Virus record (IMG/VR): IMGVR_UViG_3300042332_000965
Span: 1 to 64,000 of that record
DNA length: 64,000 nt
Source of the DNA: a virus
Reading direction: 5' to 3' (one strand)
Shown: in pieces, positions 1 through 64,000 of the stretch
Position numbering within the stretch: position 1 is the stretch's first letter
How the letters are laid out: the number at the start of each line of letters is the position of its first letter
The notes under the pieces: generated by a model
The model's database searches: none
What the model saw: only the letters and a program-made list of their open reading frames with translations
Told to the model about the DNA's origin: nothing
Program-made: the position numbers and the translations under genes

Positions 1-165
1 CTGGCTGCCCTGGCTGCCCTGGCAGGCTCCGCCTGCACTGGCTGCCCTGGCTGCCCTGGCAGGCTCCGCCTGCACTGGCTGCCCTGGCTGCCCTGGCAGG
101 CTCCGCCTGCACTGGCTGCCCTGGCTGCCCTGGCAGGCTCCGCCTGCACTGGCTGCCCTGCCCTA
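1..165. repeat. 37-bp tandem repeat, four units plus a partial fifth
   Basis: Four identical 37-bp units occupy 1-148 and a partial unit follows. Each unit holds two copies of a 9-11 bp CTGGCTGCC subrepeat and a small palindrome, CAGGC TCC GCCTG. There are no variable spacers. No reading frame with a ribosome binding site covers it. The window begins inside the array, so the true copy number is unknown. A repeat at a contig edge could be a real terminal or origin-associated repeat, or simply where an assembly was cut. Confidence 0.9.
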
Positions 166-190
166 GTGTACTAGCCCACCAGTACACTAG
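163..190. repeat. Perfect 10-bp inverted repeat
   Basis: CTAGTGTACT at 163-172 is repeated inverted as AGTACACTAG at 181-190 around an 8-nt loop. It immediately follows the tandem array. No U-run follows, so it is not an obvious terminator. It could be a protein-binding site or a replication or packaging signal, but nothing in the sequence decides this. Confidence 0.8.
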
Positions 191-412
191 GCGAACATAA
201 GATACATTATCGGACGATGCATACAAAGCGGGCAGCCATGCCTAGAAAGCAGGCAGGAGGGGGCGAAGCCCCCCATTTGGGGCGAGGGGGATCAGTTTTG
301 CTTATCATAAGACCAAGTGATTCGGGGTGGGTCGCGCTCAACCACGCCTTCAATTTTTTATAAAAACCAAAACTGGAAAGGCTTTGCCTTTACTATGGAC
401 CGCTTCGCGGTC
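191..412. other. Gene-free stretch with short hairpins
   Basis: I see no supported gene here. It holds three perfect short hairpins: GGGGGC-GAA-GCCCCC at 259-273, AAAGGC-TTT-GCCTTT at 377-391 and GACCGC-TTC-GCGGTC at 398-412. These have the same stem-6/loop-3 design that recurs inside coding regions throughout the window. Confidence 0.6.
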
Positions 413-453
413 AAGGCACAAGGCACAAGGCACAAGGCACAAGGCACAAGGCA
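413..453. repeat. 7-bp tandem repeat AAGGCAC
   Basis: Five perfect AAGGCAC units and one partial unit run from 413 to 453. No reading frame is associated. It lies just upstream of the promoter of a candidate structured RNA. Confidence 0.9.
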
Positions 454-487
454 ACCATGACCTCCAAAAATTTTTATAACAAAAAGC

Positions 488-516
488 TTGCAAGGATCTG
501 GATGTTATGGTACATT
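488..516 (+). promoter_or_regulatory. sigma70-like promoter
   Basis: TTGCAA at 488-493 and TACATT at 511-516 are separated by 17 nt, matching the bacterial -35/-10 pattern. Transcription would start near 523 and read into the structured region before the FkbM gene. The promoter of the large RNA near 62.24 kb has a very similar make-up (TTGCAG, 16 nt, TATCAT). Confidence 0.55.
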
Positions 517-521
517 GGTGC

Positions 522-955
522 CTTCTCAGCAGGGGGAGCCCCTAAGGACACTGGCTGCTGAGCATCCCCAAGAGGGTTAGTTAGCTGCAACCAGGGTAGA
601 CCAACATAGCAGCAAGGGAATGGGTTTGATTCACTGCTGGCCCCAAAGGGTTCGGTTCCCAGGTAGAATGGATAAGCGGGTGGTGAACATCGCGAAGGCC
701 CCTGTTGGACGGAGTGTTCCGTAAGAGCCTTGCCGCTGGCCGGTGACTAACACTAGGACGCTGCCCCTTGGCCGAGCCGTGCTCTGCATGCACCTTTATC
801 GGACACCAAGTGACCCGCAACCTAGTTTTCTAAGGAAAACTGGGTAGGGGTTTCTATTCCTTGGTGCGTCCGGCTTGCAGACCCCTTTATTAGGGGTACC
901 AAGCCATTTAAGACCGCAAAGCGGTCACTAATGCACTGTTACCATTTATTTTTAG
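522..955 (+). ncRNA. Candidate structured RNA or long leader
   Basis: About 430 nt without a credible gene; the antisense frame at 581-820 has no supporting features. It is rich in stems: CTCAGCAG/CTGCTGAG near 527-561, a 10-bp stem CCTAGTTTTC/GGAAAACTGGG near 820-844, CCCC/GGGG near 880-897 and GACCGC-AAA-GCGGTC at 912-926. A T-arm-like hairpin, GGG-TTCGGTT-CCC, lies near 648-660. It may be an independent RNA related to the one at 62.24-62.74 kb (similar promoter, similar first hairpin) or the leader of the FkbM gene. I see no clear terminator. Confidence 0.4.
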
Positions 956-983
956 CCCAAGGTCTGGACTTTTCGTAACTATA

Positions 984-1002
984 CCCCCTGATAGGGGGAG
1001 GA
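984..1002 (+). promoter_or_regulatory. Hairpin adjoining the Shine-Dalgarno site
   Basis: CCCCC at 984-988 pairs with GGGGG at 994-998, and the ribosome binding site GGAGGA starts inside the 3' arm, 7-12 nt before the ATG at 1009. Folding could limit ribosome access to the FkbM gene. This is inferred from sequence only. Confidence 0.35.
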
Positions 1003-1008
1003 ATTCTT

Positions 1009-1671
1009 ATGTTAATCTCTTTGAACGACGTGAAAAACCTTTGGGCCAAGTATGGCCTTAGGGGTCTGAGTGTACCCAGTCTACTGAACTCAGTAGCTCA
1101 TGTGGGTGGGCACTATGCTGAGGAGCTGGATGATTACCTGCTGGGAGGATTACAGAAGATTGACATCTTCGAGCCTCTCCAAGTAAATTGCCAAGTGATT
1201 AGGGAGGTAATGGGTAGGTTGCCAGTGTGGCATAAGGAGAAGGTTAAGCTGCATGAGGTAGCCCTAGGCTCCAATACTACCTGGGTCGTGCAACGACCGA
1301 TGTATGTGTCGAGCAATGAGGCACAGAGCAGTAGCCTGCTAAAGCCTACCCATCACTCGGTACAGTATCCCCACATTACTTTCCAGGAGGGAGAGACAGT
1401 TACTGTGATGCCTCTGGATAGCTATAAGCTATCGCCAGATCTTTTGGCTATGGATACCCAGGGGTATGAGCTAGAAGTGCTTAAAGGGGCCACAGAGACG
1501 CTTAAAAGCGTCAAGGTGGTCTATACTGAGGTGAGCAATGTGCCTTTGTACGAAGGATCTGCCTTGGTCGATGATATCGACGAGTTTCTCCAGCCTTATG
1601 GATTCAAGAGAGTCCGGACGGATTGGGTAGGTGGGACTTGGGGAGATGCGGTCTACGTTAGAATCCCGTAG
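1009..1671 (+). CDS. FkbM-family SAM methyltransferase
   Basis: A 220-residue protein with the C-terminal FkbM signature: LLAMDTQGYELEVLKGA (around residues 145-162) followed by 'VVYTEVS'. Family members are SAM-dependent O-methyltransferases, often acting on sugars or glycans. The N-terminal SAM-binding glycine loop is weak (VAHVGGHYAEEL near residue 30). The start is set by GGAGGA seven bases upstream. It stands alone between a structured region and a terminator at 1734. In a phage with several glycosyltransferases it may modify host surface glycans or virion glycans; the substrate cannot be told. Confidence 0.8.
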   Translation: MLISLNDVKNLWAKYGLRGLSVPSLLNSVAHVGGHYAEELDDYLLGGLQKIDIFEPLQVNCQVIREVMGRLPVWHKEKVKLHEVALGSNTTWVVQRPMYVSSNEAQSSSLLKPTHHSVQYPHITFQEGETVTVMPLDSYKLSPDLLAMDTQGYELEVLKGATETLKSVKVVYTEVSNVPLYEGSALVDDIDEFLQPYGFKRVRTDWVGGTWGDAVYVRIP

Positions 1672-1733
1672 GATCGCCAAATTGGGGCCTAGGAAGCGTT
1701 TGGACGCTTAGAAGGCCCTGTAAGGCTAGAAAC

Positions 1734-1762
1734 GAAAAACGGCCCTCCATGGGGCCGTTTTG
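1734..1762. terminator. Bidirectional intrinsic terminator
   Basis: AAAAACGGCCC and GGGCCGTTTT flank a 6-nt loop, giving a GC-rich stem with U-runs on both strands. It lies between the convergent FkbM gene (+) and the gene ending at 1796 (-). Confidence 0.85.
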
Positions 1763-1795
1763 TGCGTTTAGTGCGATGCCGGAATTCCGGCATTG

Positions 1796-2176
1796 TTACT
1801 GCTCAAGGTATTGGACATTGCGTAGGTGTGCAGTAACACCCAGACCCCCGAGGTCGATGGAAGGTACCGTCCCTACGTGCATATAGATATTGGTAATTAC
1901 TTGTTCTTGAGTTTTCCCCGGTTGCCAGTTCACATATCTCATAGTTACCGGGGTACGGTTTGTCATAAACTCCACCGCTTTCTCCAAGGTTAGTGGCTTC
2001 CATACCTCCACTTTGCGGAGAATAGGGTACTGGCCTATGCTATCAAACGGCCATACTTTAGGGGTTCCGTTTACATCGTAAACAGATATCTCTCCAGCCT
2101 CTACTTGGCGATACTCCCCAGTGTACTCATAACCCTCTATCTTGGGCATCTGCATCAAAACTTCTACAGTTTCCAT
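1796..2176 (-). CDS. Paralogous small protein with 'EGYEYTGE...YPILRKVEVWKPLT' motif
   Basis: A 126-residue protein of unknown function. It shares two blocks with several other proteins of this phage: an N-terminal EGYEYTGEYR near residue 13-22 and YPILRKVEVWKPLTLEKA in the middle. Its closest relatives are at 37431-37850 and 40810-41208. It has no catalytic motif I recognise, no signal peptide and no membrane segment. The fold is probably small and beta-rich. It is separated from the rest of the reverse-strand genes and has its own upstream motif near 2247. Confidence 0.75.
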   Translation of the reverse strand: METVEVLMQMPKIEGYEYTGEYRQVEAGEISVYDVNGTPKVWPFDSIGQYPILRKVEVWKPLTLEKAVEFMTNRTPVTMRYVNWQPGKTQEQVITNIYMHVGTVPSIDLGGLGVTAHLRNVQYLEQ

Positions 2177-2246
2177 AAATACTCCATGCGTAGACAGCTA
2201 CGCTTTTTGTGAAATTGTTTCATATCTGTGGTATGGTAAACCAACA

Positions 2247-2264
2247 CACCCTAACTATACACAA
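2247..2264 (-). promoter_or_regulatory. Weak copy of the phage promoter motif
   Basis: On the minus strand this reads TTGTGTATAGTTAGGGTG, 13 of 18 positions identical to the motif before tRNA-Glu (60474-60491). It lies about 70 nt upstream of the gene starting at 2176. Confidence 0.35.
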
Positions 2265-2279
2265 AATAAAGGTCGCGGG

Positions 2280-2924
2280 ATGCCAAAAACCAAGAAAAAG
2301 ACGGTAACAGTCAAGAAAATCGCTGATGCAGTGGCGGAAGCACATGGAATCCGGAAATACCAAGCAAAAGCGATCGTAGAGTCCGTCTTTGATGAACTTT
2401 CCAAGCAATTTGCTGAGAATGGGCACATGAAAGTTCCCAATTTGGGAACTTTTAACGTGTCAATCACTACCCGGAGCGGCGAAGCACGCCCCTATTTCAA
2501 GTTCGCACCCATAGGAAGGCTCCGCAACTTCCTGAAAACCATGTGTACGGACAAGGAAAACGCTCCATTCTTGGAATACATCCTAGAACGGGACGCCGTG
2601 AAGCTGGAGCGGTTCGAAACCCGCAGACTGGAGATGCTGGCCAAGATAAAAGGGTGGCGAATCGAGTCGCAGGACAGAGAACGAACCCGAATTGCCCAGT
2701 TTCTAAGCGATAAACTGGGCCAGGATGTAGATAAATCTCTGATCGGGCCGGAGTACCTTACTCCACCCCGCGATCGTAATGCTCGGTTACCCGATCACCG
2801 TATAACTGCGCGTGAGTTGTTAGCCAAGAGCGGAGTGTTGCCCCTCCAGACAGAAGATCCCCATTCGACGCTCGAAGGAAATATCCTTCCTGCGTCACCT
2901 CTAGATAGCAATTCTCCGTCTTGA
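2280..2924 (+). CDS. HU/IHF-like DNA-binding protein with C-terminal extension
   Basis: A 214-residue protein, starting at the ATG of MPKTKKKTVTVKKIADAVAE. Residues 8-90 match the HU/IHF fold: helix pair with 'YQAKAIVESVFDEL', then 'GHMKVPNLGTFNVSITTRSGE', the usual 'G.V...GFG.F' region. HU proteins bend DNA and organise nucleoids or help packaging and replication. The C-terminal 120 residues are charged and unlike HU. An alternative upstream start at 2142 would add 46 unlikely residues. Its 3' end overlaps the opposite-strand gene at 2758-3207 by 167 bp. Confidence 0.75.
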   Translation: MPKTKKKTVTVKKIADAVAEAHGIRKYQAKAIVESVFDELSKQFAENGHMKVPNLGTFNVSITTRSGEARPYFKFAPIGRLRNFLKTMCTDKENAPFLEYILERDAVKLERFETRRLEMLAKIKGWRIESQDRERTRIAQFLSDKLGQDVDKSLIGPEYLTPPRDRNARLPDHRITARELLAKSGVLPLQTEDPHSTLEGNILPASPLDSNSPS

Positions 2925-3207
2925 GGCACTTGTCTACCATGTCGAAGACTGGAAAAAGCTCTACCCATTCATTGTCAACTGACACGGCAATATCGATCAT
3001 CTTCAGGGCAAGGCTGGCACATGCCCCATACTTGCTAATGTCCAGGATGTTATGGGCCTCTTTTTCCATCGCAGCTATCTCCGCTCTAGTGTATCGTCGT
3101 TTTGTCGGTCTAAGGCTGCGTTTCCGCAGCGATGACCGATCGAGAATGTATTTAGCTTGTCTAGCAAGCGTCTGTAAAAAGTCAGGGCTAGGTTGCTCTG
3201 CTAACAT
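2758..3207 (-). CDS. Hypothetical protein antisense to the HU gene end
   Basis: 149 residues of unknown function. The start MLAEQPSPD was chosen because GAGGA lies just upstream; a longer start at 3228 exists. The N-terminal half is basic ('SSLRKRSLRPTKRRYTRAEIAAMEKEA'), the rest is ordinary globular sequence ending in 'HYDRGVE'. It converges on the HU-like gene and overlaps it, which is uncommon in phages; one of the two ends may be mis-assigned, but both read like real proteins. Confidence 0.6.
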   Translation of the reverse strand: MLAEQPSPDFLQTLARQAKYILDRSSLRKRSLRPTKRRYTRAEIAAMEKEAHNILDISKYGACASLALKMIDIAVSVDNEWVELFPVFDMVDKCLKTENCYLEVTQEGYFLRASNGDLLSGGATLRSWLTTHAQLYGDRVTEHYDRGVE

Positions 3208-3284
3208 GATTGTCCTCGCCAATGGCATAAGTAAAACTAATATTGGCGGGATATAAGCCTCTATTCTAATCTAAAACGTAAAAA

Positions 3285-4718
3285 ATGCAAATCGACTATT
3301 ACACCGAGTTAGCTAGGCTCTGCCAAGATAACTACCACTCATTCTTGCGGACCTTCTGGAAAATCCTCTGCCCAACGGACAAATTGGTAGACAATTGGCA
3401 TATAAAACTACTGTGCGACGAGTTGCAGGTAGCGGCTGAGCGGGTGTTCGCAGGCGAACCCAAGGAATACGATCTAGTAGTCAACATCAGTCCAGGTACA
3501 TCCAAGTCCACAATCTTCTCGATTATGTACCAACCTTGGCTCTGGACTCGGGATCCGAGCATTAGGTTCCTAGGAGTAAGCTGTAATGATGACTTGGCAT
3601 GGGATTTCTCGGGAAAAGCCAAGCGGATCGTAGAGAGCCCGCTCTACCAGAAGCTATTCCCCCACGTAAAGCTGCGAAAAGACGTAAATAGTAAGTCTTT
3701 GTGGGCAAATTCCTGTAACGGGGAACGTATGAGCTACGGCTTGGGCTCCAACGTGGTTGGTAAGCACGCCCACATTATCGGGATGGACGACTTGATTAAC
3801 GCCCAGCAAGCACGTTCTCCAGCCGACTTGTTAACTGCGGAGCAGTTCATTCGCGAAATTATCCCCACTCGGAAGACGGACAAGCTCAGAACTTTCAGCT
3901 TTTTGGTCATGCAACGGTTATCCGTTAATGACCCTACTGCTGTTATTCTGCGGGAATGGCCCAAAGTCAAGCTTATCTGTATGCCAGGAGAGGAAACCGA
4001 GAATATCCAGCCTGAGGGAATCCGGAAGTACTATAAGGATGGCTTATTCGACCCGGTTCGGATGCCGAGGGAAGTATTGGATGACTTCCGCATCAAGATG
4101 CACGAATACGGCTATGCCGGTCAGATACTCCAAGTGCCGATTCCGGCATCTGGAGGTGTTATCAAGGTGGATAGGATCGTACAGCATGAGCTAGGAGTAC
4201 CCGATCATATCAAGTTTGTCAAGAAAGTGCGTGCCTGGGATAAGGCAGCACTCGACAAAGCAGGTGACTATACTACGGGAGTTCTGCTGGGAATCACGGA
4301 AGATAAGCAGATTTGGATACTATCAATCATTCGGGGCCAGTGGAGCACCGACGAACGGGAGCGAATTATCTTGGCTACAGCACATGCAGACGGGAAAAGC
4401 ACTAAGGTTACCTTTGAACAGGAAGGCGGCTCAGGCGGTTTGGATTCTGTCCGAGAATCCGTGAAACGGCTTGGCGGCTTTGTTGTCCACGTAGAGAAGC
4501 ACACCCAAAAGGGAGGTAAGCTAACCCGAGCGGACGCATTCGCGACCCAAGTTAACTTTGGTAACGTGCATACGGCCCTGCGAGGTAAGATTTGGGACGA
4601 GTTCGTCCGAGAAGCTATGTACTTCCCTGACGTTATGAACGACGACCAGATCGATGCTGTAGCCCTAGCTTACACTGTCCTGACCCGGCAAACTGTCAAG
4701 TTGGGCGTTATCAAGTAA
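3285..4718 (+). CDS. terL: Terminase large subunit
   Basis: A 477-residue packaging motor. The ATPase half has a Walker A-like SPGTSKST (residues 69-76), a Walker B HIIGMDDL (163-170) and a coupling motif near 'TFSFLVMQRLS'. The nuclease half has the RNase H-like acidic residues in 'RAWDKAALDKAGDYTTGV', 'FEQEGGSGG' and 'NDDQIDAVALAY'. It cuts concatemeric DNA and translocates it through the portal. No small terminase was recognised; the HU-like gene upstream or an unrecognised small gene may fill that role. The start has a weak ribosome site. It heads the plus-strand virion block. Confidence 0.93.
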   Translation: MQIDYYTELARLCQDNYHSFLRTFWKILCPTDKLVDNWHIKLLCDELQVAAERVFAGEPKEYDLVVNISPGTSKSTIFSIMYQPWLWTRDPSIRFLGVSCNDDLAWDFSGKAKRIVESPLYQKLFPHVKLRKDVNSKSLWANSCNGERMSYGLGSNVVGKHAHIIGMDDLINAQQARSPADLLTAEQFIREIIPTRKTDKLRTFSFLVMQRLSVNDPTAVILREWPKVKLICMPGEETENIQPEGIRKYYKDGLFDPVRMPREVLDDFRIKMHEYGYAGQILQVPIPASGGVIKVDRIVQHELGVPDHIKFVKKVRAWDKAALDKAGDYTTGVLLGITEDKQIWILSIIRGQWSTDERERIILATAHADGKSTKVTFEQEGGSGGLDSVRESVKRLGGFVVHVEKHTQKGGKLTRADAFATQVNFGNVHTALRGKIWDEFVREAMYFPDVMNDDQIDAVALAYTVLTRQTVKLGVIK

Positions 4719-4928
4719 GAATTCGGTGCTGAATCCCGGATCGTAGTGAATCTCCCCTTCAAGATCGCCGCCATCCCAGGCTAAGTTCTTGGCTACACCT
4801 ACACGGATCCCATTAGCATCCCGAACTTCGATGCTCTCAGGAACTGGAAAAGGGGTATTAGGTGAGTATACGACCTGGATAGTCGTTCGGCAGGAGTTCG
4901 CTAAAGCGATCGGTATTTTCGGAAGCAT
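4665..4928 (-). CDS. Small hypothetical protein antisense to the terL end
   Basis: 87 residues, start ATG preceded by GAGGT. The sequence 'VPESIEVRDANGIRVGVAKNLAWDGGDLEGEIHYDPGF' looks like a genuine beta-rich domain rather than an antisense shadow. It overlaps terL by 54 bp. A GTATAGTGGTATAG motif, related to the proposed phage promoter, lies just upstream (about 4938-4955). It is the only reverse gene inside the virion block. Function unknown. Confidence 0.55.
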   Translation of the reverse strand: MLPKIPIALANSCRTTIQVVYSPNTPFPVPESIEVRDANGIRVGVAKNLAWDGGDLEGEIHYDPGFSTEFLLDNAQLDSLPGQDSVS

Positions 4929-5027
4929 AGTTTTACCTCTATACCACTATACACCTAAAATCAGGCAGCTACCCACATATCCTGCTAGAATTGCCCTAAT
5001 CACTTCCGCTAATAGGGCAATAGGTTA

Positions 5028-6575
5028 ATGGAAAGCGACATTCAGCGAACCATCCAAGGGTTCGAAACTCAGCTAAAATTCGTCAATAACGTCTACGATA
5101 GAGTTCTGTCCGGGCTTCCGGTCATGGACGGACCTAACGAAGATCGTAATATCGACGAACAATGCGGCTATCCAGATATAATCACGCTTGCTGCGTACCT
5201 ATATCTCTACCGAAGAAATGAGATCGGTAATCGGGTTGTCAATATCGAGCCCGATGAATGCTGGAAGGATTTCCCTCTGATCTATGAAACGGAGGAAGAA
5301 AGAGAGACTCCCTTCGAGAAGGCGGTTGACCGCCTAGAGAAGAAAACAAATCTCTACTCGTACCTACACCGCCTGGACCGCATTAGCGGTATCGGCAGCT
5401 TTGGTGTTTTGTTCCTTGGTTTCGATGACGGCGAGGCGTTCGATGAACCGGCTCCCGGTTTCGACGAAGCAGGGCCGACTGACGAGAGAGGGGTAGCTAA
5501 CCTACTGTACTACCGAGTATTCAGCGAGGCTAGTGCTACAGTCGCTGAATTCGAGACGGATCCTCAGAATCCACGCCACGGGCAACCTAAATACTACAAC
5601 CTGACCTTCCAGGAATACCCATCCGGACATACAGCTACGGCTTCCTCGACTAGATCCTCGGACCACCGAGTCCATTGGTCGCGAGTCGTCCATGTCGCAG
5701 ATAATCGAATTGAGTCGGATTTCTTCGGTTTACCTCGTATGGAGGCGGTTTTCAACCGCTTGCTTGACTTACGTAAAGTGGTCGGCGGCTCCGGAGAGAT
5801 GTACTGGAAAGGTGCTTTCCCTGGCCTTTCGTTCGAAGTCGATCCTAAGGCAGGCGAATTCTCCGAGGAAGAACGAGAAGCACTCCGCGAGGATGTTAGA
5901 TCCTATGCCGAAGGGCTCCAGCGGTACATCACGATGGTTGGGGTGAAGGTCAATTCGATCGCTCCTCAGGTCGTAGATCCTACAGAGCACACGAACAACA
6001 TCCTGAAGCTGATCGCCATGAATAAAGGCGTTCCCATGCAGACGTTCATGGGATCCCAGCAAGGCCAGCTCGACAGCCCCCAAGACACCATTCTCTGGCG
6101 GGAGCGTATCACGCTCCGAAAAGAGCGACACGTCAGCCCGAACATTATTCGACCTACGATCGATCGTTTGATTCAGACTGGGTGCTTACCAGCACCAGAG
6201 CCCCAAGCAGACCAACCCCTACCGTACATCGTCCGATGGGAGCCGATGGCTCCGCTTTCGATCATCGAACAAGCTAAGGTTGCCAAAGACATGGCCGAAG
6301 CCTTGTCGCGATACGCGACAGCCGGTGCCGAAGCTCTTATGCCTTTCCCTGAGTTCCTCGGTAAGGTCATGGGATTCAGCGCACAGCAAGTCCAAGCAAT
6401 CATGGGTGCTGCTAAGACCGAGCTATCAGTCGTGCTACAGCAACTCAAGGCAGGTATGGAAGCCGGTGGAACCGGCACCACGGGCGGTAACGTACCGACC
6501 TCTGTACCTAACATGCAGAAGAAAAAAGATCCGTCCAAGACCCCCGCCAACTCAGTTCAACCTAAGAGGAACTAA
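5028..6575 (+). CDS. Portal protein (DUF1073-like)
   Basis: 515 residues. The order terminase, this gene, DUF2213-type protease and capsid, plus internal features such as 'EIGNRVVNIEPDECWKDFPLI', 'RISGIGSFGVLFLGFDDG' and 'GVPMQTFMGSQQGQLDSP', fit the DUF1073/anti-CBASS-type portal family. Portals form the dodecameric ring at the capsid vertex through which DNA is pumped. The C-terminal tail is low complexity (Gly/Thr, then Lys/Pro), as is common in portals. The next gene's ATG overlaps its stop codon. Confidence 0.85.
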   Translation: MESDIQRTIQGFETQLKFVNNVYDRVLSGLPVMDGPNEDRNIDEQCGYPDIITLAAYLYLYRRNEIGNRVVNIEPDECWKDFPLIYETEEERETPFEKAVDRLEKKTNLYSYLHRLDRISGIGSFGVLFLGFDDGEAFDEPAPGFDEAGPTDERGVANLLYYRVFSEASATVAEFETDPQNPRHGQPKYYNLTFQEYPSGHTATASSTRSSDHRVHWSRVVHVADNRIESDFFGLPRMEAVFNRLLDLRKVVGGSGEMYWKGAFPGLSFEVDPKAGEFSEEEREALREDVRSYAEGLQRYITMVGVKVNSIAPQVVDPTEHTNNILKLIAMNKGVPMQTFMGSQQGQLDSPQDTILWRERITLRKERHVSPNIIRPTIDRLIQTGCLPAPEPQADQPLPYIVRWEPMAPLSIIEQAKVAKDMAEALSRYATAGAEALMPFPEFLGKVMGFSAQQVQAIMGAAKTELSVVLQQLKAGMEAGGTGTTGGNVPTSVPNMQKKKDPSKTPANSVQPKRN

Positions 6576-6892
6576 TGCACAACTTCAACCCATTAGCCGC
6601 TCGGCTGCTTTCAGCAGCTTTGCGGGCAGATGACCTGGAAGCTGCAAAGGAATTCGCACTAGACCTAACCGATAGCGAATTCCTGATTCAGCATCGCTTC
6701 GAGCCTGGGAAAACGTATACCACGAAGGAACTCGCAGATCTTATCGACTCGACGCTCCCCCAGATCGAAAGCGGCAAGGTAGATTTGGTTTGGGGTTTGT
6801 ACATCCCCACCGTACTCGGTGCCGTATGTGATTGGCTTGCTAACGACGTATTAGGAGAGAATGATGGAAAAGCTGATAGCCAACCTAGCTAG
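6575..6892 (+). CDS. Hypothetical protein between portal and protease
   Basis: 105 residues, unrecognised. It is acidic and helical, with no membrane segment. Its ATG overlaps the portal stop codon and its 3' end overlaps the protease gene by 32 bp, so it is translated with the head genes and probably has a head assembly or DNA-related role. Confidence 0.7.
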   Translation: MHNFNPLAARLLSAALRADDLEAAKEFALDLTDSEFLIQHRFEPGKTYTTKELADLIDSTLPQIESGKVDLVWGLYIPTVLGAVCDWLANDVLGENDGKADSQPS

Positions 6893-8261
6893 TGCTAAGG
6901 TACGGACAGAAACACTCAAAGGTAAGAACTACCTCGTAGCCCCAGTCTCGATGATTAAAGAGGGCGTTTGGCGAGGGATCGGCGGAACTCCGATCTTGTA
7001 TACCGAACGAGAGATTGAGAAGTCCGTAATCGCCTGGAATCACAAGCCTATCACCGTCGAGCATCCTACCAACAGCAGAGGCGAGCTTGTCTCAGGTGCT
7101 CTCACTGAGAGCCTGGAGAAGTTCTCGCTGGGTATCATCCTCAACGCAAAATATAACAGACGAACCAAGAAACTGCAAGCAGAAGCTTGGTTTGAGATCG
7201 ATCGATTCGATCAAGTCGAAGGTGGCGATAGGATCCACTCAGCGTTGCTAGCCAATCAAAAGCTGGAAGTCAGTACCGGTCTTTTCGTGGATGCTTCTAC
7301 GGTTACTGGAACCTTCGACAATAAGGAATATAGCATGACGGCTAGCAATTTCCGCCCTGACCACTTGGCGATCATACTGTCTGGCGAAGGTGCTTGCTCC
7401 GTTAAGGACGGAGCCGGACTGCTGGTCAACAAAGCCGAGATGACGACTGAGGAAGTGTCGGAAGATATTGACAAGTCCCGACCGGAACTGCTCCCCGTGT
7501 TCGTCGGTAACGCAATGGAACTCACGTCGCTTCTCGACAAGGTTCGCACTGCGATCTACCAAGCATACGAAGTTTACCGGGAAAATGAGCCTTCAACCTA
7601 CGCCTACATCGAAGCCATTTACCCCTCGTACTGCATCCTCTGCCTCCAGACTGGAGGAGAATCGACGCACTACAAGCAAAATTATGCAATTGAAAATGAT
7701 TCTGTTACATTATTAGAAGAACTGATACCAGTTACTCGCAAGGTAACGTACCAAGTGAACAATACGAAAGAGAACATGGAAAGAAAAGACCTAATTGCAA
7801 AGCTAGGCCAAGAACACTCCGAGTTCGTTGCCAACATGAGTGACGAGCAGTTCAAGGCTTTTGAGAAGGCTCTACAGCCTTCCCAAGCTGCTCCCGCCGC
7901 ACCAGCGGCTCCCGTAGCAGAGAAAATTGTATGTAACTCCGTTGAGGAATTACTATCTACTTACGCTTCTGATAGCGTGAAGAACATCGTACAGGATGCT
8001 GTAGCTCTTGCGGTTAAGACCCGTGAAGACCTTATCGAGAAGATCGTTGCTAATAGCAAGGATGTCTGGACTAAGGAAGAACTCGCATCTTTCCAAACCG
8101 CACATTTGACCAAGCTTGCAGCTTCCGTTCAGGCTCCCGCTTCGGCGAAGTCGAACCCAGCCGTTTATGCAGGTGAGGCATTCGTAGGCAACCAAGGTAA
8201 GGTTGACACCTCCAAGGTAGCTCCTCCCCTTCCTATCCCTACTTTCTCTGTTGAGGCTTAA
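6861..8261 (+). CDS. DUF2213-type prohead protease with scaffold-like C-terminus
   Basis: 466 residues. The N-terminal half has the DUF2213/U35-like pattern: 'YLVAPVSMIKEGVW', 'WNHKPITVEHPTN', 'LEVSTGLFVD' and 'NFRPDHLAIILSGEGACSVKDGAGL'. These putative serine-histidine proteases mature the prohead. After about residue 190 comes a domain of unknown role, then 'MERKDLIAKLGQEHSEFVANMSDEQFKAFEKAL' and Ala/Pro-rich and helical segments typical of scaffolding cores. Two internal ATGs (for example at the MERKDL segment) could give a separate scaffold, as in many phages. Confidence 0.8.
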   Translation: MMEKLIANLASAKVRTETLKGKNYLVAPVSMIKEGVWRGIGGTPILYTEREIEKSVIAWNHKPITVEHPTNSRGELVSGALTESLEKFSLGIILNAKYNRRTKKLQAEAWFEIDRFDQVEGGDRIHSALLANQKLEVSTGLFVDASTVTGTFDNKEYSMTASNFRPDHLAIILSGEGACSVKDGAGLLVNKAEMTTEEVSEDIDKSRPELLPVFVGNAMELTSLLDKVRTAIYQAYEVYRENEPSTYAYIEAIYPSYCILCLQTGGESTHYKQNYAIENDSVTLLEELIPVTRKVTYQVNNTKENMERKDLIAKLGQEHSEFVANMSDEQFKAFEKALQPSQAAPAAPAAPVAEKIVCNSVEELLSTYASDSVKNIVQDAVALAVKTREDLIEKIVANSKDVWTKEELASFQTAHLTKLAASVQAPASAKSNPAVYAGEAFVGNQGKVDTSKVAPPLPIPTFSVEA

Positions 8262-8266
8262 TTAGC

Positions 8267-8713
8267 ATGACAACTGCTCTAGCAAACACGATTATCAAAG
8301 ACGGTCACGTCGGTCCTCAGATCGAACGAGTTACCCACTCGGGAACTACGCTCAAGCCCGGTCACTTGGTTGACATCAACTCCAGTAACGCTTTCGTGCC
8401 TGTGGGAACACAAGGTGCGGACTTCCCAACCTGCTTACTTGTCGAAGACAGGTATCAAGGCGATGGTAGCGTTGGTGGTGTAGACCAAGTTTACGCAGTA
8501 GGTGCTCCGGCTGTTGCCGAGTTTCCTCCTGCCGGTGCTTTGCGATATGTTCGCGTACCTAACGGAACCGTTACCGCTCTCGGCTCTAAGTTGATTTACA
8601 ACAACGCTGGCCAACTGATTGTTACTACCGGCTCACCTTTGAAGGTAGTAGCCATCGCTGAAGAAGCTCTGACGGCTTCGGGCGAGCAACTTATCCTTGT
8701 TCGAATCGCTTAA
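8267..8713 (+). CDS. Capsid decoration/stabilising protein candidate
   Basis: 148 residues, beta-rich, with 'GTTLKPGHLVDINSSNAFVPVG' and 'GALRYVRVPNGTVTALGSKL'. Its position directly between protease/scaffold and major capsid, and the 'G.....LKPG..V' pattern, resemble phage head decoration proteins (lambda gpD or DUF2190-like). Family assignment is by pattern only. Confidence 0.65.
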   Translation: MTTALANTIIKDGHVGPQIERVTHSGTTLKPGHLVDINSSNAFVPVGTQGADFPTCLLVEDRYQGDGSVGGVDQVYAVGAPAVAEFPPAGALRYVRVPNGTVTALGSKLIYNNAGQLIVTTGSPLKVVAIAEEALTASGEQLILVRIA

Positions 8714-8733
8714 TCCAGGAAAAACAGATCACT

Positions 8734-9858
8734 ATGACTCAAGACGTTGAAGTAGACTTCATGCAACACACCGGCAGCGGCTTCGAAACAAGCGGCTCGG
8801 TGGCAGCGATTATGGCTAACCCCAACGCTGACTATATGTCCAAGCGACCTTTCCTTTCGGACGATCTTCGAGATCCTCGAAGCTACACTCCGGTATGGAA
8901 TGGTAAGTACGATGCTAACGGTAACCGTGAATACACGGTCCAAGTTAGCAACGCTGGAGCAGTGCTCCGAAAGAACGAATGGGAATTTTTGGATCGCCGA
9001 TTGGTCGAGATTGCTAAGCCTCGCTTGCAACTCATCAACTCGATGCGTGCTGCTGGTTTGGTTGTAAACTTCCCTGAAGCATACAGCCACTCGATCTATC
9101 AGTACGAACGAGTAAGCGATATCGACGGAGCATCCGTCAGCATGTCGCCTAAGACCAAGGGAACGAATGATCGTTCGACGGTCGATTTGGTTAGCGTTCC
9201 ATTGCCTATCATCCACAAGGAATTCTATCTCGAAGCTCGCGAAATCGCTATCGCCCGTAAAACGGGCCAACGGCTTCCAGTTCACTTGCTCGACCTTGCA
9301 GGTCGCCGAGTAGCTGAAACCGCTGAGCAGATGGCTCTCGGAACTTGGGGTACTTTCACCTACGGTGGAGCAACTCTCCACGGTTTGACGAACTTCCCCG
9401 GTCGAAACACCGGAGCGTTCTTGAACCCCACTGTTGCTGGATGGACTCCAGACATGCTGTACAACAGCATTCTGACCATGATTAAGGCAGCCCAAGACGA
9501 CAACCAGTTCGGTCCTTACGATCTGTACTACAGCACCGGTATGATGGTTCCGATGAATCGGATCTTCAGCCAAAACTACGCTGGTGGTTCGGTTCTCGAT
9601 AAGATCCGCACAATGAGCTTGATCTCCAATGTACAGCAACTCGATTACCTATCCGGTAACCAATTGCTCTTGGTACAGCGAGATCAGATGACCGCTTCCT
9701 TGCTCATGGGCATGGATATGCGAGTTGTTCAGTGGCAGACTGACGGTGGCGAATCCATCCACTTCCGAGTGATGATGATGATGACCCCGATCTTCAGAAC
9801 TGACCAACTTGGTCAAAGTGGTATCGTCCACTTCACTGGTAACAACACCACTGTTTAA
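8734..9858 (+). CDS. Major capsid protein
   Basis: 374 residues, expected to form the HK97-fold shell. The call rests on position after protease and decoration genes, size, and sequences such as 'IYQYERVSDIDGASVSMSPKTKG', 'HKEFYLEAREIAIARKTGQRLPVHLLDLAGRRVAETAEQMALG' and a C-terminal 'RTDQLGQSGIVHFTG', which fit the DUF2184-like capsid group that accompanies DUF1073 portals and DUF2213 proteases. It is followed by a strong hairpin terminator, as expected for the most expressed virion gene. Confidence 0.85.
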   Translation: MTQDVEVDFMQHTGSGFETSGSVAAIMANPNADYMSKRPFLSDDLRDPRSYTPVWNGKYDANGNREYTVQVSNAGAVLRKNEWEFLDRRLVEIAKPRLQLINSMRAAGLVVNFPEAYSHSIYQYERVSDIDGASVSMSPKTKGTNDRSTVDLVSVPLPIIHKEFYLEAREIAIARKTGQRLPVHLLDLAGRRVAETAEQMALGTWGTFTYGGATLHGLTNFPGRNTGAFLNPTVAGWTPDMLYNSILTMIKAAQDDNQFGPYDLYYSTGMMVPMNRIFSQNYAGGSVLDKIRTMSLISNVQQLDYLSGNQLLLVQRDQMTASLLMGMDMRVVQWQTDGGESIHFRVMMMMTPIFRTDQLGQSGIVHFTGNNTTV

Positions 9859-9899
9859 TAAAATCAGCGGCTAGCCGCTGAATATGATCCCCTCCCGCC

Positions 9900-9945
9900 A
9901 TACCGCTCATCCTGCTTCACCTCAGGGTGGGCGGTATTTCCTTAA
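9900..9945 (+). terminator. Hairpin terminator after the capsid gene
   Basis: A stem of about 14-15 bp (9900-9914 with 9923-9937, several G-U pairs) is followed by a U-rich tract. A perfect palindrome, CAGCGGCTAGCCGCTG, lies just before it at 9865-9880. It probably trims the capsid transcript while letting some transcription through to the neck genes. Confidence 0.7.
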
Positions 9946-9968
9946 ATAAGGTGTATTTTGAGAAAATT

Positions 9969-10232
9969 ATGGCAAAAGCTAAAGAATCTGTTGACGCTCC
10001 CGTGGTTCCCGAAAGCAGCGAATTGGTCGATCCAGCCGTCACCGTTGCCCCGACCGAAGAACCCAAAGTCGAAGTAGCAGTGGTTAAGGCGTCCAAGCCT
10101 AAATACCGAATCCTTCAAGGCAGTCATTCCGTTTCGGAGTTCATCCGAATCAAGAAAGGTGATGTCATCGAATCTGATGACGACCTCGTAAAATTACATG
10201 GCAAAGAAAAGTTTGAATACGTGGTGGAATAA
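9969..10232 (+). CDS. Small acidic virion-block protein
   Basis: 87 residues, start MAKAKESVDAP. The N-terminal 45 residues are Val/Pro/Glu-rich and probably unstructured; the C-terminal part 'PKYRILQGSHSVSEFIRIKKGDVIESDDDL' looks like a small beta domain of the kind found in head-tail joining accessory proteins. Function unknown. Confidence 0.65.
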   Translation: MAKAKESVDAPVVPESSELVDPAVTVAPTEEPKVEVAVVKASKPKYRILQGSHSVSEFIRIKKGDVIESDDDLVKLHGKEKFEYVVE

Positions 10233-10234
10233 CT

Positions 10235-10516
10235 ATGTTCGGACGAAAAAAGCGTTTATCTCAGCCGCACAAGCGGCTGGCTGTCCAAGTCGCCAAGGAC
10301 AAGTTCCCACTTGCTCAAGGCAACAAAGTCGAATTCGAACGACTGGTTAGGGAAGACCGACGCACTAAAGCTATCGACCCGGCGTTGATTGCTTTGTTCA
10401 TTCAGGTAATCATGGCTGTCTATACCTACTTTATGAACCGACAGGTTCAAGGTAAGCCACTAACATCGCAAAGCGATGATGAAATTTACTTAGCATCTAT
10501 CCGTTTCGAGGACTAA
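10235..10516 (+). CDS. Small protein with one membrane segment
   Basis: 93 residues: a basic N-terminus (MFGRKKRLSQPHKRL), a single hydrophobic helix 'ALIALFIQVIMAVYTYFM' around residues 50-67 and an acidic tail. One of four consecutive small membrane or exported proteins here (10235-12568) that may serve lysis or entry. Confidence 0.65.
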   Translation: MFGRKKRLSQPHKRLAVQVAKDKFPLAQGNKVEFERLVREDRRTKAIDPALIALFIQVIMAVYTYFMNRQVQGKPLTSQSDDEIYLASIRFED

Positions 10517-10517
10517 T

Positions 10518-10838
10518 ATGGACCTACAAACAATCGTAACAGTGATCGGAGCCATTGTAGCAGGCTCCGGTAGTATTTGGGCAGTATGGAGAGCTGTTAA
10601 GAGATTTCTCCCTACCGATGTAAATCGGGACGCTTGGATCGAGGAAGCATTTCGACGCATCCATAAACAAACAATGCCGGGACAGGAGAATGCTCCATCG
10701 GTTCCCGATCGTGCAACTGCGTTGCAATACGTCGAAGCAGTTCTTCGCTATATGGAATCGCAAGGTTCCAAGGAAGGCGTAGACGCCTTGATTAAGGTAA
10801 TGGCTGAGATCGCAAAGCCGACTGTACCAAAGGAGTAG
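10518..10838 (+). CDS. Holin-like or membrane-anchored small protein
   Basis: 106 residues. An N-terminal hydrophobic helix 'IVTVIGAIVAGSGSIWAVW' (about residues 5-24) is followed by a soluble helical domain. The layout fits a type III-like holin or a membrane-anchored accessory protein; no family is certain. Confidence 0.6.
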   Translation: MDLQTIVTVIGAIVAGSGSIWAVWRAVKRFLPTDVNRDAWIEEAFRRIHKQTMPGQENAPSVPDRATALQYVEAVLRYMESQGSKEGVDALIKVMAEIAKPTVPKE

Positions 10839-10842
10839 TCCT

Positions 10843-11226
10843 ATGGACAGCAAAGCTGGCCCTATAGTGGCCATGATCCTAGGGGGCCTTCTGCTTATGG
10901 CGGGGGCCTTTGTTCGCCCGAGCGAACAGCGGGCCGCAGAATCCTTACAAGGTACTCTGCTGATCTGCGTACATGAGAAGCAACGCCCAAGCGTCGATGA
11001 AGTCATAGCTATCAGAGAAGCCAAAGAATTCGTAACTAAGCACGGATTCAAAGGGCATCTAGTCATTGACCAAGACGACGAAAATGCTCAATCGCTGCTG
11101 AAAGCAGCCGAGAGCAAGAAAGTTACGCCTCCGTTCATAGCCGCAGGCGACGTAGTAGACGGAAAGATAACACAACTACGCAAAGTGGTTCCTTGGGCTA
11201 AGGGACTAGAGGATATTTTGAAATGA
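10843..11226 (+). CDS. Membrane-anchored thioredoxin-fold-like protein
   Basis: 127 residues. 'GPIVAMILGGLLLMAGAFV' near the N-terminus is a signal anchor. The exported part 'LLICVHEKQRPSVDEVIAIREAKEFV' through 'VTPPFIAAGDVVDGKITQLR' follows a thioredoxin-like beta-alpha pattern, but no CxxC pair is present, so any redox activity is doubtful. Its stop overlaps the start of the papain-like protease gene. Confidence 0.55.
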   Translation: MDSKAGPIVAMILGGLLLMAGAFVRPSEQRAAESLQGTLLICVHEKQRPSVDEVIAIREAKEFVTKHGFKGHLVIDQDDENAQSLLKAAESKKVTPPFIAAGDVVDGKITQLRKVVPWAKGLEDILK

Positions 11227-12128
11227 GTGAAACAGAAACCTTTCGACTACCAGATGGCGAGGAAGTAGGCACCGGCCTACTCATGCCTACGGCAGACGAG
11301 ATGGAAAACGCTTTGCGTTTCGATGTATACGGTGAAGATCGATTCCTCGATCCTAAGGACATCGAAAGATCTCTCACGGGTGACAAGTATAAGACGTTCC
11401 GCAGGATCCGCTCCAGGTTAATCATCAACCAAGGAACCATCGGAAAGTGCTGCCCTAGTGCTGTCGTTGGTGGCTTCCACAATCGTCGAGATCTCGATGG
11501 TATGGCGGAAATATTCTTAGCCGATAGTCACCTGTACATGAACATCAATCGCGGACGCGATTCAGGTTCGCAGCTAGTCAACGCAATGGAATACAGCACC
11601 GTTAACGGTATTGCTCCAGTGCTGCTTCAAGTCAACGGCCAAGAGCAGAAGTTCCCGCTGACTCTATTCAACCGTAAGCAAGTCAGCCAAGCGTTGCTGA
11701 AAGCAGCCGACGATACAGCTAAGACGTTCCAATCCTTCGAACCCTACAGGGTTCCGGTCAATGACTACCAGACCTTCAAGATTGCAGTGGCGTCGGCCCT
11801 GGCTAGAGACCATCAAATCATAATTGCCGTCCACGCAGGACGATCGTTTACAACCTTGTCCAGAGGCTATGTACAGCAAGCCAAAGGACCAGGAAACCAC
11901 GCTGTGCTACTGCATAGTGCTAAGTGGGTAGGAGGTGAGGATCTAGTCCATCCTGACATACAAAACTCCTGGGGTCCATCAAAGAACGCTCTCCTGGGTC
12001 GCGTAGGCGGTATGGGATGGGGTGAAGATGGCTTCGGACTAATCACGATGAGCAGCTTGTGGCAATGTGCCAAAAACCATGTTTTCTGGGTACTCCCAGG
12101 CTCTAAAGTGAATCCAGGTGCGATATGA
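11223..12128 (+). CDS. Papain-like (C1A) cysteine peptidase
   Basis: 301 residues with all papain landmarks in order: oxyanion Gln70 and Cys76 in NQGTIGKCCPSA (spacing of six, as in papain), His in 'GPGNHAVLLHSAKW' and Asn in 'IQNSWG'. The first papain disulfide cysteine is replaced by Ile73. There is no signal peptide and no clear inhibitory propeptide. Papain-fold enzymes are rare in phage genomes. It lies among membrane and lipoprotein genes in the virion block, so it may act on a host protein layer at entry or lysis, or in virion maturation; the target is unknown. Confidence 0.85.
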   Translation: MSETETFRLPDGEEVGTGLLMPTADEMENALRFDVYGEDRFLDPKDIERSLTGDKYKTFRRIRSRLIINQGTIGKCCPSAVVGGFHNRRDLDGMAEIFLADSHLYMNINRGRDSGSQLVNAMEYSTVNGIAPVLLQVNGQEQKFPLTLFNRKQVSQALLKAADDTAKTFQSFEPYRVPVNDYQTFKIAVASALARDHQIIIAVHAGRSFTTLSRGYVQQAKGPGNHAVLLHSAKWVGGEDLVHPDIQNSWGPSKNALLGRVGGMGWGEDGFGLITMSSLWQCAKNHVFWVLPGSKVNPGAI

Positions 12129-12568
12129 GAATCTGTCTACTTATCCTAGTTTGTTTATCTCTAGGTTGCAAAGCAACCCTAGAAGTTCCCTCGTTCCAGC
12201 CAGCGGTGCTTGATGCTCCTCTGACTATCGAGAGAGACTTTTCGTCCTCAGGTGAATCCGCAGGGAGCGTAGCTCCCGAGGAAGTTGTGGAGCCTGAGCA
12301 AGCTGCTACACCCGTTGTAGAGCCTGATGAGCCTGTTAAGGCTCCAGTAAAGCGTAACACGCTTATCCAGTATACTATCAAGAACTGCCGCTGGTGCTTT
12401 TATGACCGAGAAAAGGTTATTCCCAACTGGGTCAAGAAAGGCTGGAAGTTCCCAGAGCCTGTTGACGAGTCGGCTAATCCTCGGGGTCAATACCCTCGCT
12501 ATGAGATCTACGACGCCAACGGCAATATGACTAAGCACGAAGGCTCCCTAATCAGCTTGAAACCATAA
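12125..12568 (+). CDS. Lipoprotein with C-terminal CxxC domain
   Basis: 147 residues. An N-terminal signal with lipobox LSLGC (Cys15) predicts lipid anchoring. A long acidic Pro/Val/Glu linker leads to a C-terminal domain with 'IKNCRWCFYDREKVIPNWVKKGWKF', a CxxC resembling a thioredoxin or glutaredoxin active site. It overlaps the protease gene by four bases (ATGA) and may support oxidative folding or anchoring at the host envelope. The exact role is not known. Confidence 0.65.
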   Translation: MRICLLILVCLSLGCKATLEVPSFQPAVLDAPLTIERDFSSSGESAGSVAPEEVVEPEQAATPVVEPDEPVKAPVKRNTLIQYTIKNCRWCFYDREKVIPNWVKKGWKFPEPVDESANPRGQYPRYEIYDANGNMTKHEGSLISLKP

Positions 12569-12951
12569 TGGCAATCACCGAAGACGACGTAACCCGAATC
12601 ATTGCTTTCGATACGGACAGGATTCCAGAAGTCCAGCCGTTTATCGACGATGCTGTATTGATGCTAACGAACATCATCGGCACCGCCTTGGATTCAGCTA
12701 CGTTCGATTTGGTTACCCGCTACATGGCAGCCCACTTAATCGCTGTTAGCGATCCTAGGGTTAACATGGAGAAGGTTAAGAGCTTGCAAGTGCGATACGA
12801 CACCAAGCTAGATAGTGGCTTAGGAATCACGCATTTCGGTACGATGGCTATGTCGCTGGATTCCAGTGGCAAGCTGTCCAGATGGAATCGCCAAGTCACC
12901 TCAGGTGAAGGACTCAAGCAGTTCTTCTGGGCAGGAGAGACCGTCGTATAA
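12568..12951 (+). CDS. Head-tail connector (DUF4054-like)
   Basis: 127 residues with 'DVTRIIAFDTDRIPEVQPFIDDAVLMLTNII' and a C-terminal 'DSGLGITHFGTMAMSLDSSGKLSRW', typical of DUF4054 adaptor proteins that dock beneath the portal. The following genes are in the usual neck order, which supports the call. Confidence 0.8.
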   Translation: MAITEDDVTRIIAFDTDRIPEVQPFIDDAVLMLTNIIGTALDSATFDLVTRYMAAHLIAVSDPRVNMEKVKSLQVRYDTKLDSGLGITHFGTMAMSLDSSGKLSRWNRQVTSGEGLKQFFWAGETVV

Positions 12952-13298
12952 TGCAGATCATCAGCAAGGTACAAAGAGACTACTTGATTTACTGGGCATA
13001 CTCCGGAGCTAATCGCTACGGAGAACCTACCTATGCGGCTCCAGTACAGATGAAATGTCGATGGGATGACTGCCGAAAGCAGGTGTTCATGGAAGACGGC
13101 TCGCCTGTTTTCACCAAGATCGAGCTAATAACAGCGACCGCTCTAGCGGTCAAGGGATTGGTTAAGAAAGGGAGGCTGACAGCCTCCATAGACCAAGCAG
13201 TTCCGAAAAACAATGCGGACGTACACGAAATCGTTCAAGCTGAAATAACGCCAATGTTTACCAACAGAACCGTCTACCTATACGAGGCTTACGCATAA
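12951..13298 (+). CDS. Head closure/stopper protein candidate
   Basis: 115 residues, beta-rich, with 'QMKCRWDDCRKQVFMEDG' and a C-terminal 'TNRTVYLYEAYA'. Position between the DUF4054 connector and the gp10-like protein indicates the head closure (stopper) protein of the neck. Its start overlaps the previous stop. Confidence 0.65.
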   Translation: MQIISKVQRDYLIYWAYSGANRYGEPTYAAPVQMKCRWDDCRKQVFMEDGSPVFTKIELITATALAVKGLVKKGRLTASIDQAVPKNNADVHEIVQAEITPMFTNRTVYLYEAYA

Positions 13299-13564
13299 TG
13301 ACCGACCAAACAATGCAATTCATCCTAAACAACGGCGTAGCCGTTGCTACGCTTGTCGCCGTGGGTTTCGGGCTCTATTTGATATGCAAAGCTGCTGTCC
13401 GGGGCTTGGATAAGCTGTTCGTGCACGTTTTGGTGCCGATAAAAGATGCAGTCCTAAAACACCTAGCCGACGTATCAGAGTATCTCCAAAAAACCACCAC
13501 AGCCATCGATTCGCTCCAATGTACATTGGAGAAGATCGACAAAAAGCTACCTGACGGCAAATGA
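13298..13564 (+). CDS. Small membrane protein, BhlA/UviB-like holin candidate
   Basis: 88 residues: 'NNGVAVATLVAVGFGLYLICKAAV' forms one N-terminal membrane helix, followed by a long amphipathic coiled-coil helix ending in 'LEKIDKKLPDGK'. This layout matches BhlA/UviB-type holins, although it sits between neck genes, where it could instead be a virion-associated coil. Assignment tentative. Confidence 0.55.
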   Translation: MTDQTMQFILNNGVAVATLVAVGFGLYLICKAAVRGLDKLFVHVLVPIKDAVLKHLADVSEYLQKTTTAIDSLQCTLEKIDKKLPDGK

Positions 13565-13953
13565 AAATCAAGCTCAAGATAGAAGGTATCCCTAAGCTAG
13601 AAAAGGGGATGAGGACACAGAATAAAGCATACGCTAAGGCGTTTGCTGGTATCCTCCCCACAATAGCTAGGGAGATTCTAGCTGAATCCATACCTATGGC
13701 CCCGATCGACACGGGGGCCTTACGGGCTTCGGGGGATTACTATGTGGAAGGTACCGGCTGGGATGCTGTAGCCGTGGTCGGCTACGGATTTCCAGTATCA
13801 GGGTTTTTCAAGGGTAACGTAGAGCGAAATCCATCAGAATACGCTGTCTATCAGCACGATGAGCCCTACGAACAGAAATATCTGGAATACGCTATCGAAA
13901 ACAAATTCGATGACATCGGCTTTCTATTTTGGCAGGAGATAGCTCGGGCATGA
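13561..13953 (+). CDS. HK97 gp10-like neck protein
   Basis: 130 residues. 'IAREILAESIPMAPIDTGALRASGDYYVEG' is the hallmark 'P.dTG.Lr.S' segment of the HK97 gp10/tail-completion family. It overlaps its neighbours by four bases on both sides. Confidence 0.8.
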   Translation: MKIKLKIEGIPKLEKGMRTQNKAYAKAFAGILPTIAREILAESIPMAPIDTGALRASGDYYVEGTGWDAVAVVGYGFPVSGFFKGNVERNPSEYAVYQHDEPYEQKYLEYAIENKFDDIGFLFWQEIARA

Positions 13954-14366
13954 CAACCACTACAACCCCTGCGCCAATGCTCAGCACGGCTGACCTCATG
14001 GCGACAGTCATCTACTCCAAAGCTACCCAGCTCGGTTTCACCGTGTATGTAAATCACATGCAGGACCAGCCGGATAAAGCCATTCTAGTCCGAGATGTTA
14101 AGGGCAAATTAGACGAACGATCGATGCGTGGAACGCATTCTGGCCGCGATGGGGTAGAGATCCAGGTACGTGCTTATTCGCACGCAGAGGCAGGGAACGT
14201 CCTCCCGGTTCTCTGGGAGGACGTTCTGAAGGGCGTAAATGCAACCTCAGTAGCAGGCAAAATCGTGCAATGCGTCACGAAAGCTAATACAATGGGGTGC
14301 ATGGGTCAAGAACCACAAACCCGCCGATGGCGGTTCATCCAAAGTTTCCTAGTAACGGTAATTTAG
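13950..14366 (+). CDS. Tail terminator-like protein
   Basis: 138 residues, start MTTTTTPAPMLS. The body 'ATVIYSKATQLGFTVYVNHMQDQPDKAILVRD' with a beta-rich C-terminus ending 'RRWRFIQSFLVTV' fits minor tail/tail terminator proteins, and the position directly before the tail tube supports this. It starts with a threonine run like several other virion proteins here. Confidence 0.65.
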   Translation: MTTTTTPAPMLSTADLMATVIYSKATQLGFTVYVNHMQDQPDKAILVRDVKGKLDERSMRGTHSGRDGVEIQVRAYSHAEAGNVLPVLWEDVLKGVNATSVAGKIVQCVTKANTMGCMGQEPQTRRWRFIQSFLVTVI

Positions 14367-14367
14367 T

Positions 14368-14823
14368 ATGTCAAATAGAATTCTACAAAATGGGTTTCGC
14401 ACCCTTATCGCCATCGCAGGCATCACCGCTCAATTCGAGGAAGTTTCGGTAACCCCGATTGGCTACCAAGCAGACGATGCTGTTGAGCAAACTTCTATGC
14501 GTAACAGCAACTGGAGAACTTTCTCCGGTGGGGCCTTGCTAACGGCCACTGAAGTCAATGTCAAGGTCTTTTATGCTCCTGGAGCCCTGGAGCAGATGCG
14601 ACCTATCCTACGAAGCAATCGATTCATCACTTTGACGATGCCGGACGGTGCTATTATCACTTTCTATGCCATCGTCCAGTCGTTCGTTCCTGACGAACAT
14701 ACGATCAACGAAAAACCAACCGCCACTTTAGTTTTGATTCCAAGTAACCTGACGACCAGCAATCCGCCTTCGGAAATCGGTCCTGTTTACGCTACGGGAA
14801 CTACCACTACGGTAGCACCGTAA
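14368..14823 (+). CDS. Tail tube protein candidate
   Basis: 151 residues, beta-rich, lying between the tail terminator and the frameshifted chaperones, the usual place of the tail tube gene. The C-terminus 'YATGTTTTVAP' is a short Thr-rich tail. No sheath gene follows, consistent with a non-contractile tail. Confidence 0.7.
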   Translation: MSNRILQNGFRTLIAIAGITAQFEEVSVTPIGYQADDAVEQTSMRNSNWRTFSGGALLTATEVNVKVFYAPGALEQMRPILRSNRFITLTMPDGAIITFYAIVQSFVPDEHTINEKPTATLVLIPSNLTTSNPPSEIGPVYATGTTTTVAP

Positions 14824-14847
14824 TTCTCTTTTTAGTGCGAGAGGTTT

Positions 14848-15207
14848 ATGTTAAAAGTAAGTGTAAAGACCCGTACCCTTGATGTTGTAATCGAGAACGA
14901 TAACGGAGATGAAGTCAAGTACAAGCTCCGGCAGATGACCGGAGCAGAGGCTGACGAGTACCGTTCCGTTAAAGCCAGTAAGATCGAAGTAGATAAGAAC
15001 GGAGAGTTAGTCCGCATCTTGGACTACACCGGGCAATACATCGATCTACTCACCCGTACTTTAGTGACCGCAGAAGGCAAAGCCGTCCCGGTCACTACGA
15101 TCAACGCTTGGCCAGACGAAGCACTTAAAGAATTATTCCGAGAATCGGCTAAGCTCAATCGGCTTTCCGACACCGAAGACGAGGAACTCGACCCAAAAAA
15201 GTCCTAA
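14848..15207 (+). CDS. Tail assembly chaperone (gpG-like)
   Basis: 119 residues, with 'VKYKLRQMTGAEADEYRSVKASK' typical of tail chaperones preceding tape measures. The last codons before the stop, CCA AAA AAG TCC, contain a perfect A-AAA-AAG slippery heptamer, so a fraction of ribosomes should shift -1 to make a longer gpGT-like product. It chaperones the tape measure during tail assembly. Confidence 0.8.
   Translation: MLKVSVKTRTLDVVIENDNGDEVKYKLRQMTGAEADEYRSVKASKIEVDKNGELVRILDYTGQYIDLLTRTLVTAEGKAVPVTTINAWPDEALKELFRESAKLNRLSDTEDEELDPKKS
15195..15201 (+). other. Programmed -1 frameshift site
   Basis: The heptamer A AAA AAG is in the correct phase relative to the upstream gene (CCA AAA AAG), two codons before its stop. 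After a -1 slip, reading continues as GTC CTA ACG GAC, open to 15509. This is the classical arrangement for the G/GT tail chaperone pair. Confidence 0.85.
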
Positions 15208-15509
15208 CGGACGAAGAATACCTCTGGTTCCACTTAGCACATGAGCTAGGCTTGCCGTTACAGGTCGTCAAGGCATATACGCCGATCGACGAATTCGAAA
15301 AGTGGCAAGCCTATTTCTTTATGCGAAAGAACAAACGAGAGAAAATAGACTACTACTTAGCGGGTATTTCCCACATCATAGCTTGTAGTATGGGTGGATC
15401 TAAGAGCAAACTCGAAGACCATTTAATCACCTTTACCAACGAACAAAGCTACAATCCAGACGCAAGCAAGAATGCTTGGTTTACTGCCTTAGGAATTAAC
15501 CCACAATGA
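15202..15509 (+). CDS. gpT-like extension of the tail chaperone, made by -1 frameshift
   Basis: The -1 frame is open from before the slippery site and reads VLTDEEYLWFHLAHELGLPL onward with no good start codon or ribosome site of its own. The extension is about 102 residues, with 'EFEKWQAYFFMRKNKREKIDYYLAGI' and a C-terminal 'NAWFTALGINPQ', similar to gpT domains that bind the tape measure. A TTG at 15252 is only a nominal start. It ends overlapping the tape measure ATG. Confidence 0.8.
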
Positions 15510-18016
15510 GCGGTCCCCAACGCGAATTACCTGAATTGCATGTGAAGATCACCGGAGATTCCTCCGGTGCTGTTCAGGCTATGAAGGATGTCGCAGATGC
15601 TGCGAAAGCAGCAGATAAGACCATTAAGGCAAGTGGTAAAAAGACCACAAAGTCACAAAAAGAGCAGCTAGATCAACGCCAGCAGGACGTGCTGGACTTC
15701 TACAAGAATACAGCTAAGCTGGTTGCCAAGGCCGATAAAGATGCCTACAAGCTCATGCCTTTTGCTAAAAAGGCCCAGAGCGAAGTCACCAAATTCCGAG
15801 CTAAAGCTAAGAAAGACCTAGAAGGTCTCAGCAAGGATATGGAAAAGGAATTTCGTAAGCAAGGCAAGCTGTTGCCTTCGTTTATGCGTATAGCTAAGAA
15901 GGGAGTTAATCGCGGGCCTGATCTCAACAGCTTAGTAGCAGACGCAGAGAAGAACCAAAAGCAAATAAACAATAAGGTGTCGCGGGATGTAAATACATAC
16001 CTAGCACACCAAAGACACGTACAAGATACGATTGCCAAGATTCGGGAGGCTAGGGCAAAGTCGGACAGGGAAGATGCTCAGGCTTCGGCTAGGAATACAG
16101 AGCAAGTACGCAGATCTAGAGAGCGTAGCCGGAGAGATTATGATAAGTACCTTAGCGACATCAAAGCTAGAAACCAGAGAGAGGACGCCGAAGCACATAG
16201 AGTACGTCGGCGATCAAGACAGCGTACCGCAAGGCAGCTAAGGAATAGACGCGATCAATCACACGCCTTCCAGAATTCTATACGATCTGGTATAGATGGT
16301 GGGTCTATGATGGGTGCTAGAGCTGATATCTACATGCACCAGGATACCTTAAAGTCGATGGTAGGTATGACTCTAGGTATTCTCCAGCCATTCGCTCAAG
16401 TCGAAAACTACACAGTACAGATGGAAGCCTTCGCCGGATCGGCAGAGAAGGCAGCTTCGGTTGTGGCCGAGCTACAGCAGTTCGCTGTACAGTCGCCTTA
16501 CACCCTCTCCGGGGTGCTAGAGGCGTCCACCACCATGATGAAGTATGGTGCTGAGGCCGAGGAAGCAGTTCGCTTAACGAAATTGCTGGGCAACGTAGCC
16601 GCAGGTAATACAGACAAACTGCGTTTGATGGCTCTTGCTGTGGGACAAGCACAAGCTTTAGGTAGGCTACAAGGACAAGAACTCAGGCAGATGGTCAATG
16701 CGGGCTTCAACCCGCTAACTATTGCTGCCCAAGAGCTAGCTGGACCTGGAGCATCAGACGAGGCTATCAAGCACCAGATGCAGATAATGCAGTCCGCGAT
16801 GCGGGCAGGTAAGCTAGATTCGGGTATCATTGAAGCTGCCTTACAGGTCGCTACATCTAAGGGTGGAGATTTCGCGGGACTGACTGAGAAGCAAGCAGGC
16901 ACTCTTTCTGGATTTGCAACGCAAATCATGGAAACCATAGACTTGCTCAAGATCGAAATAGTCAAACCGTTCGCTGATGACTTACGGGCTTTGCTAAAAG
17001 AGACCAAACGCTATGTGGATGCTTTAATAGCCTGGGCTAAAGCTAACCCAGAAGTTCTGCGGTATTGGGTCAAATTAGCTATTAGTGTAGGTAAGGCAAT
17101 TATCTCGTTTAGTGCTTTGGCCCTCAGTATCGCATATATCAAGTGGATCATGGGTTCCATGCTAACTGTTATGGGACCATTGATTGGTACAATTCGATTA
17201 CTCACAGCCGCCACGCAGTTGTTTGGAAGGCGAGCCGTACAGGCTTGGTTATCCGCAGTCGGTCCTATAGCTTTGCTAGGGGCAGCCCTAATCGGACTGG
17301 GCATACTGGTAAAAGGACTGAACCACAAAGATGGTTTTGCTGGTATGTTTGGGGATGCTATGGCAGCAGCAGCTACTTTCGGTGGCTTCATGTGGAATTT
17401 CAAAGAGAACATGGCAAACATATTTACATTCATTGCCGCTAACTGGCGACTAATGATCGTGGATATGATGTCCTCCCTAATACCCTTCCGAAGCTCCATA
17501 GAGAATATGATGCTGCTTGGCGGTCTAGTGACCGGTCAGCAAGATGCAGTACGGGAAAGTATTGATGCTTTCAAGGAAACCGAACGACTTGCTTGGGGTC
17601 AGCTTGGTTATGATACTTCCATGCTCAAACTAGACGGACCTCTATCGGGAGAGGGAGCTAAGGATATGCTAAGCTTCCTAAATCCATTCCTAAAAGACGA
17701 TCAACCATCGGTAATCCCGGATAAGCCGGATATAGACTTTAAGAAGTTTATAGGCACAGGGGGAGATTCAGGGATGCTGGGCAAGAATTTTACTGCTGCC
17801 CCGGACCACGCTGTTCGTGGATCATCCGAGCATGCGGTACGCATGTATGAGTATGGTGAGAAAGCAAGAGCATCCCAGATGGCTAGCAAAGAAACGCATG
17901 AAAAGAAAACCGAGACGTTGCTATCTAAAATCGAAGCTAACACTAGACCGAAGACACCGACAATGAATGGCGGCACACTAGAGGAAGCCGGACTTAACAT
18001 CGCAGGTATGCTATAA
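15506..18016 (+). CDS. Tape measure protein
   Basis: 836 residues. Residues 1-260 are highly charged and predicted coiled coil (many Lys/Arg/Glu/Gln), residues about 265-490 form a helical domain including 'LQGQELRQMVNAGFNPLTIAAQELA', a stretch seen in many tape measures, and hydrophobic helices lie around 510-640 ('GKAIISFSALALSIAYIKWIM', 'WLSAVGPIALLGAALIGLGILV'). It sets tail length and is ejected into the host membrane. It directly follows the chaperone genes. Confidence 0.9.
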   Translation: MSGPQRELPELHVKITGDSSGAVQAMKDVADAAKAADKTIKASGKKTTKSQKEQLDQRQQDVLDFYKNTAKLVAKADKDAYKLMPFAKKAQSEVTKFRAKAKKDLEGLSKDMEKEFRKQGKLLPSFMRIAKKGVNRGPDLNSLVADAEKNQKQINNKVSRDVNTYLAHQRHVQDTIAKIREARAKSDREDAQASARNTEQVRRSRERSRRDYDKYLSDIKARNQREDAEAHRVRRRSRQRTARQLRNRRDQSHAFQNSIRSGIDGGSMMGARADIYMHQDTLKSMVGMTLGILQPFAQVENYTVQMEAFAGSAEKAASVVAELQQFAVQSPYTLSGVLEASTTMMKYGAEAEEAVRLTKLLGNVAAGNTDKLRLMALAVGQAQALGRLQGQELRQMVNAGFNPLTIAAQELAGPGASDEAIKHQMQIMQSAMRAGKLDSGIIEAALQVATSKGGDFAGLTEKQAGTLSGFATQIMETIDLLKIEIVKPFADDLRALLKETKRYVDALIAWAKANPEVLRYWVKLAISVGKAIISFSALALSIAYIKWIMGSMLTVMGPLIGTIRLLTAATQLFGRRAVQAWLSAVGPIALLGAALIGLGILVKGLNHKDGFAGMFGDAMAAAATFGGFMWNFKENMANIFTFIAANWRLMIVDMMSSLIPFRSSIENMMLLGGLVTGQQDAVRESIDAFKETERLAWGQLGYDTSMLKLDGPLSGEGAKDMLSFLNPFLKDDQPSVIPDKPDIDFKKFIGTGGDSGMLGKNFTAAPDHAVRGSSEHAVRMYEYGEKARASQMASKETHEKKTETLLSKIEANTRPKTPTMNGGTLEEAGLNIAGML

Positions 18017-18972
18017 TGACAACACCTAGACTAGTAGGCCCTCTTGCCCATCGATTCCGTAGAGACGAGGAAGGGCACAGATACTATGAAATCGACTGGC
18101 ACGTCGTTACCACTAGCCAGCATCAAAACATAGCACACATCTTAGGTAGCTGGGTGCTACCTGCGGTAGGCACACCCCTACAGTTGGGTTCGTTCTGGCC
18201 TGAATCAGTGGGCGTTGACTTATGGGCGTTTTGTACGCCCGAGCTTAACATCGCCCCACACCGGGATGTTAAAGAATATGCCGGGGTGTTTAACTGGGTG
18301 ATAACCCAGTTTTGGTCTACCAAACAATCGTGGCGATGCCAGACGTTCCCGGTCGAGAATCCACTATTGGAACCAGTTCAGATTACTGGGGACTTCGTGC
18401 ACGAACAAAGGACAGCCTCTGTCGATAGGTTCGGAAAGCCGCTACGACATCCTAATTTCCAACCTATATCAGGACCAGCAACGGAATACCAGTATTCGTA
18501 TCCGACAATCAACATTACGTTCAACTCGGCTACCTTACCGCTAAGCACCTATGTCAACCTGATTAACAAGCTGAACGATGCTACCCTGTGGGGCTTACCA
18601 GCCCGTAGGATCCGTTTCACGGACGCTAGGTGGGAACGAAAGGTATATGGAAACTGCTTTTTCTACTATACCACCACCTACACGTTCCAGTTCGACATTA
18701 ACGGCTTCGACCGGGAAGTACCAGCAGAAGGCACTAAGGTTTATGCTGGCTCCGGGTCGTTTGACGACCCCAATAGCTATATCCCGGCGAAATCAGATAC
18801 CGACGAGAACGAAACCGTTCCGATCGATTACCTAGGCCGAAAGCTAATCTTCCTTGGCTACGACTCCGAAGGTCTGGCAGAATACGCCTATCCACAATGG
18901 GTATCCAAGCCGGAAGTCCACGATCAAGGTAACTTACTACTTTTAGGAATCCCAACAGATCTAACGATATAA
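18016..18972 (+). CDS. Tail tip protein (distal-tail-like position)
   Basis: 318 residues, beta-rich, Trp/Tyr-rich, unrecognised. It follows the tape measure, where the distal tail protein normally lies. 'LLEPVQITGDFVHEQRTASVDRFGKPL' and 'YPTINITFNSATLP' suggest a beta-sandwich. It may form the ring at the tail tip. No catalytic motif is seen. Confidence 0.6.
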   Translation: MTTPRLVGPLAHRFRRDEEGHRYYEIDWHVVTTSQHQNIAHILGSWVLPAVGTPLQLGSFWPESVGVDLWAFCTPELNIAPHRDVKEYAGVFNWVITQFWSTKQSWRCQTFPVENPLLEPVQITGDFVHEQRTASVDRFGKPLRHPNFQPISGPATEYQYSYPTINITFNSATLPLSTYVNLINKLNDATLWGLPARRIRFTDARWERKVYGNCFFYYTTTYTFQFDINGFDREVPAEGTKVYAGSGSFDDPNSYIPAKSDTDENETVPIDYLGRKLIFLGYDSEGLAEYAYPQWVSKPEVHDQGNLLLLGIPTDLTI

Positions 18973-18973
18973 A

Positions 18974-19447
18974 ATGGAAAAAGTATCTCTCAACCCCCAA
19001 TCAGTAGTAGTGAATTCCGACCGTTGCACGGTCATTATTCGAGCAACCTACCAAGAATACGATCCAAGTAATTCAACTTCGGCGTATCACGGATTCGATT
19101 TCCTGAATCCGGCAGCGGAATCACCCTATCAAGTATCTATCAAGGTCAACCCTAGCGAGCGGAAACCGCTCCCGATTGGGCACCTGGAATGGGGCCGAGT
19201 TATGCTAATCTTGTCGAACGACAAGCCTAAGACTACTAAAGATACGCCAGAGGACTTGCGGAAAGCGATAGAATCGAATACAATCACTATAACTAATGCT
19301 GAAGGTGACGTAGTAGGTATTTTACGGCCCCGCCGATCAAGTGTGGTAGAATACCCCTTCCCAGTGTTTGTACAAGCCAGCAACGCTACTGCGTTGCTAA
19401 GCATAACAGCTTTCCCGGTAACCAACGATGAAGAAATACCTGCTTAA
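18974..19447 (+). CDS. Tail-associated hypothetical protein
   Basis: 157 residues, beta-rich, unrecognised. It lies between two tail proteins and overlaps the next gene by 20 bp. 'SEYP'-like edge strands and 'ALLSITAFPVTND' at the end suggest an immunoglobulin-like or baseplate domain. Confidence 0.6.
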   Translation: MEKVSLNPQSVVVNSDRCTVIIRATYQEYDPSNSTSAYHGFDFLNPAAESPYQVSIKVNPSERKPLPIGHLEWGRVMLILSNDKPKTTKDTPEDLRKAIESNTITITNAEGDVVGILRPRRSSVVEYPFPVFVQASNATALLSITAFPVTNDEEIPA

Positions 19448-22400
19448 CGAATCTGACCGCAGAGAATTAGCTAGGCTTATAACCAAAGACAGGTCGGGTC
19501 CACCTCGACCTCTTATTCCTGAGAGCCAGAAGATCGTTATAGAGGAAGGTGACAGCTACTGGGCGTTACCTCCCTGCGAGACAGGCATACCTGCTGCGGA
19601 ACGGGTTAATGGTAAGCTCCACACTGTCGGCATCCAATGCTGCTTATTCCGTCACGCCTGGGGCGCAGACGAAATGGAAGCCTTGCTCGATCCTGTAGGC
19701 AATCCGATCCGGGTAACCGTCTGGAACTACTACGAACGTCGAGAGAACGGCTTAATCCAGGTATACAAGCACAAGGACGGAACTTGGACGAACGAACGTC
19801 CCGAAGTTATATCCTCAGCAACCAGCACGCAACCCCCAGAAGGTACTACGGTACCCCCACTACGTCCCGATCCTACTTGCCAAGGCGAGTGTTTCTGGCA
19901 AGCTAATGGTGACGCTGTGTGGCAATGGCCCACCGGAGGATGTGCCAACGCGACCACCACATCTACGACTACGACGACATCTAGCACTACGACCACTACG
20001 ACAAGCTCCCCTGGGCTCCCAGGGGGCACACGCTACCCCGAACCGCCACCGGCTACGCTAGCACCATGTACCGCAACAAAATGTACCTTGGTGTGCGTAG
20101 ACACATCAACAACCCCAGCCCCAGTCGGCGGGATCGAAGTACCGTATTCACGACTACGCTACCAGCTAAAATCCGGCTCCGTATGCCCCGAGGGATGTAC
20201 TTGCTACGGTTTAGACGACCCGTGCTTCCTGGTAGATGGCGAGCTGGTATCTAGATGTATTGGTCTAGGTCCGACCACGACATCGACCACAACTCCTAGC
20301 CCGGATGCGGCCCCATGCGTACAGGCAGCCTTCATATTCGGTACTGTGCCACCACAAATATACCGAGCCGCAACTGCAAACAACGGTGCAACCGATTGGC
20401 AGACTTGCGGTACTTGTGCTCCAGGTACTGAGCCCTTATATCCGCTTGGCGGGGAAGTATATCGCAGACACGATTGGCGGAATCTAGGTACAGTCTACGA
20501 GACGCCTTGTGTACAAGGGCCTTGCGGGTTTGCACCCGCCCCAGCCGCAGCAGATAACGCTGTTTTTGTGGCTTGGCCTTGGCAAACGCAAGTAGACAAA
20601 TGGGGATACACTACCGGAGCAACATTCTACGACAGACTCGGCAGTAGACCTAAGTTCCTAGCTAACTGGTTCTACTGCCGTAAATGTGCTGAGAATATGC
20701 GACCAGATCTACCACCCCCAGTGTGGATCTATGAGGACGAAGCCCTGAATGCTCGGAACGGAGTATTCTTCAATCCAGACAACGGCACGTATGTCTTCCA
20801 GAGTAAGTGCATCTCAGGTTATTCCTGCGACACTTGCGGTCGGGCACCGACCCGTAGAGTTTGGGAATACCAAGGTCCGCCTACCTCAGCTCCACCGACA
20901 ACCACAGGTACCACGACCACAGGAACTACAACTACCGGTACTACGACTACAGGTACAACAACTACTGCTGCCCCTAATTGCGGCTGTATTCGTCCTGCAT
21001 TCTGTCCTAGACCTTACGAATGCTTTAGAGGTCCATGCGAACGAGGCGGCGAAGTAGTCAACGGAACACCCAATCCTGCAACTACAGTTAAGCCTCCAGT
21101 ACCGTGCTTCCCAGATAGTACAACTACTCTTGGACCGCCACCTACTACCATACCGCCAGGAACTACCAGTCAGCCTTATCAGTGCTATGATTCCTATGGC
21201 AATCTATGTAACTGTGCCGGTGGCCCCGGCCCTGGAACTACACTCCCACCTACCAACACAACATCACAGCCTTGCGGCGGTACGTGCGGGCCTGGATTGA
21301 TTCTAGTCCAACTCGGTGATAAGTGTTCGGCACCTATTTGTGTGGCTACACTTCCACCACCTGATACAACCAGCCCACCTCCTCTCCCACCTTGTGGCGG
21401 GGGTTGTGTTTGGGAAGCACAAGCAGCCCCAGGCTGTAATGATCCTCCCCCGGTATGGGTATTACTATCCAACTCCTGTGCGGGTGGAAGTATATGTAGC
21501 TGCGATGCACCGGGAGCCCCTGGAGCTTGTGGAGCTATAAAATTTACCGGATGCACAGAGAGAGATCCACCACAACCACCTCCAACCACATTACCACCGC
21601 TACCGTGTTCGTGTTGTAGACCTACTACAACTGCTAACCCATGTAATACAGGTAACTGTAGATACGCATCGAACTCCAGTAACGGGTGGACATTGGTATC
21701 CAATACCTGCCGTAATAATTGCCCTTGTCCAGATCCAGGCGGTTTACCGCCCCCTGGCAATACATGCAGTTCATTCAATCTACCTTGCGGTCACGTACTG
21801 CCACCTACTTCACCCCCACCAACGACTACTGGTACCACAACTACTGGTAATCCGATGGGTTGCTGCTCCTTTGCTGCAACAGGTGGTGGATGCTACCAAT
21901 CCTCCAGATCGGCTTGCTTGGCTTCAGGCGGACAACATAGTGTTGATAGGGTTTGTACTCGTTTGGGCGACGGTAATTTATACTGCATACAATCCACAAC
22001 CACGACTACTGGTGCCCCTGGATGCTGTTTGTATAATTTAGGTAGAAATGGTTATCTAGGGTGTGCGGTCGTTACTCGCGATCACTGTATAGCAGCATAC
22101 TCCGGTACCTGGACAGCCAACGCTTCCTGCCAAACCATTGACGCACGAACAGGCGAAAAGGCATGTCAAGGAGCAACCACGACAACCGTAGGACCGCTTC
22201 GCGGTGCCTGCTGCTTCCTGTATGCTGGCTCAGGTACTTATAGTTGCATGGAAGGATCCACCGACGCCGGTTGTGCCGGTCTAGGTGGTATATTCTATGT
22301 CAATACAAGCTGCCTAAGTAATCCATGTCCTCCAGGTACATCAACATCCACTAGTACGACAACGACTACGCTCGCACCGTGTCCATGCCCGTATCTAGAT

Positions 22401-22649
22401 TGTTCGTGCCCTTCGGCATTAGGGGCAAGCCCTTCCTGTGCTCCTCCTGCCACATGGAATTGCACGATTTGTGGATGTGCAACCACTGTACCACCTACGA
22501 CGACTACTGGTGCTCCCCTAGGTAAGTGCTGTGTCGGTACTAGCTGTTCTGACGTAACAGCAGCCGCTTGCTCTGCTGCTGGAGGTACTTGGAGCGGGGC
22601 AGGCACATTCTGCAATCCTATGGATCCATGTGGTCCTGGCGGCCCATAA
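19428..22649 (+). CDS. Cys- and Thr-rich tail protein, candidate receptor-binding protein
   Basis: 1073 residues. After an N-terminal region of about 130 residues that probably attaches to the tail, the protein alternates small Cys-rich domains with poly-Thr or TTTGT linkers (for example five TTTGT repeats near residue 490). Four C-terminal domains, starting near residues 810, 863, 924 and 1031, share the plan 'CC....C......C...GG.W......C' (for example GACCFLYAGSGTYSC). I associate such domains with planctomycete surface proteins. Its length and position at the tail tip suggest host attachment or adhesion. Disulfide bonding is likely outside the cell. Confidence 0.75.
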   Translation: MKKYLLNESDRRELARLITKDRSGPPRPLIPESQKIVIEEGDSYWALPPCETGIPAAERVNGKLHTVGIQCCLFRHAWGADEMEALLDPVGNPIRVTVWNYYERRENGLIQVYKHKDGTWTNERPEVISSATSTQPPEGTTVPPLRPDPTCQGECFWQANGDAVWQWPTGGCANATTTSTTTTTSSTTTTTTSSPGLPGGTRYPEPPPATLAPCTATKCTLVCVDTSTTPAPVGGIEVPYSRLRYQLKSGSVCPEGCTCYGLDDPCFLVDGELVSRCIGLGPTTTSTTTPSPDAAPCVQAAFIFGTVPPQIYRAATANNGATDWQTCGTCAPGTEPLYPLGGEVYRRHDWRNLGTVYETPCVQGPCGFAPAPAAADNAVFVAWPWQTQVDKWGYTTGATFYDRLGSRPKFLANWFYCRKCAENMRPDLPPPVWIYEDEALNARNGVFFNPDNGTYVFQSKCISGYSCDTCGRAPTRRVWEYQGPPTSAPPTTTGTTTTGTTTTGTTTTGTTTTAAPNCGCIRPAFCPRPYECFRGPCERGGEVVNGTPNPATTVKPPVPCFPDSTTTLGPPPTTIPPGTTSQPYQCYDSYGNLCNCAGGPGPGTTLPPTNTTSQPCGGTCGPGLILVQLGDKCSAPICVATLPPPDTTSPPPLPPCGGGCVWEAQAAPGCNDPPPVWVLLSNSCAGGSICSCDAPGAPGACGAIKFTGCTERDPPQPPPTTLPPLPCSCCRPTTTANPCNTGNCRYASNSSNGWTLVSNTCRNNCPCPDPGGLPPPGNTCSSFNLPCGHVLPPTSPPPTTTGTTTTGNPMGCCSFAATGGGCYQSSRSACLASGGQHSVDRVCTRLGDGNLYCIQSTTTTTGAPGCCLYNLGRNGYLGCAVVTRDHCIAAYSGTWTANASCQTIDARTGEKACQGATTTTVGPLRGACCFLYAGSGTYSCMEGSTDAGCAGLGGIFYVNTSCLSNPCPPGTSTSTSTTTTTLAPCPCPYLDCSCPSALGASPSCAPPATWNCTICGCATTVPPTTTTGAPLGKCCVGTSCSDVTAAACSAAGGTWSGAGTFCNPMDPCGPGGP

Positions 22650-22665
22650 TAACCTCTTGCAAAAA

Positions 22666-22694
22666 GACGGATATCAGGTATACTGATATCCGTC
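22666..22694 (+). terminator. Intrinsic terminator after the tail block
   Basis: GACGGATATCAG and CTGATATCCGTC form a 12-bp stem around GTATA, followed by CCTTTCTT. It ends the long tail transcript just before the glycosyltransferase gene. Confidence 0.85.
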
Positions 22695-22718
22695 CCTTTC
22701 TTATAATAAGGAAAATTT

Positions 22719-24737
22719 ATGGTTAAGTACAGCTTTTGTATGGCTACGTATCAAGATTTCTATGGCGTCGATTCGACGATCATGGGCTTGCTTATGTACC
22801 AAGATATGACCGATTGTGAAATTATTGTCCTGGACAACGACCCTAAAGGTACGCACGCGAACGACGTGCGTGGGTTGGTTCGCAATGCGGACGAAAACAT
22901 CTGCCCTATCCATTACCATGAAATGGAAGGCAATAGCGGAACTTCTGCTACCCGGCATAAACTATTCGAACTTGCCAAGGGCGAGCTAGTAATAGTTATG
23001 GATTGCCACGTATTCTTACAGCAAGGGGCGGTTGCCCGCCTCAAGGCATTCTGGGAGTCTGCGACTCCAGAAATGAAAAAGAATCTGTTCACAGGTCCGT
23101 TGCTTATGGACAGCCTCTCATGGCGACAAACGCACTTTGAGTGCGAGTGGCGTTCTGAGATGTGGGGCACTTGGTCTACAGCATGGCGTAAAGATGGCGA
23201 ATACTTCGTGGCAAGAGAGTCCGAAGATAAGACCCAACTCGAAATGCGTAGGCACATGGGCACCGAGGTAGTCTACCAATTCAAACACGGTTGGCCTGGA
23301 CACGAAAGGATCTTGCTACAGAACGGCTTCGTACCTGCTGGCTCAGATCCAGACGAACCGATCTTCGAGATTCCTGCCCAAGGCTTAGGCTTATTCCTTG
23401 GGGCTAAGGAACACTGGTTAGGATTCAATCCTCACCATAAACACTTCGGCGGCGAAGAATGCTACATCCATGAGAAGTACAGGCGAGCAGGTCGTAAGAC
23501 CTACTGCCTCCCCTTCATGGGATGGCGGCACCGCTTCGGGCGTCCCGAAGGCCCCCGATACCCTATCTCCCGTGAAGGCAAGATGCGTAATTACGTACTT
23601 GAATTCATGGAGCTAGGTCTAGACCTAGAACCGATCCGCAAGCACTTCATAGATGAAGTCGGTCTGAAACCAGAAGTTTGGGATAAGTGCATTGCAGATC
23701 CAATCAACTTCGACCCATTCCAGCAATGGGCCGCTAACACCCACCCAGAGAATATGAAACCGATACTAAAGAGCAACATGGGCATGGATCTCCCAGCCAA
23801 CATGGGTGACCTTGAGATGATGGCAGTAGAAGTCTCGGCTTGGCCGAGGGATCTACACGAACACATAGGCACATTCCTCAAGTATGGACGTAAGAGCAAT
23901 TCAGTCCTAGAGATCAGCAAACGTCGAGAATCAACGCTGTTCTGGGCAGCAGGGCTCAATGGCCGAGCTTGCTCCGGTGCTTGTGCTACAAAGCCATGCG
24001 ATTGCAGAAGCCGATTGATAAGCTACCAAGCGGAACAAGATAGCCTGATAGCTATGGTAGTCCAATCCGTGGATCCCGAGAAGGGCCGCTTGGACACTGT
24101 TGATGTGTACAACAAGCCCCTGGACGGAGAACTTCCTGAGGTAGAAGGCGAATTCGATACCCTGTACTTCGACGGTCGCCATACAATGGCGTGGGTCGCT
24201 AATACCTTAGAGAAGTACAAGGGACAGATTAACAAGTACATCGTCCTACGAGGTGTTTCAGCATCCAACTCCGGTAATACCAGCGAAGACGAAAGCAAGC
24301 CAGGGACGTTTTTCGCCTTGCGAAACTTCGTCAAGCAGAACCCGGAATGGTTCGTAGTGCATCACTCTGAGAACTGCTACGGCATGACTGTACTATCCAA
24401 GGTGGCCGCAGAGCGACCTGAGGAGCCAATTAAGCCTTGGCCGCCGATGGACGATGAAGGCAACACCTGCGGTGTAGGTTCCAATATCAAGGCCCTCCTA
24501 AAGACGATGGGTATCGAAGCTTCAGCTAACTGCGGCTGTAATGCACAAGCGGCACGCTTGGATGCTATCGGGCCGGATGCTTGCGAACTTGAGATAGAGA
24601 GCATTCTAGACTATATGTACGAGCAGGCTAAGGCCCGGAGCTTGGAATCGCTCTTTGTTCGCCCAGCAGTCAGGATAGCAATACAACTGGCTATCCGACG
24701 TGCTAGGAAAAAGATCAAGAAAGGTGAGTGCTTCTAG
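22719..24737 (+). CDS. GT2 glycosyltransferase fused to a methyltransferase-like region and a C-terminal Cys domain
   Basis: 672 residues. Residues 1-310 are a GT-A glycosyltransferase: 'YSFCMATYQDFYGV', 'IIVLDNDPKG', a DxH metal motif in 'ELVIVMDCHVFL' and 'HHKHFGGEECYIHEKYRRAG'. Residues about 380-560 resemble a SAM-dependent methyltransferase with degenerate motifs ('SNSVLEISKRRESTLFW', 'EFDTLYFDGRH'). The C-terminal part has 'GSNIKALLKTMGIEASANCGCNAQA', a Cys motif I have seen in phage glycosyltransferases. GGAAAATTT precedes the ATG. It has its own terminators on both sides. It may glycosylate virion or host surface components. Confidence 0.75.
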   Translation: MVKYSFCMATYQDFYGVDSTIMGLLMYQDMTDCEIIVLDNDPKGTHANDVRGLVRNADENICPIHYHEMEGNSGTSATRHKLFELAKGELVIVMDCHVFLQQGAVARLKAFWESATPEMKKNLFTGPLLMDSLSWRQTHFECEWRSEMWGTWSTAWRKDGEYFVARESEDKTQLEMRRHMGTEVVYQFKHGWPGHERILLQNGFVPAGSDPDEPIFEIPAQGLGLFLGAKEHWLGFNPHHKHFGGEECYIHEKYRRAGRKTYCLPFMGWRHRFGRPEGPRYPISREGKMRNYVLEFMELGLDLEPIRKHFIDEVGLKPEVWDKCIADPINFDPFQQWAANTHPENMKPILKSNMGMDLPANMGDLEMMAVEVSAWPRDLHEHIGTFLKYGRKSNSVLEISKRRESTLFWAAGLNGRACSGACATKPCDCRSRLISYQAEQDSLIAMVVQSVDPEKGRLDTVDVYNKPLDGELPEVEGEFDTLYFDGRHTMAWVANTLEKYKGQINKYIVLRGVSASNSGNTSEDESKPGTFFALRNFVKQNPEWFVVHHSENCYGMTVLSKVAAERPEEPIKPWPPMDDEGNTCGVGSNIKALLKTMGIEASANCGCNAQAARLDAIGPDACELEIESILDYMYEQAKARSLESLFVRPAVRIAIQLAIRRARKKIKKGECF

Positions 24738-24751
24738 CACTCCAAGGACGT

Positions 24752-24783
24752 AAAAATACCCCGCGAGAGCGGGGTATTTTTAT
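24752..24783. terminator. Bidirectional intrinsic terminator
   Basis: AAAATACCCCGC-GAGA-GCGGGGTATTTT has U-runs on both strands and separates the plus-strand glycosyltransferase from the convergent reverse-strand gene series ending at 24787. Confidence 0.9.
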
Positions 24784-24786
24784 TGG

Positions 24787-25386
24787 CTAGCCTTCCGATA
24801 AAAGACTGGTAACGTCAGCCATTTCCCAGTGGACACTGAGCCATGTTTCTTTACCGTCGAAGCTATCGACGCCAAGATTAGCTCGATGTCCCCAGACATC
24901 GTTCTCGTCTATCCGTGTGATCTTGTAGAGATCCCCTTGATAGTCAAGAACAGTTCCAGGCTTCCATCCGTTGTACCGACAAATCTCTGCGGGGGAGATA
25001 CCGTAGGAAAGCCAGATCATCCCAGATGAATTAGGGTGAGTCACGATCACTGGTTTGCGTTGTTCTCGCATACAGTTAATCATGGACTTGGTTCCCCGCG
25101 AATCCCCATCCCAAACGGCTAGCAGCGTATCCGCTGCCCTTGCCATCTCTTTGTTACGGATCGGCCCTGCTGCTTTGCCGTACAGATCCCAGTTCGCTGT
25201 AAACGGAACTACCTCCATGCGGCTAGTGAATATACACTTAGCCGCCGCATCGATACCCTTGGCATCTCCGTGGATGATGGTTGTAGGTGCCGGAAATAAC
25301 TTCAGGTAGGATCTATATGCAGCTTGGACCTGAACCACCGCTTCGCGGTGTGGGGTCGATCTGCTGCCTGCTATGACTAGACGCAT
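24787..25386 (-). CDS. DUF2493/SLOG-like nucleotide-binding protein
   Basis: 199 residues, start MRLVIAGSRST; a GTG at 25398 is an alternative. The Rossmann-like core has 'VIAGSR', 'IIHGDAKGIDAAAK', 'YGKAAGPIRNKEMARAADTLLAVWDGDSRGTKSMI', the SLOG pattern of DUF2493 (YspA-like) proteins thought to bind nucleotides or ADP-ribose derivatives. The C-terminal 60 residues are an extra domain. It is the last gene of the long reverse-strand series. Confidence 0.8.
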   Translation of the reverse strand: MRLVIAGSRSTPHREAVVQVQAAYRSYLKLFPAPTTIIHGDAKGIDAAAKCIFTSRMEVVPFTANWDLYGKAAGPIRNKEMARAADTLLAVWDGDSRGTKSMINCMREQRKPVIVTHPNSSGMIWLSYGISPAEICRYNGWKPGTVLDYQGDLYKITRIDENDVWGHRANLGVDSFDGKETWLSVHWEMADVTSLLSEG

Positions 25387-25730
25387 TCTAATTGACACTC
25401 CCAGTAAGCAAAACCAACATTATGGCTTCCGTACCACACCCGTTTCGTACCTCGGTAGCTATAACCAATCAACTCACCACACGTCCATTCTTGGCTTTTA
25501 TGGTCACGAAAGCGAGCTGTTTTGAATGGAAAAGTGATATCCGAAGGCTCGGCATTTCTATACTGCTTTTGCTTACGCAAAACAAGAGCAAAACACCCTG
25601 TGTGGTCGGAACAGGCTTCTACTACGTCCCCGTACCTGTTTATATAGACATCCCCTTGTCTGGGATATCTATACTCAGCGACCCCATCGTAGCCTTCGAT
25701 AGGCTTAACCAAAGTAACTTCTATTGTCAT
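25377..25730 (-). CDS. Paralogous small protein with 'EGYDGVAEYRYPRQGD' start
   Basis: 117 residues. 'IEGYDGVAEYRYPRQGDVYINRYG' matches the N-terminal block of the repeated phage family (compare 26487-26849: EGYEEIAELRLPKKGESYL). The C-terminal halves of these two are also alike ('ARFRDHKSQEWTCGELIGYSYRGTKRVWYG' against 'ARFRNWTTEAWLYGELATVWPEAKGTRWG'). They are separated only by a glycosyltransferase gene, so they are probably a local duplication. Function unknown. Confidence 0.75.
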   Translation of the reverse strand: MTIEVTLVKPIEGYDGVAEYRYPRQGDVYINRYGDVVEACSDHTGCFALVLRKQKQYRNAEPSDITFPFKTARFRDHKSQEWTCGELIGYSYRGTKRVWYGSHNVGFAYWECQLECV

Positions 25731-25732
25731 AA

Positions 25733-26494
25733 CTATTTACCTCCAGTGAAGACACGATACATCTCAAGCACATGCTGTGCTTTATCGCAATACTTAGGCA
25801 CCAATGGCCCTTGCTGGGCCGTAGGTGGGGTGTTTTGGTACCAGGAATCGTCAGCGGATCCCATGTAACCGCTTGTGTGGTTGTCGAGAGTTATGTCCCA
25901 GTTGTACACGTAGCCTGGACGCTCAGGGCCTGGAACGGTTTCGCCGTACTTGGCCCTCATGCGAGCTAGGAACTGCTGGTCAAAGACAGGTAGCACACAA
26001 TCGCCGTAACCACCGATCGCTTGTAGAGACGAGAGACGGTACGCACTAGAAGCCCAGAAACGCCCGCCCGAGTCTTCTACCTGGAAACGTCCACCATAGC
26101 TGCTATACACCTTGCTTGGATAGCTCCAAGAATGGTTCTGTAGCACGGCTGCGTGGTCGCTGAGGAAGTGCGGTAAGTAGAGATCGTCATCGTCCATGAC
26201 GCACACGTAGATAGGGTCAAGTAGCCCTTCGAGGTTAGCTTCAACAATACCCTGGTCATACTTGGCCATCAAGAACGGGAACCGTTCCTTGTAGTTGTAG
26301 AGGTGAACATCACGGCCAGTTCCTGGCCCTTTGATGTACTGCGATCCGGGGACAGCTCCGGGTCGATCGTCGAGCAAGTAAAGCTCGGCTTCGCCGTCGT
26401 AGTCCTGATCGATAAACGACTGGATCAAGTTCTCCGTCCACTCTTGCCGGTGATTCCAAACAGCACAGAGACAAATAAATAATGGTTTAGTCAT
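25733..26494 (-). CDS. Family 2-like glycosyltransferase
   Basis: 253 residues, start MTKPLFICLCAVWNHRQEW. GT-A fold features: 'LIQSFIDQDYDGEAELYLLDDRPG', a DDD metal motif in 'IYVCVMDDDDLYLPHFL' and a downstream 'VFDQQFLARM'. It transfers a sugar from a nucleotide donor; the acceptor is unknown. It sits between two copies of the phage paralog family. Together with the enzymes at 22719 and 58293 it gives the phage at least three glycosyltransferases. Confidence 0.8.
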   Translation of the reverse strand: MTKPLFICLCAVWNHRQEWTENLIQSFIDQDYDGEAELYLLDDRPGAVPGSQYIKGPGTGRDVHLYNYKERFPFLMAKYDQGIVEANLEGLLDPIYVCVMDDDDLYLPHFLSDHAAVLQNHSWSYPSKVYSSYGGRFQVEDSGGRFWASSAYRLSSLQAIGGYGDCVLPVFDQQFLARMRAKYGETVPGPERPGYVYNWDITLDNHTSGYMGSADDSWYQNTPPTAQQGPLVPKYCDKAQHVLEMYRVFTGGK

Positions 26495-26849
26495 CAAGCA
26501 CCTCACAAAATAAATAAGAACAACTATCCCGCATACCCCAGCGAGTTCCTTTAGCTTCAGGCCAAACTGTAGCTAGCTCGCCATATAGCCAAGCCTCCGT
26601 AGTCCAATTACGGAACCGAGCTACGATCTTCTCTCCGCGAATAGCCCGAATACCATCTTCGACCGTAGCCGGTCGCCATTTCGGTATGACTGTCAGGACC
26701 AGCACGTCTTTCTCGAAGCTACTATGGTCTTGCTTAGCTACACGAATTGTTTGGGTAAGTCTACTTAGATAGCTCTCGCCTTTTTTAGGTAGGCGTAATT
26801 CAGCGATCTCCTCGTAGCCCTCAATAGGCTCTAACAGCTTTACTTTCAT
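26487..26849 (-). CDS. Paralogous small protein with 'EGYEEIAELRLPKKGE' start
   Basis: 120 residues, same family as 25377-25730 and, in its first block, as 37431, 40810, 53405 and 1796. 'KWRPATVEDGIRAIRGEKIVARFRNW' corresponds to the central block 'VWxPLTxExA' of other members. Overlaps both neighbours slightly. Function unknown. Confidence 0.75.
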   Translation of the reverse strand: MKVKLLEPIEGYEEIAELRLPKKGESYLSRLTQTIRVAKQDHSSFEKDVLVLTVIPKWRPATVEDGIRAIRGEKIVARFRNWTTEAWLYGELATVWPEAKGTRWGMRDSCSYLFCEVLDD

Positions 26850-27139
26850 CTTCTCTGTAGATTCCTTAGGATTTCTTTGATGGGATCTACACGGGGTCTG
26901 CCCGCCTTGGACATTAAATCTCCCCCGTGCATATCATTGCGATCGTTAGGATTGAAGATAGGCTGTCGCCTAGCAGCTCGTTCCCGGTAGATCTCAATAC
27001 GTTCCAGGCTTCCAGGTAAGCTACCTGTAGGCTCTTGGTAGACCAAAGGATTAGTGCTCCCGAATATAAGAACAGCGTCTTCCTTTGATTGTGCTGCGAA
27101 GCGTTCCGCTTCCGGCAAATAGTCTTGGTTTCTGCCCAC
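26846..27139 (-). CDS. Hypothetical protein
   Basis: 97 residues, charged, mostly helical; ends in 'GRPRVDPIKEILRNLQRR'. No motif recognised. It shares single-base or 4-bp overlaps with the Rad50-like C-terminal gene upstream and the paralog downstream, so it is co-translated. Confidence 0.65.
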   Translation of the reverse strand: MGRNQDYLPEAERFAAQSKEDAVLIFGSTNPLVYQEPTGSLPGSLERIEIYRERAARRQPIFNPNDRNDMHGGDLMSKAGRPRVDPIKEILRNLQRR

Positions 27140-27723
27140 TATAACTCTACTACGTTCCCCCGAGCTAGCTCGGGAATATGTGTTACCATAATAAACTGAA
27201 ACCCTAGCTCGCTTGCCAGCGAGTCTAGTAGGGACGCTACACGTTCCCGGTGCTCAGCACTCAGGAACCGGAACGGTTCGTCGAGTATTAGCACTTGTGC
27301 TGGTTTAGGCTTGGATAGAACAATCGTAGCTAGCCGCAAAGCAAATGCTATGATGTCTACCACTCCACCTCCATTAGCTCGTAATGGATCATACTCGTTA
27401 CCCTCACCGTCCACAAGTACAAATCTAACTTCGCTCTGGTCTCGCTTTCGCTCATAGACCAAGCGGAATCGGTATCTGTTTTCAGGGAATATGTCGGCAA
27501 GGCATCGGGTAACGAACTGCTCCAAAGTAGCCTTGGCCTGCATTTGACAGTGCATAGCCAGGGCCTTAGTCGCTTCTGCGACGGTGGCCAAGTCGGCTTT
27601 GGTGAACTGTAAGTTCTCGTACTTGGTTACTTCTGCTGCAAGCATTCCGTCTACGATCTCTTTGTCGCGTCTACGCGACAGTTGAGTCAGCAGTTCTGCT
27701 TTGTACCAATCAGATTGACTCAT
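27139..27723 (-). CDS. Rad50/SbcC-like C-terminal ATPase half
   Basis: 194 residues. A coiled-coil N-terminal part leads to 'RANGGGVVDIIAFALRLATIV' (signature region), Walker B 'VLILDEPFRFLSAEH' and an H-loop 'FIMVTHIPELA'. These are the C-terminal lobe elements of Rad50/SbcC/gp46 ATPases. Walker A is absent here and lies on a separate gene at 29777-30901, with the nuclease partner in between. The two halves would have to assemble in trans for ATP-dependent DNA end processing. Confidence 0.85.
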   Translation of the reverse strand: MSQSDWYKAELLTQLSRRRDKEIVDGMLAAEVTKYENLQFTKADLATVAEATKALAMHCQMQAKATLEQFVTRCLADIFPENRYRFRLVYERKRDQSEVRFVLVDGEGNEYDPLRANGGGVVDIIAFALRLATIVLSKPKPAQVLILDEPFRFLSAEHRERVASLLDSLASELGFQFIMVTHIPELARGNVVEL

Positions 27724-27937
27724 ACTCTGCCTTCAGTTTGGTGACTTCGGCTTCCTGCTCAGCCTGCTGAGCCTCAAGCTCCAGGATCTTGTTCTCGGCT
27801 TCCGCTATCGTTGAAACGCCGAATTCCTTCCTTAGTCGCTCTAGAAGCGAATCTCGCTTCCCGATAATCTGGTTCCGCTTGGCTTGTAGGTCTTGGAGTT
27901 GTTTCTGTAACGATTCTAGCGTTGGTTCCTTGGCCAC
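27710..27937 (-). CDS. Coiled-coil segment protein before the Rad50 C-half
   Basis: 75 residues, almost entirely coiled coil ('LESLQKQLQDLQAKRNQIIGKRDSLLERL', 'ILELEAQQAEQEAEVTKLKAEYESI') with a short central 'EFGVSTIAEAENK' turn. It starts at a GTG with AAGGA eight bases upstream and overlaps the next gene by 14 bp. It probably forms the distal coil of the split Rad50 complex. It overlaps the zinc-finger gene in another frame by 164 bp. Confidence 0.7.
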   Translation of the reverse strand: MAKEPTLESLQKQLQDLQAKRNQIIGKRDSLLERLRKEFGVSTIAEAENKILELEAQQAEQEAEVTKLKAEYESI

Positions 27938-28136
27938 AACACGTATCCTTAATTAGAGTACACTTACCGTTGAATTTGAAAGGGCAGTCAGCCACTTTTA
28001 GCTTTTCCCATATCCTCCAGGGTTGCGGAGGATCTCCAGGTATTGGCACGTTCTCGTTAAATTCCGTATGACGTAACAATACCTCTCCGCATTCGCGGCA
28101 CTTAATTTCGTTCGTTGAGGTGTGCGAGGAGTTCAT
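27774..28136 (-). CDS. Small Cys-rich (zinc-binding) protein
   Basis: 120 residues. 'CRECGEVLL' near residue 13 and 'DCPFKFNGKC' near residue 50 suggest a zinc site; 'PWRIWEKLKVADCPF' lies between. The first 65 residues look real. The rest overlaps the coiled-coil gene in another frame and is compositionally odd ('TTPRPTSQAEPDYREARFASRATKEG'), so the protein may truly end earlier in some relatives. It starts inside the end of the Mre11-like gene. Confidence 0.5.
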   Translation of the reverse strand: MNSSHTSTNEIKCRECGEVLLRHTEFNENVPIPGDPPQPWRIWEKLKVADCPFKFNGKCTLIKDTCCGQGTNARIVTETTPRPTSQAEPDYREARFASRATKEGIRRFNDSGSREQDPGA

Positions 28137-28998
28137 AGTATAGTACCTGTACTTGGTCTTTCGCCTGCTCGGCTTGCATCGTTAGGGTTTCTACGAAGTC
28201 GGCACCGACTATCTGCATCGCTGAAAGCGATTGTATGATCGAGTCAGTTTTTTCTTGCACGGCTTCGCCTTGCCACTGAGGATCGATCTCTGGGAAGCTT
28301 ACCGCTTCGTAAGTATTGTCAGAGTAGACGATACCCAGCTTAGCAACATGCCCGACCTGGGCACTTGTCATCGCTAACAGCGATCCGTGGTTGACTATGT
28401 TCCGCAGCGACCAAGCTATGTGATTATCCCCGATGGCTACGCCATCAAAGGCTCTCATGTGGTCCGTCATGCGGGATAGGTTGGATTCCTCGTCGGCCCC
28501 GACGTAGCAGTTCGCTTGGTGAGTCCACACATACTTGTGGAGTAGGCAGAGCCGGAACATACCCTCGAAGTCCTGCTTAGGTAGATCGTAGTGGCCCCAA
28601 GGCTGTCCATATAACGCTACTGCGTTCCTCATGTTGCCTACGGGCATCCACTGCCCGGCTGGAATATCTTGAATAGCTCCAGCCTTGATTAAGGCACCAT
28701 AGGCCCCTTCGTGGCGGGCATTGTATCGGTGCTGCTGTAGGTCGTGCTGCCCCGGAACTGTGTAGATCTCCATACCTTTGAGTGCTGATATAGCCCAGGA
28801 CACAAGGGATGATGGTGGATCCGGACGATCAAATACGTCCCCGGCGATAGCAATAGCTACATCCGGATAGGCAGCTTTTAGCTGCGAGATCCGCTTCTCC
28901 ATTACACCGAACCAGGAATTCTCAGCCCGCGAAGCGGGTACTGTAGTTCGCAGGTGCCAGTCGCTTGTAGTTACTAGTATAGGCTTTTTCATTACCAA
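28102..28998 (-). CDS. Mre11/SbcD-like nuclease
   Basis: 298 residues of calcineurin-like phosphoesterase type: 'VTTSDWHLRTT' (DxH), 'IAIAGDVFDRPDP' (GDxxD), 'VPGQHDL' in place of GNHD, and 'AIGDNHIA' late in the domain. It pairs with the split Rad50-like ATPase (27139 and 29777) as DNA end-processing nuclease, as SbcCD or T4 gp46/47 do. The Gln in GQHD instead of Asn is also seen in some SbcD-like proteins. Confidence 0.85.
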   Translation of the reverse strand: MVMKKPILVTTSDWHLRTTVPASRAENSWFGVMEKRISQLKAAYPDVAIAIAGDVFDRPDPPSSLVSWAISALKGMEIYTVPGQHDLQQHRYNARHEGAYGALIKAGAIQDIPAGQWMPVGNMRNAVALYGQPWGHYDLPKQDFEGMFRLCLLHKYVWTHQANCYVGADEESNLSRMTDHMRAFDGVAIGDNHIAWSLRNIVNHGSLLAMTSAQVGHVAKLGIVYSDNTYEAVSFPEIDPQWQGEAVQEKTDSIIQSLSAMQIVGADFVETLTMQAEQAKDQVQVLYYELLAHLNERN

Positions 28999-29678
28999 CC
29001 TTCCATCGGGAATTCGAGGTAGACTTGTACTTGCTGTCGGATTTCGTTCTTCGGTGACTTGACCGTATCAGAGTTCCGTGTCAAGCGAATGAACCAACGC
29101 CACCCAGAACCGACTGCGGCGGTTCCTTGGTGAAAGGTTTGCCAGTCGAAGTAAATCATCTCCCCGCTTTTAGCGTGGACTTTTTCTAGCTTACCTTCGG
29201 CAAGTAGTCGCATTACTTCGTTATGCCATTCCCGGTAGATCAATTCGCCTTCAGGAATGGCAGGCATTGTGCACTTACCTACAGCAAATTCAGTAGGGCA
29301 TACTTCCGCATTAACCAAGCCTAGCAAATGCTCACTGTGGTATTTGGGTGTATCGTAATCCGGCTGTCCCGCAGTTAGAAAATGCTCACCTTCAGCTACC
29401 GGTGGACGTGGAACGTCATCATGGTGGTAGCCAGGGATAGCTGGATACCAGCCATTCATAAGCATGTGGACTCGGCTATCGACGATAGAATCGTCCCAGC
29501 CATCCGGGAGATTGTCAAGAAATGCCTGTGTAACAGGCCCAGCGTGCTGCCGCACAAAGTTGATGTGCGACTTATAGAACATAGGCTCCTTATTCAGGAT
29601 GTCCTTGTCCCATTCGCATGGGAACTTCCCAATGACTTTAATCTGCGAATCAAATGTTTTTGGCGTCGATGCACCCAT
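28992..29678 (-). CDS. 2-oxoglutarate/Fe(II) dioxygenase-like protein
   Basis: 228 residues, start MGASTPKTF preceded by GGAGGT. It has an HxD pair in 'IPGYHHDDVPRP', a distal His in 'DWQTFHQGTAAV' and the 2OG-binding Arg in 'WRWFIRLTR', the order expected for Fe(II)/2OG oxygenases. The substrate could be a nucleic acid base, protein or sugar. It lies between the Mre11-like gene and a tRNA-like element. The call is based on motif order only. Confidence 0.65.
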   Translation of the reverse strand: MGASTPKTFDSQIKVIGKFPCEWDKDILNKEPMFYKSHINFVRQHAGPVTQAFLDNLPDGWDDSIVDSRVHMLMNGWYPAIPGYHHDDVPRPPVAEGEHFLTAGQPDYDTPKYHSEHLLGLVNAEVCPTEFAVGKCTMPAIPEGELIYREWHNEVMRLLAEGKLEKVHAKSGEMIYFDWQTFHQGTAAVGSGWRWFIRLTRNSDTVKSPKNEIRQQVQVYLEFPMEGW

Positions 29679-29696
29679 AATTACCTCCAAAAGAAA

Positions 29697-29772
29697 GGGG
29701 ACCGGGCGGGAGTCCAACCCGCAACGTCCGCATTACTGCGGCTGACTTGGCTTGATTAAATCGACCGATCCC
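29697..29772 (-). tRNA. tRNA-like element, non-canonical
   Basis: On the minus strand a 7-8 bp acceptor-like stem (GGGATCGG with CCGGTCCC) and a perfect T-arm (GCGGG-TTGGACT-CCCGC) are present. The middle is abnormal: a CCGC/GCGG stem with a 6-nt loop replaces the anticodon arm and the D-arm is poor. The T-loop lacks the usual TTC. It may be a decayed tRNA or a tRNA-shaped processing element between two genes. No anticodon can be assigned. Confidence 0.4.
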
Positions 29773-29776
29773 ATGT

Positions 29777-30901
29777 TTAACTAGGTAGCAGTTTCCCGCA
29801 GTGCGGGCATACGTTTCCTAGCTTTTGTATGGCCGTTTCTACGCCCCCGATCTCCTCGCCGATGGTAGTGAACTGCTTCCGCAGTTCCTTCAAATCGGTT
29901 ACCGATTCCTTGAGGGCCGTCACACGGCTTCCTGTTGCAGTCACTATACACACACTGGAGGCGAGGCTCTGTTTAATTTCGGAATAAATTGTCTCTATTA
30001 GGGCAGCTAATGCTGCGTATTCCCAGAGCATGTCCCGTAAGGCAGCGTGCCGCTGCTTGAGCCCAACCTGAGCCTCTACCGCTGCTACCAACGCATCCAG
30101 TCGCGGGAGCGACTCAGAAGCCTTGTGATCTCCCAGGATGCTTGCTAGGGCCTGTTTTGAGGCTTTGGTAGCCTCTAGCCGTTTCACGGCTTCTAGGTAG
30201 GCTTCGACTAGCTTGGTATCGCAGTCCAGGTGGAATACATCACGGTTGAGTTCTTCAACCTCGATTACAATATCTGAGATTTCAGTAGACTTGGAGTACA
30301 GCAATTCGTTGTTGATCGTAATTGCTTCCACTGCCCGTAGAATCGCAAGGCGATTTTCCAGGTCATCGAAGCCCCGCAACTGAGCAGTATACTGCTCTAT
30401 GCGGCCTTGGGATAGTTCGATCTCCATATTGATTCGCATATCCTTGGTCTTGAGCCAAGTAATCGCAGTATCGATCGCATCCAGGGAAACTATCTTATTG
30501 ATTTCCTTGGATGCCTGCCCAGGCGTTAGAGTTAGCAGATAGTGGGAATCATGCTGCGATTGGAAGTTGATTTCTGTTAGATTGTGTGCCTGTTTGATAT
30601 CGATCGGCTGCTCTTTACCACAGGCTAGATACTCGGTGGAACCGAGACGATAGCCGTATTTCTTCCGATCACGGAAGCGGATTATCGGGGCTTGGTCGGT
30701 TTTGATGCCGACCTTAACCGAAGTCTCGCCGTGGCTAACGATCCCATCCTGAGATTCGTGTAATGCCAGCCATTTAATGGCTCGGATGACCGAGGACTTC
30801 CCGCTGTCGGTAGGACCGACAAATACGTTCAACCCTGGACACAAAATGAACCTGCGGTCCAAGTGCCTCTGGAAATGTTCGAGTCGAATTTCTTGGATCA
30901 T
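29777..30901 (-). CDS. Rad50/SbcC-like N-terminal ATPase half with zinc-hook end
   Basis: 374 residues. N-terminal 'IRLEHFQRHLDRRFILCPGLNVFVGPTDSGKSSVIRAIKWL' contains the Walker A GPTDSGKSS near residue 32; a Q-loop 'INFQSQHDSHYLL' follows. About 230 residues of coiled coil come next, and the protein ends in CPHCGKLLPS, a half zinc hook. It lacks signature and Walker B, which are on the gene at 27139. So the ATPase is split at the hook apex. Confidence 0.85.
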   Translation of the reverse strand: MIQEIRLEHFQRHLDRRFILCPGLNVFVGPTDSGKSSVIRAIKWLALHESQDGIVSHGETSVKVGIKTDQAPIIRFRDRKKYGYRLGSTEYLACGKEQPIDIKQAHNLTEINFQSQHDSHYLLTLTPGQASKEINKIVSLDAIDTAITWLKTKDMRINMEIELSQGRIEQYTAQLRGFDDLENRLAILRAVEAITINNELLYSKSTEISDIVIEVEELNRDVFHLDCDTKLVEAYLEAVKRLEATKASKQALASILGDHKASESLPRLDALVAAVEAQVGLKQRHAALRDMLWEYAALAALIETIYSEIKQSLASSVCIVTATGSRVTALKESVTDLKELRKQFTTIGEEIGGVETAIQKLGNVCPHCGKLLPS

Positions 30902-30902
30902 A

Positions 30903-31139
30903 CTACACCGTCTGTTTTAGCTGGATTCCTATGACCTGTTCCAGGTCAATGCAAGCGTGGTTCATTCCGTGATGGAATTCCGCATGCCTACAAGCCGACC
31001 CAAAGAGCAGGCACCATAGCTTACCCCAAATACTGCGAGAGAACCGCCATCTCGCTAAGGCATCCTCGTAATGCCCTAAGCTAGATTCGGATACCGTTAC
31101 TACACGGTCAGCGTAAATATAAATAAGTTCGGATTTCAT
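30903..31139 (-). CDS. Hypothetical protein
   Basis: 78 residues, unrecognised. It has a moderately hydrophobic 'SIWGKLWCLLFGSAC' segment and two His/Cys residues after it. It sits directly upstream of the Rad50-like N-half with one base between them. Confidence 0.6.
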   Translation of the reverse strand: MKSELIYIYADRVVTVSESSLGHYEDALARWRFSRSIWGKLWCLLFGSACRHAEFHHGMNHACIDLEQVIGIQLKQTV

Positions 31140-31760
31140 TTAGTAGCTAACTCCCATGTTGAAGCTATCGGTCATTTTAACTTTCTTGCCGTTACAGAAT
31201 ATAACAGCAAAGATATCCCACACCCAAGCTTCCATAAGGAACTGGGTCATCATCTGCCCACCTACGCCTCCAAAGGGGCCTGCGGTGTTGCCGAATGTCT
31301 GCAACCACCGGACGTACTGCAATTCCTCGGGGTGTTGTATATCATGTACGCGAACGCCTATGTGCTGTAGATACACATTCAAATGCTGTAAGGCCGCTTC
31401 GCGGCCCATAGATGGAGTGAGCTGGGAACCCGCTCTGAGATACTGGGTAACAGATTGGACTGTCCCTCGGTTAAAGTTCTTATCGTTCACCCACTTTGCA
31501 TACTCGTCTGCATTCTTTTTAGATGTCGAGTAGTGCACATGCTGCATCGCTTTGGGTTGATCTCCGAAAGGCCGAAGGCTACGGATCTCCCAAAGTTCAT
31601 CAGGTTGCTTTGTTTCTGGTTCTTTCATTTGTAGTCCAGCGTTAAGGTGTTTCAAGGGTTCTAAGAATGCTTGGGCCGTTGGCCCCAATGAATCCCAGAA
31701 CCTATGGGATTCTTCCATCTGGCGTTTAAGCCAGCCTTCCGGGAGTTCAATAGATTTCAT
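31140..31760 (-). CDS. Hypothetical protein
   Basis: 206 residues, unrecognised; mixed alpha/beta with 'STKKNADEYAKWVNDKNF' and 'FGNTAGPFGGVGGQMMTQFLMEAWVWDIFAVIFCNGKKV'. It starts at the base following the next gene's stop. The gene lies in the replication cluster. No catalytic signature found. Confidence 0.65.
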   Translation of the reverse strand: MKSIELPEGWLKRQMEESHRFWDSLGPTAQAFLEPLKHLNAGLQMKEPETKQPDELWEIRSLRPFGDQPKAMQHVHYSTSKKNADEYAKWVNDKNFNRGTVQSVTQYLRAGSQLTPSMGREAALQHLNVYLQHIGVRVHDIQHPEELQYVRWLQTFGNTAGPFGGVGGQMMTQFLMEAWVWDIFAVIFCNGKKVKMTDSFNMGVSY

Positions 31761-32002
31761 TAGTAATCAATCTCGTTTATAGGAGTTCGCGGAGTCTTGC
31801 GTGTCGGCGACAGTGCATTATCGAAAAACTGTGCTGCAATAGCATTTTCGTGAGCGTCTTTTGCCATAACTGCTAGTTTGTGTCCAGTTTGGTATGCTTG
31901 CCATAACGCTTCTTTGTACTGCTTTGAATCGTAGTCACATTCGTCGTATATGTATGGGTGTTCTTTTTCGCACCACGCTTCAAACTGCTCTCGTAAGCTC
32001 AT
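31760..32002 (-). CDS. Small hypothetical protein
   Basis: 80 residues, start MSLREQFEAWCEKEHPY (an ATG two codons upstream is possible). 'QYKEALWQAYQTGHKLA' is a helical motif common in small phage proteins of the 'eAwq.G...' type. Cytoplasmic, function unknown. Confidence 0.65.
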   Translation of the reverse strand: MSLREQFEAWCEKEHPYIYDECDYDSKQYKEALWQAYQTGHKLAVMAKDAHENAIAAQFFDNALSPTRKTPRTPINEIDY

Positions 32003-33240
32003 GCCCATTCTCCGAATTGATAGTATTTCTTGTCTGGTAAATTATCCGTCCATAGATCCGATCGGATCCCGGACGTATACATTTGTAGTATAGCAAGATC
32101 TAGCTCCGCTAGAGCATCGATCGCGTTATACGTCAGCAAAGCTCGCCTATCGGCGAGATGGATTCGATTATAGCCTTGTTCGTCCTCGGTCTCGAAGTAC
32201 CGATCGATCTCATGGGCAAAGTATCTCTGCCCCAGATCTCGGAAAGCCTGGAACTTCAAACCAGCCACACCCTTTTGTGGATCCATCATGTGTCCGGATA
32301 TGACAGTATCCCAGGTCCATCGACGGACAGGTACTTTGTACATAACACGGGACCAGCGATCCTCGAATTTGATATTGGCAGCAATCTTGTATGAATCGCT
32401 AACCAAGTAAGATGCCCATGCTTCCTCTACTTCCTCAGTCATAGGGAAAGCTACGCATTCCGTCTTAGTACCTTCCAGCCAAGCGACTGAAGCACTGTAG
32501 ACTTTGGCTTTGCGTTTCTCAGGCTTTAGGCAATTGGTTTCATAGTCAAAGGAAGTGATAGGCTTCGAGGATGCAAGCTGCAACAACCGGCGGATCTCAG
32601 CTACGTCCGTAGATGTTCGGACTATATCGTTATAGTTCGGCACTTGGGCGTAAGGACGCCCCTCTTGCCGCAATGCTTGATCTAAGGATCGGTACAGATA
32701 GATTTGGGCTACTTTGGGATTGACTTGGATGCCTTTCGCCCCGATAGGGAATATCCAGGCATTCAGTTCCCGTGAGGGAATCCTACGCCCATACCAGTTA
32801 TCCGGTATCCCGGCAGGTTCACCCCACAGCCACTGTACCACAGAAGCGAGTGCTCGCTTCCCGTAGACTAGAATCTTCTCTGGATTCAGGCGTTTGATCT
32901 CCTGAATCATCAAAGGCTGACAGTGTTGCCAGGGTGTATTCTTGGGCTCGCTCCCGGTTATAGGGCAAGCAGTAGCAGGGATCAGCGTACATTCGCTAGC
33001 CGAGATACCAAATCGCCGCAAGGCGGCGTCTAGTTTTTTCTGGATAGCAATGCCCTTGGCGTGGTCTTCCGTGGGGCCATTGACCACGATGACGACTTTA
33101 CCACCGCGATGCGGTGCTTGTTTACCGTGGGTGCATTTACGCAGTAATCCACAAGCCTGACACTCCGGTAGGAGTGACAAAGGCTTGGATTCTGTGGCGG
33201 TTGAAAAGAATTGGAACACGTTATAGTCCCACCTCTGCAC
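31999..33240 (-). CDS. UDG-like domain fused to Pol I-type 3'-5' exonuclease
   Basis: 413 residues. The N-terminal 190 residues resemble family 4/5 uracil-DNA glycosylases: 'LPECQACGLLRKCTHGKQAPH' with paired cysteines, 'VVIVVNGPTEDHAKG', 'IPATACPITGSEPKNTP' and 'EILVYGKRAL'-like 'EKILVYGKRALAS'. The C-terminal part is a DnaQ-like proofreading exonuclease: ExoI 'ITSFDYETNCL', ExoII 'IAANIKFEDRW', ExoIII 'YNAIDALAELDL'. The polymerase domain is absent and is encoded at 42837. It probably proofreads for, or guards against uracil with, that separate polymerase. Confidence 0.85.
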   Translation of the reverse strand: MQRWDYNVFQFFSTATESKPLSLLPECQACGLLRKCTHGKQAPHRGGKVVIVVNGPTEDHAKGIAIQKKLDAALRRFGISASECTLIPATACPITGSEPKNTPWQHCQPLMIQEIKRLNPEKILVYGKRALASVVQWLWGEPAGIPDNWYGRRIPSRELNAWIFPIGAKGIQVNPKVAQIYLYRSLDQALRQEGRPYAQVPNYNDIVRTSTDVAEIRRLLQLASSKPITSFDYETNCLKPEKRKAKVYSASVAWLEGTKTECVAFPMTEEVEEAWASYLVSDSYKIAANIKFEDRWSRVMYKVPVRRWTWDTVISGHMMDPQKGVAGLKFQAFRDLGQRYFAHEIDRYFETEDEQGYNRIHLADRRALLTYNAIDALAELDLAILQMYTSGIRSDLWTDNLPDKKYYQFGEWA

Positions 33241-34246
33241 TAACGACTAGACAATACCCATCACCTTGCGTCCGAAGGGACGAAGGCGTTACCTGTACCG
33301 GACCTCCAGAGCGGAGAAGCTCCGCTAGCGAGGTAGGGTTCACGACAAAGGATACCCTCTGCCCTTCATAGAGCATAGGCTTTTCTTCTGTGAATTCCCC
33401 CATAGCATTCTTAGCCTCTACAACAAGTAGATTGTCCGCAAGGCGGACGTTGACTACCTTGCCCGTAGCGTTCTCAGCTACGAATGGAATAGCTCGCTGT
33501 ACAATGTCAGCCACTGTGCGAGGTAATTCGAACTCCGTAACCATAGGCTCAGCGAAGATCGGTGTCAAGTCAGGATACTCAGAATCTAGGAGTCGCAAGG
33601 CGACTTTAGTGCCTGAGTATGTCTGGAACCAAACGAACTCCTGTCCGTAGCTCGCCTTAGCTAGCCCCAGCCCTGTAATGTTGGAGAGGCTAGAGCCTCG
33701 CACTAGGACAGTACCAGCCGAGCGACCGGTCGCAACCAAGTACCGCAAAGCAGCGTGTTTGTTGGTAGACTGTAACCCTTTCGGAGTAATTGCTACGCAA
33801 TTCAAAGCGAAGTTAGGATCATCCTTGGTTGTCGTAGCTGCTGCAAGCAGCAGAGCCTCACTGAACACTGGGGGCAGGTCTACGAACCCCTCAGGACGTT
33901 CTACTTCACTAATGTCCAGGATCACGTCTGGTGACATGGTGATACGCTGCTTACGCCCCACGCCTTTGATCGTGATGCACGATTCCTCGGCTCTAATGTC
34001 GAGTTCCTCGTCCGGTGACTTCCGTAAGGTCTCGACTAGCGGCTTAGCAGGCACTGCTCCATAACACTGGAAGGCTACGCCTTCATCGTTTTGGATAGCA
34101 GCTTGGCAAAGGATTTCTCCGTTGTACGTGGTTACCATGCCGTCCTGGATAATAAAACAAGAACTCTGCTCCGCAGAGTCTTTGGTGTTTAGTCCTGCTG
34201 AGCAGGACTCTAGGATGCGTAATAGACTTTGGCGGTCAAATTTCAT
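33221..34246 (-). CDS. DNA sliding clamp (DnaN-like)
   Basis: 341 residues, start MKFDRQSLLRILESC; a longer frame to 34327 is less likely. The three-domain beta-clamp pattern is visible: 'MKFDRQSLLRILESCSAGL', 'VPAKPLVETLRKSPDEELDIRAEESCITIKG', a central 'VDLPPVFSEALLLAAATTTKDDPNFALNCVAIT' and a C-terminal 'FVVNPTSLAELLRSGGPVQVTPSSL'. It tethers the polymerase to DNA and is loaded by the ATPase at 41261. It is truncated at the C-terminus compared with about 366 residues for E. coli. Confidence 0.85.
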   Translation of the reverse strand: MKFDRQSLLRILESCSAGLNTKDSAEQSSCFIIQDGMVTTYNGEILCQAAIQNDEGVAFQCYGAVPAKPLVETLRKSPDEELDIRAEESCITIKGVGRKQRITMSPDVILDISEVERPEGFVDLPPVFSEALLLAAATTTKDDPNFALNCVAITPKGLQSTNKHAALRYLVATGRSAGTVLVRGSSLSNITGLGLAKASYGQEFVWFQTYSGTKVALRLLDSEYPDLTPIFAEPMVTEFELPRTVADIVQRAIPFVAENATGKVVNVRLADNLLVVEAKNAMGEFTEEKPMLYEGQRVSFVVNPTSLAELLRSGGPVQVTPSSLRTQGDGYCLVVSAEVGL

Positions 34247-34757
34247 CGGAATCTGCCTTACTATCTCGGGCAATGCGGTAGGTAAATTTGATACCGTCTT
34301 CGCTTGGAGTATAGCCAGGGAAAGCACCTACCTTGATAGGTAACTGTGCTTTGAATCCGACTGCTCGCAAGAAAAGCTGGGTATCTAGATCTACTTCGGG
34401 AACGACATAGTGTATCCGCTTGTAGTTGCTAGGTAAATCCCCCTTACATCGCAAAAGCAATCTAGTGCCTATTTTTATGCGACGTAGTTCTGGATCTACT
34501 AACAATCGCTCGATTGCCACGCTACTTTCTGATGTTGCGTGGGTAATCACATAGCCGCAAACTTTATCTTTGCGGCCATAGACAGCTAGATAGACTATCC
34601 GCTCGGTTTCCTCTAGAGCCAGTAGGGACTTCCATTCCTTCAGCATCATCGGGGTCTTGTGCTGCTTAGCATCGAAGTTCGCTACTTGCCTAGCGTGTTC
34701 AGGCATAGCCTGAATGAAATTGACGTAGTTCTCTAGTGTTTTCTTATCGTTTTTCAT
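34236..34757 (-). CDS. GNAT-family acetyltransferase
   Basis: 173 residues. 'SVAIERLLVDPELRRIKIGTRLLLRCK' is the acetyl-CoA-binding motif A, and 'DTQLFLRAVGFKAQ' is motif B. The substrate is unknown; it lies among replication genes, so modification of a host protein is possible. It overlaps the sliding clamp by 11 bp. Confidence 0.8.
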   Translation of the reverse strand: MKNDKKTLENYVNFIQAMPEHARQVANFDAKQHKTPMMLKEWKSLLALEETERIVYLAVYGRKDKVCGYVITHATSESSVAIERLLVDPELRRIKIGTRLLLRCKGDLPSNYKRIHYVVPEVDLDTQLFLRAVGFKAQLPIKVGAFPGYTPSEDGIKFTYRIARDSKADSDEI

Positions 34758-35241
34758 CAGAAAAATGCTCCTGCCATTGCTGCATTAACCACTCCCGGTT
34801 CCGGCAGCATAGGAATTCATCGAGGGATGAAATTATTGGGTAGCTACCGTAGATAGACGATCCCCAAATAATCGGCTCTCGCCGATCTCGTTTGTGGATT
34901 ACCGCATACCCTGGAGTACCTGCGAGACTTGCTGCCTTCTCGGCTTGGGCGATAAAGTCGTGGAAGCCACCTTTTTTCTTGTCAAAAAAGTCTGCAACGC
35001 TGATGCTGTTATACCCTCGCTTGAGTTCGAAGGTTATCAGGTCCAGTAGCTTCTGTCCTTCCTTGCCTTGAGCACAAAGATCTCCTGCGGAGTTCATTGT
35101 GCTTTTGCCTGCCTTGGCTCGCTGGGTGGCTCTGCCACCACTTTGACTGGATCTCCAGAACCAATCGTCAGCCTGCCCCTCGCTCCACCAAAGGGATAAT
35201 CGTCTAGACAAATCCCTTTCGAACTGCTGTCCTTTAGCCAT
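34744..35241 (-). CDS. PD-(D/E)XK-type nuclease, Holliday-junction-resolvase-like
   Basis: 165 residues. 'GKSTMNSAGDLCA' supplies the acidic residue and 'LLDLITFELKRGYNSISVADFFD' the ExK of a restriction-like fold; the N-terminal 'KGQQFERDLSRRLSLWWSEGQADDWFWRSSQSGGR' matches phage members annotated as resolvase-like or packaging-related nucleases. A role in resolving recombination intermediates fits the gene neighbourhood. Confidence 0.75.
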   Translation of the reverse strand: MAKGQQFERDLSRRLSLWWSEGQADDWFWRSSQSGGRATQRAKAGKSTMNSAGDLCAQGKEGQKLLDLITFELKRGYNSISVADFFDKKKGGFHDFIAQAEKAASLAGTPGYAVIHKRDRREPIIWGSSIYGSYPIISSLDEFLCCRNREWLMQQWQEHFSDEKR

Positions 35242-35569
35242 TCTGCCCCTCGCTCTCCACCACTCCTAAAGCTTGCAGCTTTGCTTTGACCGCAGGGCGA
35301 CTGTTAACCATCGCGGTAACGTCGGCAGCAGTGATACCAGCTTCGTTGTAGATCTTGACCCATCGGTCGCTGAGCGACCCTAGGACCATTTGCAACACAT
35401 GGCGGTCTTTCACTCGCCTGCCTTTCAGCAGCTTAGGTGCTGGACCTAGAGAAGCGAGCTTGGCTCGCTCCAAGGCACGCAAGTTACGTTTCGCCCGAGC
35501 CTTCAGCTTGATGATGTTTTGCTTGCGAATGATTTGTAGTAGTCGTAGTTCTTCTGATCTCTTGCTCAT
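35234..35569 (-). CDS. Basic hypothetical protein
   Basis: 111 residues, strongly basic coiled-coil N-terminus ('LQIIRKQNIIKLKARAKRNLRALERAK') and a C-terminal helical domain with 'AGITAADVTAMVNSRPAVKAKLQALGV'. Nucleic acid binding is plausible. It overlaps the nuclease gene by eight bases. Confidence 0.65.
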   Translation of the reverse strand: MSKRSEELRLLQIIRKQNIIKLKARAKRNLRALERAKLASLGPAPKLLKGRRVKDRHVLQMVLGSLSDRWVKIYNEAGITAADVTAMVNSRPAVKAKLQALGVVESEGQNG

Positions 35570-35593
35570 AGTTAATTTCCTTGAGGTTAATAA

Positions 35594-36478
35594 TTAAGAC
35601 TCTAGCACACCGAATGGGCTGAATACGAGTTTGCCGTGAGAATCGACATCGGCGAATCGGTATTCTTGTAGCCCTCTGGCATAGTTTATACCTGTACCGC
35701 CATGCAACCAAAATGTATTCTCGTTAAATACATTCACTCGGTAGAGTTCTGGATACTTATCGCCGGGAACATTCGTGCAAACAAATCTATCGCGGTTTGG
35801 GAGGAATTCTTCTAGGCTTGCGAATGGTCGGTACTTTGGCTGTGGAGGCTCGAATTCACGAACTAGCCAATTGCTTTTACAGCCAGTGTTTCTCCCTTCG
35901 TCGTCATACCATACCGGAGATATCTTCCACTTAGGTTTGAACTGTAGTATGTTCCCGTGGAATTCGTATTTCTCAACAGGGCCGACAATCGTACCGTCAA
36001 TTCTTTGGTACCAAGCACCTTCACGTAGTTGCAACTTAGGCTCCGTCTTACGGAGCACTCCCCAGCAGAAATGATAGCTAGACTTAGCCTCGCTCCAAGT
36101 ACTGCCGATACAAGTAGCGACAAGATCTGGGAACTGCTCGCCGTCTTTACGGCGTTTGTTCCAGAAGTTATCGCCTTTCTGTATGACTTCGAAGTCTTCC
36201 AGCCATCTCCAGCCTTCAGGTGCTTCAGGTCGTTTCGGTGGCACCCAATCGAAGCCGGTGCAATTGGGAAGGTGTTCGGTGATATCTCGTGTGTGTATCT
36301 CGTGCTCTCGCCACTTGCCGCTAGGGAAGTAGTTTCGTCTCGAACCATCTCGCAGTTCGAAAATCCATTTATCTTGTTCAGTGTACGGAGATTGCGATTC
36401 GCCTAAACAATAGACAATCTCCTCGTCGCGTCTCTTGTACCACTGACCTGCTTCTAGCTTAATCTGTTCTTTACTCAT
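35594..36478 (-). CDS. Multi-repeat small-domain protein
   Basis: 294 residues, start MSKEQIKLEAGQWYKRRDEE. Two copies of a 'L..G.WY.R.DG.IV' domain (residues about 7-50 and 150-190) flank a central 'PEGWRWLEDFEVIQKGDNFWNK' domain, and a fourth 'YRPFASLEEFLPNRDRFV' segment follows. The central block is like 'AEGWEYVKATDVLIQGDKYM' in the MazG fusion at 45119, and more loosely like the paralog family. The 'WY.R.DG.IVGP' repeat is familiar from phage proteins of unknown role. Confidence 0.7.
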   Translation of the reverse strand: MSKEQIKLEAGQWYKRRDEEIVYCLGESQSPYTEQDKWIFELRDGSRRNYFPSGKWREHEIHTRDITEHLPNCTGFDWVPPKRPEAPEGWRWLEDFEVIQKGDNFWNKRRKDGEQFPDLVATCIGSTWSEAKSSYHFCWGVLRKTEPKLQLREGAWYQRIDGTIVGPVEKYEFHGNILQFKPKWKISPVWYDDEGRNTGCKSNWLVREFEPPQPKYRPFASLEEFLPNRDRFVCTNVPGDKYPELYRVNVFNENTFWLHGGTGINYARGLQEYRFADVDSHGKLVFSPFGVLES

Positions 36479-37313
36479 TAGGCATATCCCATCCAAAAGT
36501 TACCGCCCCAATATGTTCCGCAAGAATGCTCCATTTTATAGGAGTAGCTTGCGGCGTTAGTTTGATTTCATTGGCCCCCTTGAGGGGCAATCGGACCAAT
36601 TCAATGTTCCGAGTATACACTTCGAGGTTCTCGACGAATAGCTTATATTTAGCACTGGTATCTGCTAGTTTACCTCGCAGATACTTAACGGCTGTCACTG
36701 TACCTACTCCAGGTAATCCAGGAACATTGTCAGTAGAGCAGCCAGCCCATGCCTTCACAGAGGCCCACTGTGTGGGCGAGATTTCGTATTCCTTCCAGAA
36801 GTCATCAACCGTATATGGTTGTTTGGTGACTAGATCGTGGATCTGAACCGATGGCGACAGTAGCTGAAGTAGATCTTCGTCGCGGCTGACGACCACAAAA
36901 TCCTCTAGAGGATTGTTGATAACCGTTGAAGCGATAAGATCGTCAGCTTCGTAGCCTGTCTGTCCGTAGATGTTCTGGCATCCCATCTGATGTAGCAGCT
37001 TCGGTAGAGCATTTACTTGCTCGTACATCTGCTTACGCCGTAGCTTCATCTCGTCGGAATCCGACGCCCGTTTAGCGTCCCGATCGGCTTTGTAGCCTGC
37101 GTAGAGTTCCTGACGCTTGCGGTGCCTGCTATCGAAATAGAAAGCGACGTTCCACGTCCCATAGATGCCTTGCAGCTTCTCCGCAGTAGCCCCGATTTGG
37201 TACAGAACACCTGTAGCCATGTCAGGGTTATCCGGGTGCCGCATCTCGCTCACCGTGTGCATAGCACGGTGAGCGAGGTTGGCTACGTCAAGTAACAAGT
37301 ACTTAGAATTCAT
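36471..37313 (-). CDS. 5'-3' exonuclease (Pol I N-domain-like, FLAP family)
   Basis: 280 residues, start MNSKYLLLDVANLAHRAM. Metal-site motifs: 'LLLDVANLAHRA', 'GYEADDLIASTV', 'VVSRDEDLLQLL' and the helix-hairpin-helix 'NVPGLPGVGTVTAVKYL' after 'GCSTD'. It removes RNA primers and flaps. It is the third activity of a classical DNA polymerase I, here free-standing. Confidence 0.9.
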   Translation of the reverse strand: MNSKYLLLDVANLAHRAMHTVSEMRHPDNPDMATGVLYQIGATAEKLQGIYGTWNVAFYFDSRHRKRQELYAGYKADRDAKRASDSDEMKLRRKQMYEQVNALPKLLHQMGCQNIYGQTGYEADDLIASTVINNPLEDFVVVSRDEDLLQLLSPSVQIHDLVTKQPYTVDDFWKEYEISPTQWASVKAWAGCSTDNVPGLPGVGTVTAVKYLRGKLADTSAKYKLFVENLEVYTRNIELVRLPLKGANEIKLTPQATPIKWSILAEHIGAVTFGWDMPNE

Positions 37314-37431
37314 CAGGTGCACCAAAGAGTACTTCCAGGATAGCATAAACGCCGATGTAGGCGAGGAATACTGCGACTCCTCCGAGAATAACACCGGCAA
37401 GGATGTCGCACAAAATAGATAGTACGCCCAT
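37303..37431 (-). CDS. Small membrane protein, 42 residues
   Basis: A 42-codon frame starting at an ATG that overlaps the stop of the gene at 37431 (TAATG). The product is mostly one or two hydrophobic helices ('SILCDILAGVILGGVAVFLA', then 'YIGVYAILEVLFGAPDEF'). It overlaps the 5' nuclease start by 11 bp. Translational coupling on both sides supports it. Role unknown; small inner membrane proteins are common in large phages. Confidence 0.65.
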   Translation of the reverse strand: MGVLSILCDILAGVILGGVAVFLAYIGVYAILEVLFGAPDEF

Positions 37432-37850
37432 TATTCAGGTTCCTGAAGTATCTCAATGAATGTCATAGTGTGCTTCAGCCCTATCGTATCTACTGCGGTT
37501 GGGAAACAAACGCAGTCCATGTCAGACGCCGAGCGGTAGATACCGCTTATGGTTTTCGTCTGGATCTCGCTACTGGCTAACTGTGACTTACGGCGATAGG
37601 TCACAGGCTTTCGTGCCTTGAATAGCTCGATAGCCTTATCGAGAGTTAGGGGAACCCAAACTTCAATTTTACGTAGGATCGGAAACATCCCATTGGCGAA
37701 GTTATAGGATGCTCTCTGGACTTCCCCTACATCGCCCGCTGATACATACCCGGATAGGTACAGCTCGTCTTTCTTGGGGCAGCGAACTTCACCGGCCCAT
37801 TCATACCCTTCAGGGATCGTAACATCAAAACTAATCTTGGTCTTTGTCAT
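37431..37850 (-). CDS. Paralogous small protein with 'EGYEWAGEVRCPKKDELYL' motif
   Basis: 139 residues, start MTKTKISFDV. It has the complete family pattern: 'IPEGYEWAGEVRCPKKDELYLSG', 'FPILRKIEVWVPLTLDKAIELF', 'KPVTYRRK' and a C-terminal 'FIEILQEPE'. Closest to 1796 and 40810. A copy of the proposed phage promoter motif lies about 55 nt upstream inside the RecA-like gene. Confidence 0.78.
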   Translation of the reverse strand: MTKTKISFDVTIPEGYEWAGEVRCPKKDELYLSGYVSAGDVGEVQRASYNFANGMFPILRKIEVWVPLTLDKAIELFKARKPVTYRRKSQLASSEIQTKTISGIYRSASDMDCVCFPTAVDTIGLKHTMTFIEILQEPE

Positions 37851-37854
37851 TCGC

Positions 37855-38934
37855 TTACTCGTACTTTCGTTTACGGTTCTGGGAAACATCAAGTTGTTTC
37901 ATGTAATCACTATACGCAGATTCCAGCAAACCCAAGAGATCATTTTCTAAATTTTCATCCTGAATCTTCGCAATGAAGTCCTCGATCAAATAACTGGCTT
38001 CGCCAGTAAACGGGGTCGTGTAACGTCCACCTGGGTTCTTTAGGTACTTGTTTTCCTGTAACCAGGAGATAGTGGTGCCTAAGTTATCAATACCGAATGT
38101 TGGGTAGAAGTGCTCGCGGAAGACGAGACGTAGACCGTTGACACGGTTCTTACGTACTGTGACCTGGATCTCCTCCCCGATGCTAACCTTTTTACCGTTA
38201 ACCTCTTTCTTGATCTGCTCGGCGATCGACATCTCCAGCTCCAAGTGGCACCAGAACTTGAGGGCACGCCCTCCAGAAGTCTTGTCCTTGGGGGAGTAGG
38301 GATTAGCCCGTTCGATGTTATCGCGGTGCTGACTGAGCCCGATTAGGATGCTATTGCTCTTGGCTAGCTTCGGCATGAGCTTGCGTAGTCGCTCGCTGTG
38401 GATCTTCCCTTGCTCCATTTTATAGGAGCCTTCGGGATCCTTATCCTTCTCTCGCTTGGCTATATCTTCGTCGATCTTATTCAGAGCTGACATTGGTAGC
38501 CAAGCATCCCACGAGTCTACAATCACTATGACTGGCTTCTCAGCCAGCTTTTCGATGGCATCGTACAAGTGGTCAAGGCTCTTGGCTTCCATAGGCTCCA
38601 CTCGCTCTGCCATCTTGCGACCAAAGAACTCCGAGTTATTGAAGTTCGAGCCGAACTCGCCGTCGAATACCACCAGCCGGTGGGAATCGTAGAACGGATT
38701 GTTGGCGGCTTCCGCCATCAGTAGCTTGGCGTGGAACGACTTCCCGGAACCCGAGTTTCCGTGTAACCAAAGAATCATACCGGGAGACACGGCTTTGCCG
38801 GGAATGCCTGATATGTGAATGTCGGCAAGATCGGAGCCGAGACTTAGATTAGGTGGTGGAAGGGATGCTGTTGATTCCTCTAGGGACAGCATGGCTTCCT
38901 CTAGTTCATCGAGCACTGCTTTTTTCTTTGCCAT
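37855..38934 (-). CDS. RecA/UvsX-like ATPase
   Basis: 359 residues. Walker A 'LHGNSGSGKSFHAKLLMA' near residue 52-69, Walker B 'KPVIVIVDSWDAW', 'SILIGLSQHRDN' and 'TSGGRALKFWCHLELEM', the standard order of phage RecA/UvsX/Sak4-type recombinases. It should form filaments on single-stranded DNA for strand exchange or annealing with the SSB-like protein encoded just upstream. The C-terminal 90 residues are a charged extension. Confidence 0.85.
   Translation of the reverse strand: MAKKKAVLDELEEAMLSLEESTASLPPPNLSLGSDLADIHISGIPGKAVSPGMILWLHGNSGSGKSFHAKLLMAEAANNPFYDSHRLVVFDGEFGSNFNNSEFFGRKMAERVEPMEAKSLDHLYDAIEKLAEKPVIVIVDSWDAWLPMSALNKIDEDIAKREKDKDPEGSYKMEQGKIHSERLRKLMPKLAKSNSILIGLSQHRDNIERANPYSPKDKTSGGRALKFWCHLELEMSIAEQIKKEVNGKKVSIGEEIQVTVRKNRVNGLRLVFREHFYPTFGIDNLGTTISWLQENKYLKNPGGRYTTPFTGEASYLIEDFIAKIQDENLENDLLGLLESAYSDYMKQLDVSQNRKRKYE
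37903..37919 (-). promoter_or_regulatory. Phage promoter motif copy
   Basis: Minus strand CTGCGTATAGTGATTAC: the first 14 bases are identical to the motif before tRNA-Glu. It lies within the end of the RecA-like coding region, about 55 nt before the gene starting at 37850. Part of the match may be due to the encoded SAYSD residues. Confidence 0.35.
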
Positions 38935-38935
38935 T

Positions 38936-39505
38936 CTATTTCCTCTTTGAGTGTAAGCGTAGTTGCATTTGTGTGTATTCCATTCTTCGTTGCACGAAGC
39001 TGTAGCTGCGGTTCCAGGGCTGAGGGAATGTAATCTTCCAGGTATACTGCCCAGGTCGCTTGCGAGCTACTTCAGCCCATTTTTCCAGCACATGATCGCT
39101 GTCGTCGATTAGGATAGTTCCTGGCTGGTATGCCAGCCTGTATTTCTGTGCGGTCAGGACGATCTTGTCCCCTTCGATACCCAAGAATTCCTTGAGCCAT
39201 AGCATCTTACCTAGGGCCGATGCAGGGCAACGCCCTGGCGAGGTACAGATTACCACCTCATTTGCATATCGGGAGGCAAGTTGGTACAGCTCTTTGTACC
39301 ACGGATAAGGCCGCAAAGCGGCCCACCAACCGGGATCGCTAGCAATATCGTCCCAGAATACTTGCTGCGGTAGCCCGTAGAACTCAAACAAATCGTGTTG
39401 ATCCAGTGCGATCTGGTCGATCGGGTTCCGTCCGAATGCGGACAATACCCCTCCGACCCAATCAACTAGTACTCCATCCATATCCAGATAAATCGTTTGT
39501 ATCAT
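38936..39505 (-). CDS. HAD-family 5'(3')-nucleotidase-like phosphatase
   Basis: 189 residues, start MIQTIYLDMDGVLVDW. HAD motif I 'YLDMDGVLVD', motif II 'VVICTSPGR' and motif IV 'GTILIDDSDHVLEKW' match 5'(3')-deoxyribonucleotidases. It may tune nucleotide pools along with the dNMP kinase and MazG proteins. Confidence 0.85.
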   Translation of the reverse strand: MIQTIYLDMDGVLVDWVGGVLSAFGRNPIDQIALDQHDLFEFYGLPQQVFWDDIASDPGWWAALRPYPWYKELYQLASRYANEVVICTSPGRCPASALGKMLWLKEFLGIEGDKIVLTAQKYRLAYQPGTILIDDSDHVLEKWAEVARKRPGQYTWKITFPQPWNRSYSFVQRRMEYTQMQLRLHSKRK

Positions 39506-39526
39506 AATACTCCCTGTATACAAAAA

Positions 39527-39550
39527 ATAACCCCGCTTTCGCGGGGCTAG
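39527..39550 (-). terminator. Intrinsic terminator after the SSB-like gene
   Basis: On the minus strand CCCCGC-GAAA-GCGGGG is followed by TTATTTTTTG. It follows the SSB-like gene at 39571 and would limit downstream expression relative to that abundant protein. Confidence 0.85.
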
Positions 39551-39570
39551 ATTGTTTAGCTAACTGAGGA

Positions 39571-40395
39571 CTATTCCCAGTTAGCGTCGAAAGCGGAAGG
39601 ATCTGTAGCAGCGGCTTGTGCCTTAGCTACAGCATCGTCAGTCGGCTTTGCCGTCTCTTGTGGTGGCTTTGGTGCATCTCCTGCGTCCGGAGCAGCAAAA
39701 CCTCCGTCGATGAAGCGAGCCTTCGCATCAGCGTACTCCAGGCGGTTTAAGACCTTATCGAGGTCCACAGCCGCAGCAATGAGTTCCTTGAGCTTGCCGT
39801 CGTGTCCCTTATGGGGAACGAAGTCGAAGTCGGCGGCCTTGTAGAACTTTTTACCGTTGAAGGTATCTTCCTTCCAAGTCCAAGTAACGAAGGATCCGTT
39901 CGTCGGCGACATGAACACTTTAGCATGTTCTTGTCCTCGACGCTTGGATTTGTTCTCAGCCCCGGTTCGGAGAGATGCTGCAAAGTTGGCGAAGCTGAAG
40001 TCGAGCACGAAGGACTTATTGACTTCCACTCCGTCGATGTCCAATACGAACAGATTGAACAACGCTTTGCGTTGCGGCTTGAGTTCGATGCCTTGTTCCT
40101 TTGCAAAGTCCGCAATCGGACAAGGCAAATTGAACGTCTGACGGCAATCGAAGTATGCCGATTTCTTGTCGGGACCGAGACCTCGGTAGAGGTAGTATTC
40201 CCGCATAAAGAACAATTCGCCCGGCTTGACCCGGTTGGATTGTGTTGTGACGTAAGGAACGATGATCGCGGTGATCGTTTCTTCCTTCTCGACCTTCAGT
40301 CGCTCGCTGCCTTTAGGCAGATCGATCATATAATAGTTACTGCCGCTACCGCGACCTTCGGGAATGTCGTCAAATGACATTTCGTTTTCTGACAT
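39571..40395 (-). CDS. Single-stranded DNA-binding protein (gp32-like) candidate
   Basis: 274 residues. The core 'ALFNLFVLDIDGVEVNKSFVLDFSFANFAASLRTGAENKSKRRG' and 'VTWTWKEDTFNGKKFYKAADFDF' resemble phage SSBs with an OB fold. The C-terminal 50 residues are Pro/Ala-rich and acidic, ending in 'PSAFDANWE', the usual acidic protein-docking tail. No zinc-binding Cys set as in T4 gp32. Its own terminator and its place next to the recombinase support the role. Confidence 0.75.
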   Translation of the reverse strand: MSENEMSFDDIPEGRGSGSNYYMIDLPKGSERLKVEKEETITAIIVPYVTTQSNRVKPGELFFMREYYLYRGLGPDKKSAYFDCRQTFNLPCPIADFAKEQGIELKPQRKALFNLFVLDIDGVEVNKSFVLDFSFANFAASLRTGAENKSKRRGQEHAKVFMSPTNGSFVTWTWKEDTFNGKKFYKAADFDFVPHKGHDGKLKELIAAAVDLDKVLNRLEYADAKARFIDGGFAAPDAGDAPKPPQETAKPTDDAVAKAQAAATDPSAFDANWE

Positions 40396-40423
40396 AGTAT
40401 ACCTATACCTTCAAGAGAAAATA

Positions 40424-40810
40424 CTAGCCCAGCTTGTTGCTGAGCCATAGTTCGGAAAGATACTTGCAAGCGGAACGCTTGGCATCTAGCGAAGCACACA
40501 CGGCTTTCGCATTACTTACTTCCAGTTTCGCAAGAGCATACGCAGCTTCTGCGTCCTGGACTTCCTGTTGGATTTCGACAATGGCCTTCGCGGTATCGTC
40601 GGTAACCTTGAGGCCACCAAAGGCCAAAGGGTTTGTTCGAAAGTCGATGGCTGTCTTGGCCCGGATGAAGTTCACCCTTTGTTCGGCAACGTACTGCTTG
40701 TACAGAGCCTCTGCCTGAACCCCTTCCCAATGGCCGATGTCATCGGCAATACGGGACAAGGTTTCTTCGATGTTGTCTCGCGTTACCGTGAGATCTAGTT
40801 TGTCGCTCAT
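40424..40810 (-). CDS. Coiled-coil hypothetical protein
   Basis: 128 residues, almost all helical ('AEAAYALAKLEVSNAKAVCASLDAKRSACKYLSELW'). Similar small helical proteins accompany SSB genes in other phages and may be annealing or scaffolding helpers, but no family is recognised. One-base overlap with the paralog upstream. Confidence 0.65.
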   Translation of the reverse strand: MSDKLDLTVTRDNIEETLSRIADDIGHWEGVQAEALYKQYVAEQRVNFIRAKTAIDFRTNPLAFGGLKVTDDTAKAIVEIQQEVQDAEAAYALAKLEVSNAKAVCASLDAKRSACKYLSELWLSNKLG

Positions 40811-41208
40811 TATTTGCTTTCTTCGAGATATTCGAGTAGATCGACGTGGGAACTGACAAAGACGTGTATGTACAGTATGCCATAATTATTAGCGTGTAAC
40901 GCATCTATGGATACAGTAGCCGTTTCGTTTTCTTTGTTACGAAGCGTATGTCGCAGCGTAATAGGCTTCCGCGACTTCATGTGCTCTAGCACCTTCTCCG
41001 GAGTCAGTTTCTTCCACACCTCCGCTTTGCGGAGAATAGGATACTTCTCCGTGGTGAAATCAAACTGCGCCTCCGATACATGGACATAAGCAGTCTTAGC
41101 CCAATTCGCAAGATAGAATTCACCTTCTCTCGGGCATCGGATTGCTCCTGTCCACTCAAAGCCTGCTGGAATCTCTAAATCAAGTCTAACTTCTACTTTT
41201 ACCATCAT
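40810..41208 (-). CDS. Paralogous small protein with 'AGFEWTGAIRCPREGEFYL' motif
   Basis: 132 residues, start MMVKVEVRLD with GAGGT upstream. Full family pattern: 'IPAGFEWTGAIRCPREGEFYLAN', 'YPILRKAEVWKKLTPEKVLEHM', 'KPITLRHTLR', and C-terminal 'LLEYLEESK'. Preceded by a good copy of the proposed phage promoter motif. Confidence 0.78.
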   Translation of the reverse strand: MMVKVEVRLDLEIPAGFEWTGAIRCPREGEFYLANWAKTAYVHVSEAQFDFTTEKYPILRKAEVWKKLTPEKVLEHMKSRKPITLRHTLRNKENETATVSIDALHANNYGILYIHVFVSSHVDLLEYLEESK

Positions 41209-41246
41209 TACCTCTAGTTTACTGAACTGATTGACTCGTCTGGTCA

Positions 41247-41264
41247 CGCTATTACTATACTCAG
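41247..41264 (-). promoter_or_regulatory. Phage promoter motif copy
   Basis: Minus strand CTGAGTATAGTAATAGCG, 15 of 18 positions identical to the motif at 60474-60491. It lies in the gap about 40 nt before the paralog gene at 41208. No sigma70 -35 is evident upstream. Confidence 0.5.
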
Positions 41265-42184
41265 GATTTTGACCACACTAAATAGCATTTTGCTAAAAAT
41301 CCCGGTTTTTTCGAATCAAAGAATGGCGTAGCCATTCCTTGGATAAGCAGAGCTGATCTTGCTGTGTTCTTAACATCCTTCATGCAGCTAGCTGCGTACC
41401 GCAGCAACATCCATCGCACGGACTCGATTTCATCCTCATCTAAGGCATCTATCAAGGCGTACACCTTGTTCCATTCGTTGGATTTAGGCCACATTAGCAT
41501 GGCACATAGAGGAAAAGCGTTGTGCTTCTCGTCTACGTTTTTCCCTAGATCTGCCAGGATAGATGAATCAAATCCGCAGGCTTGCATCTGATTCAAGTAC
41601 ACCAGGGCGTTCCTTGCGGAACCCGCAGCAGCCTTAGCAATGGCTTTGAATTCAGACTCCCGCACTGTGATGCCTTCATCGCCTGCTACCTTGACTAGCA
41701 GATTATAGAGATCGCTGGAAGGCACTGCCTTCAGTTCGATCCCTGTAATCCGTGTACGGATCGCTTTGTCGATCTTCTCGGGCTGACTCGTACATAGAAA
41801 AAAGTAGCTGTGCTTGGGGGTATCTTCGAACAACTTCAGCAGTCCTTGGAAAGCCTGCTTGCTGAGTGAATGTGCTTCATCCAGGATGTAGGCGGCGTTG
41901 CCGCCCCCTAGAGGCCGCATAGCAGCAGAGTCCTGCAAAGCACGGACATCATCTATCCCGTTCTTGACCGCAAGGTTGTGCTCCGTGATCGCCATGTCGT
42001 TAGCACCGACTGCCTTGGCCATTATGCGAGCTAGCGTAGTCTTCCCGGTCCCTGGGGGACCAAAGAATCCTATGACTTTAGGGACGCTCTTAGCGTCTAA
42101 AAAGCCTTGTAGCTGCTTCACAGCCGAAGGCTGTCCTACGACATCTGCGAGGGTAGTTGGTCTATGTGTTGTATGGTAGCTCAT
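41261..42184 (-). CDS. Clamp loader ATPase (RFC small subunit/DnaX-like)
   Basis: 307 residues. 'RPTTLADVVGQPSAVKQLQGFL' start, Walker A 'GFFGPPGTGKTTLARIMA', Walker B 'AAYILDEAHSLSKQAFQGLLKL', sensor 1 'YFFLCTSQPEKI', arginine-finger region 'AIRTRI' and sensor 2 'GSARNALVYL'. It opens the sliding clamp from 33221 and places it on primed DNA. No second loader subunit was found, so it may work as a homo-oligomer or with host subunits. Confidence 0.92.
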   Translation of the reverse strand: MSYHTTHRPTTLADVVGQPSAVKQLQGFLDAKSVPKVIGFFGPPGTGKTTLARIMAKAVGANDMAITEHNLAVKNGIDDVRALQDSAAMRPLGGGNAAYILDEAHSLSKQAFQGLLKLFEDTPKHSYFFLCTSQPEKIDKAIRTRITGIELKAVPSSDLYNLLVKVAGDEGITVRESEFKAIAKAAAGSARNALVYLNQMQACGFDSSILADLGKNVDEKHNAFPLCAMLMWPKSNEWNKVYALIDALDEDEIESVRWMLLRYAASCMKDVKNTARSALLIQGMATPFFDSKKPGFLAKCYLVWSKS

Positions 42185-42837
42185 TGTTTAGCCCAAGTCC
42201 TGAAGACGCAACCGAGAACTGCAACCAAATCTGCAATAGTTCCGTTGTTGGCTATAACAAAGTCTGCTACATCCTCGACGTTGAACTCCTCAGATCGGTG
42301 GTTAGTAATCTGTGCTGGTACGTTGTCTTTTTGGATATAGATGATTATACCGCCAGAAGACTTGATGAAATCCACTTCGTTCGGGAACCGAACATCTGTG
42401 AAGGCTATGTTGTAGCGACCGCAGCTACGTAGAGAATTCGCAACGCGAATCCAACAATCCCTGCCGTGAATATCACGTCCCGCCTCAGTGCCCATACGCT
42501 GCATCAACTGTCGTAGATCTTTACTGTTCCGCTTTGCGGAATCCCAGCCAATCTTATCTACGATGGTCTGTAAGCGAGCAAGGATTCCATTGTCCAGTTC
42601 GACCAATGGGTTCAGAGCGTAGAGTGCGGCACGCACTGGATTAGCGAAAGCCGCATGGATATAGCGGTAGTGCTCCGCTAGGAGCTTGCCGCAAGTGTCT
42701 TTTCCTGCTCCTTGGGGTCCGGCGAAGCCGACTACTGGTGGTAGTTTCATGGGTATACCTACTTTCCGTGGGGGTAATGTTGTAGTGGGTGATTTCAGTC
42801 TGGGATCCGAGTCGATGACGTACCAGGAGTCTCGCAT
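42181..42837 (-). CDS. Deoxynucleoside monophosphate kinase-like
   Basis: 218 residues. P-loop 'VGFAGPQGAGKDTCGKLL' near residue 35, a lid-like region 'KRNSKDLRQLMQRMGTEAGRDIHGRDCW' and 'AFTDVRFPNEVDFIKSSGGIIIYI', the pattern of T4 gp1-type dNMP kinases. Its ATG overlaps the polymerase stop (TGATG). It converts dNMPs to dNDPs for phage DNA synthesis. Confidence 0.85.
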   Translation of the reverse strand: MRDSWYVIDSDPRLKSPTTTLPPRKVGIPMKLPPVVGFAGPQGAGKDTCGKLLAEHYRYIHAAFANPVRAALYALNPLVELDNGILARLQTIVDKIGWDSAKRNSKDLRQLMQRMGTEAGRDIHGRDCWIRVANSLRSCGRYNIAFTDVRFPNEVDFIKSSGGIIIYIQKDNVPAQITNHRSEEFNVEDVADFVIANNGTIADLVAVLGCVFRTWAKQ

Positions 42838-44234
42838 CAGCTTTCGGTTCCTGTGTAAGGTTGTTTGTCAGCCCACGACACGGGGCTAACTTCTGTTTCG
42901 GTCTTGAGCCTTAGTATAAGCCAAGGCCACTTTTTACGCAACTTGGTTGTCATAATTTCATTAGCCATAGCCACGTAGTCATGTAATTGACTCCTGTGGA
43001 CTATAGCTACGATCGAATCATGGATCTCGCAAACGATCTCCGCATTCATTTTGGTCCGTTCAATTTCTGCCTGGATATCAATGATTGCTTGCAGCAAACA
43101 ATGGAAGGCAGAGCCTTGAATAGGACAATTGATTACGAAGTTTCGCTTCTCTACGCCGTACCAAGCGAAGCCGGTAAGCGTATGGAAGAATCCACGGGCA
43201 AGGTAGTTCGCGAACCAGCTCTTACGCCATTGGTTATAGACCTTGTATCGTACATTCCAGAAGTCATCCTCGATGCTCTTGATGTGGCTAACGAAGGCGT
43301 CTTCCCCTGGAATCTCGATCCATTGTCCTTCTGTGTGGTCGAACTCAAGTCCGAGTCGCTTGATTCCGTTGGTAGCTAAGTGATCTAGCATCCCGTTGTT
43401 CGTAGCAGTCTTCCATAGACGTAAAGTAATGTCTTTGTAGTAGTTGCCATAGAACCACGAAAACACAGCATCCGACTTGGTAGCTTGCCGTAGCACCTTA
43501 GCTAGCTTTGGATTCTGTTCGATGAAATCGTCCTGGTAGATATAGCACTGCTTGCTGACTGCTCGGTGCATATCATAGTCGTTCTCCAAGTAACCAATAA
43601 GCGTAGGGTCTTTGTTGTAGCAAGCTGCAACGTGGACCTCAAGGCTGGAATAGTCGGATTCGACTATGTAGTAGTCTTTGGGTGGCGATACGCACCCCTT
43701 GACATACCGTGTCAGTTCGGGCCTACGGCTCGGCAGGTTATTGAGATTAGGGCTATCGGAGCTACCCCGGAACGATTTCACGTTGTGTAGATTGAAGAAT
43801 CCACGAAGTCTACCGTCGATCGTATCTCGGGTTAGAGCATTCAGGTACGTGGTTTTTATCTTCTGGAGTTGCATGTACTCTACGTACCAATCCACGTACT
43901 CGGAATTGATACGTTCCAGAGCCTCAACGTCCATGACATACTTCCCGCTCTTAGCGGATCTTGTAGCCCCTGGGATACGCATGTGGTCGAATAGGATCGT
44001 CCCCAATTGCTCCCGCGAGCCTATGGAACACTTGGTCCCGTAGATCTTACGCTGTCGTTGGAATATCTCATGGCTCTTTAGCTTGCGGCTTAGCTCTTGC
44101 GTAGCCTTATCTACAGACGCATGGGAAGCTGCAAGCTTCTCCATATCGATCGGTAGCCCCGCCGCTTCTATTTTCGACAAGGCTACCGATCCCTGCAAGA
44201 ACAGCCTATGGGCATCCTTACTCGCCGGTTTCAT
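42837..44234 (-). CDS. DNA polymerase I-family polymerase domain
   Basis: 465 residues, comprising only thumb, palm and fingers. Motif A 'VESDYSSLEVHVAACY', motif B 'RQATKSDAVFSWFYGNYY' and motif C 'CEIHDSIVAIV'. The N-terminus begins directly in the thumb ('LSKIEAAGLPIDMEKL'), so no 3'-5' exonuclease is fused; that domain is at 31999. Motif B has one more residue between Lys and Phe than E. coli Pol I or T7. This is the likely replicative polymerase. Confidence 0.92.
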   Translation of the reverse strand: MKPASKDAHRLFLQGSVALSKIEAAGLPIDMEKLAASHASVDKATQELSRKLKSHEIFQRQRKIYGTKCSIGSREQLGTILFDHMRIPGATRSAKSGKYVMDVEALERINSEYVDWYVEYMQLQKIKTTYLNALTRDTIDGRLRGFFNLHNVKSFRGSSDSPNLNNLPSRRPELTRYVKGCVSPPKDYYIVESDYSSLEVHVAACYNKDPTLIGYLENDYDMHRAVSKQCYIYQDDFIEQNPKLAKVLRQATKSDAVFSWFYGNYYKDITLRLWKTATNNGMLDHLATNGIKRLGLEFDHTEGQWIEIPGEDAFVSHIKSIEDDFWNVRYKVYNQWRKSWFANYLARGFFHTLTGFAWYGVEKRNFVINCPIQGSAFHCLLQAIIDIQAEIERTKMNAEIVCEIHDSIVAIVHRSQLHDYVAMANEIMTTKLRKKWPWLILRLKTETEVSPVSWADKQPYTGTES

Positions 44235-44400
44235 CCGTATCCTCCACTCGCGTAGGCGGCCAACCGTGTTTACGGATGTTCATGCCATGTAGGAAGGTGC
44301 TGAGTATCAGATCGAATCCGTTAATCAGCATAGTGATTAGAATTACGCAACCTAGGTAAATCGCTAGGTTGCTGAACATCCACTGTAGGGTTTCTAGCAT
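44218..44400 (-). CDS. Small membrane protein
   Basis: 60 residues with a hydrophobic helix 'LAIYLGCVILITMLINGFDLILS' and a hydrophilic C-terminus. It overlaps the polymerase gene start by 17 bp. Unknown role. Confidence 0.6.
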   Translation of the reverse strand: MLETLQWMFSNLAIYLGCVILITMLINGFDLILSTFLHGMNIRKHGWPPTRVEDTDETGE

Positions 44401-44603
44401 TACCGCTTCCTTCCAGTTGGTTTGGTTACAGTACCGGTGATCCTGCCCGCTTTGTCGCGGACAGTGATCTTAGGTCCATTGATAACAACGGACCCCGAAA
44501 TACGCCCCGAGCTGTCTCGGAGCGTGTAACGCTCACTGGCATTAGCGACCGTAACGGTCGAAATGCACAGTAACGCGATGAATGTTACGATAGCAGTTTT
44601 CAT
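44400..44603 (-). CDS. Small secreted basic protein
   Basis: 67 residues, start MKTAIVTFIALLCISTVTVANA, a clear signal peptide. The mature part contains a near repeat, 'RDSSGRISGSVVI' and 'RDKAGRITGTVTK', and ends in basic residues. Exported phage proteins of this size may act in the periplasm; function unknown. Confidence 0.65.
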   Translation of the reverse strand: MKTAIVTFIALLCISTVTVANASERYTLRDSSGRISGSVVINGPKITVRDKAGRITGTVTKPTGRKR

Positions 44604-44604
44604 A

Positions 44605-45135
44605 CTAAGTTTTACTTTCGCGGTTAATATGGTGGCCATGCCTCACTATCCAACTAGGATGAGGAGTTAGGTCATGCCTTTCTTGGAATAGGGGTATTGT
44701 CACTGTACTAGCGATAATACCTACTATAATATGGCTAACATTAGCTTGCTTTAGTCCTAGCATCCGTGCAATAGCGGAAGATCCGTTAGTTTGCGATAGC
44801 TCGATTATTCGCACTATCATATCGTCCGTTATGCGGGCGTGTTTTCGGTGATTACCCGCCTTTACTTTATCCATCATATTGTCTTTGGGTGTGCCTAGGA
44901 TCAGATGATTGATATTAGTACAGCGGGTGTTGTTACACGTGTGGCGGATTTGCATCCCTTTTGGTATAGGACCATGTACGTGTGTCCACAGCAGACGGGT
45001 AGCCGGTAGGCCAGCTACCCGTGCATACCCGTCTGTGTCCCTATTGCCTGGAAAAGATTCGTCGCACGCATCGGATTGTTTGTTCACCGATGCGAGCAGC
45101 CAATCTAATAGCGTTTGTTTAGTACCGTTTACCAT
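44605..45135 (-). CDS. HNH endonuclease with C-terminal helix-turn-helix
   Basis: 176 residues, start MVNGTKQTLLDWLLAS. 'IRHTCNNTRCTNINHLILGTPKDNMMDKVKAG' is the HNH metal finger and 'DDMIVRIIELSQTNGSSAIARMLGLKQANVSHII' a helix-turn-helix typical of homing endonucleases. It overlaps the MazG fusion by 17 bp and is probably a free-standing mobile homing gene. Confidence 0.85.
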   Translation of the reverse strand: MVNGTKQTLLDWLLASVNKQSDACDESFPGNRDTDGYARVAGLPATRLLWTHVHGPIPKGMQIRHTCNNTRCTNINHLILGTPKDNMMDKVKAGNHRKHARITDDMIVRIIELSQTNGSSAIARMLGLKQANVSHIIVGIIASTVTIPLFQERHDLTPHPSWIVRHGHHINRESKT

Positions 45136-46399
45136 GAAGCCCTTTCCGTACTTCCGGCTTATGGTCAGCCCTCTGAGCGTTGTAACGCTCTTTGGCTTCG
45201 ATGATTGTACCAAGCTGGATGCCCAGGAAGCCTGCGAGATCGAAAATTCGAATCAAAGCATCGGCTAGCTCAACAGCGACCATATCGTATTGTGGCAGCT
45301 TATCGTCCTTGATACCCTTGCGGTGACCTTCGAGTGCCTCACTGATCTCGCTGTGGATCAGAGCCAACTTCGTTGGCACGACTAATGAGTTGTTTGCCGC
45401 ATCCCACCAACCCGCATTTTTGTTGTTGGAGTGGATAGTTTGGCAGAGGTCGTTCAGTTCCGCTACGGCTTTTGCCGTTATGGAACGCTGCTTTTGGCGT
45501 ACAACGCCTACCCAGTCCTTTGACCATAGATTTCCAGCTTTGAGCTGCTCGATCGTTTTACCTAGACCTGAAGACACTCTATCTAATTCACCGCCCTTGT
45601 CCATATACTTATCGCCCTGGATAAGCACATCAGTCGCTTTGACGTATTCCCAGCCTTCGGCTGGTTTTGGTAGTGCTGGAGTTGCTAGAAGTGGCTTATG
45701 TGTGGCGTAGAAACCCGTTCCCAATCGCTTACGGTTTTCGCCTACAGTTTTGCGGTGGTTAACTATGTGTGGCTCCATACTAATCCATCCCCCAGTAAAA
45801 GTATTTAGTGGGTACGATTTGGTGTCCCTCTCAAATGCGGTGAAGCGGCAATCAGCATCGACGATTTCATCGTCCCCCATCAATCGCCATTGCTTTTCTT
45901 CTGGTTTGCTTTCAAGTACTTGGACTGTCGGTTGAAGCACAAAGAAAGGGAAATTCCACGTAACATTATCGATACGTAGCCGCACACCAAAATTGTCTAT
46001 GTGGTGAACTTCTCCACCTGCGTTTACACAGTCGTCCATACCTTTGTCCCAAATGTCCGGCCAGCCGTTTTCTTCGTGAGTTGCTTTGCGGGTTACTGTG
46101 AGCTTGGTACCTCGCTTGATTCCGTTCTGCTTTACCCATTCGTCTTGTTCGGCAACGTACTGCTCCAGAGGCGACAAGTGGACTTCGACGAAAGCGTAGT
46201 TCCAGCTAATCCCACTTTCCGTCACGAAAGACATTCTTGCTGACGTTACGACTCTATCTAGGCGTCGATGCACTACTACGTAGCCCTGTTCTCCCATTGC
46301 CCTCTCGAAACTTTGATCGTCGAAATATGCCATCGAACCCACATCATTGGCTCCAGCTAGTCTGTAGGTTTTGTCTTTGTGTGTATAGTACGTCGTCAT
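45119..46399 (-). CDS. MazG-like pyrophosphohydrolase with N-terminal repeat domains
   Basis: 426 residues. The C-terminal 110 residues carry the MazG pattern 'KLALIHSEISEALEGHRKG' and 'DMVAVELADALIRIFDLAG' (ExxE..ExxD), which hydrolyses NTPs or alarmones. The N-terminal 300 residues hold two or three small domains, among them 'PAEGWEYVKATDVLIQGDKYM', related to a block in 35594-36478. The fusion is unusual; MazG proteins in phages are usually short. Confidence 0.8.
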   Translation of the reverse strand: MTTYYTHKDKTYRLAGANDVGSMAYFDDQSFERAMGEQGYVVVHRRLDRVVTSARMSFVTESGISWNYAFVEVHLSPLEQYVAEQDEWVKQNGIKRGTKLTVTRKATHEENGWPDIWDKGMDDCVNAGGEVHHIDNFGVRLRIDNVTWNFPFFVLQPTVQVLESKPEEKQWRLMGDDEIVDADCRFTAFERDTKSYPLNTFTGGWISMEPHIVNHRKTVGENRKRLGTGFYATHKPLLATPALPKPAEGWEYVKATDVLIQGDKYMDKGGELDRVSSGLGKTIEQLKAGNLWSKDWVGVVRQKQRSITAKAVAELNDLCQTIHSNNKNAGWWDAANNSLVVPTKLALIHSEISEALEGHRKGIKDDKLPQYDMVAVELADALIRIFDLAGFLGIQLGTIIEAKERYNAQRADHKPEVRKGLHGKRY

Positions 46400-46401
46400 G
46401 C

Positions 46402-47793
46402 TTAAATAAACTCCGAAATTAGGTGGAAACGGCCAATGGCAGGTGTACCTGCGACGGCCAAGTAACTACTAGGTAACCCGCTAAGATACTCTCGCTCTCT
46501 TAGCACAATCCAATTCATCCGTGTGACTTGTTGGTCACGCTCCGTGGCGGTAATGTTCAGTCCTATCGCAGCGTTGCAGTGGCTCCAAATGCCTTTGCTT
46601 CCGCTGAAGTGCGACTGGTTTAACCAGTAACTAGTGCCTTGGTACGCATCTGCGTTCACTTGGCTAGCAGTAAGTACTAGGGCTTTGAACTCCGTACTAA
46701 TCGCTCGCAGGCGAGCCCAAATGTGATCTAAAGCTTCGTGCCTTTTGTCGAGTCCTCGACTAGAGGCAAGCAGTGCTGCATAGTCTAACCCAATAATGTC
46801 TGCTGTCCAGCCCTGATTAGCCCAGGTCGTCAATGCTGCGTGGATATCTTCTACTGTCAGCGACCCTACAGGCTTAGTGACCATACGCAGGCGAGATTCG
46901 CCTGAAGGGTCTCGTAGCTTTTGCCAAGCAGCAACTGCCTCGTCTTTACTATACGCAGAACTTGAGGCCCGCTCCTGATAATTTAGAGAAAATTCCTTAT
47001 CTTTATATTTCAAGTCGGTTGGAATCTTGTAGTTGCAGGCAAATGCAGGTCGCCCTACGATCGCTGTGCTCCAGCGTTTAAGCATCTGATCCATGCTCAA
47101 ATCGCCTAGATTAAAGAATGCGATCCGCTTCCCTTGGACAAGTCCTCTTTGGCATAAGCAGGCTAAATGGCTGGACTTTCCAGCTTTGTCTGCTCCGCAT
47201 AGCACAACCAAAGCATCCCTATGGAGCGTAGGTCCGAGCCATCGGGAGATCGCTGTGCCTTCAGGGAACCGTATCAACGGTTCATAGTTTGCTTTGTCGT
47301 AGGCTTCCTCGATCGACGACGTGTCGTTGATCGGATCTATGTAACATTGATCTTGACTTAACTGGGGCGGCTTTGCCGCCTGTACGAGATCCCACGCTGC
47401 TTGGTGATTTCCGTTGCTTAGGGCAGCTTGACTTTTCTCTATGATCTGCTTAATGGCAGCCTTAGATACTAGCGAGCCTATTAGCTCGACAGCGTAATCC
47501 GTGCTGACTTCTACCGGGCTCAGACCAGCTAGGAACTTACCTACCAAAGCACCAGTAGCTTCGTCCGCCGACTCTGCCCACTGCGAATAGATTGCTGTGA
47601 TTGCTACGGCCCCAGGGGCCTCATGGAATTCCTTGAAATGGTTCAGGCACCAGCCAGCTACGGTGTTAGCCCACCTGGAGCTGAAAGCTCCCTGGGGGAT
47701 TTTGCCAGCTACCTTTGCCAGCACGGAAGTATCTAGGCATAGGCAAGTGATGGCTAACTGCTCCTCGGCCCCACTGAATTGTTTGATGTGCAT
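46402..47793 (-). CDS. Replicative helicase (DnaB/RecA-fold) candidate
   Basis: 463 residues. An N-terminal helical domain, then Walker A 'VVLCGADKAGKSSHLACLC' (about residue 190), a second motif 'FFNLGDLSMDQMLKRW', Walker B 'DIIGLDYAALL' and 'ALVLTASQVNADAY'. The gene directly follows the primase, as T7/T4-type primase-helicase pairs do. The Lys after the GAD rather than Gly-rich loop makes the P-loop slightly unusual. Confidence 0.8.
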   Translation of the reverse strand: MHIKQFSGAEEQLAITCLCLDTSVLAKVAGKIPQGAFSSRWANTVAGWCLNHFKEFHEAPGAVAITAIYSQWAESADEATGALVGKFLAGLSPVEVSTDYAVELIGSLVSKAAIKQIIEKSQAALSNGNHQAAWDLVQAAKPPQLSQDQCYIDPINDTSSIEEAYDKANYEPLIRFPEGTAISRWLGPTLHRDALVVLCGADKAGKSSHLACLCQRGLVQGKRIAFFNLGDLSMDQMLKRWSTAIVGRPAFACNYKIPTDLKYKDKEFSLNYQERASSSAYSKDEAVAAWQKLRDPSGESRLRMVTKPVGSLTVEDIHAALTTWANQGWTADIIGLDYAALLASSRGLDKRHEALDHIWARLRAISTEFKALVLTASQVNADAYQGTSYWLNQSHFSGSKGIWSHCNAAIGLNITATERDQQVTRMNWIVLREREYLSGLPSSYLAVAGTPAIGRFHLISEFI

Positions 47794-48665
47794 TACTTCT
47801 CACCGAATACGAATTTTCTTAGTTGTTTGATTTCTCGTTCCGTGGCTTCGCCAGGATCCGCAGAGTCCAGATTGATAGTGTATGTCTCTCCGGGAAACAC
47901 CATTAACTGTTCGGCCAGTTTATCGGCCCTTAGCTGTGCTTGGGCACTGTTGTCGAATACAATCACTCGACGCCAAATGCTTGCCAGCCAGTTGATTTGT
48001 TCTGTAGTGTATCCTAGCCCCAGCGTAGCTACTGTCCCTCGACCTACCTTAATGGCAGACAAAGGCCCCTCGCAGACTATGCACGTATCCCGAACGAATT
48101 GGTTTCCGAAAAGTATCGATTTCTCCTCGACTATTTTCTCCAGGGGACCAGCATTCTGGTATCTAGGTTCCTGCCCACAAGCCGCTCTCGCAGTCCAACT
48201 GACTGCTCGGCGGCCCTGGTAGATGGGAATAAACGCCCTGAAAGGGAGCGAGGAGAAGGGGCCAGTGGCTTGCAGACCCCAAATCGATTCTAGATACGCT
48301 ATATTGTAGCCTCTGCTGCGTAGATACGCAGCCACGGCTGGTACAGCCTCAAGGGGCTGGAGCATCGTAGGGGGCTTGTATTGGCCTCTTACGATGGTGC
48401 CTGTTTCCTTGGGTACGTAGATCCTATCTCCGAGTAGCTGCTTTATCTCCCCATAGGGAGCATTGGTGAGTTCTCGGAGAAGCTTAGATACATTCCAGCC
48501 GCCGCAAGTATAGCAAGCTGCCCTGGACAAGTCATCCTTTATGCCTAGGTGAAAACGCTCATTCCCGCAGCGAGGGCAGGGGCGTGCCTGCGTCCAACCG
48601 TGGCGGGAATGTTTGTCCGAAGTAGACCATTCTACCCCGTATTTATCTAGGAATTCTGTAAGCAT
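47793..48665 (-). CDS. DnaG-type primase
   Basis: 290 residues. An N-terminal zinc finger 'CPRCGNERFHLGIKDDLSRAACYTCGG', then a TOPRIM domain with 'TCIVCEGPLSAIKVGRG' (catalytic Glu) and 'RVIVFDNSAQAQLRADKLAEQL' (DxD region with one substitution). It makes RNA primers on the lagging strand. It overlaps the helicase by one base. Confidence 0.85.
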   Translation of the reverse strand: MLTEFLDKYGVEWSTSDKHSRHGWTQARPCPRCGNERFHLGIKDDLSRAACYTCGGWNVSKLLRELTNAPYGEIKQLLGDRIYVPKETGTIVRGQYKPPTMLQPLEAVPAVAAYLRSRGYNIAYLESIWGLQATGPFSSLPFRAFIPIYQGRRAVSWTARAACGQEPRYQNAGPLEKIVEEKSILFGNQFVRDTCIVCEGPLSAIKVGRGTVATLGLGYTTEQINWLASIWRRVIVFDNSAQAQLRADKLAEQLMVFPGETYTINLDSADPGEATEREIKQLRKFVFGEK

Positions 48666-48671
48666 TGGCGG

Positions 48672-48788
48672 CTAATCTTTTAAGAAAAAAGGGGGTGTTT
48701 TCATTACAGAATAAAGAGCTTCCGTTAACTTGCTGCTAGGCACGACGGACGCAAGCGTGCAAAGTGTTCTGGGGCCGTGAACGGCCAT
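48672..48788 (-). CDS. Possible very small protein before the primase gene
   Basis: A 38-codon frame starting at ATG with AGGA seven bases upstream, ending 6 bp before the primase ATG. The product 'MAVHGPRTLCTLASVV...' has no recognisable feature. It could instead be part of a leader; a short hairpin GGCCGT-GA-ACGGCC overlaps its start. Confidence 0.3.
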   Translation of the reverse strand: MAVHGPRTLCTLASVVPSSKLTEALYSVMKTPPFFLKD

Positions 48789-48838
48789 GTCACGTTCCTT
48801 TGGTCTCGGTAATCCCAAAGCACTTCAGCGTGTTCGAT

Positions 48839-49138
48839 CTACCATCCTCCCTTAAATTTGATTTGGTCTTTAATCTGCTCTAATGCCGCAGTAGCCACGC
48901 CTAGTAGCGGCTCCGGCTTTGGGATCCGATTGTCCCTATTGTTTAGTCTATCCCAGTTACAAGTAATCTGGAATTTGTGGCGTGTGGTTTTACGAGACAG
49001 CTCGCTGTAGGACTCAAGTACAACACCGAGAGATTCGCACCAATAGAAAACGTATCGTTTTCCCTTGAGCCCTAGATTTGTTTGAGTCCAGACGATATTG
49101 CCGTGCTCGTCTGTGTATACTTCTGCTCTGAGTCCCAT
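48839..49138 (-). CDS. Hypothetical protein
   Basis: 99 residues, beta-alpha mix with 'VYTDEHGNIVWTQTNLGLKGKRYVFYWCESLGVVLESYSEL'. Preceded by GGAGGT. Unknown. It lies between the primase leader and an unusual tRNA-Tyr. Confidence 0.65.
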   Translation of the reverse strand: MGLRAEVYTDEHGNIVWTQTNLGLKGKRYVFYWCESLGVVLESYSELSRKTTRHKFQITCNWDRLNNRDNRIPKPEPLLGVATAALEQIKDQIKFKGGW

Positions 49139-49162
49139 AGCTACCTCCAGTTAGAAATTGAG

Positions 49163-49280
49163 TGGGCAGCGGCAAGATTCGAACTTGCATACGACAGCAG
49201 GCCCTGTTTACAGCAGAACCCGCTCTCGACACCGGTGATTTTATCTACCGGGGAGGCGATCCCTATCCCCCTCGCTGCCC
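49163..49280 (-). tRNA. tRNA-Tyr (GTA) with an insert of about 30 nt
   Basis: Minus strand, 118 nt. Acceptor GGGCAGC/GCTGCCC, T-arm GCAAG-TTCGAAT-CTTGC and anticodon loop CTGTAAA (identical to bacterial tRNA-Tyr) are all canonical. D-arm GGGG...CCCC is followed by an extra hairpin (CCGGT...ACCGG) and the anticodon stem is lengthened to about 10 bp (GCGGGTTCTG with CAGGGCCTGC). This is about 30 nt longer than normal tRNA-Tyr. It could be an intron-bearing, processed or altered-function tRNA. Confidence 0.7.
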
Positions 49281-49360
49281 AGACTTCCTGCTTACCTACT
49301 ACAGGGCTACGAGTCTCACGTAGCGGTCTATCCGTTAAGGCGTTTGCATCCCTCAGATCG

Positions 49361-49909
49361 TTACGCACGCTCGCTGGTGCGTCTGATATGCTTCACATAG
49401 TCTACAAACTTATAGTGCTCCGCATGGAACCTACGGGTTCGTGGGGAGCCGTGTGTGGCCCGCTGTACGAACCACTCATAAACAAAGTCAACCCCAGGCG
49501 GCATGTGCCGGTATACCGGCGTGCCTTCTACTGATTTGAGGTAAGCTCTGTAGCTGTCCAGGGCAGCTTGCACATACTCAGGGTCGATTCCTCGACCATC
49601 CGATTCGATGCGTTCCCATAGGTCGCGTGCCGCGATACTTACGGGTAGCTTGCAGGCTACAGGGTCTTGCAGTGCTTCCGCGAGGAAGCCCTTGAAGTTG
49701 CGAAGCAGCACTGCGGAGCCGGGAACCGAGCCTGCTCGGTGAGCGGCTAGCCAGTTAGTAACGCACTCGATCTCTTGTTCTGTAAAACCCCGCTGTAGGA
49801 GATCCCGAAAGCACGCAACTTTAGTTTCACTATTCGTTAGTTGGCGATACTTGGTAAATAACCTAACAGCGGGGCTTGATTCTTTGTCTTGGCGGAGTTC
49901 TTGGAACAT
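49361..49909 (-). CDS. Hypothetical protein, possibly DNA-associated
   Basis: 182 residues, start MFQELRQDKESSPA. Helical, with 'LFTKYRQLTNSETKVACFRDLLQRGFTEQEIECVTNWL' and 'YEWFVQRATHGSPRTRRFHAEHYKFVDYV'. The pattern is like helicase loaders or replisome organisers in helical content, but no family is recognised. Confidence 0.6.
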   Translation of the reverse strand: MFQELRQDKESSPAVRLFTKYRQLTNSETKVACFRDLLQRGFTEQEIECVTNWLAAHRAGSVPGSAVLLRNFKGFLAEALQDPVACKLPVSIAARDLWERIESDGRGIDPEYVQAALDSYRAYLKSVEGTPVYRHMPPGVDFVYEWFVQRATHGSPRTRRFHAEHYKFVDYVKHIRRTSERA

Positions 49910-49910
49910 T

Positions 49911-50117
49911 TTACTTTGTGATTTTTTTAATGGATTCTTCGATCTCAATCATCTCTTGTAGGTTCTTGTAATTGGCACATGCAATATAAACCCAAACACT
50001 AGCGAGACAGAACCACAGCACCATATCAGTAGTTTTCTCCTGATTGACTGCAACGGCTAGGTGTGCTAGGACCGTCGCGACATTCACACCTACAAGAAAT
50101 TTCTGTAACTTAATCAT
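49911..50117 (-). CDS. Small two-helix membrane protein
   Basis: 68 residues: 'FLVGVNVATVLAHLAVAV' and 'MVLWFCLASVWVYIACAN' are membrane helices, followed by an acidic-basic tail. Coupled to the HNH gene by a 4-bp overlap. Role unknown; a holin is possible but unsupported. Confidence 0.6.
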   Translation of the reverse strand: MIKLQKFLVGVNVATVLAHLAVAVNQEKTTDMVLWFCLASVWVYIACANYKNLQEMIEIEESIKKITK

Positions 50118-50821
50118 TGCGTTTTGCTCTTTCGGGGATAGTCTTTTCCTTTAGGGTGGCGTATCGCCTCCTCTAGAGTCATGCCTGAATCTAGGCGATC
50201 TCGTAGAGTCTCTGGGTGTATATTACATTCTTTTGCCCATGCTGACAATACTTGTGTCCTACCTAATCCGGTAATATTTCTAGAATTCCGCTTATTTCTG
50301 CTTTGTTCCTCACTAGTCGCCCAGCGACAATTATCTGGAGTATAGTTGCCATTTACATCCACACGATCGATGCTATCGCATTCCAAGGGCCTGCGGCCCA
50401 TGTCCTCCAAGAAATTGTTGTAGCCATTCGTAGGGTCATTCCATCGATCACAGATACGGATTCCACGCCCTCCATAGTCTGGATACGATCGATTCTTTGT
50501 GTTGTAGCAACGGCTTTTTATGTTTACCCAAGTCCTATACTCGGTACTTTCAACATCCCCATGCCTAGTGAATGTGTCTATTAGCCAGTCCGTTAGTAGG
50601 CAGCCGCAGCTTTTAGTTCTAGCTGCCTCTAGATTAGACGTAGCATACACCCCTACACTACCACACATACAAACGCAAACTTGGTGGGCTCTGTGGCTTC
50701 CGTCGCTGTTCCGGAGCATGAACTTAGGTCCAATGGTCGTTAGACGACCGAAGGTCTCGGGAACAAAATTTTCGTAGTTCTTGTCAATTCGGATACCATT
50801 GTGTACAATGTACTTAGCCAT
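50114..50821 (-). CDS. HNH endonuclease (AP2/homing-type)
   Basis: 235 residues, start MAKYIVHNGIRIDKNYENF (longer frame rejected because a terminator lies at 50850-50884). 'WVNIKSRCYNTKNRSYPDYGGRGIRICDRW' and 'GRRPLECDSIDRVDVNGNYTPDNCRWAT' are the classical phage HNH/AP2 pattern. A C-terminal 'LSAWAKECNIHPETLRDRL' helix-turn-helix completes a homing endonuclease. Confidence 0.85.
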   Translation of the reverse strand: MAKYIVHNGIRIDKNYENFVPETFGRLTTIGPKFMLRNSDGSHRAHQVCVCMCGSVGVYATSNLEAARTKSCGCLLTDWLIDTFTRHGDVESTEYRTWVNIKSRCYNTKNRSYPDYGGRGIRICDRWNDPTNGYNNFLEDMGRRPLECDSIDRVDVNGNYTPDNCRWATSEEQSRNKRNSRNITGLGRTQVLSAWAKECNIHPETLRDRLDSGMTLEEAIRHPKGKDYPRKSKTQ

Positions 50822-50849
50822 GATGACTCCTATTAGTCGTTGGTGGTTA

Positions 50850-50884
50850 GAAAAGCCGAGTGGTTCCAGCCGCTCGGCTTTTCG
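50850..50884. terminator. Bidirectional intrinsic terminator
   Basis: AAAAGCCGAG at 50851-50860 pairs with CTCGGCTTTT at 50873-50882. U-runs on both strands. It separates the protease gene from the HNH gene. Confidence 0.85.
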
Positions 50885-50922
50885 CATTGTAGCATAAACT
50901 AACAGTTTGTGCAAATATCGGG

Positions 50923-51612
50923 TCACTTCTGCGTTTTAGCCCATTCTAATATCTCTTTAAGTCTGCGTGCCGAGCCCGCTCTAGCGGGCCAAGTCACGCT
51001 TCGCTCTACGTCTTCTATGGGTGTATACCAAGCAGAACCCCCAGAAACCACCCCAACGATTTCATCGTTTAGCAGCACAGGTCCGCCGCTTTGACCTGGA
51101 GAAACAACCGAGTCGCTGTGGATATAGTTCTCGTAAGCGAAGCTGACAATCCCAGAAGTTTTTAGCCAAGCTCCGTTGGCAAAGCCGAAAAAGTTAATCT
51201 GTAGTCCACTTGGTCGATACGAGAATCCTACCTTATCTACCTTGCTGTTCCGTTCCACGGAACCTAAGGGCATAGGTTTGAACTGCCTCTTGGTGCTGCA
51301 AAGCAGCACAGCTAGATCGGCTTTCTTGTCTACGGCTACTACCTTGGCATTCGGCATGTCCTTCACCGTATCGTTCTCCAGCGTGTAGACGCTGCCCTGA
51401 AACATATTGCCGCTGTCGGTTAAGACGACGTGGGCAGCGGTTCCAAGGTACGTCTTGTCGCCTACCTGTTCGAGCACGAAAGCCGTGCCCTGTGCTTGCT
51501 CCGGCGTTCGGATACGGAACACTCCGTTCTTGTCCGGATCGATCCCGAAAACGAGATTCCCCAGTAGGACTATGAAAAGTATAAATGCAGCTACAACGAA
51601 TAGTCGGTTCAT
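50923..51612 (-). CDS. Trypsin-like serine protease with signal anchor
   Basis: 229 residues, start MNRLFVVAAFILFIVLLGNLVFG (signal peptide or anchor). Catalytic triad in order: 'LGTAAHVVLT', 'DKKADLAVLLCS', 'VVSPGQSGGPVLLNDEIVGVVSG'. DegP-like chymotrypsin fold without PDZ. Exported, so it may act on envelope proteins. ATG overlaps the next gene's end. Confidence 0.85.
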   Translation of the reverse strand: MNRLFVVAAFILFIVLLGNLVFGIDPDKNGVFRIRTPEQAQGTAFVLEQVGDKTYLGTAAHVVLTDSGNMFQGSVYTLENDTVKDMPNAKVVAVDKKADLAVLLCSTKRQFKPMPLGSVERNSKVDKVGFSYRPSGLQINFFGFANGAWLKTSGIVSFAYENYIHSDSVVSPGQSGGPVLLNDEIVGVVSGGSAWYTPIEDVERSVTWPARAGSARRLKEILEWAKTQK

Positions 51613-51875
51613 TATTTCTTCTCTCCTGTTACTATTTCCGATATTTCCGATTCCACCGTATTCAGTAGGGTATTCCACCGCTGCCGGGCTTCTAGTGTGG
51701 TGTTATGAAATTGCCAATTCTCCCAAGTCTGCTGTACTCCTAGAAAACATAGGCCGGACATGGTAAACCCTATCATAGCCCATTCCCAAGTGCTAGCGAA
51801 CAAACCAGCACCTATCCAAACCCCTGCCCCTATGAATCCACAGATCATCTGTGTCTTGTACATTTTGTCGTTCAT
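51612..51875 (-). CDS. Small two-helix membrane protein
   Basis: 87 residues: 'MICGFIGAGVWIGAGLFAS' and 'WAMIGFTMSGLCFLGVQQTW' followed by a cytoplasmic helix. Sits upstream of the exported serine protease. Role unknown. Confidence 0.6.
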   Translation of the reverse strand: MNDKMYKTQMICGFIGAGVWIGAGLFASTWEWAMIGFTMSGLCFLGVQQTWENWQFHNTTLEARQRWNTLLNTVESEISEIVTGEKK

Positions 51876-51877
51876 GC

Positions 51878-52186
51878 CTAGTACCCCATATCTCCCAATT
51901 CTTGAAGTATATCCGTCTTTCGTTTCTTCCGAAAACGGTAAAGTCTTTCAGCCAAATCACCATGCTGTCGCATGGCATACATCATCAAATATGATATCAG
52001 AACATCTTCCGGCCAGTCGTAAGTTTTTGCGTACTGGCTGAAAGATTTTCGTATTTTTTCGTGAAACTCGTCACTTAATCGTTGATTGCGTTCTCTAACA
52101 GAGTCATTAGCTTCAGGTTCGTGACTCGCTTCCCGTCCAGAATCGCTGCCTGGATCAGACCTTTCTCCTGGATCGCTTTGCATAGT
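51878..52186 (-). CDS. Small helical hypothetical protein
   Basis: 102 residues if it begins at the ATG at 52186; the conserved-looking part is the C-terminal 'RLSDEFHEKIRKSFSQYAKTYDWPEDVLISYLMMYAMRQHGDLAERL'. The first 45 residues overlap the SNF2 gene and look disordered, so the start is uncertain. Confidence 0.5.
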   Translation of the reverse strand, partial: TMQSDPGERSDPGSDSGREASHEPEANDSVRERNQRLSDEFHEKIRKSFSQYAKTYDWPEDVLISYLMMYAMRQHGDLAERLYRFRKKRKTDILQELGDMGY

Positions 52187-53412
52187 TTCTCCTCGATCGT
52201 ATCTTTGGTTAGCAGGTATATGACTTCGTTCTCGCGAGTCTGCGAGATTCGGTCGGTACGACCGCTTAGCTGCTCGCAATCCCTTGGCGTCCAGGGTAGC
52301 TGTGCTACCACCGTCGTCTTAGCTGCTGTGAGCGTGATGCCTGCTCCCCCAGCTTTGATGTTGATGATAGCTAGCCGGACCTTCGGATCCGTCTGGAATG
52401 CCTCTACGTTAGCATCCCGCTTTTTGGCTGGAGTGCTGCCGTCGATTACCACTGACTCATGGGGCTCCGCAGCTCTGCGACGTACAACGTCGATGAACTG
52501 CTTATTGATCGCAAAGACGATCAGCTTCTCGCCGGGATTCTCCGCAAGGAATTTCCGAATCCACATGACTGTCCCTCTCGCTTTACAGCGAGCACACAGC
52601 ATCATTAGATTAGATAATAGTTGGAGTTTGTCAATACCTTTCCGGCGAAACGCTGGGGGCGTTCTTACGGTCCCCACATACTGCTTGTGGAGAATGTTAT
52701 AGGTTTCGCGATTCTCCATATCCACGAATTCCATGCGAACGGTCTGCTTCGGTAGATTCAAGATGGATTTAGGGCGGCGAATCATAAACGGTTTAATGCG
52801 TTCATGGAGTTCCTGGAGCTTAGTAGCTCCCTTGAACTGCCATCCAAATCGCTCATGGAATTCAGGCTGGCAATATCGCCATAGATATTCCCGCTCGTCC
52901 CCGAACATATCCGGACGGATCATGTTGAGTATGGGGTAGAAATCTGCTGGCATATTTGCGATGGGTGTCCCAGATAGTCCCATGACTCTGGGGCAGTGCT
53001 TCGCCAGAACCATAGCCGCCTGAGTCCACTTCGTGGCTTTGTTGGCCAGTTTATCACATTCATCGAATACGATGCACTTGTACTGATGCTCCAGGAGCCA
53101 AGGCTTCTGTGCATCCAGAATATCGTAGTTAAGGATCACCATGTCATGGTGCAAATCACCTTCGCACAAGGCTTCCCCTCGAATAATGACCGCCTTGCGG
53201 TCAGGTAGCTGCTGCTCGAATTCCTTTTTCCAGTGCCCCAGGACCGCTGGCGGACATACCACAAGGCAAGGCCACTGGTTTAGGTGCTCTAGGTAGAGAA
53301 CAGTGGAGAGCGTTTTTCCGACCCCAGGAGGGTCAGCAACTAAGACTCTACCATCGTTCTTAATGAGAAAATCCCGAGCTTCTATTTGGTGGGGTTTGGG
53401 ATCCTTACGCAT
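52075..53412 (-). CDS. SNF2-type DNA helicase
   Basis: 445 residues. Walker A 'VLVADPPGVGKTLSTVLY', motif II 'CIVFDECDKLAN', motif III 'VMGLSGTPIAN', motif V 'LAIINIKAGGAGITLTAAKT' and motif VI 'DCEQLSGRTDRISQ'. Compact phage SNF2 helicases remodel protein-DNA complexes or support replication and recombination. Confidence 0.9.
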   Translation of the reverse strand: MRKDPKPHQIEARDFLIKNDGRVLVADPPGVGKTLSTVLYLEHLNQWPCLVVCPPAVLGHWKKEFEQQLPDRKAVIIRGEALCEGDLHHDMVILNYDILDAQKPWLLEHQYKCIVFDECDKLANKATKWTQAAMVLAKHCPRVMGLSGTPIANMPADFYPILNMIRPDMFGDEREYLWRYCQPEFHERFGWQFKGATKLQELHERIKPFMIRRPKSILNLPKQTVRMEFVDMENRETYNILHKQYVGTVRTPPAFRRKGIDKLQLLSNLMMLCARCKARGTVMWIRKFLAENPGEKLIVFAINKQFIDVVRRRAAEPHESVVIDGSTPAKKRDANVEAFQTDPKVRLAIINIKAGGAGITLTAAKTTVVAQLPWTPRDCEQLSGRTDRISQTRENEVIYLLTKDTIEEKLCKAIQEKGLIQAAILDGKRVTNLKLMTLLENAIND

Positions 53413-53788
53413 TATCTTGCACCTGACAGAAAATGCTCCATTGCTCTAACTTACCGTCAGCTCTACTTATACCGAATCTAAAAGGATCCTTTGCCATATA
53501 GGCGCAGAGATATCCTGTCTGCCATTCCTCCTTCTCCGTGTCTCTGCACCTACATCTAACCGGACCATTCTCAAGGTCGCTGGGGCGGGCGTCTCGCCAT
53601 GTAGGTACCGGTCGCATCACTACGTATAGAAACTTAGATGTATAGGTCTTAGTCCACTTAGCGACTTCGGGCTGGAATACATCCAGGTCTAGGTAGTGAT
53701 CGCCTTGCGATAACTCACGCACTTCTCCCGTGTACTCGAACCCTTCGAATTCCGGTAATGTCACTGTGGCCTTAACTGTCTTGTTCAT
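53405..53788 (-). CDS. Paralogous small protein with 'EGFEYTGEVRELSQGDHYL' motif
   Basis: 127 residues, start MNKTVKATVTLPEFEG. It carries the first family block fully, then 'VVMRPVPTWRDARPSDLENGPVRCRCRDTEKEEWQTGYL', resembling the 25377/26487 branch rather than the 37431 branch. Overlaps the SNF2 gene by eight bases. Confidence 0.75.
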   Translation of the reverse strand: MNKTVKATVTLPEFEGFEYTGEVRELSQGDHYLDLDVFQPEVAKWTKTYTSKFLYVVMRPVPTWRDARPSDLENGPVRCRCRDTEKEEWQTGYLCAYMAKDPFRFGISRADGKLEQWSIFCQVQDNA

Positions 53789-54116
53789 TAGTTTGTACCT
53801 CACATTGTCTATAGAATCGACCCTTAGCTGTTTTCCAGCCTGCTCCAGGTCGGTAACCGACCACTGTATCGTAGTCCCAACAATCGTATTGCGTCTGACG
53901 TAGCCTCGCTAAGCGAGGTTTATCGTCCCATTTACCGGGAGTCATCTTACGCCAAGATGCGGCTAGCCGCACGATGGCGACTGGTTGTGCCGTTGAGGTA
54001 TATTCTCGACCTGTCCACTCGTGAACTGTGTTGGTGTCATGTAAGTACAGCTCCCCTGCGGTAGGATAGCCAATACGAACTAGATCATATTCCTCTGGAA
54101 TTCCGGGGACATTCAT
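53772..54116 (-). CDS. Paralogous small protein, divergent copy
   Basis: 114 residues. 'IPEEYDLVRIGYPTAGELYLHD' aligns with the first block of the family and 'VAIVRLAASWRKMTPGKWDD' with the central one; 'RLRQTQYDCWDYDTVVGYRPGAGWKTAKGRF' follows. Adjacent to another copy, so tandem duplication is likely. Confidence 0.7.
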   Translation of the reverse strand: MNVPGIPEEYDLVRIGYPTAGELYLHDTNTVHEWTGREYTSTAQPVAIVRLAASWRKMTPGKWDDKPRLARLRQTQYDCWDYDTVVGYRPGAGWKTAKGRFYRQCEVQTNEQDS

Positions 54117-54349
54117 TTACGTACTTCCTTCAGCATCTCCTCGATCGTATCACGAACAAGGTCGGCACCTGTCCCTGTAATTTGCTGCGTGGATACGGTG
54201 CGGATTGCCGATAAGTTTAGGCTAGTGGTGTCCGACAGCGGACTCGTAGTAGCCAGTATAGCAATCTCCACGCCTACAGCATCGTCTGTTTTCGTGAAGG
54301 AAACGCTCTCGCCGTCCTTCAATTGCCTTAGTAGTTCTTTCAGTTGCAT
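54113..54349 (-). CDS. Small hypothetical protein
   Basis: 78 residues, MQLKELLRQLKDGESVSF onward; a helix, a beta region and a C-terminal helix 'GADLVRDTIEEMLKEVRK'. Unknown. Confidence 0.6.
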   Translation of the reverse strand: MQLKELLRQLKDGESVSFTKTDDAVGVEIAILATTSPLSDTTSLNLSAIRTVSTQQITGTGADLVRDTIEEMLKEVRK

Positions 54350-54352
54350 GTG

Positions 54353-54622
54353 TTACTCCGCTGTGCTTACTACGTGGTGAATGGTGTGGGTTTGGCCTTT
54401 GCCGTGGTGGACGATCTCTGGCCACTGCGTGTTCCCTCGGGCGTCTGTGTAGTAGACCCGAGTACCTTGATGACGGAAAGAGTAGACTTTCACCCCATCA
54501 TGTTCGAATAGAAGCTCTACTTCGTAACTTGGGTTACTAGTGTATTGGATTGCTTGGGGTCGTGGTAGGTCACAACCTACGAGGACCAAGAGTAGTGCGG
54601 CTAGAATTACTGTTCTTTTCAT
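54353..54622 (-). CDS. Small lipoprotein (DUF4884-like)
   Basis: 89 residues. Signal with lipobox 'LLLVLVGCDLPRP', then 'EVELLFEHDGVKVYSFRHQGTRVYYTDARGN', which resembles DUF4884 lipoproteins of phages and bacteria. Likely inserted in a host membrane, possibly for exclusion or lysis timing. Confidence 0.7.
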   Translation of the reverse strand: MKRTVILAALLLVLVGCDLPRPQAIQYTSNPSYEVELLFEHDGVKVYSFRHQGTRVYYTDARGNTQWPEIVHHGKGQTHTIHHVVSTAE

Positions 54623-55096
54623 TTAGTTACCTACTAGTACGATTTTGTTTCTTTTGTGATACACTTTTTGGCGAATAGATTCAATGTCTTCCTGGACTGC
54701 GGCGACTGGCCGCTTGACTCGCTTTGCGAGTGTTTTGATGGTAATCTTGTTTTGGCTCTGAATACTGTTAACCAGTTCAGTTTCGTCCCGGTCCAACGTG
54801 AGGCGGCTTTGCTCGACGATGTTGATGTCTTTTTGTAGCAAAGCTGGGTGACGACCCAGCCTTCGACGTAGGCTAAACAGAAACGATCGCACCATCCAGT
54901 AGGTGAATCTAGTGCGAGACGAACGGCTCGGATCGAACTTATGTCGGTGTTTTACGTAATAAAAGTAGAATTCTTGCATTAAATCTTCTGGTTCTAGACC
55001 TAAAACTGTGTTAATCCTGGCGGATTTGTGTAGAATTCCATAGATGAACTTGGCTTGTCCGTCAAAAGCATGGTCGATTTCAGCGGTGATTTGCAT
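54623..55096 (-). CDS. Sigma-factor-like protein
   Basis: 157 residues. 'LEPEDLMQEFYFYYVKHRHKFDPSRSSRTRFTYWMVRSFLFSLRRRL' matches sigma70 region 2 of small sigma factors (core-binding and -10 recognition). The C-terminal 'SIQSQNKITIKTLAKRVKRPVAAVQEDIESIRQKV' is a candidate region 4 helix-turn-helix. It has a strong sigma70 promoter and may direct RNA polymerase to the repeated phage motif. Confidence 0.75.
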   Translation of the reverse strand: MQITAEIDHAFDGQAKFIYGILHKSARINTVLGLEPEDLMQEFYFYYVKHRHKFDPSRSSRTRFTYWMVRSFLFSLRRRLGRHPALLQKDINIVEQSRLTLDRDETELVNSIQSQNKITIKTLAKRVKRPVAAVQEDIESIRQKVYHKRNKIVLVGN

Positions 55097-55129
55097 AGCT
55101 TGCTCCGTTAAGTGATTTGTTACAGGAGT

Positions 55130-55158
55130 ATCTTACAGGATACTACACAAGCTGACAA
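55130..55158 (-). promoter_or_regulatory. sigma70-like promoter of the sigma-like gene
   Basis: Minus strand TTGTCA (55158-55153), 17 nt, TAAGAT (55135-55130). It is about 35 nt upstream of the start at 55096. A divergent plus-strand promoter for the gene at 55189 may overlap (TTGTTA near 55118). Confidence 0.7.
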
Positions 55159-55188
55159 GTCCCTACAGCCGAAAAGGAAAAGTTTTCT

Positions 55189-55863
55189 ATGAGTAGAGTT
55201 CTTGTTTGCTCTTGTACGCATTGTCCAGCAATGCTTTCTCGGTTTCCTAAGTTCCTAGAGAAGGTTTGGAACGAGTACCGGTGTAACCGGTTTGTTCATT
55301 TGGGTGATTTGGTAGATAATGCTGCGATTAGTTACCATGAGAAGCACCCAGGGCTTTCAAGTGCCCCTGAAGAATACAAAGCAGCTAAAAAACAAATCAA
55401 AGAAATCACAAGCCGCTTTCCCAAAGCGGATCTAATCCTAGGCAATCACGATGCCTTATCTACTAGACAAGCCGAAACGATTGGCTTACTCCCTGAATGG
55501 CTAAAAGATTTCAAGGAAATCTGGGAACTACCTAAAGCCTGGAAAGTACATGCTCGCTTCAGCGAGCTGGTTATCGACGATGTTCTCTACCTCCACGGCG
55601 ATAGCGGTAAAGGTGGGCAATTTGGGGCCGTTAAAACAGCCATGATGAAGTTCCAGTCTGTAGCGATGGGACATTTACACTCTGAATTCGGTACTTGGTA
55701 CTTCGCTAACAGCGAACGAAAGATCTTTGGTACCAACGTAGGCTGTGGCGCGGACCACCACGCCCTTGCCTTCGAGTACGGACGTAAGTTTCAAAAGAAA
55801 CCTATTGTCGGTTGTGCTGTTATACTAGATGGGTTCCCCATCAACATACCAATGGATCTCTAA
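55189..55863 (+). CDS. Calcineurin-like metallophosphoesterase
   Basis: 224 residues. 'VCSCTHCPAML' (CxH at motif I in place of DxH), 'FVHLGDLVDN', 'LILGNHDALS', 'LYLHGD' and 'AMGHLHSEFG'. Standard phosphoesterase order with one substitution. Could be a nucleotidase or RNA/DNA phosphatase. First gene of a short plus-strand operon. Confidence 0.8.
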   Translation: MSRVLVCSCTHCPAMLSRFPKFLEKVWNEYRCNRFVHLGDLVDNAAISYHEKHPGLSSAPEEYKAAKKQIKEITSRFPKADLILGNHDALSTRQAETIGLLPEWLKDFKEIWELPKAWKVHARFSELVIDDVLYLHGDSGKGGQFGAVKTAMMKFQSVAMGHLHSEFGTWYFANSERKIFGTNVGCGADHHALAFEYGRKFQKKPIVGCAVILDGFPINIPMDL

Positions 55864-55864
55864 T

Positions 55865-56170
55865 ATGCCTGTAAATGTGCTGTCTCGCCTAGCTGCTTAC
55901 TATAGGCGTCGGTTTCCCGACCTGAAGTTTCGTATTGTACGGGCTAAGCTAGTCGAAGATTTCGCAACTACTCACGCAGACAACGGTAGATTCATAATCA
56001 CTCTCGATCGTAAGCTCCCGCAAGATGTGGCCTGCTTTATCCTAAGCCATGAATTGGCTCATGGGCTCTCTTGGCACATGGATACGGAAGAACACGGGCC
56101 TGCATTTTGGGCAGCTTACCAAAAGACCTACGACGAATATCTGAAATTCCTGGCCACTCTGATACAATAG
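55865..56170 (+). CDS. Minimal zinc metalloprotease (SprT/M48-like)
   Basis: 101 residues. 'FILSHELAHGLSWHMDTEEHGPAFWAAY' contains HELAH and a third His in EEHGPAFW, as in SprT/WSS1-type proteases. Starts two bases after the phosphoesterase stop. Such minimal domains may trim DNA-protein crosslinks or host proteins. Confidence 0.75.
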   Translation: MPVNVLSRLAAYYRRRFPDLKFRIVRAKLVEDFATTHADNGRFIITLDRKLPQDVACFILSHELAHGLSWHMDTEEHGPAFWAAYQKTYDEYLKFLATLIQ

Positions 56171-56194
56171 CATTGTCCCCAACAGAAAGCATTT

Positions 56195-56851
56195 ATGGCA
56201 CGCAAACGAAAAACTCCAGTGTCGCAAAACGAAACTACTTCGTTTCACGAAGCTCCTCGCAGGTTAAAGCTTAACGAAAGCCAACAAAGCCTATGGTATC
56301 TCGCAGATACACTACCTCTAGCTGTAGGCGTCGGACCCGCAGGAACGGGTAAGACGTATGCTGCTTTGGCTTGGGCTAAGGCTGCCTTGGATGCGAAACG
56401 CATCGAGCAGATCTGCTATATTCGCAGCCCTTTGGAGATGGGTCGATCGAAGCTTGGGTTTATCCCAGGATCTGCCCAAGAAAAGATGCAGCCGTATTTG
56501 GCTCCGCTACATGCTATAGCCAAGGAACTCGGGATTCATCCGGATTGCCTCAACACGTTTCCATTGCCTTATATCCAAGGCATGACGTTCTCCAAGGCTT
56601 GTGTGATCTTAGACGAAGCCCAGAACCTCTGTATTGAGGAGTTCCGAGCTTTAGTGACTCGGCTAGGCCGAGATAGCTCGCTGATTATCCTAGGTGACCC
56701 GGAACAAGATACCAGAGGGATGGGCGGCCTGCCGGTCTTCCTGAGGGCCGTAAACGGCCTTCCTAGCGTAGGCATCCAAGTGTTTGACGCTAAGGACAAC
56801 ATGCGTCACCCTGTGATTATAGAGGTGCTTACAGCACTCAGAGGGCTTTAG
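56195..56851 (+). CDS. phoH: PhoH-like ATPase
   Basis: 218 residues. Walker A 'GVGPAGTGKTYAALAWA', 'IRSPLEMGRSKLGFIPGS', Walker B 'CVILDEAQNLCIEEFRALVTRLG' and 'IILGDPEQDTRGM', a full PhoH domain. PhoH proteins are common in phages; a helicase or RNase role is proposed. It ends overlapping the convergent gene by four bases. Confidence 0.92.
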   Translation: MARKRKTPVSQNETTSFHEAPRRLKLNESQQSLWYLADTLPLAVGVGPAGTGKTYAALAWAKAALDAKRIEQICYIRSPLEMGRSKLGFIPGSAQEKMQPYLAPLHAIAKELGIHPDCLNTFPLPYIQGMTFSKACVILDEAQNLCIEEFRALVTRLGRDSSLIILGDPEQDTRGMGGLPVFLRAVNGLPSVGIQVFDAKDNMRHPVIIEVLTALRGL

Positions 56852-57204
56852 GCTGGCGGAATATCCTCCCATCGGGGTTCGCCGATCAATTTGACGGTTA
56901 TACCGTCCTCTGCCCACTCCGTAATCACAACATCCTGTACATAGCGTCGGTCCCCGACGACCACGCTAACGGACGAAAAGCCGTGCCACCCTTTACTGAT
57001 TGACATAAACAGATCCGGCTGCGGCACATACTTCACCGTAGCTGTAGCCTCTATAACATCGGGCATGTATGTTTTCCAGGGGCGATTAGCCCACACCGGG
57101 CCGTTGGCTTCTGTAGGTTTGTGGGCTACTTCAACATTGGAACAAGTTACGTTCTGGATCTCGTAACTCTTACCATTACCTAGACGGATAGTGGCTCTAC
57201 TCAT
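56848..57204 (-). CDS. Hypothetical protein
   Basis: 118 residues, start MSRATIRLGNGKSYEIQN. Beta-rich with 'VEVAHKPTEANGPVWANRPWKTYMPDVIEATATVKYVPQPDLFM', a pattern reminiscent of phage tail or coat-like beta proteins. Unknown. Confidence 0.65.
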   Translation of the reverse strand: MSRATIRLGNGKSYEIQNVTCSNVEVAHKPTEANGPVWANRPWKTYMPDVIEATATVKYVPQPDLFMSISKGWHGFSSVSVVVGDRRYVQDVVITEWAEDGITVKLIGEPRWEDIPPA

Positions 57205-57205
57205 T

Positions 57206-57592
57206 TCAATTTCCTTTAGGTAATAGTAATCTAAACTTAGGATCGAGAACCTTTTGATCTCGTCTTTCAGGATCATACGTTGTTTCTGTCTCGCGGTAAA
57301 GATCCGAATAGACCTTTATCTGCCCTTTTCTATTTGGAAGCACTGCTTCCCACTGACCGCCTGCGGTCTTATATGGAATGCCGATCGAATTCATATCGGT
57401 AAGCATGTACCATTCACGGACAATAAACTTGTTCTCGGCTGGGAGCTTTTCCCACAGGATCACCTGCGAGAACTTAGGCTTCCCATCCTTTGCGTCGTAA
57501 ACGACGTTGTGCTCGATCATATCCACTGGGGTCCGTTTCGGACCCAATGTCAGCGGAACGCTGGCCAGGAGTAGTATAGCTAGGAATTTCAT
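57206..57592 (-). CDS. Exported hypothetical protein
   Basis: 128 residues with an N-terminal signal peptide MKFLAILLLASVPLTLG. The mature part is beta-rich ('HNVVYDAKDGKPKFSQVILWEKLPAENKFIVREWYML'). One base separates it from the next gene. No family known to me. Confidence 0.7.
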   Translation of the reverse strand: MKFLAILLLASVPLTLGPKRTPVDMIEHNVVYDAKDGKPKFSQVILWEKLPAENKFIVREWYMLTDMNSIGIPYKTAGGQWEAVLPNRKGQIKVYSDLYRETETTYDPERRDQKVLDPKFRLLLPKGN

Positions 57593-58053
57593 TCTTTCTT
57601 TCCCTTAGTTCTCGCCTCTCGGCGAGCTTTGATTTGTTGTTCGGTTAGGCCCTGGAACAGGGCAATGCTGTTTCCTAGCACCTTGATGAACTGGGCTAGA
57701 TCTCCGTAGCCTACAATCCGTAATACTGGGAGCCCCGTAGGGCTCAGTAGATACCACTCCTCGACCAAGGTTCGCTTAGAAATCATAAGGGCTTGCAGCC
57801 CTGTAGATTGTTCGATCTCTTGGATGAACTTAGGCTTATGTCTGCTTGGGGCCGGAGGGCGGCCATTAGGTAGAGGTTTCCGATAGTTCCGCAAAGCTTC
57901 TCGAATCAAAGGCAGGCTGTAACCTGTAAGCTCCCGGACCTTTTCGTAGGTCATGTCGGTACCTAAGGAACTAGCTGCTGCCTTGATTTCTTGTTTAGCT
58001 TTCTTGCTGGGAAGCAAGCTAGCTTTGACTCTCGGTTTCGGATTCCCCGGCAT
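57589..58053 (-). CDS. Putative DNA-binding protein
   Basis: 154 residues, basic ends. 'MTYEKVRELTGYSLPLIREALRNYRKPLPNGRP' is a helix-turn-helix-like segment (MarR/'winged' style). 'LVEEWYLLSPTGLPVLRIVGYGDL' follows. Could be a regulator. Unknown family. Confidence 0.6.
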   Translation of the reverse strand: MPGNPKPRVKASLLPSKKAKQEIKAAASSLGTDMTYEKVRELTGYSLPLIREALRNYRKPLPNGRPPAPSRHKPKFIQEIEQSTGLQALMISKRTLVEEWYLLSPTGLPVLRIVGYGDLAQFIKVLGNSIALFQGLTEQQIKARREARTKGKKE

Positions 58054-58291
58054 CTGGAACTTGTCCTGCTACGTGTACAACCAATTGATGGATCGGCTCG
58101 CCCCATTCAGTCAAAGGGAGATTCCTGTCGGACTGCTCCGTAAATGGACGGCAATCTTCATTGCAGTGCGGACAACCTACGCTCGAAGGGCTGAGGTAGT
58201 CTCGGGTGGTTTCTTCCCACTGGCAACCACAGTTGTCGCAGTGGAACTCTTGCCAACCGTGTCGTTCTGTATTTGGCTTTGGCCTTGACAT
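58019..58291 (-). CDS. Small zinc-ribbon protein
   Basis: 90 residues, 'FHCDNCGCQWEETTRDYLSPSSVGCPHCNEDC' is a C4 zinc ribbon. Acts in the cytoplasm, maybe nucleic acid or host protein binding. It overlaps the next gene by 35 bp. Confidence 0.65.
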   Translation of the reverse strand: MSRPKPNTERHGWQEFHCDNCGCQWEETTRDYLSPSSVGCPHCNEDCRPFTEQSDRNLPLTEWGEPIHQLVVHVAGQVPDAGESETESQS

Positions 58292-58292
58292 T

Positions 58293-59129
58293 CTAAACTC
58301 CTACCCATGACGAGGGCATCATACCGGGGGGACTGTAATCGCGGAACCAACGCTTAGGGAACACCGTATTGGTGTTATTGTAGCTCATAGCCCGCAGTCG
58401 CCCTAACCAGCTAAAGCTGGAATTGGCGATAGCGAAGTAGGGCTGGAATGCCATACTATACAACTGGGCCGCATCACCGTCAACATAGTCTTCAGCATAA
58501 ATCACATTATCTAGTCCCAGCTTGGGAACCAGCTCTGTCGAACACCAAATGGTGTCGTCACTGTAGACGACCAGTTGGGTATCGTCTTTTTGAAGCACGT
58601 TACGGCTCATTAGGAGCGATATTGCTTCCTGGTAGTATTCCACACCCAGTACGCCGTGGAACGCTAGAGCGTTGGGGTTAAGGTAGTCCGATCGACGGAT
58701 GTGGATGCCGATGTTATGTTCGTATTTATCCATAGCACCCAGTAGATGCCCGATCGGATTGTTACCGACGCTTGTAGGCAGCATAAAGATGTGTCGAAGC
58801 TCCCAGAAATCAGGTAAGGCTGAAAGCCTTTGGAAGTAGCCTTGGATTCTGTAGTCTTTACCGTCGTTGGGTACGGAATCTACTTCGCCGGAGAGGGGTG
58901 TAACCCCTGCTGGCGTTTCGTCTACCGTCTCTGCTGGATGCAGGAGCAAGGTATTCAGGGTGAACTGCCTCGGTGTGATACCGGAATTAGGATCTTGGTG
59001 GGCATTGAGAAAGCTGAGATCGCATACAACTCTTGCTATATTCGGCTTAGCTAGCTTGATAGCTGCTGCATATTGGCAGGCTTGGTTGGCTAGGCCGCCC
59101 ATAAGCGTGACGTAGATGGTTTGTCTCAC
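58293..59129 (-). CDS. Alpha-1,2-fucosyltransferase-like (GT11)
   Basis: 278 residues from the GTG at 59129 (GTGA overlap with the previous stop, GAGG upstream). 'MGGLANQACQYAAAIKLA' is the family 11 N-terminal signature and 'NIGIHIRRSDYL' the HxRxxDY donor motif; 'PYFAIANSSFSWLGRLRA' follows. It likely adds fucose or a similar sugar to a glycan. Unexpected in a phage and part of its glycan toolkit. Confidence 0.85.
   Translation of the reverse strand: MRQTIYVTLMGGLANQACQYAAAIKLAKPNIARVVCDLSFLNAHQDPNSGITPRQFTLNTLLLHPAETVDETPAGVTPLSGEVDSVPNDGKDYRIQGYFQRLSALPDFWELRHIFMLPTSVGNNPIGHLLGAMDKYEHNIGIHIRRSDYLNPNALAFHGVLGVEYYQEAISLLMSRNVLQKDDTQLVVYSDDTIWCSTELVPKLGLDNVIYAEDYVDGDAAQLYSMAFQPYFAIANSSFSWLGRLRAMSYNNTNTVFPKRWFRDYSPPGMMPSSWVGV

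Positions 59130-64000: not shown

What the first reader, a model, noticed from the sequence alone, without database searches (positions are those of the whole stretch)
49163..49280. tRNA-Tyr with an extra hairpin and a 10-bp anticodon stem
All identity parts of tRNA-Tyr(GTA) are intact, yet about 30 extra nt sit between the D-arm and the anticodon arm and the anticodon stem is doubled in length. This could be an intron, an unusual processing substrate or a tRNA-like regulator. It would be missed or mis-scored by standard finders.
Basis: seen in the sequence. Interest (0 to 1): 0.7.

Follow-up and report, generated by a model that had tools for sequence, protein, structure and literature searches.

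The report
Phage tRNA-Tyr with a structured insert
A bacterial virus carries a tyrosine tRNA gene whose front half holds about 35 extra bases that fold into a hairpin and double the length of the anticodon stem; it is a rare oddity seen here in one genome only, probably a retained, tRNA-like RNA rather than a spliced gene.

Summary
On the minus strand, window 49280-49163 encodes a tRNA-Tyr(GUA)-like RNA of 118 nt. It has an 8-bp acceptor stem, G1-C72, A73, a consensus T-arm and a consensus anticodon loop CUGUAAA. About 35 extra nt on the 5' side form a separate hairpin and lengthen the anticodon stem to 11 continuous pairs. The fold is well beyond chance (z about -4.7 to -4.9), though the insert taken alone is only moderately so (10 of 1000 shuffles). 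Default ARAGORN and Rfam miss it; ARAGORN in intron mode calls tRNA-Tyr with a 35-nt insert, against no calls in 40 shuffled windows. The genome is a 66-kb tailed-phage record. In two sister phages the same intergenic slot holds ordinary tRNA genes. The element itself has no detectable relative. No splicing signal, group I intron or RNA ligase was found. Phage tRNAs with unexplained inserts, one a tRNA-Tyr(GTA), are already reported from Lak megaphages. My best reading is a phage tRNA-Tyr variant that keeps its insert and serves as a stand-in or decoy for host tRNA-Tyr; decay is a serious rival. The phage also encodes Ro60 and a YrlA-type Y RNA elsewhere.

The parts
49163..49280 (-). tRNA-Tyr(GUA)-like RNA, 118 nt, five-way junction fold
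   Evidence: fold z -4.73; ARAGORN intron mode call, none in shuffles
49273..49280 (-). acceptor stem 5' strand GGGCAGCG
   Evidence: pairs 8/8 with 49171-49164; pair probability at least 0.95
49252..49272 (-). D-arm-like hairpin (GGGG or GGG / CCCC or CCU), loop holds GGG; no U8/A14
   Evidence: pair probabilities 0.26-0.47 only; ARAGORN D-arm ggg/cct
49214..49248 (-). 35-nt insert as delimited by ARAGORN (exact borders ambiguous)
49232..49251 (-). extra hairpin CCGGUAGAUAAAAUCACCGG
   Evidence: pair probabilities 0.73-1.0
49192..49228 (-). extended anticodon arm: 5 inner + 6 further continuous pairs, a G.G mismatch, 3 more pairs
49207..49213 (-). anticodon loop CUGUAAA, anticodon GUA at 49211-49209
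   Evidence: sequence
49172..49188 (-). T-arm GCAAG-UUCGAAU-CUUGC
   Evidence: sequence; pair probability 0.97
49163..49171 (-). acceptor stem 3' strand CGCUGCCC and discriminator A73, followed by CT as after the other tRNA genes of this phage group
49281..49360 (-). spacer with tRNA-5'-half-like motifs (UUAACGGAUAGA, 5-bp/7-nt hairpin), no T-arm; probably a decayed tRNA fragment
   Evidence: sequence; fold of 49282-49360 not beyond chance, z -0.42

Best explanation
It is a phage tRNA-Tyr(GUA) variant in the phage's tRNA slot. SHOWN: the 3' half (anticodon loop, a 13-nt class II variable region, T-arm, acceptor strand, A73) has canonical tRNA-Tyr sequence and spacing; the 5' half between acceptor and anticodon stem is about 35 nt too long and folds with the variable region into an 11-bp anticodon helix plus a side hairpin. 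INFERRED: the RNA is cut out of the polycistronic transcript by the ordinary tRNA end-processing enzymes, which read acceptor and T-arm, and it keeps the insert. The 10-11-bp anticodon helix is about as long as the normal stack of anticodon stem on D-stem, so an L shape with the usual anticodon-to-acceptor distance could be kept although the D-domain is rebuilt. It would then act as a phage-supplied stand-in for tRNA-Tyr: most likely a decoy or cleavage-resistant substitute in conflicts over host tRNA-Tyr (as normal phage tRNA-Tyr counters retron-Eco7), less likely an ordinary decoder of Tyr codons.
For: The acceptor, T and extended anticodon stems are fully paired, and both diagnostic loops match the tRNA-Tyr consensus. 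z is -4.7 to -4.9. ARAGORN in intron mode finds it, with 0 calls in 40 shuffles. The same slot in sister phages carries tRNA-Leu, Glu and Trp (L008) or Trp (L013). The 3' flank A|CT is shared with window tRNA-Glu and sister tRNA-Leu and Glu. Precedent for phage tRNA-Tyr as an anti-defence factor: PMC11555353. No splicing machinery or intron signature found.
Against: There is no homologue, so no covariation and no proof of selection. D-arm, U8 and A14 are not canonical. The insert's own structure is only moderately beyond chance (10 of 1000). No convincing promoter was found by consensus scan (1 weak site, no more than in shuffles), and there are no expression data. The neighbouring 80 nt look like a decayed tRNA. 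The decoy role rests on analogy only.
Confidence: 0.4

Rival explanations
1. Decaying tRNA gene: a former tRNA-Tyr in a turnover-prone phage tRNA slot, whose 5' half was replaced by recombination; the RNA has no function.
For: The slot is variable between sisters. The upstream 80 nt look like a tRNA remnant with no special fold. Another degenerate cloverleaf lies next to tRNA-Trp in L008 and L013. Non-canonical D-domain. No homologue.
Against: 8/8 acceptor, 5/5 T and 11 continuous anticodon-arm pairs with consensus loops; z -4.7 to -4.9. Decay would be expected to hit these first or equally.
Confidence: 0.28
2. Intron-containing tRNA-Tyr: a 35-nt intron is removed to give an 84-nt class II tRNA-Tyr, as proposed for Lak megaphage tRNAs.
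For: ARAGORN places a 35-nt insert at 32/33 and recovers an 84-nt class II length tRNA. Lak phages have tRNAs with unexplained introns, one in tRNA-Tyr(GTA) (PMC6784885); over-long tRNAs were seen in Lak-A2 and Lak-B6 here.
Against: No group I match, no bulge-helix-bulge in the fold, no RNA ligase, RtcB or splicing endonuclease among 40 proteins scanned. The excised form would have a C.A mismatch in the anticodon stem, whereas the unexcised inner stem pairs fully. The insert stabilises the fold.
Confidence: 0.18
3. Ordinary decoding tRNA: aminoacylated with Tyr and used in translation with the insert retained.
For: G1-C72, A73, G34-U35-A36, U33 and T-loop all present; the 10-11-bp helix length matches the normal D/anticodon stack (inference).
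Against: No free class II variable arm, which bacterial TyrRS reads (established knowledge); no U8-A14; large side hairpin at the tRNA core.
Confidence: 0.1
4. A second Y RNA or Ro60 ligand of this Ro60-encoding phage.
For: The phage encodes a TROVE/Ro60 protein and a YrlA-type Y RNA; Y RNAs mimic tRNAs.
Against: No YrlA match in this region even at E 10. The arm order is that of a tRNA (acceptor ends free), not the permuted order of YrlA. It lies 11 kb from the Ro60 gene.
Confidence: 0.04

Closest known systems
Lak megaphage tRNAs with unexplained introns (PMC6784885)
   Same: Phage tRNA genes, including a tRNA-Tyr(GTA), interrupted by short inserts with no known splicing mechanism.
   Different: Lak tRNAs were predicted by intron-mode finders; no element in the two Lak genomes looked at here was seen to share this one's architecture (informal look at six over-long hits). 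Here the insert lies 5' of the anticodon stem and pairs with the variable region, in a 66-kb phage. Lak genomes are 540-552 kb.
Phage tRNA-Tyr that counters retron-Eco7 (SP15, T5; PMC11555353)
   Same: Phage-encoded tRNA-Tyr(GUA) in a phage tRNA region.
   Different: Those are treated as ordinary tRNA-Tyr; this one has a rebuilt 5' half and is untested. The published work reports loss of protection when stem-loops or anticodon are changed.
YrlA bacterial Y RNA (RF02553)
   Same: tRNA-mimicking RNA of about 120 nt; a YrlA-like RNA is encoded elsewhere in this phage (61814-61935).
   Different: YrlA is permuted (acceptor closed by a loop, ends in the Ro60-binding stem); the element is not and does not match the family.
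Natural tRNAs with non-canonical structure (tRNA-Sec, allo-tRNA, tRNA-Pyl, mt-tRNA; PMC7609411)
   Same: Altered arm lengths; an acceptor plus T of 13 bp also occurs in tRNA-Sec (established knowledge).
   Different: None of the passages read of that review describes an extra hairpin between D- and anticodon arms or an 11-bp anticodon stem.

Membership tests
tRNA (RF00005) | score over the family cut-off | tested here: not met
   no match even at E 10 in 49000-49500
tRNA-Tyr (bacterial) | anticodon GUA in a 7-nt loop with U33 | tested here: met
   CUGUAAA
tRNA-Tyr (bacterial) | G1-C72 and A73 | tested here: met
   sequence, in the 8-bp acceptor frame
tRNA-Tyr (bacterial) | T-arm 5 bp with loop UUCRANN | tested here: met
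   GCAAG-UUCGAAU-CUUGC
tRNA-Tyr (bacterial) | canonical D-arm with U8, A14, G18G19 | tested here: not met
   no U8 or A14; GG present; D-stem weak
tRNA-Tyr (bacterial) | long class II variable arm forming its own hairpin | tested here: not met
   13-nt variable region pairs with the insert instead
tRNA-Tyr (bacterial) | aminoacylation and decoding | not testable with these tools
   needs biochemistry
Intron-containing tRNA (archaeal/eukaryal type) | bulge-helix-bulge at exon-intron borders | tested here: not met
   no such motif in the MFE structure
Group I intron in tRNA | match to group I intron models, catalytic core of over 200 nt | tested here: not met
   35-nt insert; no Rfam match
YrlA Y RNA (RF02553) | family match, permuted order, Ro60-binding stem | tested here: not met
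   no match in this region; the real YrlA is at 61814-61935

The most novel reading that the evidence does not exclude
A phage-evolved class of tRNA-shaped five-way-junction RNAs, with tRNA ends and T-arm but a rebuilt D-domain and a long anticodon helix, encoded in phage tRNA slots and serving as tRNA decoys or nuclease-resistant substitutes. A 121-nt element in the same slot of sister L008 (4362-4482; z -3.9; closing stem, four hairpins, a last 5-bp/7-nt hairpin abutting the closing stem) would be a second, sequence-unrelated example.
Probability: 0.15. Interest if true: 0.65.

Novelty: new variant of a known kind. Interest (0 to 1): 0.38.

Why it matters
If expressed with the insert retained, it would show that a tRNA can lose its normal D-domain, gain a 35-nt structured insert and still pass as tRNA-Tyr to some part of the cell. 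It would give a concrete test object for the open question of what the interrupted tRNAs of phages are for: splicing, decoys, or resistance to tRNA-cutting defence systems.

Tried and rejected
Homologues: blastn of the element in phages (only T-arm fragments and short chance matches); covariance model R1 over 14 sources (the other 13 loci gave only weak hits, E 0.08 or worse, to other sequences) and over 8 whole virus records (only itself); exact anticodon-arm pattern in viral contigs (0); exact 3'-end patterns in bacterial genomes (0 for 24 nt; 1 hit for 20 nt that is not a called tRNA). So there is no sign that the 3' end copies a host tRNA (attachment-site idea). The insert is not repeated in the window or in relatives. 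Single-protein searches with the neighbouring 195-aa gene and the helicase found nothing; paired alignments with L008 did. Rfam weak matches at the locus (groES, snoZ178) are far below gathering. A 123-nt 'tRNA' in Ro60 phage L004 seemed an analogue but spans two tandem Y RNAs. A cis-regulator of the downstream gene is disfavoured, as the matching DNA in L013 lies elsewhere.

Full report
WHAT IS THERE. The element lies on the minus strand, 49280 to 49163. It sits in a 222-nt gap between two minus-strand open frames (49948-49361 and 49138-48839), and ends 24 nt before the start codon of the next gene. Read 5' to 3', it has an acceptor strand GGGCAGCG, a weak D-arm-like hairpin, an extra hairpin CCGGUAGAUAAAAUCACCGG, a long anticodon arm with loop CUGUAAA, a T-arm GCAAG-UUCGAAU-CUUGC, the second acceptor strand CGCUGCCC, and A73. 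The minimum free energy is -59.8 kcal/mol, z -4.73, none of 200 shuffles as good (repeat z -4.93).

HOW FAR BEYOND CHANCE. The whole fold is clearly non-random, but much of that is ordinary tRNA. To test the insert, only the segment between the acceptor 5' strand and the inner anticodon stem was shuffled: 10 of 1000 fold as well (z -2.98), and 24 of 1000 extend the anticodon stem as far. The insert is therefore moderately structured. All pairs of the extended anticodon stem have probability 0.96 or more; the D-arm-like pairs have 0.26-0.47.

WHAT TRNA FINDERS SAY. ARAGORN by default and Rfam find only tRNA-Glu at 60289-60362. ARAGORN allowed to place introns reports tRNA-Tyr(gta) at 49162-49280 with a 35-nt insert and 84 nt without it, the length of a class II tRNA-Tyr; 40 composition-shuffled windows give no call. 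From anticodon loop to T-loop the spacing equals that of a normal class II tRNA-Tyr (my count against E. coli tRNA-Tyr as remembered). So the 3' half is canonical, and the 5' half is where the change lies. The insert's last part (CGA.AGCGGG) pairs with the 13-nt variable region (CCUGCU.UCG), which makes the long anticodon stem.

GENOMIC SETTING. The record is a virus of 66,395 bases with terminase, portal, tape measure, DNA polymerase A, DnaB-like helicase, primase and RecA-like genes. Relatives with 62-63% identical helicase are L008/L011 and L013. In L008 the same slot between the 195-aa gene and the primase gene holds tRNA-Leu(UAG), tRNA-Glu(UUC) and tRNA-Trp(CCA); in L013 it holds tRNA-Trp; the more distant L012 has no tRNA called. 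In the sequences read, each of these tRNA genes, and the element, is followed after the discriminator by CT. The element therefore sits in a tRNA slot of this phage group, and its 3' end looks like its neighbours'.

NO RELATIVES. The covariance model R1 finds no homologue in 14 loci or 8 whole virus records; DNA searches find none. Covariation cannot be tested. This is the main weakness of any functional claim.

MECHANISM. Splicing is disfavoured: no group I match, no bulge-helix-bulge, no RNA ligase, RtcB or splicing endonuclease in 40 scanned proteins (smaller frames were not scanned), and excision as ARAGORN places it would leave a C.A mismatch in the anticodon stem, while the unexcised inner stem pairs fully. 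I think the insert is retained. The 10-11-bp anticodon helix is about as long as the usual stack of anticodon stem on D-stem (inference from established tRNA structure), so the RNA could keep the L shape while its D-domain is rebuilt. Phage tRNA-Tyr is known to rescue phages from retron-Eco7, which depletes host tRNA-Tyr (PMC11555353). A stand-in or decoy in such a conflict is my preferred, unproven role. Decay in a turnover-prone slot is the strongest rival: the 80 nt upstream look like a tRNA remnant without special folding.

KNOWN NEIGHBOURS. [quoted passage not shown] Over-long tRNA matches were indeed found in Lak-A2 and Lak-B6; I did not establish their exact insert positions. Earlier, all phage group I introns were reported in protein genes (PMC3984707). 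The element is thus a new variant of a known kind, not a new category.

THE Ro60 LINK, CHECKED AND SET ASIDE. The phage encodes a TROVE/Ro60 protein (60482-61771), and just upstream a YrlA-type Y RNA (61814-61935, 38.7 bits, below the curated cut-off but E 2e-7). Y RNAs mimic tRNAs and have been suggested to compete for anticodon nucleases (PMC7790460). The element does not match YrlA and is not permuted. No TROVE match was found in the records of the sister phages.

Noticed in passing
61814-61935 (-) and 60482-61771 (-): YrlA-type Y RNA (38.7 bits, cut-off 69) directly upstream of a TROVE/Ro60 gene in a 66-kb phage; permuted tRNA-like domain complete.
   Followed up: partly
L004:7640-7970: Three tandem Y-RNA-like copies (GGCGCAGAA.AG.G.TACTTA repeats, read by eye) upstream of a phage TROVE gene; the Rfam tRNA match at 7792-7914 spans two of them and is spurious.
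   Followed up: partly
L008:4362-4482: 121-nt structured RNA between tRNA-Leu and tRNA-Glu (z -3.9): long closing stem, four hairpins, the last 5 bp/7 nt and abutting the closing stem, but without tRNA loop sequences.
   Followed up: partly
L008:4800-4880 and L013:7490-7570: 81-nt cloverleaf-like element directly 3' of tRNA-Trp in both sister phages (z -2.7 and -2.1), outer stem GGGGC/GCCCC; perhaps a decayed tRNA or a processing element.
   Followed up: partly
49281-49360 (-): tRNA 5'-half-like motifs (GCCUUAACGGAUAGACCGC, hairpin CUACG-UGAGACU-CGUAG) without T-arm, upstream of the Tyr element.
   Followed up: partly
50114-50926 (-): HNH endonuclease gene whose part 50899-50715 matches three places in L013 at 73-86% DNA identity, unlike its neighbours; looks mobile.
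   Followed up: no
L022, L023, L024 (Lak-B6, Lak-A2): Over-long tRNA matches of 101-159 nt in Lak phages; ARAGORN gives a 15-87-nt insert for several, one of which holds a T-arm-like hairpin of its own.
   Followed up: partly
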